NCBI RefSeq assembly: GCF_003073045.1
Contig: NC_037603.1
Location: 19,040,192 to 19,104,191, forward strand
From: Pomacea canaliculata
Taxonomy: Eukaryota; Mollusca; Gastropoda; Architaenioglossa; Ampullariidae
Length of the DNA: 64,000 nucleotides
Direction: 5' to 3'
The notes under the pieces are model-generated. The model searched no databases and was not told the DNA's origin. It worked only from the letters and a program-made list of their open reading frames with translations. Made by a program: the position numbers and the translations under genes. Position 1 is the stretch's first letter, and every line of letters starts with the position of its first letter. Below, one piece after another: positions 1-64,000 of the stretch.

Positions 1-203
1 TCTGCTTTTTTAAGGAAATGTTTTTCATCACACCACTTCTGCTCGAAGAACTAAAAATAACAAATGAATAATGTTCTGTGTGCTCCTTAGTGCCCTAATA
101 TGTTTCTTATCTATGTATATCTATCCTATTATTGTGCATGAAAAGTTGTTTCACAGTTTCAGAACCTGTGGATCGGGTCGTGTTATGCTTGAGAAGGACA
201 GTC

Positions 204-240
<37 letters not shown>

Positions 241-255
241 GGCAGGCAGGCAGGC

Positions 256-328
<73 letters not shown>
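204..328. repeat. (CAGA)n microsatellite
   Basis: A tetranucleotide CAGA/GACA array of about 125 bp, interrupted by a short block of CAGG units near 240-256. Reading frames through it on both strands give only Asp-Arg-Gln-Thr or Cys-Leu-Ser-Val periodic peptides, which are repeat artefacts and not genes. Confidence 0.95.
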
Positions 329-331
<3 letters not shown>

Positions 332-1154
332 AAAATAAAAAGCATAAAATTAGGTATGATAGTGAGAATTTCATATATTAAAATATTTTTTAAAAAGTGT
401 TATGGGTGTAATTAACAAAAGTCGACAGCTGAAACATTTAACCCATTGGTAAAATCTTGTGACCACCAAACATTTCAGGAATTTAAGCCGCTAAAAGAAT
501 ACAAGCGATTAGTAAGAATAAAAACAAAAGGTGTCGGACATCAATACCTATGCACGCAAACGCAGGCTTTTCGTGGTACAAAGCAATCAAACACTAGCGA
601 AGTTCTTACCACAAAGTCCACAGATTTTTCTGTAGTGTCGATGGTGGAAGCATCCTCCTCCATGATCTTTACCAACGGACGTCAGTAGACGATCGACTGG
701 TGCCGTCCTACCTGCCAGGTGAGTCAAGAGCCTCACGAGACCAGAGCGTGTGGGGCGGACCCACGTGGGATCGAATCCTTCCTTGCTTTCCTGACCCACT
801 TCAACTTACAGCATGAACATAATTTTTGGTTTTTGAAAACCTAGAAATGTCACGAAGCTGGAGTTCTCTGAGGAATATCAATTCACTTTTTGTGCTTTCT
901 TTGCGGTTTGTCTTTACACGATGCTAAAAACAAGTCCCTTGAAGCCATACAGGGTTTCGCCGCGGAGGGGGAGGAGGGGAGGATGTAGCCACAAACACAT
1001 ATTCAACAAGTTTTTTTGACAGGCTTGAAATGTTCGACCCAGGGAATGTAATTGGCGGGTGAGAAAGAGATAAAGTTTTTCCTGGAGTTCAAATTAGGAA
1101 AGAAAAGATCTGGCTTCTTTTGAAAGATGGATGGATAGTGTGATTTATCTTTGC

Positions 1155-1392
1155 ATCTTATTCTTCAGTCCTGTCTTCTTGCTTTGTGTGTGTATGGGCG
1201 TGTGCTTAGTTCTTCTGTGTGGTGTGCATGTGTGTGGGGATGGGTAGATATTTGTGGTGCATGTGTGTGTTGGTGGTGCGTGAGTGTGGTATTTTTTTCT
1301 TGTGGTGGTGGTGTTGTGTGTCTAGTGCGCATGCGTCCGTTTGTGGGAGAGAGAGCGAGAGATAGAGAGAGTGAGAGAGAAAAAGAGAATAA
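1155..1392. repeat. GT-rich then GA-rich low-complexity tract
   Basis: An imperfect GT-rich stretch (about 1,180-1,330) passes into a GA-rich stretch (about 1,345-1,392). It explains the low-complexity open frames on both strands here. Confidence 0.7.
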
Positions 1393-1964
1393 GGTCACGA
1401 TAATAGAAACAGAAATTGTCCTGCAGACCTACACTCGAGTGTATCCACTTGTCTCCACGGGCAGGTCCCTGCATGGTTTAAGTTATACAATCAACAAATA
1501 CCATCAAGTGTGTAACTCTGTGATCTTTGTCCATTGAAAATGTCATCAGCAACTGTACACTGTCTGGGCATCAGAGGTTCCATCGAGTTCCTATCAAATA
1601 TTTACAGCTCTCTTTGCATGAGCAGATAATTCCAGAAACGGATGCTCTCGGTATCACTGAACATCGACATTTTCTCTTTCTCTCTCCCTCCCTTCTCTGT
1701 AGTTTGGTAACACCCCTTCCTCGTCTCTCTCTCCCCGTCTGCTGCAGCCTCCGCTCAACTCTTCCTGTTCTTTTATTTGATTCCTTTTTTGTTCCACTCA
1801 TAAAACTGCAAGCTATTTTTAACTGCACTGCTTTTTTTTTTGATAAACTTGATTTATTTAATATTGTTTCCCTCAACTGATGACTCGTTACCACTCGACA
1901 ATTAACAGGACTGAAAGGTGAGAAAAACGAATCTATTAAGTCTTAGTTCATTGTTAAGGTTTAC

Positions 1965-1990
1965 AACAACAGCAGCAGCAGCAGCAACAG

Positions 1991-2021
<31 letters not shown>

Positions 2022-2034
2022 AATAATAATAACG
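1965..2034. repeat. CAG/CAA/AAT trinucleotide repeats
   Basis: Successive short runs of CAG, CAA and AAT triplets. No open gene includes them. Confidence 0.85.
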
Positions 2035-4368
2035 ATTAAATAAAGATTAAAATTAAAAACATTTATACTCATTGGTCACTGCTTGTCTGTCCATCGACCT
2101 CTGGTCAGAAATAAGTCAGGTCAAAGATATTATTTTTTACAATCTATATTTGGACTATCATGTCAATAAAAACTAATTTTAGCAGTTTTGAGGATAAATA
2201 TCTTACCATGTATACTGTAGTGTCAGGGTGTATTTTAAAAGGATCAGCTAATGTGGCCCTGTTGCTAGAGTTGTGGGTAAAATGTTGCGGGGACAAGGCT
2301 TGCATCTGTCTGTTGCCCAACCCCAGATGATGGCGGCGGCTTGATGAGGGAAGGTGAGAGGCTGTGGGCGGGAATGAGAGAAAAGAGAAAAAGGTCTTTT
2401 TTGTTTCTTTGTGAACTGATATGTTTGCCTTTAGCTTACACAGCCTTTTATCACTGGAAGAGTTCTCGCCATTGCCACACGCACAGACCTGTGAAACCAT
2501 TATCTACATTTAGTTGCCCTTTCTTCTGACAATCATTTCAGTGATTATAGCCCATGTTCATCGTGGCTGGGTGCTGTAACTGAACACAGGAGCAGATGGA
2601 AGATGTTGGCTGATGGTCTACAGATCCTCTTCTCGCGTGCGGTCCAGGATAATGCATAACCTTTGAACCCTTTAATGTGGAGGTCATTGACATGGCAGGT
2701 CTTCCTCTCGTGCACCGAGTGCTGCAGCTCTCTCTGTCTTCGTTATATTCCCTAGCAGATCGTTCTAACGATACCTAAGAGTGTAAAACAATTCCCAAGT
2801 CATTGGGTTGAGCTCTTTACATTTATGTCCTCAAACTGCAGTAAATATTTCTGTCCACTGGATCGAGATCCCCGCCTACAAACATCGCCATGGACAGGAC
2901 GACATGAAGATCCGTCACATCCCGAGGATCCAGTGATTCTCTTCCAAGTCTCGAACTGTAAACACTTTTTGTTAATACATTCTTATGATTTTTAACCTCT
3001 TTCTTGTAAGCAGTGTAACTCGAATATTTATTCCTTTTTTGGAAAATTCGTTTTGTGCTGAACGCAGCACAATCATTCGCAAAAACCCAGATGTATACCA
3101 TTTTTTTTTATTTTTCGTTTCTATTGTACATAGCACTTTGATATTTGTGTTGCTGAGGTTGAGCATCTGGAGACAAAGTAAGCTTCCTGCTGGAGGAATA
3201 TTTATCAGCTGATCAAGAAGTTAAGCTTTTATTTACATTTCTGTTCGGAAGTTATGTTTACTCTCCCTCTCTCCTGATGGATGGCAGGTAAACATCCGAG
3301 ATGTAACAATGTGCAGAGCAGCCCAAAGTCTGTTTTTTATTGTGCAGTTGAGCTGATGCGTATTTATTCTTTCTTTTAGTGTTTCTTGTTCTGTTTTCTT
3401 TACTCTAACACACACTCACAGAGAGAGAGAGACTGCTTTCTGTCTCAGGGTGGCTTACACACTCTTCACTAGGAGGAGGACATTGTGAAGCTCACCTCCC
3501 AGGCTTGTAGTAAACTACGAAGAGTCTTCATGTTTTATTCAGCACTTCTAATGGTCGGCAAAATTTAAAATCTGATATCATTTCACAGTTCTAAGTATGT
3601 AGACTCACAATCCTTAGTAGATACCAAGCGCAAAAGCAGAAAAAAAGAAAGGTTGTTGATTTCATGTTACCTAAGTCTACGAGTTATAAGTCTCTGAAAG
3701 TGTCCTGGAAAGCTTTTGTACCGGCTTGAGTAGCGGGATAACCAAATTATCTTAAAACTTAAATTATCCGGGAATTGCGGGGGTTAGAATTGTGATGAAG
3801 AAAGAAGGTTGGGAAGAGGTCAGTCAAATTTTCAATGTCTCTGTGGGGACTATATTGCCGACATTCGAGTTTGCGATTGGGCAATACCGTTAGCAAAGTT
3901 GATGATTTTCTGAAACACAAGAGTGAGAGGGAGGCTGCCAGAAAGTCTGAGAGAAGAAACCCACAACAATAATAACTGTCTGTGTTGCGTTCAGCATCGC
4001 GTGCTTTTTGGATGTTTGGCTCTGGTCACGTGGGCCGCTTACTATGTTACCCTTCCATTGGACGCAAAGAAATTGCTATTACCCTTTAACAAACTGCTGC
4101 GAGCTTTATCCATTTGCGAGGAGACTGCGGTGAAACCTCAGATCCGAAATGGCTTCATTGGGAATAAAGCTTGCATTTTGAAGGGAGCAGCACATGAAAA
4201 ACAAGCGATCACTGAAGCCCCAAATTGGTTCTCGCGACTCCGCCGGCCCGCCGCGTGTTTTTAACCCGCGGGCTATGTTCTCGAAAGGTCAAGCTTTTTT
4301 CGGTTGCCGTGGCCGCCTGAGTGATAACTCTCACACACCTATTGGCTGCACGACCGTCAACTTTTCTT

Positions 4369-4370
4369 TT

Positions 4371-4402
<32 letters not shown>
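4369..4402. repeat. poly-T tract
   Basis: An almost pure run of about 33 T. It has no adjacent retrocopy features that I could recognise, such as target duplications or a coding body. Confidence 0.85.
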
Positions 4403-4404
<2 letters not shown>

Positions 4405-7400
4405 CGTTCTTGCTCTTCTTGGACCTTGCGGGAAGGCAGCGAGTACCCGATGGTCCTGGACATCTTTTCATATGTTAAAGAGAGACTATTTTTAGCACAG
4501 GTTATTTACATTAAACGTACTGCACGTCCTTATATTTTGGATTTTTAAAAAAATTGTCGGCGGTTTAGAATGTATATTTAAATTTTGGTCTGGTGGTATC
4601 GGCAGATTTTGATGAAACCATTTGGTGAAGTCCCTGCTTGGAGCACACAATAATTTTCTATTTTTGTATGCACAACGCGCAACTACTGAAGGTTATCAGC
4701 ACAAATTATTATTTTATTTATTTTTGTTGAAGCCATGTGTCTGGAGGTTCCGCAGAATGTCGAAGCTTGCTCGGGCCTGCGAATCGGTGCAAGGGAGAGG
4801 GGTGTAAAGTGTACCCGCCTCCACCCTGTATCATGATAGCCACCCTGTTGACAGTCGGGGACCGGACAGCCCATAGAAGGTTATGCTCGTTAAAATTTTG
4901 TGATAACTGCAAGTCGATGAACTACATTGAGAGGAAACCTCACGACATCCGGTCACCCAGTGCACTGTAAAGATAAACCAGTTCGTGACATGGCCAAACA
5001 TGTCTGCTTCTCCTTCACACCATTGTCCTCATCATATCACTGTCTTATTACAGCATTTATTATCTATTGAGCATTACATCATTGTCTTACTGTAGAACTT
5101 TATTGTTGCTTCTTTCGTTTTCTTGTTTTTTTTTTTTCCTTCTTCTTCTCTCCTTTTTGTGGACTTCGTGTTCTTTTCCTTTTTCGTCTCTTAAGTCTCA
5201 TTCTTTCTATGGCGCACATCCAGTAATTCATTTGATAAGGCACACAATGCTCATTTGGAACCGTCATTTGGAACAATCAAAAAGCTATACAGCTTGTCAA
5301 GTAATCCATCCACATCAGCTGGTGCAGTAGTCCATCCACCATCAGATGTTAAAAGCCAGTAAATTTACAGCAGCAAATCGACTGATGTTTGCTCAAGTCT
5401 GATATGGCTTATCTCCAGCAACAAACTCCTCCAAACCACTCGAACATTATCAAGCCTTTCATTCACGTGCACCAACTGCCAAATAAAAATTTTCAAATAT
5501 TGTAGCAAAGGTAATAGGCAGTTGAAATACCTGACATCTATGAACAATGTGACCTCTGTATGTGTGGAGTGGGTGTTGCTTGCGGGTGCCACGTGTGGTT
5601 TTCAAAAATCAGATCTGTTTTATGTCCTCCTACCAGACCCACATAGGTTGACCTCAGCAAACTGATGATTCCTCACCTTGCCAGTAAAAACGATACGAGG
5701 TCCCTTACTGAGAACCACATTGATTTCAAGATATAAACAACATGATCTCGCACCTGCCAAATCCAGTTTTGTGCAACAAAATGCGGAGCGAATCCAATTG
5801 CTTCATGTTCGCCATGTCAGAAAAAGAACAAACAGGTACGCATCCACATTCTGATTAAACTGCCCGAGTTTCTCGCATGTCCGGAATCAGTGTAAACTAC
5901 ACTTCTCTCGCCTGCTTGTTTTTCTTTTTTCTTCTTTAGCTGCGGACTGGTGTTGATGAGTTGCACTCACCATCACACCACAGCACCAAGAGACCAGAAA
6001 TATTCATCTCTGACACATTAGTGTTGGCCTGACATGTCAATTAAATGAGCAGTGACATCGATACAGGTCTGTTCCAGGTTTCAGACATTTAGCACGACTC
6101 TGCTTCAGAAATTGCAGATGACAGGTAAGCAGAAGCTGGTGATGTCACCTTTTTGAGAGTGGACTTGGTGATGTATCACATCCCTTCCTGCACCACGTTA
6201 ATTTCCTTTTGTTCTGGTCTGGTCCTGTCTGTCTGTCTGGTCTGTCGTCTGTTCTTTTTAAAAACCTCAAAGTTCACGTGAATGGAGGCCGACACAAAGT
6301 GTCCGTGCTTGGTCATTGTGTGAAGAGACACTCATTAATCAAATTTCCCCTGGAAGAGCAGGGTCTTTAAGCTCTATTGAGTCGGTTGGATAATCCAAGT
6401 CTCAGGATTAAAGTTATCAAGCCCTTACGGTCGTCCCGCTTCATCCTCATCTCCAGCTCTCCATTGAGGTTGAGGTGCAGTTGACCTGCAGTCTAACCAC
6501 GAGGTTTGGTTTGACGGCTTTGACACTAATATTTTAAGAAACATTTTAGTTAGACCTGCCTTATCTTCCACTCAGTCGCAATAGTGCCTCCCATCCACCA
6601 CAGGTCTCTTTTAGTTTTTCTGCTCTCAGATTTAATTTTGGTCCTCTCTCTCTGGTCCTCCGGTCACATATCGCCATTGTGAGAATTGCAGCACAGCCAC
6701 TCGATCCTTCTAACACTAAGTGTCGCCGTTCTTTCATTTTCCACGAAATTTCCTTTCATTTCATTTAATCAGCATTCTCCTTGACATCATATCATTCTGT
6801 CTTCACTAATTTATCGCCTTGCCCATTCTAAAACTGCAGCTTGCATGTAATTCATAGTACAAACTCGGGTTAGATACTTTAGGACCAAGATGCTAGCAAG
6901 CGGCTTCTCACAGAGAGAATATCATTAACTAAACCCGACAGAGACAACTGTCACGATGCTTTTCCAACGATGAACTGTCTGAGAACAAGGACACTTCTAT
7001 ATGAAGGAGGTATAATGGAAGACAGGAACGTGGTTATGTTTCTAGAGGAACTGGCTCAGCCTGTTTGTAATTGGTTCTGAACATCCCGACACCCAGAAAG
7101 GAGTCAGTATCAGAGAGAGAGAGAGAGGGAGGAAGGAGGGTGGAAAGATAAACAAGTCTTTTGCGATGCTTCCTGAAAACCTTAAAAATACAGCAATCTA
7201 ATTTTAAGTGTTTTTGGTTGATTTCTCTCAAGAAATTATTATTTTCATAAAAATCAGGTCATTAATAAGACTAGATTCCTCTAGATACCATACAACAAAC
7301 ACAGCGACAGCAACATCACACAGACAACGCAACATGAGAAACACAACAAACAACACACACTCGATCCTACCATTGCAGTTATACAATGGGTGTGCACGTG

Positions 7401-7744
7401 CTCTTACCAAGTCAATCAAAGTCCGCATGAAGATAATCTGTCTTCAGCTATCGATGTGAATTAATCTTTATTCGCTGAACTCTCACAGCTCAGCAACTCA
7501 GCCCAGAAGGGGCCATCTTGGAAGCCATCGTTGTCCAACGGCTGCGCACTCCACCTGCTGTCCGCTGCCTCCCGTAAAATTGTGTTTTGTCACTGCGGGC
7601 AAAGGATAATAAAGACACGGAAAAAGACGGGAAATTGGAAGAAGAAAAAGGGAATCATGCTACTGATTGCAAAATTAAATCAAGGAAGGAAACACGAACA
7701 ATATTTACTCATCTGTTCTCTTCCTGAACATGCGAGTCTTAGTG

Positions 7745-7799
7745 TGTGGTGTTGTGTGTGTGTGTGTGTGTGAATGTGTGTAGTGGTGTGTGGTGGGTG

Positions 7800-7832
<33 letters not shown>

Positions 7833-7857
7833 GAGTGTGTGTGTGTGTGTGTGTGGC
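7745..7857. repeat. (TG)n microsatellite
   Basis: A GT/TG dinucleotide array with several interruptions, about 113 bp long. The Val-Cys-rich open frame over it is a repeat artefact. Confidence 0.9.
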
Positions 7858-9646
7858 GTGTTTTATTTGTAAACAACTTCAACTTCAATCCATTTCATTT
7901 AGATACCTGTTCCTACAGTGCCTTGTACATTAAACACACGATTCTAAATGTAATTTTTCAATTTCTCAAGATGCTATATTTTTTTAAACAGCAAACATGC
8001 CAAGTACCCTATATAATCATCGCACCCTCATTTCCATAATATGTGAAAACAAACTTAAAGGTAGTTTAATTTATTTAAATTATTTACTTCTTATGCCACA
8101 TCAGTCCTCTTGTGCTAAAAGATATATTGTATTCATCGGGTGATACTGTAGACACATACATGCGACATGCGACATGCGACCTCGTGATGAGGAGAGACAA
8201 GTCCCTACAGACTATCAAAAGGTGAAATACAATAGAAATGGTTTGTATGATGCAAAGGTTTCAACCATCAGGCCATGGCAGCTGTCATTATTTATTAAAG
8301 GCCGGAGGGTGAGGTGAAAGCTCAAGGGTGACACTCCGAGCAGATGGACCTGTCATCTGTGGATACTGGAGAGCTTATCTTCTGGATGGATGGGTGTGCA
8401 CAAATAAGATATAATTTCTGTGTGTGGACGGAGAGGTGTGCACCCCAACTTGTCTGAAGCTAATAAATTATTAACTTGTTTGATTCTTGTTAGTTGCAGA
8501 GACATGGCAATAATGTCGCCTTTGATGGTATCATCTGCTTGGTGCTGTACACATCAATCCTTCATGTTTTTACTTTACTTTCGATTTTTTTATTTTATTT
8601 CTTTTTTATATCAAATGAAAGCGCAGTCAAGGGAAATGAAAAGTGATTGGTATTATTGCAAATACAGGCGAGGCCTTTCTAACCAAATTGTATCTACCAG
8701 TCTCAGATGGCATGTTCAAGGGCTGATGCCAGATTTCTCACCAGGACCAGATGTTCTTGGAGGTATCACCTTCACTGTAATGGCGATAAATCCGCATCAT
8801 TGACAGCAGGCCTAGAGAAAATATCCAGGGGATACTTTTTGTCTGGAACCTAGAAAGTTGTCAGTGTCAGAAATGTCGGGTCACCGAGTACAAAAGTACA
8901 TGGCCCGGATTTGCGGCAGAGAAAGTTCTCAGAAACCATATTGAAGTGTAGCCCACTTGATCCACTTAATGTGAAGACTGACAGAAATCCGAAACCGCAA
9001 GGGCGACTGTAAATATAAAACAAAGAATGAGAGATTATAAAACTAATACTGATGATGGAAGGATTACATTGTGACATTCCCTAGCTCAGACATTCCTTTC
9101 TTCCTTCCTCCATCATAGTCTTCTGAATCGTCTTCATCTTAGTCCTCTTTCATCTTCTTCTCTGTACTGTATGCTTTCAAAGGAAATTTCTAGGTGCTGA
9201 AACAGTCAAAATCCTTTTTCACATTAAAGTCCTATTATACTGAGTTATAGCGAAATAAAAGATTGATAAACACTGAAAAAATATTTTCTCTTATTTCATA
9301 TCTATTATTGTAAGCACGAAGACTAAGAAGAACTATACTTGCAATGTACAATCATTCAACGATGCTCACAATGAAAAAATCATTTCATCCTTCGAATACA
9401 AGTATTCGCCTTTTTTTTTTTTAAACCAAACCTCGCGAGGTGGACAAATAATAATTGAAAGAGATGTTAAGCAAGCAAGCCATCCATCTCAAGGAAAGCT
9501 GTAGTTCAGGCATGCTCCAGTACATGCAACAGAACAATTAACTATTATGTAATTTGTTTTGTTTGGTAATGACACTGTGGCAGTGAGCATGCCCAGTGTG
9601 ATGGATGTTACAGAGAATTGCCTGACACCACCTCTCTGTCTGCATC

Positions 9647-9823
9647 ATGCACCGGATCCTCCTGCCGCCGAGCTTCTACGAGAGGAACCGTCGCCACGGA
9701 CAACTCGGACTGTTATGGATGCGAGATGCCACCATAACATGGACTCTGAAAGAAAACATTGAAACGGTTTTTCTGATTTGTTTATTGTTTATTTCTTCGC
9801 TAACATATCTTGTCTGTGTTTAA
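9647..9823 (+). CDS. 58-codon small ORF with hydrophobic C-terminus (hypothetical)
   Basis: An ATG-to-TAA frame of 58 codons. The first 40 residues are mixed and charged (starting MHRILLPPSF, with YERNRRHGQL after it). The last 18 or so residues (VFLICLLFISSLTYLVCV) are strongly hydrophobic, as in a tail-anchored or small membrane peptide. An overlapping frame from about 9,601 is also open, so the true coding frame is unclear. No family is recognised and no splice partners were found. It may well be a chance ORF. Confidence 0.2.
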   Translation: MHRILLPPSFYERNRRHGQLGLLWMRDATITWTLKENIETVFLICLLFISSLTYLVCV

Positions 9824-12705
9824 AATATCCATCTTGGCCAATGTCGATGGTGTGGGTCTCATGGAGAGAAAGTTTCATAAAAGGAAGTAGAAAAGAAAAG
9901 CAAAATGCTGATCAAGCTTTGGATTTCAGTGATCTTTGTAAACAACATCCGTTGTCAATGTTTTCCTTCGCCAGTGCCATTGCCACTGAGCCCCAAGACA
10001 TTGTCAGCATGGATGACCGTATGCCGCAGGTCAACAATGGCAACAGATTGACAAAAAGAACATTTTCTAGAATGTTCTGCATTCACTTCTTTTATCAAGA
10101 AACGCATGCAAATGACTGAATGTAAATTTATGTTTGATCGGCTGTACTCAAGAAAGAAAGACACAGACTGTCAAAAAGAAAAAAACAAAACAAACCAAAG
10201 AGAGTAGGAATAAAAAGAAGGAAAAACTAAAATCAAAGAATATAAATTATGAGCAAACTAAGGGGATAAACAGAATAGGTCTGAGCTACAATAAAGGAAT
10301 ATTCTAGTTGCAGAAGTCCAGGGTGGATTTTCAAACATTGAGCTGTCTTTAAAGATGACTTTCCCAGAAAGATGGCAAGAGTTAGAAAAGCGAAGACAAT
10401 GTAACTGTGTTTATAACACAGAAAGAGGTCATGAAAGTATGATCTTATTTCTATAAGATTTTTTTCTGACATATCAATTCTGAGATTTGTCAGATCCAAT
10501 CAGCGCTTTAAGATGTCACAAGCACTCAACACAGCAGCAAGGTATTTTTAGAAACACTCATATCCCACATTCTTTGTTGTCATATCACCCTCAACAACAA
10601 CTCTTCGACGATGGGAGACATTAGGGCGACTACTGCGTTGTTTAACAAGAAATTATAGCCGAGAAAGTTCCAGCAAATTTTCCAGTGAAGTGGACAACAG
10701 GAATACCAGCAAGCCAGAGTTTTCAGAAAAAAACTTGCAGTGAGCTTACAATCTAAAAAGCTTTCTGCAACCGGCTTCCATCGCCATTGAAACCTTAGAG
10801 TAGCTTTTCCCAAATTATTTTTTTAAAATTCCGACGATAGTGTAAAGATGGTGAGTCTCTTTCAAACTCTCTAGAAACCTGCTCATCCAAACAGGTCTGG
10901 GATCTCCAAAATGTTAAAGGCCAGCCCGAGTGTAAATAATTTTCAAAGCAGTCGTCTTCATTTCTTATTCCCCAATAAAACTAAAACCTAGTTTTCACTT
11001 TCGAGGCCTGAGTGTTCCAGCGGTGACTTATTTTACCAGAAGTCACAAAAGCCTCCCTGATTAGGCCTCGCCTCATTAGCACACACCTGTGACCTTTGGT
11101 GACGTCATGAATTTAAGCCAATACATTGTGATCAAAATAATAAATAAAAATTCACAGTATGTTTTCAGACAAACTGAAATGACAACACTGTGCTAGTCTA
11201 ACCTGACTGCTACTTTAAACTGAGTTTTAAGTCTGACCCGGGGTTGGCCTTTAAACTGGGGTGTGTATGTGCTTAGAGTGCTTCCCCTTGTCGGTTTTCC
11301 GACACTTGCACCCTCCAGACAGAAATGTCATCAGACAGGCGAAATGGATTGGTAAACTGTACAAGGATGAGTTCCCAAATTAGGCTCACAGGTCAGCCAA
11401 CATCTCCTGTGCCAAACATTTCATTGAAGCAGTGCAATGGCGAGTGTGGGTCAGACTTATTGACAGAGTCACTCCCAGGGAGATACGATCGCCATCAGCC
11501 AGATGTCGGCAATGACTCGTGAATCACTCAAACAAACGTTACATCGAATTGTCAATAACAATATCAGACCCCAGCCAATGAGCAGGACATTAACAAACAA
11601 ATTGCAAACATGTAAACATATGGATCCATACTGACTCAGAGGTATAGGGAGGACAGTCGTTGGTCATCAACCTTACAACAAACCTAACTGGCCAGTGATG
11701 TCAGCAGGTGTCTGACAAACCTTCCAGGACTAGACATCAGGGAATAAAAGTGTTTAAACGAAATAAACACGAGTTTATTATGTGTAAATAGTAAACAACC
11801 ACGTTTTCAGAATCGGATTCAGTTGTTTTCTCTGCATGAATGCGTCTTTTCAAGCATTGTCGACTCAACACTTTTTCATCAAAAAGTGCATCAAACCTCA
11901 GAGGTCAGGAAGTGGGTGGACAAACGGGTGCCGAAGTCTCCCAGGGGTAGCATTCATTTCTAAACTAAGTGCTCAAGGGACATGCAGGCTTTTGCGGAGG
12001 TGACACACATTAAGATATGACAGGAAGTGGAATCTTTTTTCACCCTGACAGACGCCAGAGGAAAACTCTCGGGACTTGAAGATAATCGACTCATTTGTTC
12101 CCATCCTCGCTTGTCTGTAATCAAGATGTCAGCAGCTCGCATCTCGCTCAGTCTCGGTAAATTTATGCCAAAAATAAGCATAAAAAGATAATTTTTAGTC
12201 TCGCACAGGACATATTGAAAATAGTGATCAAGGAATGGAATGATGACATTTGACAATGACATCAATAAGCAGCGAACAGTTCTGCAAAAATGTGATATGT
12301 AACGATGGTGTGTGAATAATTATTACTGAGAACGGGATCGAGGTGTGGTTGAATATTGAATAATAACACTGACAAAACACGGCATGGAATCTCTCTCCAT
12401 CCTTCTCCGTTTCTTTTTTTTTTTTTTTTTTTTTTTCAAGCACACGCACACAGATAGAGCAAGTTTATTTTTGTTTATTTCATTATTTTTGCATTTTAAA
12501 AAGAATGGAAGAATCGACATACACACTGAATGGAATTCATAACAAAGCAGCCTTAGGTGTAAATTTTTACGAAAATACCGATAACCCAGTCACCCAGGTA
12601 CTCAACTCTCACTGGTATTTTGAAATGTCTTTTTTCTTGACCTCAGTGGATCTGGTTTAAGCTCTGTAAGAGTGAGTAATTAACTTTATAAAAAGTGATT
12701 TACAG
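9824..12705. other. intergenic, nothing recognised
   Basis: AT-rich sequence without recognisable coding domains, RNA genes or mobile-element ends. Short open frames on both strands lack domain content. Confidence 0.45.
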
Positions 12706-12851
12706 AGAAAAAAGATAAAGGCAGCCTTGACTCCGGCAATGTTATAGAGGACCTCTCCAGTTCCCGTTCTTCTCGAGAGGCTAACATCGTCTTACGGAGC
12801 TTTTCTGCTTCTTTGTTCACCTGGTCTGCTGTAGGGGGCGCTGAGCACTAG
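12706..12851 (+). CDS. possible terminal exon (hypothetical)
   Basis: An acceptor-like TTTACAG precedes an open frame of about 48 codons ending in TAG at 12,849-12,851. The peptide contains a Ser-rich central part (EDLSSSRSSREAN). No protein family is recognised and no upstream exon was linked, so this rests only on codon appearance and the acceptor. Confidence 0.2.
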
Positions 12852-13063
12852 CTTTCCATATTCAGCTCGCCAACAATGAATACTCCGACTTTCCAATTAC
12901 AGCTTTCCGTGCTCTACAGCTTCGAGGTCAGCCACTAATCAGGCAACCTAACGATTTTTTTTTCTTTTGAGATTTTGTGGCGGAAATTCTCCTCGAAACC
13001 AAGAGACCAGGTATGGATTGTTTGTAATCCATGTCGCAAGAAAGTGTTTGGCGGCGAGTTTTA

Positions 13064-13180
13064 TGGCCTAGTCACGTGGCCAAGTCGCATAGCCTAGCCT
13101 CATGGCCAAGTCGTATGGCCTAGTCTCGTGGCCAAGTCTCATAACCTAGCCTCATGGCCTAGTCTCATGGCCAAGTCGCA
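13064..13180. repeat. 13-bp minisatellite, nine units
   Basis: Nine head-to-tail 13-bp units of the form TGGCC[A/T]AGTC[N]C[A/G], in which units with TGGCCAAGTCGCA and TGGCCTAGTCTCA types largely alternate. The array ends ten or so bases before a GAAGGTAAGT splice-donor-like site at about 13,195, so it may lie in a transcribed leader. Confidence 0.9.
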
Positions 13181-15099
13181 GTAGACACCGTGAAGGTAAG
13201 TAGTTCCCCGTGCCTAGTACATGGTATGTTCTTCATTTCTTTCCTTCTACTTCCTTTACATTTCAAGATTTATTTTTTATGGGTGAGCAGGGGAAAAGTT
13301 GATTCAGAGACTAGGAAGGGGCGTTTTTCTTCAAGATGGCGAACTAACCACCAAGGAATGTACTCATGAAGAGGAGTTAAGATGGAGAGCATTAACCACC
13401 AGAAGTAATCACGAGATAAGGTTATCCCATGAATATTTATTCACTTCACTCGTTACGGACTCTGTATTTAGAAACAGACTGGGAGCTGAAATGATTATTC
13501 TAGAAGTCCTTGTCTCTGTATACAGGAATGACTATAGAAGACGACAGGCCTGTAGCAATGATCAGAGATAACACAAGCCGACTGAAGTACGACCTCAAGA
13601 AACCTCTCTGCGCATGTCCATACTTGTTGTCTCGGGAAACTTTGAACCGAGGGCCAACCAAATCAAAGTAAGAATCAAACGGTTGCCGAGCAACCAAAAC
13701 TCGTCTGTAAAGAACATCAGTCTGTGACCTTCGCCTGACAAGAATTCTTTTGTTTGTTTTCTGCTGCCAGCCACACAATACTTCTCTAATTTTAAACACC
13801 TTCAGACCTTAAATCTTTTTAGATAATCAGTTTTATAGAAACGCAGTGCACAACACATTTTTATGTCTTTTTAAACTAAAAATGTTTTAAATAAAATTAA
13901 ATTGGTTAATCTACACTTTAGTTCCCGTCGGCACAATTTTTCCTTCACACTGTTGCACCGTATCTAAGTGGAAAAATTGTCGACAACACCCTTGAAAGCT
14001 ATTTCGGTCTGAAGATGTCGATAGTTCCTGAAAGGCATTTGATTTGTCGTTAGATAATAATAAAAAAGACAAACTGAAGAACAAGAACTGTTATTTTGTT
14101 TTCCATTATTATTTATTTATAAAGACAGCGAGGCAATAAAGTACTCAGACTATTACAATTTAGGTTTTTGAAATGTCAAGATTTTTAAAAAAAATATTTT
14201 TTCTGGGTACAAATAGTAAGCACTAGTAAATTTATCATTTGAGAATATTAATTTTTTTAATGAATTAGTAATCAGTTCTTCATTTAAACTTCCAGGTTTG
14301 GAAAAGGAAAGAAAGAAGCAGCATGAGGACTGGGTAGGGAGGTTCTGTCTTGAAGTGTTTAACCTTCTGGAGTTCACATCCCGGAAATATCGCTCTGGCT
14401 CCTCACTTCTCTGTTTTCATCACGATGACTTGGCCTCCAGTCTCCACTCAGCAAGTGCGAAAAGAACACTGAGCGGATAAACACAGCCGGGTGTTGACCA
14501 ACCTGACTCCAGCCTTGACCTTTTCACAGGATTGGGTAAACAGTTTAAAGACCTGCCCTAGGGCAAAATCTTTATTCTATAAGGTCTGTGAACGACTCAA
14601 CTCACTTCCAAACCTTTTTTTCCTGTCTTAGTTTGATTAATGTGCTTACCTCCGAGCTGTTATCTGTTGTGGTGTGAGTTTGATCGTGGCAAGATGTCGG
14701 TGTTAACAACCTGTCGTCTCAAGTATTTCATGTTATTCAAACTATTCCAATGCACTGCGCATATCATTTAATCCCTCAGTCGTTCTACCTGTCTGGTGGC
14801 ATTACAGGCTCTTAGAAATCATACCTTAGTGCAAGTTTTTTATAAAAAAAAAATAGTGCTCTTCGTTTTGAAGTTATGGCAGGGTGTGAATTGCAGTGGA
14901 TGTATATGGCGACAGTTGATAAGTAATGGCTTTGTTTTTAAAAGTTGTAAGTTTTAGAAGCTGGCTTGTAAACAGGTTTGTGTCTAATGTGGTTTCAGTT
15001 ACAAAGGTTTGATGAGATGGATTTGTTTTCAAGTGATGTCAGCTTCAGAAGCTGGAGTGTAATAGTTTGGTTCTGTTTTGGTTTTCTTTTATTTCACAG
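13181..15099. other. intergenic, nothing recognised
   Basis: Contains a good donor-like GTAAGT just after the minisatellite and an open frame at 13,299-13,571 without a recognisable domain. No exon chain could be built. Confidence 0.4.
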
Positions 15100-15291
15100 G
15101 TAAATAATTGATGCCCTTTGTTGTAACATGGCATCAGTTTCAAACGCACCTGCGCTGCTGTCAGCTCGGCTTTCAGGGCCAAATATTCAGACCTCCTGCT
15201 GGTCACAGTTTATACAACCGGCTTTACAGACAGACCAGAACATAAAGGGCATTTTCAACCGAGTGCTGACACAACGACTTGCCACAGCGAG
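15100..15291 (+). CDS. possible first coding exon (hypothetical)
   Basis: A strong acceptor (T-rich tract then ATTTCACAG) ends at 15,099. The candidate exon contains an ATG at 15,128 followed by 54 open codons and ends at a GCGAG|GTATTT donor-like site. The unspliced frame closes after 58 codons. The peptide starts MASVSNAPALLSARLSG and ends near FNRVLTQRLATA. It resembles neither a transmembrane nor a repeat protein, and I do not recognise a family. Downstream exons were not identified. Confidence 0.3.
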
Positions 15292-18200
15292 GTATTTCTT
15301 TTGAAAAGTCTTCAAACAAAGTAAAATTAATGTTTTCAGTTTGTTTTTATTCAAGAACTAGGCCACTGTTTTGTTCTATTTAATGGTTGCACCACTCATT
15401 GTCTGGGAACTGGATTGAACATACATTCTGCTCATTTTATAAATCGTTTTGGGCACTGAGCAGATAACAGAATGCGCTTGAGATAAATAACGTGTGGGCA
15501 GGCAGAAAATAATTCCCTATTCCTGGAACCAGGAGCACTAGATGACCATCTGGAAGCTAAGCGAATATTGTATAAGCAGCTTAACTGACTGCTTGGCTTT
15601 AACCATCAGATAGCGCCTAGCGGCACACCGTGCATCTGACCCCTGACCTCTCACCCTAGACGCTGTCCCCTGCGAGTAAGACGAATCCGCACACAACTCA
15701 AGAACTATAGCGAGTGGAAATATCTTCAGAACATCCATCGTGTAAATCTTGTATTGCCTCCCATCTAATTAACTGACTAAGGTTCTTCAGGTTTGCCAGA
15801 TTCTGCTGTTGCCCGTGCTCCTGGATTTCCTGTCACGTGAGGTAGTTGCTGATTGACCGACCATTCATCTTGTTGCCATCATCACTATTTGCCATAACGT
15901 CCATAATCCTTATGAGAAACAGTCGATTCTCTCTTATTTAAACAAAGCTGTTCCAATAAACATTAATTTTATTTTAAATTTGAAAATTTTATAAAGTTTA
16001 TTCAAGCATTTCACAGACATCGAGGTCTCTGAATAGACTTTTACATTTATAGAACAAATACTAAATGTATTAAAAGAAGAAACACGAATATGTAAAAGCA
16101 TAAAACACAAAACAAAAAGTCTCACGAGCTTTCACGCGTTCTCTGGCGTGCTGCTGAGCGCGATAATAGCTTTGCAATCAGTCTCATTAACTGAAAGGCC
16201 CAACATGGCGCCACCAGACTTTATTATTCCAGTACTTCTGGCCTCTCGGGAAATCTCAGTCGCTCGAGAACCAGAAATATTCACCGGCCAGTCGACGAAC
16301 ATTTGCAGTAGAGCTCGGCACGACAGCTTGCAGTACATCACCAGATGGTGGGTAGGTCACAGGACGGGAGGGATCGGGATGGAGTCCATGAAACTACATC
16401 GTCCCCACGGCGCATGTCCCCCTCAGCATCTCGCCCAAGGCCGTGCTGTAGCCGCTACAAATCACATCAGAGGATAGTTGATGGATAAAAAGTGTGGCGG
16501 CTTCACTTGAAGACGAAATGATATTAGAAGGCTGAATGTAGGAACCTAAGAACTGAAGAGTGTGGCCAACAATTGCTAAAAGCTATTGGCCCACGTGGTG
16601 TGTCCACTTTATTGAGTGACATGTTTATACATTCATCTCACGCATTGCTCCCAGGAGAATCTTGCTTTCCAGGCCTTTCATCTTCTCATCTAGAAGCAGA
16701 ACAAAGAATTCCGATGATGCCACGTTTCCAAAATCATTTACTTTTGGTGATTTTAAAAATATTTTTGTTTGATCAGACATGGTGGTTTGAGATGTCGTGA
16801 TGAAAAAAACTGAACCGAAAACAAGAAGCACAACCTCGTTATATTCTAAATCAGAGATAACGGGCACCAAGAACATGGAAAGTGCCAAAAGCTGTTGTGT
16901 TTTAATGGCTGTAGATGTTCCATAAAAAAACAAAACTTAATCATGTAGCCTTATGATCTTGCGCCTAAACTCGGGTGCCGAGCAGGGTGTTCATTAGAGG
17001 CTGGGCTCTACAGACCTGTGGCCACCCGTTAGGTGAACGAATAAAGAGATGAGAGCTTCGTAGGCTTGGTTTCACAAAACAGTGACAAAGCAATTAGATG
17101 AACGAACAAAGAGCCAAACTCTCTGTTAGCGCCTTCCATTAACATGGAAACAAACATTTTTCCATCACATCTTATCGCTTTTATTCGACAGATTGCTCTG
17201 GAGGGGTTTACGGGTATAATTTAATTTCTGTAGAAAAAAAAGAGGATGGAGGGACGCAAATGAGATTAGTGGACGATAAACAGACGTAAACAAACACAGT
17301 TGTGTGTAGAAGCAGGAGGATACACAGATGCACGCGCGTACACACACACATACACACTATCATATCACCGGGAGAATCAAACAGATGGAATGGAGGAAAG
17401 GAATTTTTCTTGTCCTCAGCTTCCATCCCAGCTGTGCACTAAATCGTCCCTACCATATCAGTCATGTTCTGAAAGCAGACCCAGGCTCCAGTGACCATCC
17501 ATGCCACCAGAAAGCGGGATGCTCTTCATGCTCCCATGGCAACCAGCGTCTGCACAGAACTCGATGCCGTCTAAAGTGCGAGTGAGGAAACCAAAGTGAC
17601 ATAGTTCATGTGGAAAATTCCTCTCAGACTATTGAAGATTCAGTGGACCATGACTGAAAGTCAGTGTAGCTAGCGTGAATTGTGATTTTAAATAAGAACA
17701 AGGCATGCGCGCACGTTTCTGTGAATAGGCGCATAAATACACGCGTATGTATACATCATTATACATGTATACAATATGTATATATATAATCTCTTGGGAA
17801 CAGGACAGTCAAACACACAAAACTGCACAACAAAACACATAAGCAAGCTGTGCAGTAAAAACAAACAATAAAACAATAAAACACATGCTCTGTGTAAAAG
17901 TACCACTGTAAAAATGAAAATCGCCTTCTAGTGATGTCGGCGTCTGGCCACCTTTCAAACTGTAATTACAGGTGTAAATTTTTTTCTTGAGTTCTCGAGC
18001 CCCAGTTTACAAATATTAATAAGAGTGCTGAAGCCAGGGAAACTATTCCTGCACAATTTGTAAATTATGGTTCATACTCCATGCCGGCCAATTCTGTTTC
18101 AAGGGTGAGCCTGGTCCCTGGACATCAAAAAAGCTTTTGTCACAACATGGAGTCATTCGTCCTCCCTTTGCGGACTTTTGTATGTCCCAGTGTTCGAATA

Positions 18201-19127
18201 GGGTTGGAAGGGGAAGAAGGGAATGTTCCCTAGTTGCCACCTCCTGGTAGTCATTCATCAGAAACCCACGTCCCGGATTTATATTTCTGCTCTTCTCCAG
18301 CGACAAGCTTCCTCCATTTTCCGTTCTCTTCTACTTTTCCATGTTTAATAATTTACTTCGTCTCTCTCTCGTCCTCTGCCTCTCTGTAGCACTGGGAAGA
18401 TTGAGCAAAACTTTATCAGAACACGTGACTTCACTAATGTGTAACACGTCACTGTGTGTCACAACATGTTAAATGTGAGTGGTTAGATGGTCAAATATCC
18501 CCAGCAACACTTTTTCTCAGAAAAAAACGTCTGTAAATTCACACCTATTGAATGAAACTGAGTTAATAATTCATGTATTATGACTTAACAAATTTTACAA
18601 ACATATCTAAGACTAAATGTAGCTAGACACACACGCGCACACAAATATAAGCTCATAGTCATGCTTCGTAATTACAAAGATTACTCTTTGCACCCTTTAC
18701 AACAAAAGAAGAATACCAACTTTGTACCCGGATTTAATTGACACATTTTTTCTACTTTATTTAGTTGTTTTTTGGTTGTTTTTTTTTTGTTTGTGAGCTC
18801 GTTTTTGAAAACTCGATCACTCAGGCATTATTGTAGTGATCACACATTCCTGTGGGCAAAAAACCTGAAAGAAATTTCTGTAGAGGGTTTTTTCCTCCTC
18901 CACCGGAGATTTCTAATTCCGTCCTCGTGTCGCGCACACTTTGCGGAGCAGTTTTTCTCAGCTTGATTTATTGTCAACAAACTGATTTTCCATTATTTCC
19001 TCTCTTTCCTCTCTGACCATTTTTGTAGAACTCGCCAAGAGCAAAGTGAAGCACTTGGTTGTTCAGTACACAGACTTTTGCTTTTTTCACTTCTTGGTGG
19101 CAGGGTCACGTGACCATCACGAGCATC
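15292..19127. other. intergenic, nothing recognised
   Basis: AT-rich DNA with short CA and TA runs (about 17,336-17,360 and 17,740-17,800). No coding or RNA gene could be supported. Confidence 0.4.
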
Positions 19128-19197
19128 ATGTCCATGACACGCACGGAATGTTTCAGTTTGATTAGTTTAATTGTACTCCAGTCTTTACTTGTCCAAG
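19128..19197 (+). CDS. possible signal-peptide exon
   Basis: The ATG at 19,128 opens 23 codons plus one base ending at a CAAG|GTAATG donor. The peptide has a short polar start (MSMTRTECFS) followed by a leucine/isoleucine-rich core (LISLIVLQSLLVQ), the shape of a secretory signal peptide encoded on a small first exon. A second ATG lies two codons in. No downstream exon of a secreted protein was found within the window, so this could be chance. Confidence 0.3.
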
Positions 19198-22100
19198 GTA
19201 ATGATTTTTTTTTCTTGGGAACTACTAAGCTCTCCTTTACTGTCTGATTTTATTTCATGACACAATACATTCATTTGACTTTGTTTAAAACAGTGATGAA
19301 GAATGATTTTTTTTAAATCTTTGAAGAGTAAAGTGGAAGAGTGAAATGAACTGTGCATCACATAAAATCAATCTTAACTGATCATAACTGTTAATAGGCT
19401 GAGGACCACAGACACAGTCGTTAATTCTACGGTCGTTTGGTTTTAAAATCATTCGAGTATTCTTGAAATAATGAAATCAGAAAAAGAAGAGGGATGAACA
19501 GCAATGAAGGAAGCCGGTTTGGTTTTCTCTCAGCAGCAAGTCAAGACATCTAATTAGAAGTAAAAAAAAGGAACAAGCAAGGATTGAAGCTTTAAACTAA
19601 AGAAGAAAAATACAAACAGGTCATTGAGATACTGAATTAAAATCAATGCACAGTTAAAGTGTACTAAAAAGTAAATAACAAGATTGTAAGTAAGCAAAGT
19701 TCTGTAACATAAGTTCTAAGTAATAAATTTAAGACAGAGAAAGAAAATACAATGACACACGGGTTACAAACAGAAAAATAGAACAAATCATTGAATGTCG
19801 TGAGATCAGAGAGAGCCGAGTGGTTGTGAGGATGGTATGGTAGGTAGAGACAGAACCGCTGGTAAAATAAATTATCGGAAGGGTAATGAAGTTGCACAGC
19901 TGTCTCGCCATGTGCCTCAGGTAATTCCTTTCTCCTCAGTTTTCAGTCTGCTAATAGCCTTTGAACGAACAGTCTGTATGTGTATTTGTGAGTGTGTATG
20001 TGTGTGTGTGTGTGCTTTCACAGATGGCAAAAAGAAAAATAATATCTTAGATACATCCTCCTGATTAATTTACTGTAGACACATCCAGTATAACGACCTT
20101 TGGTAATTTTCTCTGCAGTTAGACCCTGAAAAAAAACAATTATGTGAATGGAATCCACTTTGTCTCTGGTGCTCGCTTCCTGACACGTGCATTGTCCATC
20201 AGTTGACCGCACGCGCCGTAATAAAATAATGGACTAGTCATCAAATTAAAACACTATCTGCAGTTGTTTATTTGTTTGTCCCATATCTATCTACAAACAG
20301 AGTGCATGCACCAAGTTCCTAGTATGGCATACCACCGATAATAGAAGATAATGTTTTTCACATTCCATCTCGGCAATGCTTCCAAAAGGACATTGGCACT
20401 TGCTCGATTTTCATTCGTGTCCCTTCTGATCTCGTTCTGACATTTAGAGAAAAAGATTAGAAACATTACAGTTTCAGGAGGACTAGGGGGGACATCAAAA
20501 CGTATTTGTGGAATTCGCTGCATCGACTGAAGCTGGAGTTTGGCTGCAGCCTTCGGGTCAAAAGTGTAGTTTTTTCTCCTAAAAGTGCTTCCCTCTTTCA
20601 CTTTTATTCTTGTCACATTCACGTCTTATTTCCGAAAGAAGCAGATGAAGGTGGGTAAGTTCGATGTAACATCGACTGCGACAGAGACGCCAGCATCTGC
20701 AGACAGAGGGCGCCATGGTGATGTTGCCACCCATCGACCAGGTCCTTCGGTGAAGATGCTCAGTCCATTACAAGACCCGCTAACAAGCCAAACTTGTTTT
20801 TTCTTGTACTTTCCACCTTCCACATTTTTTTTAAAAGATTCATTCAGGTGGCCAACATCTTGAATACTGATTTCTTTACGACACTTCAGTTTTCGTAAAC
20901 TTTCATGAAGTTTCAACACTCTCAAAGTTTGAAAATGAAACACGTATAAGGATTTTGCATTCAATTTTACAATCAAGTTATTATCAGAAGTTTATATCTG
21001 TGTAAGCTCAAACATCACAACATATGAAACAACATGTTCTCCTTAATGTGTGATTTCTTCCATATTACATATAACAACATTTTCGAAGCAGTTTTCAAAG
21101 AAATCTTTTCTTTAATAATTTAGCTCGTCAAATGGGATTTGTTTCACTGCCTAAAAATGCAATAAAACTGAAGTTACATGGAGGTACTAACACTCTATCT
21201 ATGGTGTATATACATGTTATTGTATTGTTTGATATAATTACACGCTGTTAGTAGAGCTAGGGTGAGAACTGAGAACAATATCAACAATAACAACAGTCAC
21301 GCAGATCACACTGCCTTGATGTTCACTGACAGGTGAGTAACGAAGATTAAATTAAGAAAGAAGTCGACATTTTTTTAACCGTTTTTAAAGGACACTCTAG
21401 ACTGCCGACAAAAATGCCAGAAATGCCAAAAGTTCCACAAACGTCACTCAAAAGCTCAGAAAAAAAACTTTTAACAGCAACAAGATGTCCTTCGTGCGGA
21501 AGTCGTAGTAAAAACTCTGTTAAAAGCTCGAATTAAGGCAAGGTAAAGTGGGATTTTTGTGCTAACTTGAGTTTATGTATATACCCAGTAACCACGTTAC
21601 TAAAAATAGAAACAACTTTAAAAAAAAGAAGGAAGCTGTTGAAATATTAATGGGTCATGTGGCAGATGTCGTCTGTCCTTTGTCTTCAAGCTTTTAAGTC
21701 TTGGATGATTTGAAAGTTGTAAAGAAGGATTTATCGTTACCATAGTCCCCAACAGGAGAGAAATTACATTTTGTAGTAGTATACTAGAAATTCGGGACAA
21801 ATAAAATACATTAAGACATAAACAAGGGCTTTGTTGACAAGTTAGTTTGAGGTCATCTGTACAACAGGGTGCTATCCTCAATTATTATGTGAATCGACTC
21901 TTGGAATGTATGTTTTATACTATTATATATATAAAAGTTATTCAGCTTACATAGTTTCTCAACATCCACAAAGTCCATTATCAGGAGACTGTCATTGTTG
22001 GATGAAAATAAATGTAAATAAAAATGTAAGCTATTCCAACTTCCACCTCATGGTGTAAAGAATAGTGTTGGGGGACAAGACAAGATCGTCCATTCCTACT

Positions 22101-22900
22101 TGACTGTCACTTGGGAATACCTTTATTCCCCTTGCAAATGGACCTGTTGTCAACAAAAATTGGACAAGCCTTACGCGGTTCGTTTCTTAGTCAACCAGAC
22201 TTTTGTCTCACATACCCGTAATCCGGCCTGCTTCCGTGTGTCTGGTGCATCGTGTAGCAAATCGTGAACACAGATCCCCGTAATGTCTCTCTGAACAAAT
22301 TTGTAAAACTCGAGTGTCTTGGCTTAGAGATCGATAGCTTGGCTCTATTTTTGTCCACCAAGAGGCTGAAAAAGAGAAGAGTGTGGACGTGGCTGTTCGT
22401 CAACAAAAACTTTGACACCGCAAAACGCTAGAAAATGTTGAATCCAGGAATGAGAAAAGTAAGGTTTGAAGAACTACAGAGACTAACACCGTGAGGACAA
22501 AACAACCTAACAGCTTACTGCCCTCTAAAGTATGAAGTCAGTTATTCTTATGTAAAAAAAAAAAAAGATTTAGGAGAGCAGCAGAAAAACTTTAAATTAA
22601 ACGATTAGCTGTGCCGTCCTTTCTCCACCTGTTTTTGGTTCATTATTGTTTTCGTTAATTCTTTCATTTTTTTCTATTTATACTGTTTTCTTAGCTTCTC
22701 TTTCCTTTTTGCCATAGGTTAATTCCTTTGTTTGTTATTTTTAGTTTTCGTCTTTGCTGCCCTTTCACCTCTTGATTCAAACCCGGATGTAAGACGCCGT
22801 TCAGCGATTAACAGCTCGTGTCAGGAGAAATGTCGGTAGTAAGGTCTGAAGACACTGGACCCCTTTCCCTTGCCATAACAAAAGGACATCAGCGCTAAGT
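19198..22900. other. intergenic, nothing recognised
   Basis: AT-rich, with a short TG run near 19,995-20,016. No coding domain, RNA gene or mobile-element terminus could be supported. Confidence 0.4.
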
Positions 22901-22954
22901 AATCCTGGCAAGCAGACAACAACAATGGCGTGCTAAGACCCTGTTTGTTGACTG

Positions 22955-23060
22955 TGACGTCACTTCCTATCGCCACGTGCACTCGCGCTGCTTGCTGCAC
23001 GTGCACAAATGGAGCAGCAGCCTCGGGCCGTCGCGTGCATTGGCGGCTGCTTGTCACGTG
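22955..23060 (+). promoter_or_regulatory. CRE and triple E-box cluster (candidate promoter)
   Basis: A palindromic full CRE, TGACGTCA, lies at 22,955-22,962. Three perfect CACGTG E-boxes follow at 22,974-22,979, 22,998-23,003 and 23,055-23,060, all within 106 bp and in a locally GC-rich stretch of otherwise AT-rich DNA. CREs bind CREB/ATF factors; CACGTG binds bHLH proteins such as USF, MITF/TFE, MYC and CLOCK. The candidate exon beginning at 23,009 lies inside the cluster. Confidence 0.45.
23009..23057 (+). CDS. possible first coding exon next to CRE/E-box cluster
   Basis: The ATG (context ACAAATGG) is followed by 16 open codons plus one base (MEQQPRAVACIGGCLS) and a perfect GTGAGT donor at 23,058. 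The third E-box of the cluster overlaps this donor. Downstream exons could not be recognised, and the gene identity is unknown. Confidence 0.3.
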
Positions 23061-25082
23061 AGTATTTATTTTCGCTAGCTGTACTGTTCCGCTTGACTTG
23101 GCACGAGGAGAAAATCTGTAAACAGAACCTACACGAGAATGTGTTTGTCTGTAGCTGCGGGACCTCGCCAAGCGTTAAGTGGCTTCCAGCGAACTGAGAA
23201 GTAATGTTACACCGAGCTCTCCGAGGTCTGAACCTTCTCCCTTGCCTCCCAATTCCCTTCCTTGGTTGGTTACCAACAATTGCAAGTTTCTGAAGCGTGG
23301 CTGGAGTGCAGACTGTTTCGCGGCTATGAAGATGGTGGACGCCGACTGGGAGATGAGCAGATGTCTTGGGAAGTGCAGACTAAAACCTTTTCTGCAAGCA
23401 CTGCTGAGTTCTTAAAAGCTCGGAGGGTGTGCTACCACTTCAGGTGACTTCCTTGCCTTCCAGCTGAGCGACTTAAGGGTCTTACTTCTCTGGCATCTGC
23501 GTCATCAGTTTCTCTCTCACTCCATTTTCTCATCCCTCCCCTCTTCATGTTATATATATAGAAAGAGAAACAGAAAGAAAGAGATAAAAAGAATAAATTG
23601 TCATATACTTGTCATTATGAGCAAGCTCAAAAATTGTGATAAAGCGAGTGTGGAGTGGATCGAAGAACATCTATTAGCGAAGAAGCTCTAGAATGTTCTT
23701 TTTGATCCCGTGCAAATTATTCAGTTTTTATGTTCCTGTTGAAAGAAATTTTGCCTGAAAGGAAGGCCGGCAACAGCTTCCCCTTCTCAAAGAAACAATT
23801 CCTACCCGAGCTTCCTTTACACTGATATTAAATACAGCAAGATTGTTACAGAGCTCATCTCGCTCAATTCTTGAGGGCAGACCACTGCATTTTGTAAATG
23901 ATTATCTTTGTAAGGGAAGCTACCCCGCCCCGTGACCCAAGGTGTAAATTATACCCGAGAATTTTTCCAAAGTGTAAGGTTATTATGAAAGAAAGAGGCC
24001 CTCTGGATTTGATCCTTGGCGCACAAAGGAGACCCTGACTGGTACATAACATCTCACATTGCCATATTTGGAAAGCATTTTCCAGATGAAGGGAGATGAT
24101 TCTGTGAAATCGGTAATAGAATGTGAGGACGAATACTTTGCCCAAAGGCAGAGTGCCCAAGTGCCTCAAAGTCCTTCTGCATTGGCAGGGTATTGACAAA
24201 CTACCCAGCATGATGCCTGACACTCCAATGTCTCAAACATTTGCCCTCGAAGCACTGGTTTCCTGAGACCTTCACAAACAACTTTTCCAAAATTGATTTT
24301 AAATATTCTGAGCACGCGCTCACACAAGTACATACACACAAACATAAATGAGAAATCTTAGACAAAGGTCACATGGCGAGAGAAAGAAGCATAGACATCT
24401 CTGATAGACAGACTGTCGTGATAGGTTACAAGTCTTTGATGGATAAATACTCACAGGTAACTAATGAAAAGGCTTTCAATGATGGCGGCAAAATTTCGTT
24501 GTCTTACAAACCTACTTCTTGTTTTTGACAAGGTTTTGACTGATCAGAAATAGACGAACACCAAAGAAACAAAGAAAAGGACAAAATATACACAAAAACA
24601 ATTTCGGGATTGATACTGTGAACACTAACTTGCAATGAGATTTTCAAAGAAAAGCAGATTGAGCCTGATATCCACTCTGCGTGCGCCGGCACCGTTGGGG
24701 AGGATGAGCGGTTGGCGGATGGTGAGGACAGTCGACCTCAAAACCAGATGCGGACGTGCTCTTCACCTCGGACAAAAGATAAGACAGCTCCAGGCCGGGA
24801 TGAGACAATATCCGGTCTTTATACTTTCGATCGACCTGTGAAGACGAGGAGCACGCGGAGCAGATGGGTGAGAGGAGGAGGAGGAAGTGGCAGGATGGGG
24901 AGCTACTAGACGGGAAGGATGTTCCATGCGAAAATGTCACCTTCCCACGGGCATCATCGTTTGTTGCTTTATTTCGCCCCTCAGGCGAGGTTAAATGTGT
25001 AGATGAATAATAAACAAAGATACACAGGGCAGATTGTAAGACAAATGTAAGAAAGCAGTACAAACTTAAACATGAAGAGGAA
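23058..25082. other. intergenic up to the LTR element
   Basis: No coding exon or repeat family recognised. The last five bases (GCAGA) are the left copy of the LTR element's target-site duplication. Confidence 0.4.
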
Positions 25083-25087
25083 GCAGA
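25083..25087. repeat. left target-site duplication GCAGA
   Basis: Five bases directly before the TGTCGC terminus, identical to 28,907-28,911 directly after the GCGACA terminus. Confidence 0.93.
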
Positions 25088-26194
25088 TGTCGCGTGTCGG
25101 CGATTTTTCTGCTGTCCGTGTTGTGCTTTCCGTACTGTGATGGCCTGTCGCTGGGTGTGTACGTACGGATGGGGAGAATCAAGGGACGGTTTACCGGGTC
25201 CTTGTGTAACCCTATCCGTCTCGCGAGCCCAAGAGCCCTGACTCGCGGCGTCACAGGTATCTTTTTCTTTCGGGATGGGACAGCTACCCCCCCCCCCTTT
25301 CTCTTTGTCTGTTTCTTTGCTTTTCGCGCGCGTTGGGGTCCTTGGCGCGTTTTTCTGTCTTTTCTGGAGAGTCTTCATCCAGCAACGGACGGCGCCGGAC
25401 GTGGGGGACGGTGGAGGACCGTGGCCCTAGCGGCCGGCGCTGGTCTCTCACCATCACAAGCCGATTTGGGCTTTTTTGTATATTTTCTACGTGTTTCTTC
25501 ATATTCTTCATGTTGGATTTGCTCTCCGTCCATGTCGTCGTTTCTGCACGTTGCCTTTCGTGCTAATGTCCGCCATTGTGTCGACCCTGCGCCTTCCTCG
25601 CCTCGTCGGCGCGTGAGCAGGACCCTGCTGCGCGAGTGTGCGGCCTGGCCATCGAGGGAATACCTAGGGTGGAGGCCGGCGAGCAGGGACTCACGTGACC
25701 AAGGTCTACCCGGACGGGAGAACCGAGGGGGGGGACAGCTGGTCCAGAGGGAGAGAGGGGGGGGGTCACCGCTGTAGCGGCACGCGGGCCAGAGAGAGGC
25801 GGGCTGCCGCCAGCGAACACCTTGAGCGGACATTTGACTTGCCACCCAGCAGTGCGTGCGGGTGGTTTGTCTTCCCTTGTTGTTTTGTTTTTTTTTTTTT
25901 TCCTTTTCTTCGCCTACTGTAACATGCCTGTGCACAGGGCAACTCTTTTATTGTGAATTATTTTTGATGCTTGCCTCCTATTAGTGTTATTTTATGTTTA
26001 GTTAATAAACCTGTCTGTTTTGTAAACTTTGTCTTTGTCATCGTTGTTGTGTGGTCTGCGCTCAGCCTGTGGTTCGAATGGTATGTCAGCAAGCCGTCTC
26101 CGGCCGAGCGGAGGGGGTTGCGCGTTCGTCTCCGGCTGTGCGAGCGGATCTTCGGGCGTGCATCTTCCGGCGGCCAGGGGGTGGTAACGCGACA
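25088..26194 (+). repeat. 5' long terminal repeat
   Basis: 1,107 bp, starting TGTCGCGTGTCGG and ending GTAACGCGACA. It aligns along its whole length with 27,808-28,906. A poly(A) signal AATAAA at 26,004-26,009 is followed by T/GT-rich sequence, as expected near the R/U5 region. Compared with the right copy, almost all differences in the first kilobase are homopolymer-length changes, while the last 85 or so bases differ by several substitutions. Open frames within the LTR are not recognisable genes. Confidence 0.95.
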
Positions 26195-26196
26195 AA

Positions 26197-26208
26197 TGGT
26201 GGAGATGC
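26197..26208 (+). other. primer-binding site, tRNA-Ala type
   Basis: TGGTGGAGATGC begins two bases after the left LTR. It is the exact complement of the 3' end of animal tRNA-Ala genes with acceptor end GCATCTCC plus CCA. The next bases (GGGGTAAACCC) resemble the T-arm complement only loosely. The tRNA-Ala match is from memory of the tRNA family, not a search. Confidence 0.8.
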
Positions 26209-27040
26209 GGGGTAAACCCTACCCTATTATCCTCGAACCCTTGAGCGTAGACTTGTCCTGTTTTGTAACGTCCTTTGTATTTAGCTCTGGTTTGTGTGCA
26301 GTTAGAGCACAGTGTGTGAGAATGTGCGCTTGTGACAATTTTATCGGGGCTGGGAGAGCTGATGGTGTGGAACCTTCGCACCCTCACCCAAGTTTCTTTT
26401 GTTTTGTTGTGTCGGACTGCGCAAAGGCTTGCCTGTCCTTCCAGTGCGGTACGTGCTCTTGCAGTACCTCTTGTGTTTCGTTGGGACTGTAGGTTGTCTC
26501 TTTTGTCTGTTCTGGCAGCTCAGTGGTTGGTGGGATGCCAGCTGACATTGGTTTATTAGGGTTTTCTTTTCTTTTTAGTCCTGTCTTGGTCAGGAGCGAG
26601 AGGAGTTGAACTCGCGGTATATGGAATGAATGCTAGCGAGAGAGAGGCTAGTGGAGTAGTGACTGGCGTTGAGGCCAGTGGGAAGGAGTTTTTTGTTCGT
26701 TTGTTTGTGTTCCTCTAGAGGTGAGTGAGAGAGGAGGAATATGAGTTGTAGATTTTCCTAGTATCCAGGGGAGCCAGGCCAGAGGCGTTCAAGCGGAGAG
26801 TAGGCGACTGCAGGTGGGAGACGTAGGTCTTGGGAAGGCGCGGGCACTGGGTGGCAGTGCCGTGTCACTGCAGCCGGCCGAAGAGGGCTAGAAGCGAAGG
26901 CTGACTGGAAACGGAGAGCCGTTTCTTCAGGATAGGAATCTGCTGCAGATAGAGGAGTGGTAGTGGAGTGATAGGGAACTCGCGCCAGCTGTCGAGAGCG
27001 GGCAGGTATGGAGTGGCGGCAGTGATAGAGAAGAGTGTCG

Positions 27041-27206
27041 GTGCGAGGAGATGTTGATGTCCCCAGGGCTTGCTGTGTGCTTCCCTGAGGTGGTGCGTCC
27101 CTCCCGCACCTCGAGCCTCGTGGGTGCGAGGAGATGTTGATGTCCCCAGGTTTGCTGTGTGCTTCCCTGTGGTGGTGCGTCCCTCCCGCATCTCGAGCCC
27201 TGCGTG
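27041..27206. repeat. 83-bp tandem duplication inside the LTR element
   Basis: Two adjacent copies (27,041-27,123 and 27,124-27,206), both starting GTGCGAGGAGATGTTGATG and running to CTCGAGCC, with only a handful of differences. It sits in the element's interior and could be a duplicated structural or packaging segment; no function is shown. Confidence 0.85.
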
Positions 27207-27794
27207 GCGCTCAGGACTGGGCTGTGTGCCTTTTTTCTCCCCGGGGTGGGGACGTGTCCTGGAGCGGCTCCACCTTCTCCGGCGTGTTCTGCGTGCGGCA
27301 GAAGCAACGCGTCACTGGCCGTCGGGGGGTCAGTGGAGAGTTCTACTTAGGAGATAGTAAGAGGGCGTGTCTTAAGTTGGGCGTGCACGAACATTTTTGT
27401 GTGTGAATAGGTGTGGTGTTGATTTTTTTGAGATTTTTTTTTTTAAGCTTGTACGCTCGTCTGAGGATGGTTGGTTTTTTTTTTTTCTGATGTCACGTAG
27501 GCGATTGTTGTTCCGTAAGGTCGTGGAGGCCTGGCCGTCGTGCATTCAGGTTGGCTTGTTTGTTGTGCACTACGAGTCTGGAATAGGCTCCATCTTTGTA
27601 TTCCCTTTGGAAGGAGGAATCTGAGTTTTGATGTTGTCTAGGCTTGCTAGCAGCGAGGGTAGGTTTGATGGTTTGGTCTGGTTTTGAGTTTCTGCCCGTT
27701 TGTGGGCGTGGCACTCTGTGAGTGGTTTTCCTTTTTAGGGCTTGCCTTCAATCTTGACACGCGATGGTTTGGAAACTTCGCGAGGCTTCGTCTT

Positions 27795-27805
27795 AAGGAG
27801 GGGGA
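27795..27805 (+). other. polypurine tract
   Basis: AAGGAGGGGGA ends two bases (TA) before the right LTR. It is the expected position and composition for the plus-strand priming site of reverse transcription. Confidence 0.85.
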
Positions 27806-27807
27806 TA

Positions 27808-28906
27808 TGTCGCGTGTCGGCGATTTTTCTGCTGTCCGTGTTGTGCTTTCCGTACTGTGATGGCCTGTCGCTGGGTGTGTACGTACGGATGGGGAGAATC
27901 AAGGGACGGTTTACCGGTCCTTGTGTAACCCTATCCGTCTCGCGAGCCCAAGAGCCCTGACTCGCGGCGTCACAGGTATCTTTTTCTTTCGGGATGGGAC
28001 AGCTACCCCCCCCTTTCTCTTTGTCTGTTTCTTTGCTTTTCGCGCGCGTTGGGGTCCTTGGCGCGTTTTTTCTGTCTTTCTGAGAGTCTTCATCCAGCAA
28101 CGGACGGCGCCGGACGTGGGGACGGTGGAGGACCGTGGCCCTAGCGGCCGGCGCTGGTCTCTCACCATCACAAGCCGATTTGGGCTTTTTTGTATATTTT
28201 CTACGTGTTTCTTCATATTCTTCATGTTGGATTGCTCTCCGTCCATGTCGTCGTTTCTGCACGTTGCCTTTCGTGCTAATGTCCGCCATTGTGTCGACCC
28301 TGCGCCTTCCTCGCCTCGTCGGCGCGTGAGCAGGACCCTGCTGCGCGAGTGTGCGGCCTGGCCATCGAGGGAATACCTAGGTGGAGGCCGGCGAGCAGGG
28401 ACTCACGTGACCAAGGTCTACCCGACGGGAGAACCGAGGGGGGGACAGCTGGTCCAGAGGGAGAGAGGGGGGGGGGGGTCACCGCTGTAGCGCACGCGGC
28501 CAGAGAGAGGGGCGGGCTGCCGCCAGCGAACACCTTGAGCGGACATTTGACTTGCCACCCAGCAGTGCGTGCGGGTGGTTTGTCTTCCCTTGTTGTTTTG
28601 TTTTGTTTTTTTTCCTTTTCTTCGCCTACTGTAACATGCCTGTGCACAGGGCAACTCTTTTATTGTGAATTATTTTTGATGCTTGCCTCCTATTAGTGTT
28701 ATTTTATGTTTAGTTAATAAACCTGTCTGTTTTGTAAACTTTGTCTTTGTCATCGTTGTTGTGTGGTCTGCGCTCAGCCTGTGGTTCGAATGGTATGTCA
28801 GCAAGCCGTCTCCGGCCGAGCGGAGGAGGCTGCGCGTTCGTCTCCGGCTGTGCGAGCGGACCCTCGGGCGCGCATCTTCCGGCGGCGAGGGGGCGGTAAC
28901 GCGACA
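27808..28906 (+). repeat. 3' long terminal repeat
   Basis: 1,099 bp with the same termini as the left LTR and a poly(A) signal AATAAA at 28,716-28,721. The homopolymer runs differ in length from the left copy: for example 8 versus 11 C near 28,006, and 12 versus 9 G near 28,467. Confidence 0.95.
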
Positions 28907-28911
28907 GCAGA
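28907..28911. repeat. right target-site duplication GCAGA
   Basis: Matches the five bases before the left LTR exactly, which dates both ends to one insertion event. Confidence 0.93.
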
Positions 28912-31679
28912 CACAGGGAAGAAAAAGAAAATTATGATTATGGACTCATGTGTATTTATATACATGGATGTATACATCGAGTAACATGTTTATATGTATG
29001 TTTGTATAAACTGTGCGATATCATCATCATCATTATTCCTTTAGCTCCGATTGGCCGAGGGGCACCTAACATCATTACCATCAACTCTCGACAGCTTTCT
29101 CTGGTGTCTGCCATTCTTCAAGAGACTCCTAATAAGAGATCAGCCGACTCTTGGTTGTTGTCTGCTCGTCTTTGTTTTGTTTTATTTATTTATTTTGTCT
29201 ACCCCTGCCATTCGCTTATGTTGAGGACATGTGTAACTTTCTCGTTGAACTTGCAGACAAGGGAAAATAAAATAATTAAGTTTGGCTGGCCACAGAGAAG
29301 GGCGAGTCCTCCCACTTGTTGCCAGTCAGCATGCCGGCTGTGGTGTCTCGGTGGCGGCCTTGTCTCGCAAGTCTGTTTAGCTGCTCTTTACAACAGACTT
29401 TTGCCAGGGGGACGATTTCCATCGATCTCTGTGGTGGCAGCGACATCTTTGATGAGGCCTCCTGTCAGCCGACCACGTGGTGCTCAAGGTCGTCTGTGAT
29501 GTGTCCCACGCTCCACCGCCCAAGGTCGTCCATCTCTTGTCCTTCTTGAAGAACGCACAATCTTTTCATTCCTTCGTCACTCTTGGTGTCATTTTGAAAG
29601 ACTAAACTAAGAGCCTCGTTCCTCATAGTCTTACAGACTGTCATAGACCCTCGTTATTGTCCTCGTCATAGAAGTTCAGTCAGGCGGAAAGAGGGCGTGT
29701 CTGGTTGCCCAGCAGTTGTTGGCCCTATATCTTGTTGATGTGTCGCCAGTGACGTATGTACTGCACTGCTTAGTGCTGTAGAGATCTTTATACATATAAA
29801 AACGTATCCTGACAGTAGACATGATGTGTCATGTGTAGCTGAATACTGTGTCGTATGTCAAAAAAAAAAAAAAAAGAGTGGGGAAGGGATCAAGACCAAG
29901 AAGAAACAACTCAGAGGAGGTCCTGGTGGAATGGTTTGCCATGAAATCCCTTTCTGCGGTCGATTGAAGGACGATAAAGGGAGTCTGCAGCTCGCTGGGT
30001 GCCGTGTGATCGAAGCGCCCTCTGTGACTGGCGACACGTGGCGACCTGCGACATCAGGACGTGTGGGGGGGGGGGGGGGCTGCTGCTGCTGCTGGTGACT
30101 ACCAGATGAACAAAGAGTCAGTGCCAGTGGTGGGAGCCACTCGCTTGACTTCGTCCCCCGGACTAGTCTCGGTCCTCAGTCTCTCTGTGTGCGTGCGTTC
30201 GTGCGCGTGTGCGCGTGCATGTATATTTATCTATTTTGATTCGATGCAAACAAAAACGTATTAAACATTTTAAATTATTATTTCAAACTAAATAGAAAGG
30301 ACATTTTGATTGCATTGCGTGTGAGTGAGAGAAAGAACGAATGAAACTGATTTAAAAAAAGAGAGATTGAGATAGTCATGGAGGGACAGAAGAAGTAGAA
30401 TAAACTAATGCAGACAATGGTAAAAGCCCAACAAAACAGTGTAACATGAATCTCAGTCGTCATGACCACCTGTCATCATCGTTGCCTTGGTCACTCGATA
30501 ATCCCTTGACAAAATGGATCGGCTAATTGGCTCACACAGTGGGGCAGCTTGAATCCTTTCTTCCCATTCCAGACCTCCAACTCTCTGGTCGTCTTGCATC
30601 CAGGTCACTATTTCATAAACCCGCTCGGTCATAAATACTCTTGTCCTTCTACACCCAACTGACCTGTTTCTTCTTCACAGCTGGATTTAAATTTTCTCTG
30701 AGTTCAAGATTAAAACTGAGGCGAACTGTTATTTAATATTTACAATGGTTAACGGTCTTTTTCATCTTTATGTTAAAATAGTCCCTGGCACTTGACACGA
30801 TGTACGACTACGGGGACAACATTATTTCTGCCTTTGGTTGAAACAAGATTTGAAGACCTCGGGTGCTAAGAGGTCTCTGTTGCTAATGTCAGGGTGGCGA
30901 GCTATTCAGTGGATACACAGGCACCCACTTAATTAAACTCCACTCGGCACTGTCTGGCCCCTAAGTACATTACTGGGCCGCCATTGTGGGCCTGCTTATC
31001 TGCCCCACATCACGTGAGTATAGACATGTAGCGGCTTGAAAGCCCGGACTGACTCAATGAATACCTTTTCAAAGTCTCCCCCCAAAGAAAACGTTAAACA
31101 ACCTTTTGTAGCGAGCTTTGAGGGAGGGTAGGCAAGGGCAACTAGCGTCTGGCGCGCGAGACAGAAGACCCTGGAGGTAGTGGGGTACTTCTGTGTGTGT
31201 GTGTTTAGGGTGTTTGTGTGTGTAATTATATTTCTGTACCTCTTTGTATTTTCAAAGGAATCAGGCAGAAAAACAAGAGAGAGCGCATGCGTGTGAGAGA
31301 TTATCTGTACTTGCCGGTCACTGTGGTTGTGTGTGTGTGACAATATTTTTCTTGTGTAGACAATGGAACTGGTTCATGTACGTGCTTGTACGACCACAGG
31401 AGAGAGAAATAGGGTGCAAAACAAACAACAAAAGAGGTTCGTGTGACAATCATATTGGTAAACACACCTGCACACGACAGACAAATCTTGGCTCTCAGAC
31501 GACAGTTCCATCCCTTGAACCGCCATTAATCTTTATAAATCATTAACGTCTGTTCGTCTCAGACCTCAGCAACTGCTGACTAATCACAACCTGTAGACTC
31601 ATTCACCTCTACTGGGGGAACAACAAAGACGAGTCTGACCCTGTCTTGCTAAGATAGTGAAACAGGAAGGATCGCCGAA
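28912..31679. other. intergenic, no gene recognised
   Basis: The segment 29,280-29,540 is GC-richer and open in more than one frame on both strands, so it may be a decayed coding or mobile fragment. No motif could be assigned. A poly-A run at about 29,859-29,874 and a G run at about 30,064-30,078 are simple-sequence tracts. Confidence 0.4.
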
Positions 31680-31915
31680 GTCGTGAAGAAAGCGGTCGCT
31701 GGTCTGTCAAGCGTTCGCCGGCTGGTGTGTAGCGCGCGGCTGACAGTTCGCCGCGTAGCGCTCGTAGATAAAGCCACGGCGAGCGCTCGCGCTCTCTCAG
31801 TCGCCAACATCAACAGGCGCAGGAGCCTGAGCCTACACCACAGGGCTCCATCCTCACAACACCGCCATCGTCGTCACCGCCGCTGCTCCTCCTCTCTCAT
31901 CTCTCGTCGGTAACC

Positions 31916-31993
31916 ATGGACCACTTGCAGCGCCCCTCGCCCCTCCCGGCGTCCTCCGATGCCAGAGTGGAGTTTCCGCACTGGCTCACCTGA
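31916..31993 (+). CDS. upstream ORF in the CpG-rich leader (hypothetical)
   Basis: ACCATGG is an optimal start context. The frame runs 25 codons (MDHLQRPSPLPASSDARVEF and on) to TGA. If the leader is transcribed, this would be a strong upstream ORF before the ATG at 32,615. Alternatively, a GTAACC donor at 31,910 would remove it. Confidence 0.3.
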   Translation: MDHLQRPSPLPASSDARVEFPHWLT

Positions 31994-32614
31994 CACGCAA
32001 AGGCTTTTGTGCGGCGAGCGGCGGAGGCCTTGGGCGAGAGGTACCCGGCACCCGGTGTATCTCGTGACGATATCTCCCGCCACGCACCGCGCCGTCACGA
32101 CAATCAGAGCGAGGCTGCCGGCGCGGGAACGAAGTGTTGTCCCTGGTTCGCTGGTTCGCCTCTCATCTCAGCCTCCTGTCCTTCCTCCTTTCCTGAATGG
32201 AATGCCTCCGAGGATTTTCTGCTTTCTTTCTTTCACAACGGTTCAAGACTACATCTCCTTTGGGTACGTGAGGAAACACAGCGGCTTCTGATTCGATGAA
32301 GGAAGTGACGTGGTGGATGACGTCAGAGACACAGTCAGCTGATCTGTAAACAAAACCTCTCGTGGTGGTGGAGTCGTACTGGGGTCTCAGTGGGGTTGTG
32401 ATATCTCCGACTTCTTGTTGGAGACGACCTCTGTAACCGAGGATTCTGTCAGTCGAGGGAGAGAGATCAGTGGGGACGGACGACATTCGAAATCTGATGA
32501 AAGGAAACATCGACTCGTCGACGATAAGACGATGACAACTTCTTGATACCCGGCACAGAATCCAGCTATTATTTTGTTAAAGCTGTTTCTTCCCTCATTT
32601 TGTTCACAATAAGG

Positions 32615-32632
32615 ATGCCTGACATCACGAAG
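32615..32632 (+). CDS. possible first coding segment MPDITK
   Basis: Six codons, ATG to AAG, in context AAGGATGC, end exactly at a GTAAGT donor (32,633). The start and donor fit a first coding exon of a gene whose promoter is the CpG-rich stretch upstream. It is too short to identify the protein. Confidence 0.3.
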
Positions 32633-35600
32633 GTAAGTAATTTGTCTTTGTAACTTTAGCCTCTGATTCCTTCTACTTACATTCATGCTTGGTGCACGAT
32701 GGGTGTTTGTTATCCACGACTTTCGCTTAAGAAAACAAAAATGATTATATGTTGGTACATGAGATTAACTTAAAGCATTTATTTTCCTGAAATAAATAAA
32801 ACATATCATGTTTATTAAAATTATGGGTAGTAATTAAACGTTAATCACAAAGCATCACTGCATTCAGTGTGGGCTTTGTGAGACGATTACATGAACTATT
32901 GACAATATGCTTCTTTATGGGTGGTCATCACATAAACCACAGTGAGAATATGCTGCTCATAGAGGTCTGTAGCTCATAAAACAAAGCAGCTGTAAATGTT
33001 TATGAGGAGTTGGTTACATGATCCAATAAGCACATCCGCTGATTTATGAGAAACATAAAGAGACTAGTAATGAGATCCTACATCATTAGACAGCGGCGAT
33101 GATCTTGCGAATATTAGTTCAAGGAATACAAGATGCATCAGCTTCATTTACTTTGAAGTATAGAGAGCAAAAATAATAAATAAAAAAAATCCACTATTTA
33201 TTATTACTTACCTTTTGAGGCTAAACAAAAAGGTAATTCAGAGGTTTGTGTGCAAGTATCAGTCCTTTGTATTCTAATCCACTTCTTTTAATTTTTGTTT
33301 TTCAATTTTCTACATGAAACTTATGAGTGGCTTGGACAGTTTCAAAGCTGACATACTGTTGCAGATCGCTGTTGAAGTGCACGTGCACACACACACACAT
33401 ACACACTTACAAATTACATCTGTCCTCAAAACACAACAAACAGAGGCAGGAGGAGGTACAGACACCATGCCTTCACAAACTCACTCTGGGTTCTCCCAAG
33501 TGAGTAAAATAAAAATAATTTGCAAGCTAAACATGAGCAAGCTGACAACTACTGACTGCTGTTATCAGAACCCATCAACACTTTGTTAGTTCAACACAAA
33601 CAAAAATTAATATCGCGCCTAGGACACGAACGCTGATGCGGAGGAGTTCATAGGTCAGAAACAATGAAATATTTGATTTTTTTATTTTTTTTTTTAAGTA
33701 GGCAGAGCCACGCGAAAGTGTGAATTTTCTTCTTTGTTATCATGTTTGCTCGTTTGTTGTTTGTTATTAATTTGTTTGAGGGAGAATCAATTGAAGTAAT
33801 CGTGTAACGACGTGCGTTAGACACGTGACCAGCGTTGTAACTAGCGAAACAACAAAGTGATAAGTGACCAAAGCTCACATCATCATGCGTGGACACGTGG
33901 TCCTTATGTTTATCGTGTGGACACAAACATTCCTGACACGTAAACACTTGTTTGTAAAGTGTAAACACGTGTTTATCGTGTTAAAGCACAAGATTATCGC
34001 GTGTAAATTCCAGAATTTTCAGAAAATGGTCACGGGGTTCGTACTGAAGCGAACTCTACGAACTGTGAGTGTTGTCAAGGATACAAGGATGAGGATCAGC
34101 GGCAATTGGAATCACCTTTGATGCCGATGTTCAGTCACCTGGCGCCAGGTGCTGCTGCCTACCCACACCTGAGCTGCTGGCACGAGGCTGCTGTTCACCA
34201 CACGATCACATTACATCAGCAGTCGTCGTCATCTCACCCACCCGACCATTATGTGCTGTGACACACACACCGATCCATACCCGTGTTCCAGAAGTGGGTG
34301 ACGTGGTCATACGTGGCTGGTATCGATCTCACCGTCAGAACACAGACCTACGTCCTCTCTACCATTACCTGTCGATCCTTTTACCTGGAGGACAATGCTG
34401 GAGCCTCATGAGGCTTTTTCATGTCGGTGGTCATTGTGTGAGGATGTTGTTATTGTATGACAGTTAGAAAAGTCAGAGTATTCACATGTGATCACCTTTG
34501 GCTCTTTTCAAATGGGTGTTAACAATTAAGATGGTGGAAAGAAAAAATTCAAAAGCCAAACATCCAGGAGCTAGAGATATGTGGCTGTGTACGTTTGTCT
34601 GTATGCGTTTGTGTCTGTGTATTTATTTGAGGTGTATAAATAAATTTCATTACCACCTTTTCACCGACGTGTCTTTCAGCTCTTCATTCAGACAATTTCA
34701 GTCGGTCTCCAAGGCATTTATTACGGTAATTTCAGTCTGTTCTGAGGCTCGTAATTCAGACAATATACTTATACAGTATATTAGTGCACTCCTGACTTAC
34801 CCTCCACACCCTCCACACCCTAGTGACGTGTCAGCAGGTGGCGCCGCTAGTCACTGCCACAGAGTGACCTCCCATCCCGTACACATGCAAGCCGCGGAAC
34901 AGAATGGAAATGAAAACTCCACACAGTTGTTGACCACAAACTATTGCAATATTCATGTCCATTATTGCATCAATAGAGGTTGTGACATCGGTCAACATCA
35001 GACACTCGCGAGCGTTTGTGCGCACATTTGCGTCTGCATTGGGTATGTCTGTGGGATTCACACACTCGCACACATAATCGCACACACAGGACTAAACACA
35101 CACAAACAAAGTATTCCCTTATTCATACATTTACATACAATGTATCCATATTGAGAAGTTCAAAGTTTTAACTTATCAAAGATGAAGTTTCGTGTCGACG
35201 ACGGGTAGACTGTCAACATTTTCTCCTGAAAAAATTCAAAACACTGGTCTGTACCAGTCCACGGAGGCATTCATGTTTCCGCTCTTTTGCAAATGAAAAC
35301 AAAATAATTCTATTAGGCAAGTGATGCTATCAGACCGTTATAGTGGATCCATCAAATTCCCCTTCTTTAGTCCAGACATCATGTACCTAATGTACCTATT
35401 AACATCTAACGAAGAATTTGGCAGAGTGCTACAACAGATGCCGGTATCATCAGACCGACCTAATTATTTGTTTATTGAATTGTGACACCAGATGTTTCCC
35501 TCTGTACTGGGGTAAGGCAGGACCTAAACTTTTCTTCCTCGACGGCACACCCACTCTCCCTGCGCTGGACTGTGGTTGTGACAGACTACACTGCAACCGT

Positions 35601-38402
35601 CTGCGACACACGACCTGTGAGTCAGGCCTGCTGTGTCTGCTACTCGACTCCTCTCCTCACCTTAATACCATTTCATCAGCCCTGGGCTGGGAATGACCCA
35701 AATGCTGTCTCTGTTCTTGAAGGATTCACATCCTTGACTGACTTACTGCCCGATCTGCCTCCCTTAGCATGTCTTTATCTGTCCGTCGGTCCGTAAATCC
35801 AGTTGTCAATCCTTCTGTTAGCTTCTGTGTGTTGGTAGAGTTGGTCCTGATTAGACTTTTTTTCCAGGATTCCTACTCGATATATGTGAGTGTGTTATTG
35901 TGCAGATAAGTATAAGGATGTTATATTTGTGTGAGAGAGAGAGAGTAGCATGTGTATGAGTGAGTAAGTGCTCATTCTAGAGAACAGATGTTTATTTTTC
36001 TATGTTCTGACTTCTGAGGAGTGAGCTTGATGACCAGACAAAATGTATCAAGCCAAACGTCCAGCAGTGCTTACATGATTTGTGAAACATTTTTCTCTTG
36101 AAAACCTTCAAGAAAATGCTTGCTACACCAAGAAGACTGAAATAATGGCCACTTCATAGACAGCACGCTTCAGTATATCTCGCAATTAGACGCCCCAACA
36201 CAGAGCAGCGCCAGCAAGAAGCGGGTCATCCATGGCAGACATGGCGGGCCGACAGGGAATAACTCTGACGTACAAATTACACGTGGGTTGCGTGCCCCGC
36301 CACACTAACACTACGCGTGCTTCACGTGCATCTGACTGCGCATGCTGATTCTTCCTCTGGGAAAAGTGTGTTTCTTGGTCTCCTGTAATCTTGCCCCGAT
36401 GTTTAGCTCCTTGATCTTCAGATTCCTGGCAGATAGAAAGAAACATAGTTGAAAATGAAAATGGTTTTCTTGGAGGAAAATGTGAGAGTTAAAAACCTGG
36501 AAAAGCAGTGAATAGCTGTAATTTGAAAGTTGGAAAGGCGAGCTAAACAAGCATGCGCGTGAGTGAGAAAATAGAGAAAATATGAATCCAGAGTGAATAT
36601 TGAACAAGGAGTGAGAAAACAATGATAAGAAAAGAGAGTGTGAAGAAGAAAAGATGAAATCCATGAGAAGGAAAAAAAATTAAGAAGAGCGAAAGTAGAA
36701 AGGTACACGACCAGCTGTCTATCGGTTTACAGTTGTAAAGGTCTTCGAATACAGTTGAAAGAAACAAAGACACAAGAGGAAAGATAAAACATGCAAATGT
36801 TACACAATGAGAATTAAAATAAAAATATTAAGACAAAAGACATGTACAAACGCATACTTACTATGTATATACATCTGACATGCGCTCCAGCTCATACAAG
36901 GTTGATTTCCATATTCGGACATAATTCGCAACCATATAGTCATAACTTTCACTGTGTCTTTTGTATGCAAACCATATAGTGTCATGCTGTAATTGTGCAA
37001 CCTTGTGACATGTCTTCCTCATCATGTAGTATCTCATTATAATGTGTCAACACTGATGACCTTTGAGCCCAGGTATGTATTGTCACAATATTCTTGTGTT
37101 GTGTAGAGACTTCCCGTCCAACCTGTAGTTTTCATCTTCAACAAATTGTTAATCACAACTTTTTCTCCCCTCTGCAAGCGAAGTTTTGCTTACTCTACAC
37201 CAAGAGAGCTCTTACCTCTACATTCATCTGTCTTCGAGCACCACTACTTCTCGGGCTGTAGGAGAGGCAAGAGATAAACGAAAGAGAGTGCAGACGGTCA
37301 CGATGACCTCTCGGCTGCTGAGTTGTTTGACCCTGAATGTTACCTCAGTTTTAAAATATTAATATTCGCTTTTTCAATGGGCAGATGGCAAAAAACTTGA
37401 CAGCTGAGCTTAACAACCAGACGACAAAAATCAAAACCTTTTTCTAGGTTTATTTGAAGACTGATGACTTGGCTGTAACGTGTTTCTGCTTGGCAGTAAC
37501 ATTTTTCACCTGTAAATCATGTTTTTGACTAAGTAGTCATACTTTTATACCTTTGGCTTGGCCGTCAGGGTTCTGACATGGCAATTGCGGTTTGGGCTGA
37601 GCAGTTAACCGTTTGGCTTGGTAGTAAGGTTTGTGTTAAGGTTAGGCTGTCACTTTTGTTGTTATCGTTGTTTGTCTTTTATTAAGCTTATTAAGTGTTT
37701 GCCATCTGCCCACCGAAGAGGTCGAGTGTTGAAATTGCTAACATACGTTTCTGAAGAAGTGAGAACAGGAGGTTGCACTTGAAGTAACTCGAGGATGGTG
37801 CAGGTGACTGAGAGGTCTGTATGGTCAGACAGTTGTTGCTGCTTCAGGTCGAATAAAAAAAAACTGTCAAAATAGCCTTTTCTCTCACTGATTTCATCAG
37901 TTTTATGCCAAGGACGCCAGCCAGTGAATCTGGGTATGAGCACATTTCAGTCAAACGCAGCAGAAAGTACTCGTCGACAATGACGCTTCTGTAACTTAAA
38001 GATAAGCTTCATATTAAAATGATTTCTGTCTGGAAAAGCTCTAAAATGCAATTTGTGAAACTTGTGAAAATGCTGCACACACGTGTTACAACACCACGAT
38101 GTCTTTACTATGCAAAGTTTTTTGGTTTTCACTGTATTGTCTGCACGGTACATCTTCATTCCTTCTGATAAGTCAACTGCCCACGAACACTTCCAAACCT
38201 GCACTTTCATAAAACACAAACTACTTGCCATTCATCACCCAGTGATGATGTGCCTCGGTGCTGCAGATAACGACGATAACTGTGCCTCTCTGCCCGGGGC
38301 TGAAAGGGTCTCGCTGGCTGCACTCTTGAACTTGGTACAGTTCCATTAACACAGATAAAAATAATCTCCTACCGTCGGGTTTACCTAGGGCTCTAGCCAC
38401 CA
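32633..38402. other. no gene recognised
   Basis: May be the first intron of a gene starting at 32.6 kb, or intergenic. Contains a poly-T run at about 33,676-33,694 and scattered short open frames without domains. Confidence 0.35.
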
Positions 38403-38880
38403 TCAGCCATGCCCTGGCCCTTTAGACTGAGCACTTCGACAAAAACTCCTCTTCAGACATCTGTGTAGAATCGCATCATCAATTGCTGGCTTGAGTTGCT
38501 GATGAGTTTGATGAGAAATCTTGTGATTGCCCTTGTTATCACAGTTGGTCAGGATTGGTGGACATTTGACAGGAGTGAAGTTCATCTGAAGTGGTGATCG
38601 TGTTACTGAGCAAGTACAACTCTTGTCTTGACACATCTGCCTATATACAATATATTTCGCATTAAAACAAACACACAAACACACGTTCTTACTTCTTCAT
38701 CACGGATTATTTCCCTTCTTGCTGCTTCCGGTGATGCTTCTTTGCCAATCGTAGAAAGACACAATCCCTGCCTTGATGCAGGTCTCTCTGCTCTAGCAAA
38801 CAAGGTGTGGGCGGCAACTTTGAAGTCTGTGCCATTTTCCATTGTGGTTGTCTTGCTGAGATCAATGAGCAGCTCAATGC
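38403..38880 (-). CDS. possible two-exon minus-strand coding fragment (hypothetical)
   Basis: On the minus strand, an open segment of about 60 codons (from about 38,880 down to 38,693, containing MENGTDFKVAAHTLFARAER) ends in phase 0 at a GTAAGA donor. After a short intron of about 50 bp with an ATAGGCAG acceptor, the frame continues from 38,641 (MCQDKSCTCSVTRSPLQ) to a TGA at 38,403. Upstream of the first segment the frame is closed by a stop next to a 16-bp near-duplication, so the 5' part is missing or broken. No domain is recognised. The intron is unusually short, and other frames across 38,450-38,640 also look open. Confidence 0.22.
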
Positions 38881-39291
38881 TTCAACAACTCAATGCTTGC
38901 TCTTTGCTTGTGGTGCCATGTGCATCACGGGTACCCCTCCTGACCCAGTTGGGTTAGAGGAAACAAGACCTTTCTCATCATTCAACATCTCTCTTTTTAT
39001 CTGCAGTAGTAACATAATCATAGCATAATTCAACCCAATTAGTTTGTTGTTGCTAATACATTCAACTGTGTTCAAACAAAGCTTTGGCATAAATTATGAA
39101 CATAGAAAAGAGTACGTTATTAAATTTATCTTATTATTTGTTTCTTGTTGGAATTTGTAAAGTCTTTTGAGTGTTTGAAGCGAGAAATGTGATATAATCC
39201 AATTGATTATTATTATGAATGTATTCATTATTTTTGACAACAGTTCACACTTAATATTTAAAGATTGAAATAATATCAAGACACAAACCAG

Positions 39292-39391
39292 NNNNNNNNN
39301 NNNNNNNNNNNNNNNNNNNNNNNNNNNNNNNNNNNNNNNNNNNNNNNNNNNNNNNNNNNNNNNNNNNNNNNNNNNNNNNNNNNNNNNNNNN
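39292..39391. other. assembly gap, 100 N
   Basis: Exactly 100 N, a conventional placeholder for a scaffold join of unknown size. Order, distance and even linkage between the two flanks should not be taken as proven. Confidence 0.99.
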
Positions 39392-42300
39392 AACCCACCG
39401 AGAGGATAAGGCACCACAATTTAATCAAGTGCTATTCTTCATAATTTGTTTTGAACAGGTGTAACTGACTATCGCACCAGTGTTTCCGAAACATGTCATA
39501 CGTTTCTAGTGCAACGACAAACTTAGACAAAAGTAAGACATTCTGTACCTACACGATTATTATGTAATAATAATTAATCCACCATGATAAGAATCGTGTA
39601 GCTCAATGATAGCACATATCTAATGTAAAATAATTAGCTACATTCTGGAAGTGTACCGTCGCAATCATTTACTAATGAACCTTACGCATCGCAAAGAAGC
39701 AACCAGAAGCAATTCGGCAGAAAACAAGTGACGCACTAGCAACCAACAAGCGTTTTGTAAGAGTCACCAAGGATAACAACCACAACTTTATAGCCAACAA
39801 GTCAGCACGAAACTCAAAGGACAACCGATAAAAGAATCCCCATGTATCAAATACAGATACTACACCTAGAATTAAAACAGCTTAAACACAAAATGAACCT
39901 TTTAACCTGAATAAATTTTACAATGCAAATAGCCTAACACGGAGCTCATTATCCCCGTTCTGTCGTTCGTTAAATCTTTTCTTTCCCACAGATGGGTATT
40001 TAGTTATTCAGTTCGCCTGAAAGCTCATGAGATTAATTTGATTAAACTGTGAATCTACGACGTTGAGCGGGGTTATGCAGTCCCATTCACTGTCCGAAGA
40101 TTGGCTGGAGTCCGTCAACCTGAACTAATACCGGAAATTAGGCGGACATGGGATACACAATTGACGTCACATTTAGGTGGCTGCTGAAAAGCGCCCAACC
40201 GAGCCACAGAAAACAAGTTCTTCGAGACGTACAACAGCTCGACGTCATTAAGGTACAACGCACTGATAAACGCGACTTGCAATCGGGTAGCGACTGGATC
40301 AAGCTTGTACATCAATCCAGAAAAAGAACTAAACTGAGCACTATGTGAAAGCAAGCAATATAAAAAAGTTAACTTTTATGAGAAAGTGAGTGATATGAAG
40401 AAGTGTTGATATAAAAAAAACTATACACATATAAGAAAAATAAGCGAGATAAAAAAAACACGCAAACTTTGCATATTGAACTTAAGTCATATCATGATTT
40501 TCTTAAAGAGTCGTTACAGTACAGAACTTTCTCAAAATAATAGTAAGAAGACTCAAGAAAGCTTATACTCTTCCACTCTTTCTCGAGATATAGAGAACAT
40601 CCACTAACTACACACTAACAAAGAGGTTAATAAACTCTAAACACTTATCGAGGAAGTGTCATGGAATACGCTTAGCTATTATGTTAATGCTAGAGTTGAA
40701 CAACCTTCCCTTATATTTAGATTTATCTTAATGAGTGTCAAGGTGTCGCGTTTGGTGTATATATACACTGAAAGGCAGGAGGAGAATAACTTTTTGGGAA
40801 ATACTACTTTGACAGAGCAAGTCAGCTCAGATATTACAAATCATTGTACTTAAAGAGACCTTAACAGGTCAAAACAGACATGACACAGCTAACTATGCAT
40901 TAGATCGATGTCTTCCTACGCAGTCCCCTTAAATTCTCAGTGCTTGCATAAGATTATAGTTGATAGCATGTAAACTCACGCTGGTATTGGTAAATAAGTA
41001 GTTGATACGTAACCCTCTCTGCTCCATGTTACTTGCTTGGAACTCTCACTGCCGCTATGTTCGTAACAGTACCGAATGTGACGCCTTGCAGGCGAAATCC
41101 ACAATCTTGGCAACTCTGTTTGGAAAGTCCGGGAATCTGGGTGGAAACAACAGTGAGCCTGTGCCTGTACAGCTGTCCAGTCCACCAACAGAGTCTCACG
41201 TGTTCAGCACCAGCAGCGTAGCAAAACGACTCCACAGCTTTTACCAAGCCTAAGTCCTACGCTTTTGTCAGACAGTCTGAGGCCTTCACAGCTATTACAG
41301 TGAAAATTGAAAAATATATGTTATGGGAGATTGACATCTACATACAAAGAAGAAGCAAATAATCACATGATAGGTATCGCATTGATTGAATAGTTGTTTG
41401 TATCAGTAACAAGAGATAGAAGCATCTACATAGATATACTACACGCTTACTCATAATTGTAAGATAATAAGTTTCGCCACATTGAGTGACCGTCCGACAA
41501 TATCATTCCTATAAACAAAATAAAAGAATCTTTCTTATGCGTTATGTTATCGAGAAAAGATCATCTCATAATGATCGCCGCGAGCTTTAGATGAATTTTC
41601 TTATTCTCCATTATATGCACTAAGAAAAAACACCACTAATTCTTAAAAATATTCCCTTTTAACGTAAAGTTTTTTCATAGTCAGTTAAAATATATAATAG
41701 ATCTTGTTATTGATAGTTCATTCAAAGAACTCTAATAATCGACTCTTAAATAAATGTAGCCTAATTGCTTTGCTAACAGGATTACTGTCCCCACGCCGCA
41801 GTCTTACCTGCCTTATCCTTTATTGCATCGCCTGCACACCTACTGTTCAGTGTATCCGAAGGCATCATTTACCGATCGCGGGAGTGTAAGCAGGGCAACA
41901 AGTACTCGTATGCTTTAGTTTCCCCACAGATTAGGCTAAGACCTCTCTAGCTTTGATACAACGCACTAGGTAACGAGTCATCCGTGTTCTATTAGGAGGC
42001 AAACACGCTCCTGTTGTTTGATGGTCACACTATTCATACATTGTATAGTGTTTTCCTAAGATTACATTTTTTTAAGTGTTTCAGTTCCTGTACGAGAATA
42101 AATTCTCAGGAAAAATGAACCTGATGAACACGGCAGGGTTTACTTCTTAAAGCGTCGTCAACAAACTAATACTTTCGCAAGCTGCACTAAGCTCACACCT
42201 CACCAAGAGACAGCACTGCTGTTGACCGATAGCAGCCACGTCATACATTTGACTTCACATCACGTTAACAATACGTGAGGTCGAGACTTTAGCAAAATCG

Positions 42301-45253
42301 ATCTGAACGCCTGGCCGTCTGTTAGTTGATTGACACCAGGGCTTGGCTCAACATCAGCAGCTACATTCTGGCCATTTGCGGTCGTTCAGTCCGACTCTCC
42401 TCCGCCAAAATAGCTGTCAGAGTCGGATGTTCTACGGCTGACCGGTGGCGACATTTAGACGCTCAACGTCCTTTCGGAATTGTCAATAACATACATCACG
42501 CAGCATATTCAACTAATCGAGCACCGGCGAGCACACAATGACGTCTTCGGAACGTCAGTTCTCAACTCAGCAAGTGTCGCAGTGCATGATGAATGCCTAG
42601 GGAGTATATCTATCTTTTTGGCCCAGAGGTGAACAAGCCAGAACCAAACAGACTAGCGATCGTCGCATAACTAGAGTATAAGTACGGCACTCTAATTCTA
42701 AGATAATCGGAGTGACGCGGTTCATAAATTAAATGAATAGGTCAAAGTAAGAATCTAAATAACTTATTGTTTTCCTTTGAATGATATAAGAGGTAGACTT
42801 TTTACTTGCACTGTAATTAAAACCTCAGATCATTAAAAAATGTAACATCGTAACATATTTCAAACTTCAACCACTTTAAAGCGCGATGTGTTTTCATTCG
42901 TACTTGATTGCAAAGAAAATATTATTGATCTATAAACTTCAAGCTGTTACAGATCAAGCACATTGAAAAAGCAGTACTACATGAAGTATTCCCAGCCTGC
43001 ATAGATAGATTCTGTAACTTTATATTGCAGGTGAGGCCAGGATCACCAACATTAACTGTTCCAATGATTGTAGAATCGATACAACGGACACATCCAAATG
43101 GTCCGGAGATGGGGTACAACAGTGGACCGTCACGTTTCAGATGGTTGACTGACGAAGGAACTGATTGATAACTGAACAGTGAGTATAAGTCTGTCGGATC
43201 GCTCAGAATCCGGACACAAAAAGGTAGAAAATAACTAATTATTTGGGACAAGTGTAAAAATGCAGCACTCTGATACATCATCCATAATGATCGTAACGGT
43301 GACTGATTAAAAAATGTCAAGATTGCCCTTTTAAAGTTAGCAGATGTATATTGAGAATCCCGGTCAAAAATCATATCTGGTCTGAATCTGACTTCATATT
43401 CAAATAAATTGATTATTTCAAAGAAAATTTTAAAACGCGATAAATTCAAGCCTGAACATAAAGGATGTATAAAAATAGACTTTCATATATTTTTTTCTAT
43501 TTTAAATATTTTTTATCCTTCATATATCAGCTTTGTGTTTTATTTATTTCTTTTCTAGCATTAATGACTCAACATGCACTGCTTCTGGAATGTCCAGCTA
43601 AAACGCAACGCTTGGGTATATCCATTTCACCGGGTGAAATAACAGCGGCTGTGCTGTCAGCTCCATACGGTCCACTACGAGTTGTTCGTAGACACCGAGT
43701 GTGCCAAGACCGATCACTGTAGTTACCCGCCAGGTGGATCCAGCTAGCGTTTGCGAGTTTAATTCATAATTTGCAATGGTCTAAAAAATTCGTTTTTCAT
43801 TGGGACAACACGTATCACCGAGATCAAGCCTTCTTATGGTATGAGCAATGTACTTTCGGCAAACAAGTTCTATCTTATAGTTCCACGTAGTCATAAACCG
43901 TTTTGACCTCCAAAGCCATTGGTAATATGTGACCTTTAGACACAACTAAAACTGGTCATATTCGTTGCCCATGTTAAAAAAGGAGCTTTAAGATCTTTAC
44001 TCATTCGACGTAGGCAATAACTGTGGTCTCCGCTAGCCAAAATCAATTTACACATAATCAAACAGCGAATCGGAGCTCTAGCAGTGTTTTAGAACGCACC
44101 AAGACATGAAAGATTTCAGAATGTATTTGGATACTCTTTTCTCATCATTTTGGGTAGATAATACCCTAATCTTCGATAAGACCAATATAAAGTTTCTTTG
44201 CAACCTTGTGTGTAACCTGTAGTATTTCATAAGCGACTATACGAAGTCAAATAAAATTGCAAGGTTATCATCACTTGCGTGCAATCTCAAAAAATTAATT
44301 TCACATGTCAGCGAAGGTAACTGATAAGCTTGACTCCGGTTTTCGGTATACTTATCTGAATATAATTTAATTATGTTCTTTATTACATGTGATATTCCAG
44401 TCCAGAACCATTAGTTATATTTCAACCGGCAGACGAATAAGATTTTGTTTTGTATACAAAGGTAACAACGCTGATTTCTTTATGGATGAGAGTTAAAGAA
44501 ATAAAAGGAGCACAGCAGTTACACATAGTAACGTTGTTACAAAAAAAAATTTCTTTACAGCGGACTTTGCTCTTCGTCCAAAACCGTATTCCTGACGTAC
44601 CCGTAAGAACCTTGTGGGACCTACATCCAGTGTGCTGAGGCCAACATCATTGCCATACCAGGCATTCCGCAAAAGTCACATCCAGCACACCTCAAACACC
44701 ACAGCTAACTTAGCTTTCAAGAGATCCCTGAAACACTCACGCCGGAATCAGTGCCATGCACATATCCGACATAGTAAGTATGAATTCATCGGGAAACTCT
44801 CAAGACTAGACTTTACTTCTGCTGCCTGTCTCGCTCTTAACAGGGCAGGCTGGTCTTGTATACACATTGCTTAGCTTGCTGACAGAATGAAAAACACACC
44901 TACCTTACCCCACCGTCACCCTATCCGCCAGAAAAGAAAATCGAGGAATGGCCCGCAACGTTAAATATCGAACAACAGCAACAACAACAACAACAACAAC
45001 AACAACAAACCTCACAGTCATACAACATCCATATGTCTATTTTGCAATACCTGCAGTGTAATCTGTGGTTATACATACATAAGCGGATGTGGCAATAAAT
45101 CTACTGCTGGACTGTAGAACTCACTTCCTTTTTTATGTCCATTTATCCAGACGACCATAAACCTTACCAGCCACCAGCAACACAATACGAAAGATCTAAT
45201 CGTAAATACAAGACTTTCCAAATGTCTTTCAAAATCCACCGGGAGACTACTAC
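39392..45253. other. region after the gap, no gene assigned
   Basis: AT-rich and almost without long microsatellites. At 43,560-43,735 a T-rich acceptor (TTTCTTTTCTAG) precedes 170 bases that are open in several frames on both strands, and 42,922-43,449 is open on the minus strand (176 codons). Neither could be matched to a family. An (AAC)n run lies at about 44,971-45,009. Confidence 0.35.
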
Positions 45254-45921
45254 ATCTGCAGCAAGAATGAGCTCCCATCCTGCGTTGTGTCTCGAGGTGT
45301 TTCAATGACAAGACGCACGTAAACAATGTAAACTTCTAAAGAAGCAATGGGAAATGCCATTTTCTAAGAATGATACATTTATAGCATATATTTTAATGTT
45401 TTATTGCAGTTTATCTTTGCTCGTTTTGCTAACCTGTGCAATCTGATCCTTCCGTGTACAAAAGCGCTCTGTCTTTTCTGGCGTGACTGTGATGGTGCCC
45501 TTGAGGGCAGAAATATACAGCTCAACGGAGAAATACATTGCAAAGTCATGAATCATCATGCTGCTCTCTGTTTTTAATTCCGAAAACATTCATACAGATT
45601 AGAGACTGATATCCACGTAGGAATTCCGAGGGATAGTACATGTAGACGAAAGGGTATACCAGTAGATCAGACTGCTATGACAGGATCCGCGTTTATGTTT
45701 GATACAAGGTCACATATGAAAGTGATCATGGTAGAAACACAAAAGATACTAGCAATCTTTGAATCTCTGGAAATCGAGACCTGCACATGTTCGGCATAGA
45801 ATGAGAAAACACTACTGGAGATGGTTTCTTTGGAGGAGAAGAACTCTCTAATAATCTTGTGCACATCAGCATCACCACTATCATCAGTTTCCAGTGTGTG
45901 TGTGTGTAAATGCGGTCGCAT
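45254..45921 (-). CDS. cluster of three minus-strand open segments (possible exons)
   Basis: Read on the minus strand, three segments look coding. First, 45,921 to 45,667 encodes a stretch with DDSGDADVHKIIREFFSSKE. Second, 45,589 to 45,434 (with ELKTESSMMIHDFAMYFSVE) ends at CACAG|GTTAGC. Third, 45,360 to 45,254 (MAFPIASLEVYIVYVRLVIE) ends at CAGAT|GTAGTA. Composition is balanced and not repeat-driven. Acceptors between the segments are weak and the phases were not reconciled, so this may be a decayed gene or a mobile-element relic. No family recognised. Confidence 0.25.
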
Positions 45922-47325
45922 GCTGTAGTGTCAATGAGGAAGGCTGACTCTATTTTTCCCCATCATCGCTCATTATTTCTTGCTACCATATTTAGAAAAC
46001 ATTGACAACATTTAAATTATTCAGTCTATATGCATTTTTTCTATTATTTAGATATAGCTAAATTTTACCGACATATCACTTCAGCTTAAAAGTGATTAAA
46101 TGTAAAGGAATAAAGATGTCAACACAGAATTAACCTTGGTTTCCCTACTTGCCCATTGACGTTTGTTTGTGGGTGTGTTCTTCAGACTGCAGAATTGAAC
46201 AAGTCAACTTTTAATTCAAAATACTTTTCGAAATGCCTTTAAATTACAAATAGCTTGTCAGACAGCCAGATTTCATACAATTATGCAAGAGAACCCAAAA
46301 GATATGTAGAGAATGGAAAGTGGATGTAACTGCGAGTACTGAGCGCGAGATGTCAGGTTTAACAATCGCACAAACATATATATAAATGTAATTTTTTTTG
46401 GACTAAAATTTATCCATTTGAATGAAGGGGATGAATGTGATGAAGAAATGATGTGTGACGAAATTATGGCATCTATTAAATATCCTAAATGATAAAGTTG
46501 CTTATATCTTTGACTTGATACTAGATATCTCTGCTGCCCATTTTTAGTTTTTCCAATTTGTCTTTTGTAGATTTATTCATCCATATTTCTCTCTTGAAAC
46601 AGTACCACGAGGCATGGTGAGAGCCGTATACATAATATCTATTACTTAAGAAAGGTAAGCATACATTAACCAAACAATATTCCTATTAAACATTTGCAGT
46701 AAATTATCCAGTTCATCAAGCAAGCGCCTATCTGAGTCAAAGACAACAGCATATTACATGAAACGGAATTTAGCAATGACCACTCAACAGGAGACCACAT
46801 TTTCACTCTGTTTGCGACGGCCAAACACTTCATCACATGTCATAAGAAAATTATAAATTACATTCATAAACTTCTGTAAAGCTTTTGACCTCTTATTGTG
46901 GCAGGTTATTAGAAAAAAAGGGTATTAAGAGAAAGATACTACCTTCTAGACCCGATCTGCTTTAGAAACAGTTTGGGGTTTGGGAAACTCAGGAGGTGGA
47001 AGACCATGATAATTTCTTCGAGCGTACAAAAAAAGTTAGTTAATTGATTTTTTTAATAGACCTGGCACGATCACATGTCTAGCAGCGACATCTTTGCTAT
47101 AAACAGACTTGTAAAATTTTTGCATTACCCTTAAACCTTATTTTGACTGTATTCTTAATAAACACTTACGAAATAATTTGTTTCGATTAGTGCTTCTCAA
47201 ATCCATCCTCATGAATATAGATATTCTTCTCCGAACTCCCAATTCTTTCAATGCCCCTTATGTCACTCGATGATGTGAAATTATGATATACTGCATTAGG
47301 GACCTTAAATGCTTAAGGAAATATT

Positions 47326-47383
<58 letters not shown>

Positions 47384-48540
47384 TCAGATTGAGTACACCT
47401 AAGAATAGCCTCAGGCTGCGAGGTCTACAATCAGAAACATAAATAAATAGGAAAAGATGCTTTTGTTCCCCTATATCCTGAAACTTCAGTGTATTGTATC
47501 CATGTTCATTCATCCGAACCAAGCCTAATCTCTCTTGCTCTATCACTTTGGAGTTTTAAGAAACCAGACACTTGTATGCGTACTTAGATGTTATCCATGG
47601 AATGAGGAAGACATAGCATGAGAGAAAGACGAGGCATAGAGTTTCTCACTAGACATTGATACTTGCATAAAATATTTTAGGATTATTACCAACAGTGTGT
47701 GGGTGTGTGCATTTTTCTTTTTTTTTTTTTTTTCTATCTTCCTTTCGTTATCGCCTTTTTTTTAACTCGCTATCTCTCGCTTTCTTCGTTTCTATTTCAT
47801 TCTTCCTGCTGTGGAGAAGACGAGACGATTGGTTGACACCAGCGTTAAGTACAGATAAACTTTTGTACCCGGGTTAGCACACTCAATCACAGCAGGAGTA
47901 AGGCGCATGTCACTGACTCACCTGACAAAGCCTTGACGGTGAGTATATCCGGCTAAACTGTAGTAGAAATAAAACTAGGTGAAAATAATATTTTTATATA
48001 AAGCTTGGAGATTAGATTAGGAAAAGATAAAGAAACTAGATAAGATAAAAATGAAGAGACTGGATTAGTTAAAGAGGAGGAAACTAGGTTAGACAGTACT
48101 AACCTTGTTTTCAAGAAAGTGAGAAAACGAAAGAAGAAAAGATATTTTGCAAAGAACTGGCGGTAACTGCCTTTCACCTGTATAAGTCGTAGGAGGCGTC
48201 TTGCCTCTGTAGTTACAAAGATTAGTTATGATTAGAAATCATACCCGCGGGTATCATGTTGTATTAACTTACATTCTTTGCAACTGCTTGGTAACTACGA
48301 CTCCAGGGGCACAGCAGCCTCTACAGTCTGAAAGATGCTTCGCACCTGCAAAGACTATAGCCTTCCCTTTGAAGGAGAACGGGAGTGCAACATTTTTTCT
48401 TTATAATCGGGTGGAGTTCATTTTAAAATAGACAGGCACCAGGGTGTCACTCGAGGGAAAACATTAAGAGCAACGTCCATGTTCTAATAGAAGACACTTT
48501 TCGTTGAAACCTGCAACTTGACTCTGACATAAAATACCCC
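45922..48540. other. intergenic upstream of mucin gene 1
   Basis: AT-rich. Contains (AAC)n at 47,328-47,384 and a poly-T run at about 47,719-47,733. A short segment ending in a GACG|GTGAGT donor at 47,940 could be a remote 5' untranslated exon of gene 1. No coding domain seen. Confidence 0.4.
47328..47384. repeat. (AAC)n microsatellite
   Basis: About 19 perfect AAC triplets. The leucine-only antisense frame is an artefact of the repeat. Confidence 0.95.
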
Positions 48541-48907
48541 GGGTATATATATATATCCGACATGTTAGAGATTCAGAAGTCGTCCCCCAAGACGACAGTC
48601 AGAAAAAAATGTCCTAAGTCAAGCATACCGAGACCTTGATGTAGGTAACACATGATCACGCCTGCAGAAAACACATTAAAAGCGGCTGCCAATCCCTGCA
48701 GCGAAGTATTTCACGGTAGGCTCATGGCATGACATTGATATCATCCCTCCCCAACCCCATTTCCTTACCTGCGAGTTTCATTTGCTGGCCTCAGTGACAT
48801 CACACGAGGAGGGTCACTCATTCCAATCTTTCTGAGCGAGGTGGGCTTCGGAACAGAGCCTTACTGGTTCGAGGTTGACAGACAGGAGAAGCTGAGAGGT
48901 TATCAAG
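48541..48907 (+). promoter_or_regulatory. candidate promoter and 5' untranslated exon of mucin gene 1
   Basis: A TATA-like run (TATATATATATAT, 48,544-48,556) lies upstream of a stretch ending in a strong donor TCAAG|GTAAGT at 48,908. No long open frame lies between them, so this could be a non-coding first exon leading to the coding exon at 49,440. The link is inferred from position only. Confidence 0.25.
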
Positions 48908-49439
48908 GTAAGTAGAAGACAGTGGTGTTGACGGCTAGTCGTGGTAGGTAGAAGACAGAGCGTGCTGCGTTTATCAGGGTATGTAAAAGCAGCGGGTGTT
49001 GAGGGTTCGTGATTTGTATCTTGACTTAATTTTATTTCCGTATTTTTATTGGAAACTTTCTTGCTTGTATGAATGTAAGTGGTTGAGTTAGTGGTGTTGT
49101 AAAGATCAACAAAACATTCCATTGCGCCAACGGATCCGTTAGTCCCATCTATGTGTATCCTTTGTCCCTTCACAATCAGGCTTTGTGGGGTGTGAAGGTG
49201 GGAAGGCAACAAAGAAAACCTGAGTGGACAAGCTTGCCACTGCTACTGTGTGGAAGGAAGAAATGTTACATGTATGTAATTGTATATGCAAGTGGAAAAT
49301 AAACACCCTATTGATGTCTGCCATCACTATTAACAACAGTGCACGGCATGATAGATCACCTATCGAGTGAAAAAAGAGAATCGGGTTAGAGGTCAGGACG
49401 ACTAGCGTGGGCACGCCTTGTACTACAGACATCACCACC

Positions 49440-49536
49440 ATGGAAGCCAGCTACAAATCAAATTTCAGCAACACTACAGACACCACCACCATGAAAGCAA
49501 GCAACAAATCAAATGTCAGCAACGCCAATAGTGACG
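49440..49536 (+). other. gene 1 first coding exon with internal 51-bp duplication
   Basis: The exon and the bases before it contain two head-to-tail 51-bp units (about 49,422-49,472 and 49,473-49,523). Each has CACCACCATG, so the start codon itself is duplicated, and the second Met is residue 18. Both units encode a T-T-M-x-A-S-x-K-S-N-x-S-N pattern. The donor is GTAAGC (phase 1). Confidence 0.75.
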
Positions 49537-52500
49537 GTAAGCACGGCGATGTGTAAATTTCAGGCAGTATTCATCATCATCGTCGTCGTCGTCGTCGTCG
49601 TCGTCATCATCGCATCATATAGTTAAAGTTGTATGTTTCGTAGTTCATAGATCATTCTACTCACTAGAGGACACGATGATGACACGAAGAACAAAAATGA
49701 TGCTGACGGTAACGATAAGGGGAGAATAAGGACGATGACGATGATGTTGATGACGATAATGATAACCACGACTATGATGATGATGAGGATCTCATTTTTT
49801 TCTGACGATTTTAGTGTACAGCAAGATCGACAACTGGAACAGAGGCAGTGCCAGAAGTCTGCAGGAAAGTGTGGAGTTGTCGTCATTAGGTTCTCAGCAC
49901 AGGTGAGTCCAGTTTATAATTACATTGTAATGAGGTATGATCATGATCGAACAATAAACAACACAAACAAGGATGCATATCGCTGGCTCATCCAACATGT
50001 TTGTGATTGTTGTTACCGGTAGTTTCACGCCTTTATATGTCCTTTATCCAATCTTTGATCCATCCTCTCCCCATCCAAGCTTTTCAGGGAATAGCCACGT
50101 GACTAGTTCCCCAGCCTCAGAGTCCAGAACCGCACCTTGCGGGTCAGAGGTCAGGACCCCCTACCCTCTAAGCTAACTCAACTATCGAATGGGCAAAACG
50201 AATAAAATAAAAGAGCGGTCTTTAAGACCACACCTCAAAAACTGACACTCATCAAACTATCTTTTGTTTGTTTGTTTGTTGTTAACAGGAGAGATAATCC
50301 TGTAACCTTTGACACTTGGTCGTCAGCGAACGACTACAGCCAGTCTGCAAGTAAAAGACGAGTTTGTTGCAAACAGAAGTCGACGGTCGTGCTGGTGATG
50401 TTGATATTGATAATCGTCGGTGCTATTTCAGGAGGCATTGCCTACAATGAGTTAAAGAGTGAGTGAGATACCTTTAATATTTTAAACATTTTTATGTATA
50501 CACTCGATATTACAAATTGTAATCTGTGTTTGTCTTCCTGTGCTTAATCACAAGTCGTTTTCAAAATTACAAGGAAGGGGGTGGGTCAGATTAAAACTTC
50601 TTGAACTCTTTGACTTTCTGCGTAGCTAAAACGTGTTTACCACTTTTTTTTACCCATTTCTTTCTGCTTTGCTTTAATAAAAATTGTTTAGATTACCACT
50701 CTTTTACCCACTTTGTAATGTTTTTTAATATTACGAAATATTTAAATTACAAAGTTTAGAATTAAAAAGCGAGGACTACTTGTCTCGTTGCAGATCGTTC
50801 TACGTCTACAGCTCCAGGTTAGTGAAGTCGAATAAGGATCAGAAAGACTTTGATTGTTAGTCAGGTAACTAAAAAAAATACTGAACATAGAAAAAATTCT
50901 TTAGAAGCAGAGAGCGGCTGAAGGAAAAGACTGGACTACATTTTAGAGAACATACCGTTCTCTAGATACAGTGGATCACTTACAGTTTGTTGCACCACCA
51001 ATACCTTTACCTATCTGACCAAAGGTTGTTATGGCGAAATACCAGAAGCAAAACAAAAATGAAATATACTAAAAACCTGCATCTCTAAAACTTTTTGGTA
51101 AGCGTTTACTACATTGTCTTCATTGTTTATCTCCTTAGAGACGAAAAAATTCAACAATAACAATAATGAACGTGGATAATTCCGTAATTCACAGAAATAA
51201 GTGACGCGATTGTTTGAAACTGTTGTAGCCCTCGACTAGAGGTCATTATTAATCTCTTATCTGTTTATATTTACTTCTTTAAGTTTTGTAGTACAGCATA
51301 TTGTTTACATTACGATGTTCAGCGTTCACGTAATCACCACTTGCGGTTTATTGCAGGTGAAGGACAAAAATACTGGGTCAGCAGAGGTAAGAAAATGTGT
51401 AACTGTAAACGTTTTTTGCCATACCTAAAACAGTAGAAATATGAACATCTTGAGGTAGACACACACACATACACACTAGCAAGCTCTCTAAATCGGAGGA
51501 GAAAAACGCCGCTTGAAGACAGGGCAATGACTTAAACGATTTCTTCAGAAAAAAGGAATGATCTGTTCTTTGTCGGTTCCACTCGAAGGCTTCCCCTAAA
51601 GGTCACTTATCTTTGTCTGTATTTATTTCGAGTGTTTACTTCCAAAAAATGCTAAAATCAAAGCAGAAGACCGCTTACACTAACGACGCATTTAAAGCTG
51701 GACGCCATGGTCACGTGATCCAACTGGTGCCAATGCTGGTGCAGTAACGTACATTTTTGTTGGAAGATCAAGATGTGAATACACACCTTTTCTTCACTCA
51801 CACACACACACACAACGGAAGTAGAGGAAACTGGAGTATTCGGACAAAACCATGACAGACGGTGACAGGCGCTGCAACCACCGCCATTTTATGTAATCTG
51901 CAATAATAATCAGGAACATGGTATTATTCCCTGAATTAGGCTTCCTTTTGTCTTTAAACTACGTATAATTATCAGCTTTTTTCTGTCTTTCCGTCTTTTC
52001 TTTTCTTTCGTTCATTGGTTACACTTATATTCTATCCTAACGGCATTTTTCCTAAGGTGGAGCTTTCATGTTACTCAAATGTTTATTATTGTTACTAGTT
52101 ACTCTTGTACATTAGGGGTGGGTTTTAATTCTGCTTTACTTTGTGTGTATAACAAATAACCACCACCTCCCTTGTCTTTATTTGTTTTGCAGGTCGCGTC
52201 ACCACGTTGGTGAATGACTCCTTCCTTCCTGCAATGGCCAACAGCTCTTCCACCGAATTCAAGGAATTCAACAAGAAACTGTGTTACAGTGTGAGTTAAA
52301 GCTAGGTAAAGCATTAGTAGACAAGAATGAAAATACTGACAAAATTAAATAAGCTCAGTATGTCAAGAGGCAGGCAAACAAAATGAAAATACCAAAATAG
52401 ACAAAGGGAGATAATTTGTGAAACTAGGAGTGTAGGATCGACAGAGGGAGGAAAGAGGAGGAGAGAGAAAGAGAAAAAGGACGATAGAAAGAAAGAAGAA

Positions 52501-53628
52501 TGGGGGACGGAGACTGTAAAAAGAGATGAAGGAAGTGTATTGTGTGATGAAAACAACACATGTGAGTAAAGTATGATAGTGTCTTGTGACTGTCTTCTCA
52601 ACCTCATCTGACCCACTGATTACTAGTCATGACAAATTTCTACACAATCTTCGGTGACAGGTTTACAAAATTTTAGCTGGGAACGACAGTGTGGTCTTCC
52701 GCGGCTGTGCCCTACTTGATCTCAGGTAAGGATTCAAAAACAACAGAAACTTTATATTCTTTTTGTTTATTTGTTCAACATTGTCAGACTGATAAAATCT
52801 TTCAACTGAAGTAACTGTCAATTATGATAGTTTACAAGACAGACATGATTTGATTTTCCTTTCCTTCTCTACTTGTACTCATGCTATAGCCAGTACTGTT
52901 AACCTAACCTCAAGAGCAATCAGCCACTGATTTTACTTGTTGCTTACATGAAAATACTGTTTTCATTCCTTTAACTATCCTAAAGTAGGATACTTCATTT
53001 GTTTGGATGCACAGTGTAACTGTTTATGTACATCTTGCCGGTTCTGTCTTTAACACTGGAACTATCCCATAATTTGGTAGACACATGTTTGACCTTTGTA
53101 TACTGTCCTAATTGTTTACCTCAGTTATGTACTTTAATTAGTTACCTCCCTTTATTATATGACAATAATGTAAATGTAAAATACAAATGGTTGCAGAAAT
53201 TATTGGTTACCTCCCTTCAGTTAAGGGTGTAGCCTACACAGTTCATTCCAAGTCAGTTATCACAATATTAATTTTCCCTTGTATACAAAAAACTACTGGT
53301 GCCAAGATGGCTGGAGGGATATAAACTCTTTGACCATCATGAAAACCACTCACCATCAACAATTCTGTTTTGTGTGTTTTTGTTTGGTACAGAGAAGGCA
53401 GCATCATCGCAAATTTCACTCTGGACCTCCAGACCACTTTCGACACTTCTAAAGCAAGCGGTGAGTGGCTCAGGAGCCACTTGCAGCAGTCTGGGGTCCA
53501 GGAGGGAGAGTCTGTTAAATGGTTAAATCTGCGAATTCTGAAATCTTCAATTGTGGTTACACCCTTAATCTCAGGTGAGGTTTTACACTAGACAAACAGA
53601 TAAAACTATGCTCTGTAATTAGCCAAAA

Positions 53629-53708
<80 letters not shown>

Positions 53709-54888
53709 AGATTTTAGGACTTCAGATCAATATAATGAAAAAGATGGCTGTGGACAGGCTGCATATCTATCGCTGCCATACACCTACCCACTGTACTGTG
53801 ACGAATATCAGGCATGCAATGGAACGGTGATCGAGTATTTAAAATGTCCTCAAGGCCAAGAATTTTCTTACAACCCAGCGACCACAAACAGCTCTGTGTG
53901 TGGTTTGCGATCAAATTCTACGTACTGTGGTGGACAAATGATAAAAGATATCACCACAACGACTGAGGCCCGGATGACAGGTACAGTGACAGTGAACAGG
54001 ACGGCAAACGCCACGACAATGGATGTTATGACAACAGAAGCGATGATTGTAAGCAAAACGACTGCGACTGGAGCTACAGACGTGTCTACGCAGAATGTGA
54101 CGACAGCTGCAATGATAACGAACACTGTAAGGACTGGAACCACAGACCCGTCTATGCAGAATGCGACGACAGCTGCGGTTATTGTTACTACAGCTGCAGA
54201 GGTTGTAAACAGGACGGCGGTGACCGGAACAACAGATGTGTCTACACAGAATGCAACGACAGCTGCCACGATGATGAACAGTTCGACAGTGACTGGAACC
54301 GCAGACACGTCTACACAGCATGTGACCACAGCTGCGGTGATTGTGAACGGTACAACTGTGACTGGAACGATAGCTGTGACCTCACAGAGTGTTACTGCAA
54401 CTGAAATAAAGGAGAACGTAACGACAGTGGTTGGAACGACAGCTGCGACTACACAGAACGTTACGACAGCTGGAATGGCAATGAACAGTACGACAATGGC
54501 TGGAACGACAGCTGCGACGACACAAAACGTCACGACAGCTGGAATGGCAATGAACAGTACAGCAATGGTTGGAACGACAGCTGCGACGACACAAAACGTC
54601 ACGACAGCTGGAATGGCAATGAACAGTACAGCAATGGCTGGAACGACAGCTGCGACGACACAAAACGTCACGACAGCTGGAATGGCAATGAACAGTACAA
54701 TGGCTGGAACGACAGCTGTGACGACACAAAACGTCACGACAGCTGGAATGGAAATGAACAGTACAGCAATGGCTGGAACGACAGCTGTGACGACACAAAA
54801 CGTCACGACAGCTGGAATGGCAATGAACAGTACAGCAATGGGTGGAACGACAGCTGTGACGACAAAAGCACCTGTGATACCGTTTTGA
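49440..54888 (+). CDS. type II transmembrane SEA/CBM14 mucin (gene 1)
   Basis: Nine coding exons join without frame conflict to 1,932 nt, or 643 codons plus stop: 49440-49536, 49815-49902, 50289-50458, 50794-50817, 51357-51386, 52193-52290, 52661-52725, 53393-53574, 53711-54888. All introns are GT..AG. Predicted layout: cytoplasmic tail 1-93, rich in Ser, Asn and Thr; a basic, two-cysteine stop-transfer motif (KRRVCCKQK, 84-92); one membrane helix at about 94-114; a short linker; a SEA domain at about 139-251 with the cleavage-type motif GSII at 193-196; a six-cysteine CBM14/peritrophin-A-like domain (C265, C281, C287, C297, C315, C324); and a Thr/Ala mucin domain, 328-643. There is no N-terminal signal peptide, so the C-terminus should be outside (type II). 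It is likely a cell-surface mucin whose mucin and carbohydrate-binding part can be released at the SEA site. The start is the ATG in ACCACCATGG; the frame is open to 49,371 upstream, so a more 5' start is possible. Confidence 0.8.
49577..49616. repeat. (CGT)n/(CAT)n microsatellite in gene 1 intron 1
   Basis: Runs of CATCATCAT and CGT triplets. Related GAT-rich sequence follows at about 49,734-49,790, just before the acceptor of exon 2. Confidence 0.85.
50289..50458 (+). other. gene 1 transmembrane exon
   Basis: Phase 2 in, phase 1 out. It encodes the end of the cytoplasmic tail, the basic and cysteine-bearing segment KRRVCCKQK, and the helix from about STVVLVML to AISGGIAY. The exon ends at a GTGAGT donor. 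The corresponding exon in gene 2 (62,247-62,473) has the same phases and the same position of the helix at its 3' end. Confidence 0.85.
52193..53574 (+). other. gene 1 SEA domain (three exons)
   Basis: Exons 52193-52290 (98 nt), 52661-52725 (65 nt) and 53393-53574 (182 nt) encode about 114 residues directly after the membrane helix and linker. The third exon opens with R-E-G-S-I-I-A-N-F, which lines up with the G-SVVV autoproteolysis motif of SEA domains: Gly193 then Ser194. The order is what is known for SEA: initial strand and helix, then the cleavage loop, then the second helix and strand (SSIVVTPL). N-glycosylation sequons NDS, NSS and NFT are present. Confidence 0.75.
53629..53706. repeat. 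(ATT)26 microsatellite abutting the last acceptor of gene 1
   Basis: Twenty-six perfect ATT triplets end four bases before exon 9 begins (sequence ...ATTATTACAG). The array replaces the usual polypyrimidine tract of this intron. Confidence 0.95.
53750..53929 (+). other. gene 1 CBM14/peritrophin-A-like domain
   Basis: Residues 265-324 carry six cysteines spaced C-15-C-5-C-9-C-17-C-8-C, with aromatic residues near the second to fourth cysteines (PLYCDEYQAC) and the PxGxxF motif after the fourth cysteine (CPQGQEF). This is the pattern of chitin-binding peritrophin-A (CBM14, ChtBD2) modules, which bind chitin or related glycans in extracellular matrices. The fourth spacing is slightly longer than common. 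A divergent member that has lost chitin binding is possible. Confidence 0.65.
53960..54885 (+). other. gene 1 Thr-rich mucin domain
   Basis: Over 300 residues made mainly of Thr, Ala, Val, Asn, Met and Ser. The residues form about 13 consecutive repeats of around 23 residues, each starting TTA and ending near TQNV. Most units hold two N-glycosylation sequons (N-S-T and N-V-T) and many potential O-glycosylation Thr residues, as in mucin PTS domains. The first seven units are diverged; units 8-13 are nearly identical. Confidence 0.8.
54463..54864 (+). repeat. 69-bp tandem repeat block in gene 1 (six units)
   Basis: Six 69-bp units encode TTAGMAMNST...TTQNV peptides. The fourth unit lacks one codon and the last is cut after 20 residues. 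Units are nearly identical at the DNA level. The phase is preserved throughout, so the repeat expands or contracts without shifting the frame. Confidence 0.95.
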
Positions 54889-55083
54889 AAAGGTACAACA
54901 GCGATCAGAACCACAGATGCGTCTGAACAGAATACGACGACAGCTGCAGCGATTGTAAACGGCACAATAACATCAAAAACCGCCAATGCATCTACACAGA
55001 ACGTTACGACGGTTGCAGCGATGTGGAACAGTACTGCAGGGACTGCAACCTCCAGTCTACACAGAACAGTTGAGAGAAGGTAA
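54889..55083 (+). pseudogene. in-frame continuation of mucin repeats after the stop codon
   Basis: After the TGA at 54,886-54,888 the same frame stays open for 64 codons to a TAA at 55,081. These codons continue the mucin character, with GTTAIRTTDAS, a Thr/Ala run, NGTITSK, then NASTQNV. This looks like the former C-terminus, cut off by a nonsense change within a repeat unit. Alternatives are stop readthrough, an allelic stop or a consensus error. Confidence 0.6.
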
Positions 55084-56844
55084 CTCATCATCAAACAGTT
55101 CCAGAGTTATCTGCCGATCGTACCCAACTTTGGTGTTTATTTTGACACAATGGGTGCTGGGTATCTGCTTTATCACACTGCCTTCTATTATTATCGGAGA
55201 CTGTCCTTAACCAAGGTCCAAACACCGATACATCGGGGTACAACTATATAGCTGACTACAGAAGTGACTCGTCTTTCCCTTGCTGTGCTTTGATGTTCTC
55301 AATGCATAACATAAATGTGTTTAAAGTGTATGTCACCGATTGAAAGTTCCTGGAAACATATGACCGACAATCTTGGAAAGTAATTGCCTATGTGTGATAT
55401 GATATTATTTAACGATATGTATGTATGTGGGTTGATGTGTTTGGCGATGATCAAGTCAAAGGCAGCACAACCACCTTTACCTGTGAATCACGTGTTCAGT
55501 CAACGATAAGGCAGCTGTCAGCCAATGTGAAGACTATATTCTAAGTGCAGTGACATCAGCTCGTGTGTTTGTTGACATGTCACTCACATTGTGTACTCAA
55601 ATGGTGATAATCTCCAGTCCCCGGTATGCAATAAATTGCGGATGTATTTCAGTCAATACAGTCGGCAAGCAGTATTCGTGGGTTTCACTTTGACGATTTT
55701 GATTATTCACGAGTTTATCTTCAATAATTAAATAATTAAATAATTTTTCTCCCAGTTTTGTAGTCTAATGTGGTAGATTGTACATGTAAAGAAAACTAAA
55801 AAATACAGTAAGACATAAAATATATTTATTACTAATGTATTATTTACTTAATAAATTTATGCTTGTATGCGTTTGAATATGGTCGAGAGTATTAATCGTT
55901 AGGGTTTTTTTTTTTTGAATTGTCGGAGCCTAGAGTTATTACGAATGTTCCCATTCATAGGGGTCGTAGGCCATCGAATACTGAGGGCTGAGGTAGTTAA
56001 TTATCTTTTAATATTTAAATTAAATAAAAATAATAATTGGAGAGAAAATAACCCCTTTTTATCACGACTTTGCTAATTTTGCATGTGAGAGTGTTTATCT
56101 TTAAATGCGATTCACTGAAGGTCGTCACGCTCGGTAGGTTTATGTTCTTAAGATCAGCTACCTGGAGTTGTAAAATACGAACAATACGATACTGCAAATA
56201 TTATGTAGTGTTTTGAAACACGTAAACGTTTTAAAAACTATTTATATTATCTTGTTAACAAGTTATAGTAACAAGAAAATGCTCTCGTATCTTGGAGAGC
56301 AGTTTGGTCTCCTCGGTACTAGCTACTCTCTACAAGCGGCATAATACTGCACTTCAGCTAATCTTAAACGTTTTATTTCAGATGATCAGTGCCAACTGTT
56401 TTCAGTTCTCTAAACATTTTTATTTTCTGTCCTTTTACCCTCTTATATATTTTTTCTCCACCACTGGACTTTGTTAAATAAATATAAATATACACATACA
56501 CCGTTGTTACAATGATTTACTGTCATTTACAAAAGAATGTATGCAGGCTTTAACAAGATCATGTTATGAAAAATGATGTAACACCCGGATACACTGCGAC
56601 ACTGTACTGTCAGAGTTGTTGCCCCTGAGTCATTCAAGCATGACGTTAGATGTAGAGCACTGTGCACTCTGTTTACACTTCCTTCACTTTCTGTTGCCTC
56701 GCTCTGACCATCACTTCCCTGTCTGTCCGACATACACATGAAACCTTTGCTGGTCCACAGTCCGAGCTGCCTCATTGACCACACCACGCAGGACCAGACG
56801 ACAAAGGCGAGGGAACGAAGAAACGAAGGGAGGAGGAAACGTAG
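55084..56844. other. gene 1 3' region and spacer
   Basis: AT-rich. Contains the putative poly(A) signal and, at 55,858-55,902, a 45-bp segment similar to 59,533-59,577 in gene 2 intron 1. An open frame to 55,210 in another register, with a hydrophobic end, was not accepted as coding. Confidence 0.4.
55630..55635 (+). terminator. candidate poly(A) signal of gene 1
   Basis: AATAAA about 740 bases after the gene 1 stop and 550 bases after the end of the repeat continuation. GT-containing sequence follows. Earlier weak signals may also exist, and this one is chosen only as the first perfect hexamer noticed. Confidence 0.35.
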
Positions 56845-57042
56845 AACAGTTCAGACTCTGCATTCACATGGGTGGAAACGGCTCAGAAGAATGAGATGAT
56901 GAAGTTGAAGAAAGGCAGCGACGACAAGAACAAGGACAAGGTCGACAAGATCACACGAAGATACGAGGAATGTAAGAATAAGTTGAAGATCGAAATGGAA
57001 ATGGAAAGCCTGTGGAGAAAACAAAAGAGCGTCTGTCACCAG
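56845..57042 (+). CDS. possible Lys/Glu-rich coiled-coil exon (hypothetical)
   Basis: An open segment of about 66 codons with strong charge alternation (METAQKNEMM-type start if a GTG is counted, then KKGSDDKNKDKVDKITRRYE) ending near KSVCHQ at a CAG|GTGACT donor-like site. Composition suggests an alpha-helical or coiled-coil stretch. An in-frame stop lies just upstream (56,842), so an acceptor there would be needed. It lies between the two mucin genes and could be a separate exon or a retrocopy fragment. Confidence 0.25.
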
Positions 57043-58301
57043 GTGACTTTAAAATGAAACAAAAAACTTTCCCCTCCAATACCCACCTACACATATGATC
57101 TGATACAGTCCTGTTGAGTTCTCCCTTTACAATTCAACCAATAAGAAGGGTGCGCACCCGATGAGCTATCCGGCAGTCACACCCCTAAATCAACAAACAT
57201 GGGGTACTCTAATACAGCCCCTCTCTTAGACTAGCAGATAAAGTTTTAACTGTAGCACAGAGTAAACATGCAGATGTGTGTAGCCTCTCATCCGCTTATC
57301 AAGGCCTCCGTTTATAAGAAAAACTATTGTAAAACCGCCAAGAAATCGCGCACTTACCCACACTGCTTGTGAAGTGTCCGGCGGTCACCCGCTCACAACC
57401 AACAGTACCGGAAGCCCACCCATATCTCACACAGACCCTGGTGGTCACCACCCGGCTACTGAACCTGCACCAGCCTCACGGATTTCTGGGTAGACCTAGC
57501 CAAAGGCCATGATTACACAGAAGATGCGGCTAGTGTAGCTAGGTTATTCCTCGGTGATGCTCATTCGTTTAGATCGATGTCTTATTGTTAATTGAACTAA
57601 TAGTTTTTGACAGGGGGTCGCCGAAAAAAGAAAAAAGATGAAAATGCATCCCACGTGCGTTTTTGTCTCTTCCACCTTTGTGTGCTGGCAAAGAGAAGAT
57701 TTAACACCTTACATATAAACATGGGGATTAGAAAAGCTGGGAGGAGAGTTTTTGTAATCGCTTCTTGGTTTGAGTCCAACTGTAGATGAATCTGGAGATA
57801 GTTTCCGACAGTTTGCCATATCTAGGAGTTCGTGGTAGAGGTTACTCGGGTTCACCGGCATAAATAAAAATGTCAGGACATTGATCTTAAGATGGTGTGC
57901 CTTTAGAAGTAAGCTAGATCACCTTCCCACCTCATGCCATGAGTAAATCTGTAGGCATGTATTATTATCCTCTCGATTTGCTTCTTGACTAAATAGTTCT
58001 CCGTGGAATGAGGAAGTCACGTGTAGAGGGTTAAACTGTATTCAAAATAACTTTCAGACAGAGTTTTGCTCTACATATGTATTAGAGAGAAATGTGTGTG
58101 TGTGTTTTAGTTAAACAAAATGTAAACAACATCCTATAGTATCTGTCTATTTTGTTATTTCTATTTCTCATTTCTCATTTCTTTCGTCGTGAATCGGTCG
58201 CTACCCACGAAACACGAGCCAGATACCCGACGATTCGCTGACGCCTTGACTTCCTTGTTCGCAGACGTCAGCAGTCACTTCTCTGTTCTCTCACTCTCAC
58301 C
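57043..58301. other. spacer before gene 2
   Basis: No coding domain recognised. An acceptor-like TTCCTTGTTCGCAG ends at 58,263, so the first coding exon of gene 2 may be preceded by an upstream untranslated exon that I could not place. Confidence 0.4.
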
Positions 58302-61130
58302 ATGGCCCACCCCAGCGCAACACCCGTCGACGACTCGGGCCCAACGGTGAGTCAACATTATTAGACTTGAGCTTTTACATAACAAATTTACGAATTAATG
58401 ACGAAAGTCTGACGGAATACTAACGGTTTTCAGACGAAAAGATACTTTTGGGTAAGTGCTGATTCTTACCTCAATATTAGATAATTCTAACGGTGGGGGA
58501 TTTGTTTATATTTTTCTCTAGAAGACGATGACAAATGATACACTAGATCACTTTATTTTCTTTAAAACTTTTAAAAATACTTGATAATTCAAAAGACCTT
58601 ACAATGCTGAAATTTGTCCGGTTTCGTAGGCAGGAACGATTCTTTAGTAATAATAATAAAAATATATTGAACAGGGCACTCTCTTGCTCAGTAATCCATC
58701 TAAGGGAGCAACAGAGTCCCTCGTAACAGGTAAAGGGAATATGAATATTTAAACAGAGAGGAATGATTACAACATAAAATGTCTCAATATTTTTTGTTAT
58801 AAGAATGGTCTTCACTTTCAAAATAATATTTATCCAAAGCGCATTCTTTGTGTCTATGGCGGATGGCAGTAGTCACAGTTTATTTATATCTGTCGATTTA
58901 TCAGGAAGGGAGAGATTAGGGAGATATGAGACATGAATAAACACTCTGTTGATTAAAAAGGGAGTCCTTAAGAGGTATGTTTATTAATCAATGAGGAAAA
59001 TAAGAATTAGGAAAAGGTACATAAAAACAAATTTAGAAATTAGAAGAGAAACATTTTTACAAAGGACCTAGAGAATTTTCTGTTTTAAAAACGGAGAACT
59101 TACTTCAGTGGACTGACATCTACGATAATTTTGTTTGTTTACTGGAAAGACTTCAACTGTCTCGCCTGAATTGTAATATGAAATATCAATGAAAATTTGA
59201 AAGACTTTATTAATGTATATTTATAAATATATAAATCTAGATGTACATGTAAATATACATTTTTATATTTATTAACTTAATCTTCTTTTCGTGAAAAGGC
59301 ATAGTCAGTTGTAAATGAGAAAGGTAATGATACTGGTAATATTAAAACAGAGGCTATGAACTAAAAGCTGGTTGTTGTCGCTAAACAAACTTTTCCCATT
59401 CTTAACTGCTTGTTCTTTAATTATTATTATATTTATTTAAATGATATCCGTCCATTTAAGGAAACATCTTTTTAAAATGAATAAAAGACCGAATGATTTA
59501 AAATTAAAGCCTGTTCATTTCTTATATAAATATATGCTTGTGTGTGTCTAAATATGGTCGACAGTATTAATTGTTAAGAAGTTTATTTTGGAGGGTGACG
59601 GCCGAGAGCATGGAGTGGTGTCTGTGTGCCGAGACTCACTCTTACGAAGTGATCTGCTGTTAGTCTCGGCGAGCAGTAACAAAAAATGTGAATAAACCGG
59701 AAGCTATGTCGTCTAATGCCTCGTGGACAGAATACGAAGGACAACAACTATAACAAGAAACAACTATACAGACAAATATCAGACAACTATAGAAGGCATA
59801 AAGAAGAATCAGAGAACAAACAGTGAGGGTGAAGACTGTCGTTAATCTGTAAAAGAAAACAAGCAGGCGGACTCGTCAATTAATTACAATCACAACTATT
59901 GACAACTATGTTGATTGGTGTACGTTGAAATTAGGTTCTCTAAAGGACAGAATAGATGGACCGAGCCTAAGAATAATTTCTCCCTCCTACTTTCCCAAAA
60001 AGCGCTCCATTAGGTGATTCTTTTGACGATTGTATTTCGTCTCCGGCTTTCACGGTTGGGTGAAATCCATGTCAGCCATTCGATAGTTTTCTTCCTAGTT
60101 TAAGGAGGAGCAAGTGTTAGCAGGATCTAGGTATCGCGTGAGAAACATCATTTAGAAGAAACCTCTAGGGCAGACCTGGGCAAACGCCGGCCCGCGGGCC
60201 GGATCCGGCCCGCCTCCTGTCTCTGACCGGCCCGCCCGCTGGCCGCCCACCAGTAAATATACTATATATACAGTATTGGGTAAAACTGAGTTAACTATAT
60301 TAGTCCGGCCCTCTAGAACCATCCCAGTTTCTCGTCCGGCCCTCTAGAACCATTCCAGTTTCTCATCCGGCCCCTTGGGAAAATTAATTGCCCACTCCTG
60401 CTCTAGGGGGTACTTTCATTTCTTCTGATCCAATAATTTTCTCTCAGTAACACTGAACCTGACACTGATCACACCTGGATATACGTGTTGTTCACAAGTG
60501 AGGGTATCATACCTGAAAGAATTCCCTACTGCATCCGGCTGTATCGCTTTTCCTTCAAGAATACATAGTCGCCCAGTTTCTGGAAAAGATAGTAGCCAAT
60601 AGTCACACGCCTACACCTCAGTTGTTTCCGAACACATCATATCATTTTTCGGAAACTCATACGATCATCTCATTTCCAAAATTCCCGCTGGGACTAATCC
60701 TTTCCATACAGTATTGCAAAGGCAAGATCGTATATTTTTAGTTAATGATATTTGAAATCGTTGAAAGTTTGTACTGTGGAATTATTTTTATAAATTTATA
60801 CGTGCACTGAAAACCACAAACGGAATTAAGAAAAAAATATGTAGTTTGAATGTCAACAAGTCTACTTACCGTTCTTGTTTTGTTGTTGATATTTTATGGT
60901 ATTCGTATGTCCCTTGATAGTTTTTTTGTTTTTGTTGATATTGTTCTTGTTGATTTTTTTGTTTTTGATCTTCATGAGGAGAACGATCATCTTGGGATTT
61001 CTTGCTGTTCTTGTTGATATTTTTGATGTTGTGTTGTTGGTATATTTTTTTTGTTTATACTATTTTGTAACTTTTTACTTCTTGCTTCTTGTTTGATGAA
61101 GAAGAAGAAGAAGAAGAAGAAAGAAAGGAA

Positions 61131-61215
<85 letters not shown>

Positions 61216-61558
61216 GAAGGAAGGAAGAAAGAGAGAAAGAAAGAAAGAAGAAAGAAGAAGAAAAAGAAGAATATTCTTACTGCTATTTGCAACTAAGCGT
61301 CTGTGTATAAAGGCATGAAGGGAATATTACTATGAGAATATTGTTAATTTATTTATTGAAATAAAGGCTGTCTGTCTGCAGAGGATGCCTTGGTCGAGCG
61401 ACTATCACACACCGGCCCACATACCCATGGGAGGAAACCAGTCGCCTCCCATCATCTCTACCACAAGTACAAGCCTCTCTGGGTCCTCGTGTGACTATGG
61501 TAAGTTCGACCTTGTGACGGTGGTTGTGGTGGTGGTGGTGGTGGTGATGTGTGTGCAC

Positions 61559-61597
<39 letters not shown>

Positions 61598-63106
61598 AAG
61601 CTTGAAGTTTACTGATGCTTTCTGTGAAAGGGTCAGAAGAGGGCAGCTCATCAACGTCTGGGTCATGTTCACCCAATGTGACAGTCACAAGACAGGCATA
61701 TGTACATAAGACAGACGTCGTCGTAGTAGCTAACCAAGCATTTATTTGCAAACACAGACGGAAAACCTCTGATAAGCCTCGAAAAGAATGTGATACAACG
61801 ACTGACGGGGTGGAAAGCAGAGACACTGCAGAGATTGGTGATGCCCCTACTGAGCAAACTATAGGACCCACAGACGGGTACGTTTACCAGTTAATTATGA
61901 AAGATTTTTCCCGAGACACAAAGTTGCAGCGCGGCAGTACAACAAAATTTCCAGTGATGGCTGGGTAGAGAATGAAGAGTATGGATCACGAACAAGCTAC
62001 TGCCCCTCAGCTTTCTTTTGAAAATGTCTGATAGTCATACAATGTTGGGTGCTGTAAAGTGCACATTTCTCAAAACTCAGGTAAACTACAACCTTATAAT
62101 ACGATATAATAATATTTTTTTTTAAAAATCACAGTTCAGCAAAATTCAAATTCTGTCTACTTTCGATAGGTAATGACGACAGTGACCACTGACAGATTAA
62201 ACTGAACATTAATATAAGCCTGCACATGTTCACTGTGTTGTCGCAGAAGTGCCATTCAAGGTGACGAGATAAGAGAGGAAAATCAACAAACCCCAATTTA
62301 TGTGATCCAAACTCCTCCAAGGGAGATATTGCAACCGGACATAGAGATCGGCCATCACCAGCCTGCAATAAAAAATGGTGGATGTGGCAAACACAAGGCA
62401 TCAGTTGTGTTGGTGATCCTGGTACTGTGCATGGCAGCTGCCATTGCAGGCGTCATTGCCTCGCAGTTGAAAGGTGAGTGAAATCCGATTTTTCTTTCCC
62501 TCTCAGTTCTTAAATGCACGTGATTCCGATATTCTAGTTTCGTGTTTAACTTCTGTTAGGATGGCCTACGAAAACTACGCAGCCAAATAAAATAAACCAA
62601 AAGGGAGACAAGTCACCGTCAACTGCATTAATTTACATTTTGACTGTTGTGTCCAACTGTCCTTTATTTTTATTAAAAAATAAAAATCCTAAAGGCTCTT
62701 TAGATGTATTTAAGAAATTATAAATTTATTATTTTGAGAAACTACATCAGATCCAGTGCTCCGATATGAAACACAGGCACAATAGTCTGTCTCGGTTGTT
62801 TCCCTTCTCGAAGCCCGCAAGATCTGGAGCAAAAATATATGAACCCCATCCCCCCGCAAAAAAAAAATAAACAAACAACAACAAAAAAACCCCTGAACAT
62901 ACTAAGTGTACTAATTACCTAATAATAACTCAGTTTCAAATTTACTACCCATCAAAATATTTCATAGAATAATTTACAATTAGTAATTTACATGTGTGTA
63001 CCTAAGATATTAATTTCGACTTACTTGGTTATGGTTTTTGTAAAGCGTTTTCAGCCTACTGTAAATTGAGGAAATCGCGATTTTAATTGTGTGGTCGTCG
63101 TCGTCG

Positions 63107-63140
<34 letters not shown>

Positions 63141-63725
63141 AATCATCATCATCATCATCAGCAGCAGCAAAAAAATAAAATAAAATAAATAATAAATAAA
63201 TGCTTGTTGTTCATTGCAGATCTTGTAAAGACATACCGGACCACAGGTACGTTAATATTTGAAACTTTGAAATAAAGAGAAAGATTACATGTATCTTAAA
63301 AGCAATAAGTGTACTCGACATCGGCACAGAAGTGTTCAATTTCCGGGTACATCACAGTTGTATCTGTGACTAAAAACATTTCTCTCTTTAACAACCAGGT
63401 TGTGGAGGGAGACGCCTTTCGCAACCTACTTTCTCGACACAGTAAACCACTTGTAATTCCCTGCAGCCCAATTGGCTATTTATAAGACGTTTCTTAAATT
63501 ATTTATCATTATATTGAGGTTTTAATTTGTTCTTTATTTTATTGTTCTTTTTTTTTTTATTTAATGATAATTAAAAATGCATTTCCTTGTTGGTAGGTCT
63601 GGTTTCAGTGTCTGTGGATGACTCTTTTCATCCTTCGATGGCTGACAAGAATTCTTCAGAATTCAACGCCTTTAGCCAAAAGTTTTGCGATAGTGTAAGT
63701 TACTTCAGTCACAGAGAAACAGACA

Positions 63726-63813
<88 letters not shown>

Positions 63814-64000
63814 ACCTCATGGGATACTAATCACGAGAAAGAGACAAAGGGTTATTAAAATTAATTATCAAACGACAAAGTTCTTTTATTCACGCACAAC
63901 CAGTGTCTTGCAAATCTTTTAAATATCCTCAGTCGCAAAATCTAGGCAAATCAAAGACGAGAGTTTCATTCTTTCCTTTCAGGTTGGTACAATGTTAGCT
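58302..64000 (+). CDS. SEA-domain type II membrane mucin paralogue (gene 2, partial)
   Basis: Seven coding exons join in frame to 260 codons before the window ends: 58302-58346, 61382-61499, 61631-61877, 62247-62473, 63220-63246, 63597-63694 and 63983-64000 (cut by the edge). All complete introns are GT..AG. The cytoplasmic part (about 187 residues) is longer than in gene 1 and rich in Ser, Thr and Pro. The membrane helix is at about 188-208 (ASVVLVILVLC onward). A linker and the start of a SEA domain follow. The 98-nt SEA exon matches the 98-nt SEA exon of gene 1 in length, phases and about 16 of 33 residues, including DSF.P.MA, SEF and a C..S end. The next exon begins VGTMLA against VYKILA. 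Whether gene 2 also carries CBM14 and mucin repeats lies beyond the edge. The start ATG has a CACCATGG context. Confidence 0.72.
59628..59670. other. 9-bp perfect inverted repeat in gene 2 intron 1
   Basis: GCCGAGACT at 59,628-59,636 and AGTCTCGGC at 59,662-59,670 can form a 9-bp stem with a 25-base loop. It lies in a short GC-richer island (about 59,595-59,680) in an AT-rich intron. No known RNA family is recognised. Confidence 0.5.
60163..60170. repeat. left 8-bp target duplication CTCTAGGG
   Basis: Directly abuts the CAG terminus and is identical to 60,401-60,408. Confidence 0.9.
60171..60400. mobile_element. hAT-type non-autonomous MITE, 230 bp
   Basis: The element starts CAGACCTGGGCAA and ends TTGCCCACTCCTG, which are imperfect inverted termini (10 of 13 positions) of the CAG..TGGGCAA kind seen in hAT elements. 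It is flanked by a perfect 8-bp duplication CTCTAGGG (60,163-60,170 and 60,401-60,408), the length made by hAT transposases. The GC-rich palindromic GGCCCGCGGGCC near the left end is also typical of some hAT MITEs. Inside, a segment of about 31 bp (CCGGCCCTCTAGAACCAT...) is repeated in tandem. It lies in intron 1 of gene 2 and has no coding capacity. Confidence 0.9.
60401..60408. repeat. right 8-bp target duplication CTCTAGGG
   Basis: Directly follows the CTG terminus of the MITE and matches the left copy exactly. Confidence 0.9.
61097..61262. repeat. (GAA)n/(GAAA)n purine microsatellite
   Basis: A purine-only tract of GAA then GAAA units with a few GGAA interruptions, about 120 bases before the acceptor of gene 2 exon 2. 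Lysine-rich and serine/phenylalanine-rich frames over it are artefacts. Confidence 0.95.
61520..61598. repeat. (GGT)n and (GAT)n microsatellites
   Basis: A GTG-rich run followed by about 13 GAT triplets fills most of the 131-bp intron between gene 2 exons 2 and 3. Confidence 0.9.
63097..63168. repeat. (GTC)n/(ATC)n/(AGC)n microsatellite
   Basis: Successive CGT, CAT and CAG triplet runs about 50 bases before the acceptor of the gene 2 linker exon at 63,220. Confidence 0.9.
63724..63814. repeat. (GAAA)n microsatellite after the gene 2 SEA exon
   Basis: About 22 GAAA units starting some 30 bases after the GTAAGT donor at 63,695. The open frame running from the exon into Lys-Glu-Arg repeats is an unspliced read-through and not protein. 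Confidence 0.95.

Follow-up and report, generated by a model that had tools for sequence, protein, structure and literature searches.

A clustered family of predicted type II membrane mucins with SEA and CBM14-like domains in the golden apple snail Pomacea canaliculata

A predicted gene in the 64,000-nucleotide stretch of Pomacea canaliculata DNA analysed here (the window) combines a membrane helix, an SEA domain, a CBM14-like domain and Thr-rich mucin repeats, raising the question if such a protein is a lone chimera or belongs to a family, and how it would be arranged at the membrane. The gene, gene A (49440-54888, +), comprises nine exons, the chain of which was predicted from the DNA sequence and by comparison with paralogs (Table 1). 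All junctions are GT-AG and the reading frame is exact across 643 amino acids, as the sequence-only reading of this locus had proposed. Paralog B, located at the end of the window, backs exons 3, 6, 7 and 8 as well as the six-Cys part of exon 9; the backing for exons 1, 2, 4 and 5 comes from A', a recent copy of gene A, only. The layout of exon 9 has a parallel in another paralog, gene K, in which a single open frame likewise spans both the mucin and the six-Cys domain that comes first. Six other open frames in the window matched no Pfam family above its cut-off.

Table 1. Positions of gene A features and of paralog B in the window
Feature	Position	Strand	Description
Exon 1	49440-49536	+	start codon in CACCATGG context; predicted cytoplasmic tail; 94% to A' exon
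Exon 2	49815-49902	+	predicted cytoplasmic tail; 100% in A'
Exon 3	50289-50458	+	basic KRRVCCKQK and transmembrane (TM) helix; homologous TM exon in B (tblastn E 9e-6)
Hydrophobic helix	about 50383-50445	+	in exon 3
Exon 4	50794-50817	+	24-nt stalk exon, phase 1-1; B counterpart 27 nt, phase 1-1, 63220-63246
Exon 5	51357-51386	+	30-nt stalk exon, phase 1-1
Exon 6	52193-52290	+	first part of SEA, 98 nt, phase 1 to 0; B exon 63597-63694 of equal length and phase
Exon 7	52661-52725	+	SEA, 65 nt, phase 0 to 2; equal length in the B exon at 63983 onward
Exon 8	53393-53574	+	remainder of SEA, with candidate self-cleavage bond
Candidate self-cleavage bond Gly193-Ser194	53397-53402	+	LREGSIIANF
Exon 9	53711-54888	+	single exon for the CBM14-like domain, the mucin repeats and the stop (TGA)
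Six-Cys CBM14-like domain	53749-53928	+	Cys265-Cys324, spacing 15-5-9-17-8
Thr-rich mucin-type region	53950-54885	+	312 aa, low Pro, 21 N-glycosylation sequons
Tandem repeat	54428-54864	+	69-bp unit
Post-stop stretch	54889-55083	+	open in mucin frame to TAA at 55081
Paralog B	61382-64000, extends past window end	+	homologous exons; candidate ATG 58302, start codon unsettled
B exons	61382-61499, 61631-61877, 62247-62473 (TM), 63220-63246, 63597-63694 (SEA), 63983 onward (SEA)	+	

The hydropathy profile of the 643-aa product shows a single hydrophobic peak (19-residue Kyte-Doolittle mean of 2.85 at residue 95), the ten top windows all beginning at residues 87-97, and places one helix at residues about 94-114. 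Neither a second strong hydrophobic segment nor a hydrophobic signal peptide encoded by exon 1 was found in this profile, in agreement with the single N-terminal helix claimed earlier. The charges flanking the helix are asymmetric, with SASKRRVCCKQK before and NELKNRS after it, and for A, B, K and an upstream gene for an Ig-mucin inspection by eye placed basic residues ahead of the helix. Hydropathy and flanking charge agree with a predicted type II topology of the gene A product.

The SEA domain occupies residues 141-216. A 142-aa piece (residues 121-262) scored 29.0 bits against Pfam SEA (PF01390), exceeding the cut-off of 26.4, and so bears out the earlier assignment; the whole protein reached 25.7 bits, 0.7 under the cut-off, and the joined SEA exons of paralog B reached 22.6 bits, likewise under it. 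SEA was the sole Pfam match of the whole protein up to E 10 and no protease domain was detected in the gene A model, consistent with the proposal that a mucin takes the place of the protease at the outer end. Searching the whole genome with PF01390 yielded no match (E limit 0.001), and the 14 controls of this search stayed empty as well, supposedly because SEA is split over three exons; this result does not show absence. A PDB sequence search with the SEA and six-Cys domains returned chance matches only (best E 0.9). Gly-Ser is present at the cleavage position in all ten related loci on the contig (C14), and four of them (J, G1, G2 and K) carry the exact GSxxV (x = V or I), which is described as the established SEA self-cleavage motif in the relevant part of PMC9478142. 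As the motif of A is GSIIA instead of the strict GSxxV, cleavage is less certain in this copy. The dN/dS ratio of exon 8 between A and B is 0.39 over 57 codons, and values of 0.39 and 0.36 were obtained for B and C. Judging by these motifs, the SEA domain of the family may cleave itself at Gly-Ser.

The assignment of the six-Cys domain as CBM14-like could be upheld. The domain of A carries all six conserved Cys and matches the second CBM14 domain of K with a BLASTP E of 1e-8 (two-sequence comparison), but on its own it scored 11.7 bits (E 0.29) against CBM_14 (PF01607), whose cut-off is 22.1, and the whole gene A protein gave no match up to E 10. We scanned 11 six-Cys pieces, nine from the A-K family and two from the Ig-mucin, and at E up to 10 all but a 66-aa piece of C' matched CBM_14, the weak scores standing without a shuffled control. 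Two pieces, from two genes of the cluster, passed the cut-off: in K the second domain reached 29.0 bits, and in the upstream Ig-mucin the last one reached 30.3 bits. The first such domain in each of A, B, C, J and K stayed under it (10.2-16.8 bits). When eight domains from A, B, C and the respective copies were aligned, five of the Cys proved invariant, and all seven sequences that extend to the first Cys have it; in the first domain of J a Trp replaces the third Cys. The fourth gap of canonical CBM14 domains spans 10-14 residues, so that the 17 residues in A are longer. In B, a Toxin_28 match to the first six-Cys domain (15.3 bits, cut-off 25, 17 residues) was dismissed as a chance Cys-pattern match. 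Structure-based approaches added little, as the AlphaFold model of the lone A domain (80 aa, one sequence) had an uninformative pLDDT of 36.8 and a PDB profile search with eight family domains found nothing up to E 10. It is the relatives in the same genome that make the domain of A convincing as a CBM14 homologue, and judged by them it is homologous to CBM_14, though its own score is below the cut-off. The outer part of the family is probably chitin-binding.

The C-terminal region contains the Thr-rich repeats noted before, with 31.6% Thr over 313 aa, 36.5% Thr plus Ser over 312 aa, and about 6.4 copies of the repeat unit with 95% matches. It thus has the long Thr/Ser-rich repeat region of a mucin. 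Pro accounts for 1% of the repeat region, and the number of N-glycosylation sequons (Table 1) compares with 7.9 on average and at most 16 among 2000 shuffles. Poor in Pro and rich in N-sequons, the region differs from a classical Pro-Thr-Ser domain. Past the TGA at 54886, 64 further mucin-like codons follow in frame, in which 4 amino acids differ between A and A'. Since the near-copy A' has both stops (TGA and TAA), an assembly error of a single copy is ruled out as the origin of the TGA. The post-stop stretch is probably former coding sequence that is now 3' UTR. A polyadenylation-like AATAAA is located at 55630.

Contig C14 harbours at least ten loci with SEA exons and a six-Cys domain (A, A', B, B', C, C', J, G1, G2 and K). 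These relatives from the same genome settle the homology of the modules, and on this comparison gene A belongs to a gene family arranged in a cluster and is no lone chimera. The TM exon was located for seven of the ten loci, with tblastn finding it for A, A', B, B' and J and inspection of open frames by eye for G2 and K; it was not found for C, C' or in the 6.5 kb examined at G1. The order of TM followed by SEA recurs in B, where the exons are phase-compatible, in B', J, G2 and K, and in the upstream Ig-mucin. In B the TM exon is in frame and the SEA exons of 98 and 65 nt are identical to those of A in length and phase. B and C retain SEA and CBM14 and have a short Thr-rich stretch only, plus a second six-Cys domain. 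The complete order claimed for gene A, i.e. anchor, SEA, CBM14-like domain and mucin repeats, recurs in gene K (C14, 19254.5-19261.2 kb), which has a long mucin in an open frame of about 950 aa and, in addition, the second CBM14 domain. Most relatives carry such a second domain, and copy A is without it: tblastn (E up to 0.1) found no match to the second six-Cys exon at about 19.0943-19.1015 Mb for A or at 18.9639-18.9698 Mb for A'. In the assembly the frame is broken in four of the ten loci, J, G1 and G2 not being covered end to end (A' in exon 6; C in the Thr-rich stretch and the second six-Cys domain; C' in exon 8 and the second six-Cys domain; K in exon 7, by eye). The dN/dS ratio between A and A' is 0.84 over 286 codons, which is almost neutral, and those of the older paralogs (A-B, B-C) are below 1.

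We consider it likely that gene A belongs to a family of type II membrane mucins, clustered in the snail genome and having a self-cleaving SEA domain and an outer part of CBM14 and mucin modules. The predicted topology, cleavage, glycosylation, chitin binding and tissue of its product would combine as follows. The internal helix, together with the preceding basic KRRVCCKQK, would act as signal anchor, so that the tail, about 90 residues long, would stay cytosolic and the C-terminal part would face outwards. The SEA domain would fold and cut itself at Gly193-Ser194, so that the half with tail and TM helix and the half with CBM14 and mucin would then be joined non-covalently only, as in matriptase, whose SEA domain is cleaved at Gly149-Ser150 with both halves remaining bound according to the section on this protein in PMC5567652. 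Upon self-cleavage the glycosylated, probably chitin-binding part would be held non-covalently and could therefore be shed. This outer part, a six-Cys knob of the chitin- or glycan-binding type followed by a putative rod of N- and O-glycosylated repeats, would coat the cell, probably tether the epithelium to a layer that is chitinous or rich in GlcNAc, and may be released by a protease or mechanical stress.

Peritrophins and insect intestinal mucins are secreted proteins with CBM14 domains beside Thr-rich mucin-type regions; gene A has CBM14 and mucin in common with them, but its product is predicted to be membrane-anchored and contains SEA. Type II SEA serine proteases, i.e. matriptase, enteropeptidase and the TMPRSS11 group, have an internal signal anchor followed by SEA, the arrangement predicted for gene A, and the Gly-Ser cleavage site of matriptase corresponds to the candidate bond in A, whereas the outer end of gene A consists of the CBM14-like domain and mucin repeats and is free of a protease domain. 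With the SEA membrane mucins (MUC1, MUC3, MUC12, MUC13, MUC16 and MUC17) it shares SEA, long Thr-rich repeats and, likely, a non-covalent heterodimer. These mucins, as outlined in the introduction of PMC9080433, possess a signal peptide, carry the mucin domain centrally and place SEA ahead of a C-terminal helix. Gene A departs from this type I plan, for its helix precedes SEA and the mucin is C-terminal, so that order and presumed topology are inverted, and its repeats are poor in Pro and dense in N-sequons. Among molluscs, Lotgi1|232880 of Lottia gigantea likewise unites SEA with a peritrophin-type chitin-binding domain, but it has several SEA domains, more than 2100 aa and the peritrophin domain at 2140-2200, a comparison that relies on the description in part of PMC3374290. 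The lophotrochozoan Schistosoma japonicum also has multi-copy SEA surface proteins; these differ by bearing a signal sequence and some of them also a helix at the C-terminus, being 'akin to type-I' in the passages of PMC3886910 concerned.

Other readings have to be weighed against this proposal. It is possible, though rather unlikely, that the six-Cys domain serves as disulphide spacer or protein-binding module and no longer binds chitin; the family would then consist of ordinary type II mucins for adhesion or as a barrier. The low scores of the first domains, the C' piece that did not match, the PDB profile search without a solved relative and the missing third Cys in J agree with such a role, which the supra-threshold domains of K and the Ig-mucin and the conserved Cys pattern of the alignment argue against. 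We also deem it unlikely that the protein is membrane-bound first, cut at SEA and then built into the chitin scaffold of shell or radula, not acting at the cell surface: the Lottia shell protein with its several SEA domains and one peritrophin domain would fit, but its size and SEA number set it apart from A, to which it is likened by description.

The integrity of gene A itself may be questioned as well. Doubtful in our view is that A is a decaying duplicate, shortened by loss of the second CBM14 and gain of a stop within the mucin. The absence of the second six-Cys exon from A and A', the open mucin frame past the TGA with its differences between the copies, the frameshift in exon 6 of A' and the nearly neutral A-A' ratio point in this direction; the nine exons and splice sites of gene A are intact, however, and exon 8 is under constraint between A and B. 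An erroneous exon chain, in which the TM exon stems from another gene or a signal peptide is encoded by an overlooked 5' exon, would render the product secreted or type I. The very short exons 4 and 5, backed by A and A' only within a chain predicted from sequence, leave some room for this, but the compatible phases in B, the same order in five further genes and the basic residues ahead of the helix make it very improbable.

The reading of gene A as a type II membrane mucin thus involves modules that are all known, and what is unusual is their combination, which would invert the membrane-mucin plan by placing the mucin on a type II anchor via SEA, together with chitin-binding-type modules. In the literature searched, which lay mostly outside subscription journals, no description of a TM-SEA-CBM14-mucin architecture was found, in keeping with the earlier statement that it was not known as a described family. 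We regard it as an evenly balanced proposition that gastropods possess a membrane mucin class of their own, expanded in tandem, the inverse of vertebrate SEA mucins and evolved independently of the MUC1 type, in which a type II anchor, a self-cleaving SEA and a rod with N- and O-linked glycans, flanked by CBM14 knobs, would form a detachable link between snail epithelium and chitin. If SEA cuts itself, snails and mammals would have reached a breakable mucin tether from opposite topologies. With its recent duplications and broken copies, the cluster lends itself to studying how surface glycoproteins evolve rapidly in the golden apple snail, an invasive species.

The candidate type II membrane mucin A belongs to a gene family in which SEA exons and a six-Cys (CBM14-like) domain occur at ten C14 loci: A, A', B, B', C, C', J, G1, G2 and K. 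We searched a genome of 440,159,624 bp on 24 contigs, in which the window corresponds to C14:19040192-19104191, and this count comprises the C14 loci that were read, with further matches, including those listed in the table, lying outside it. Within the window, tblastn with the exons of A identified a second TM and a second SEA exon, which together with neighbouring exons chain in frame to gene B. The SEA exons of B match those of A in length and phase (98 nt, phase 1 to 0; 65 nt, phase 0 to 2). Past the window end B goes on with the remainder of SEA and then with two six-Cys domains, between which lies a short Thr-rich stretch. Gene C comes after B, followed farther downstream by J, G1, G2 and K, and a duplicated set, A', B' and C', lies ~130 kb upstream, A' being 96.9% identical to A across 7.8 kb, introns counted. 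The second A-B-C block is either a tandem copy of recent origin or the result of haplotypes left partly uncollapsed.

Coordinates of features in the window and of family loci and related sequences elsewhere
Feature	Reference	Position	Remark
Direct repeat	window	25087-26194 and 27807-28906	about 1.1 kb, GC-rich, 97.5% identical
Gene A	window	49440-54888	nine exons
Tandem duplication	window	49422-49523	51 bp, covers A start-codon region
(ATT)26 array	window	53629-53707	pure, adjoins exon 9 acceptor of A
TGA, TAA	window	54886, 55081	common to A and A'
AATAAA	window	55630	downstream of A stops
Second TM exon	window	62353-62460	E 9e-6
Second SEA exon	window	63596-63697	E 2e-6
Ig-mucin	C14	18937197-18954948	
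Block duplication	C14	18955731-18985219 vs 19085997-19117752	A, B, C genes; pieces 87-97% identical
Read-through in A'	C14	about 18963443-18963460	in frame
Partial family copy	C14	19138 kb	
Partial family copy	C5	31.435-31.436 Mb	stop within SEA exon
Partial family copy	C7	24.54 Mb	
Further matches	C14	19229.6 kb, 19271.0 kb, 5.22-5.24 Mb	
Further match	C9	18.70 Mb	

The nine exons of A form an exact frame of 643 aa with consensus splice sites, and the sole strong hydrophobic segment comprises residues 94-114 (approximately), with KRRVCCKQK before it and NELKNR after it, confirming the exact frame and the single helix described by the sequence-only reading. The tandem duplication at the start of A gives the reading frame two ATGs, at residues 1 and 18, and at the exon 9 acceptor the ATT array stands where a pyrimidine tract is usual. 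The 64 codons between TGA and TAA carry four amino-acid differences between A and A'; we read the TGA as the true end of A and the stretch beyond it as former coding sequence.

The SEA domain proposed for A was recovered with Pfam, the domain piece scoring 29.0 bits (cut-off 26.4 bits) and the whole protein 25.7 bits. For the six-Cys domain (Cys265-Cys324, gaps 15-5-9-17-8), the cut-out piece had a CBM_14 score of only 11.7 bits, and Pfam gave no CBM_14 match within the whole A protein. In a two-sequence BLASTP comparison it matched the Pfam-passing domain of K (E 1e-8, 34% over 50 aa), and an alignment of eight six-Cys domains taken from A, B and C and the copies of these genes, not including J, shows five invariant Cys, with the first Cys present in all seven domains reaching that position. 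In the first six-Cys domain of J the third Cys is replaced by Trp. Because of the K-domain match and the Cys conservation we infer that the domain of A is a diverged CBM14; its proposed CBM14-like character thus holds as kinship through K, not by its own score. Across the snail genome, scoring 150 of the 256 first-look candidates gave at least 139 CBM_14 matches at E up to 0.001, and clusters of them lie on C1, C4, C9 and C13.

The Thr-rich repeats described earlier were likewise found (T 31.6%, Pro 1%, units of 22-23 aa), NVT and NST being present in every one of the six listed. The region contains 21 N-glycosylation sequons in 312 aa, compared with 7.9 ± 2.2 (maximum 16) in 2000 shuffles, and looks like a mixed N/O-glycan rod. 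With its low Pro content and dense sequons it differs from the large mucin farther upstream, whose repeats are rich in Pro (T 33.9%, S 19.7%, P 9.9%, with 4 sequons over 837 aa).

In the family as a whole, TM exons were identified at seven of the ten loci, by tblastn (A, A', B, B', J) or by eye (G2, K). With the exons of A, B and K as queries, tblastn gave none for C and C', and none was seen within 6.5 kb of G1 sequence. A second six-Cys domain also occurs at seven loci (B, B', C, C', J, G2, K), spanning frame breaks in C and C', and was not found for A, A' or within the G1 stretch examined. In K, one open frame of 1075 aa (first 200 and last 120 residues read) encodes the first six-Cys domain together with about 950 aa of mucin-like sequence, and the second six-Cys domain (CBM_14 29.0 bits) comes after this frame.

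GSxxV, given in PMC9478142 as the strict SEA self-cleavage motif, is found at four of the ten loci (GSIIV in J, G1, G2 and K). The candidate cleavage position reads GSIIA in A and A' and GSIVT in B, B', C and C', and Gly-Ser is kept at all ten. The cleavage motif of matriptase is GSVIA. Matriptase is type II, like the topology proposed here, and its SEA domain also has Gly-Ser at the cleavage position; cleavage of this domain falls at Gly149-Ser150, after which its two halves remain bound (PMC5567652).

We determined dN/dS by NG86. Values of 0.39 were obtained for exon 8 in both A-B (57 codons) and B-C (61 codons), and of 0.36 for the B-C six-Cys domain (71 codons); for the A-B six-Cys domain, saturation of dS makes the value of 0.12 unreliable, and for A-B exon 6 dS was not obtained. 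B-B' gave 0.63 (556 codons; tail and TM alone 1.94, with few changes) and A-A' 0.84 (286 codons, without exon 6 of A'). Older paralog comparisons show constraint, recent copies little. Exon 6 of A' is one base short relative to A, and A' lacks intron 8, which in A carries the ATT microsatellite reaching its acceptor, and is read through. Frame shifts affect the Thr-rich stretch and second six-Cys domain of C, breaks affect exon 8 and the second six-Cys domain of C', and exon 7 of K has a frame slip (by eye). No break was found in the exons examined of A, B and B'; J, G1 and G2 were read in part. The breaks may be partly assembly error and partly real decay.

Upstream, the very large gene-like Ig-mucin stretch contains a TM exon, a SEA exon (a piece of 35 aa scored 17.6 bits, under the cut-off), Thr/Ser/Pro mucin of about 6 kb spread across several open frames, Ig-like domains (one with Ig_3 30.2 bits, cut-off 30) and six-Cys (CBM14) domains, the last of which passes the Pfam cut-off (CBM_14 30.3 bits). 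Tentatively, these parts make up one gene, and an Ig-bearing membrane mucin would merit separate study.

In summary, the observation and main interpretation of the sequence-only reading are upheld, and the case is stronger than it had been put, as A is a member of a gene family and not a single gene. The family is one of SEA membrane mucins that carry modules of a chitin-binding type and are inverted in topology; topology, mechanism and ligand are what we infer for it.
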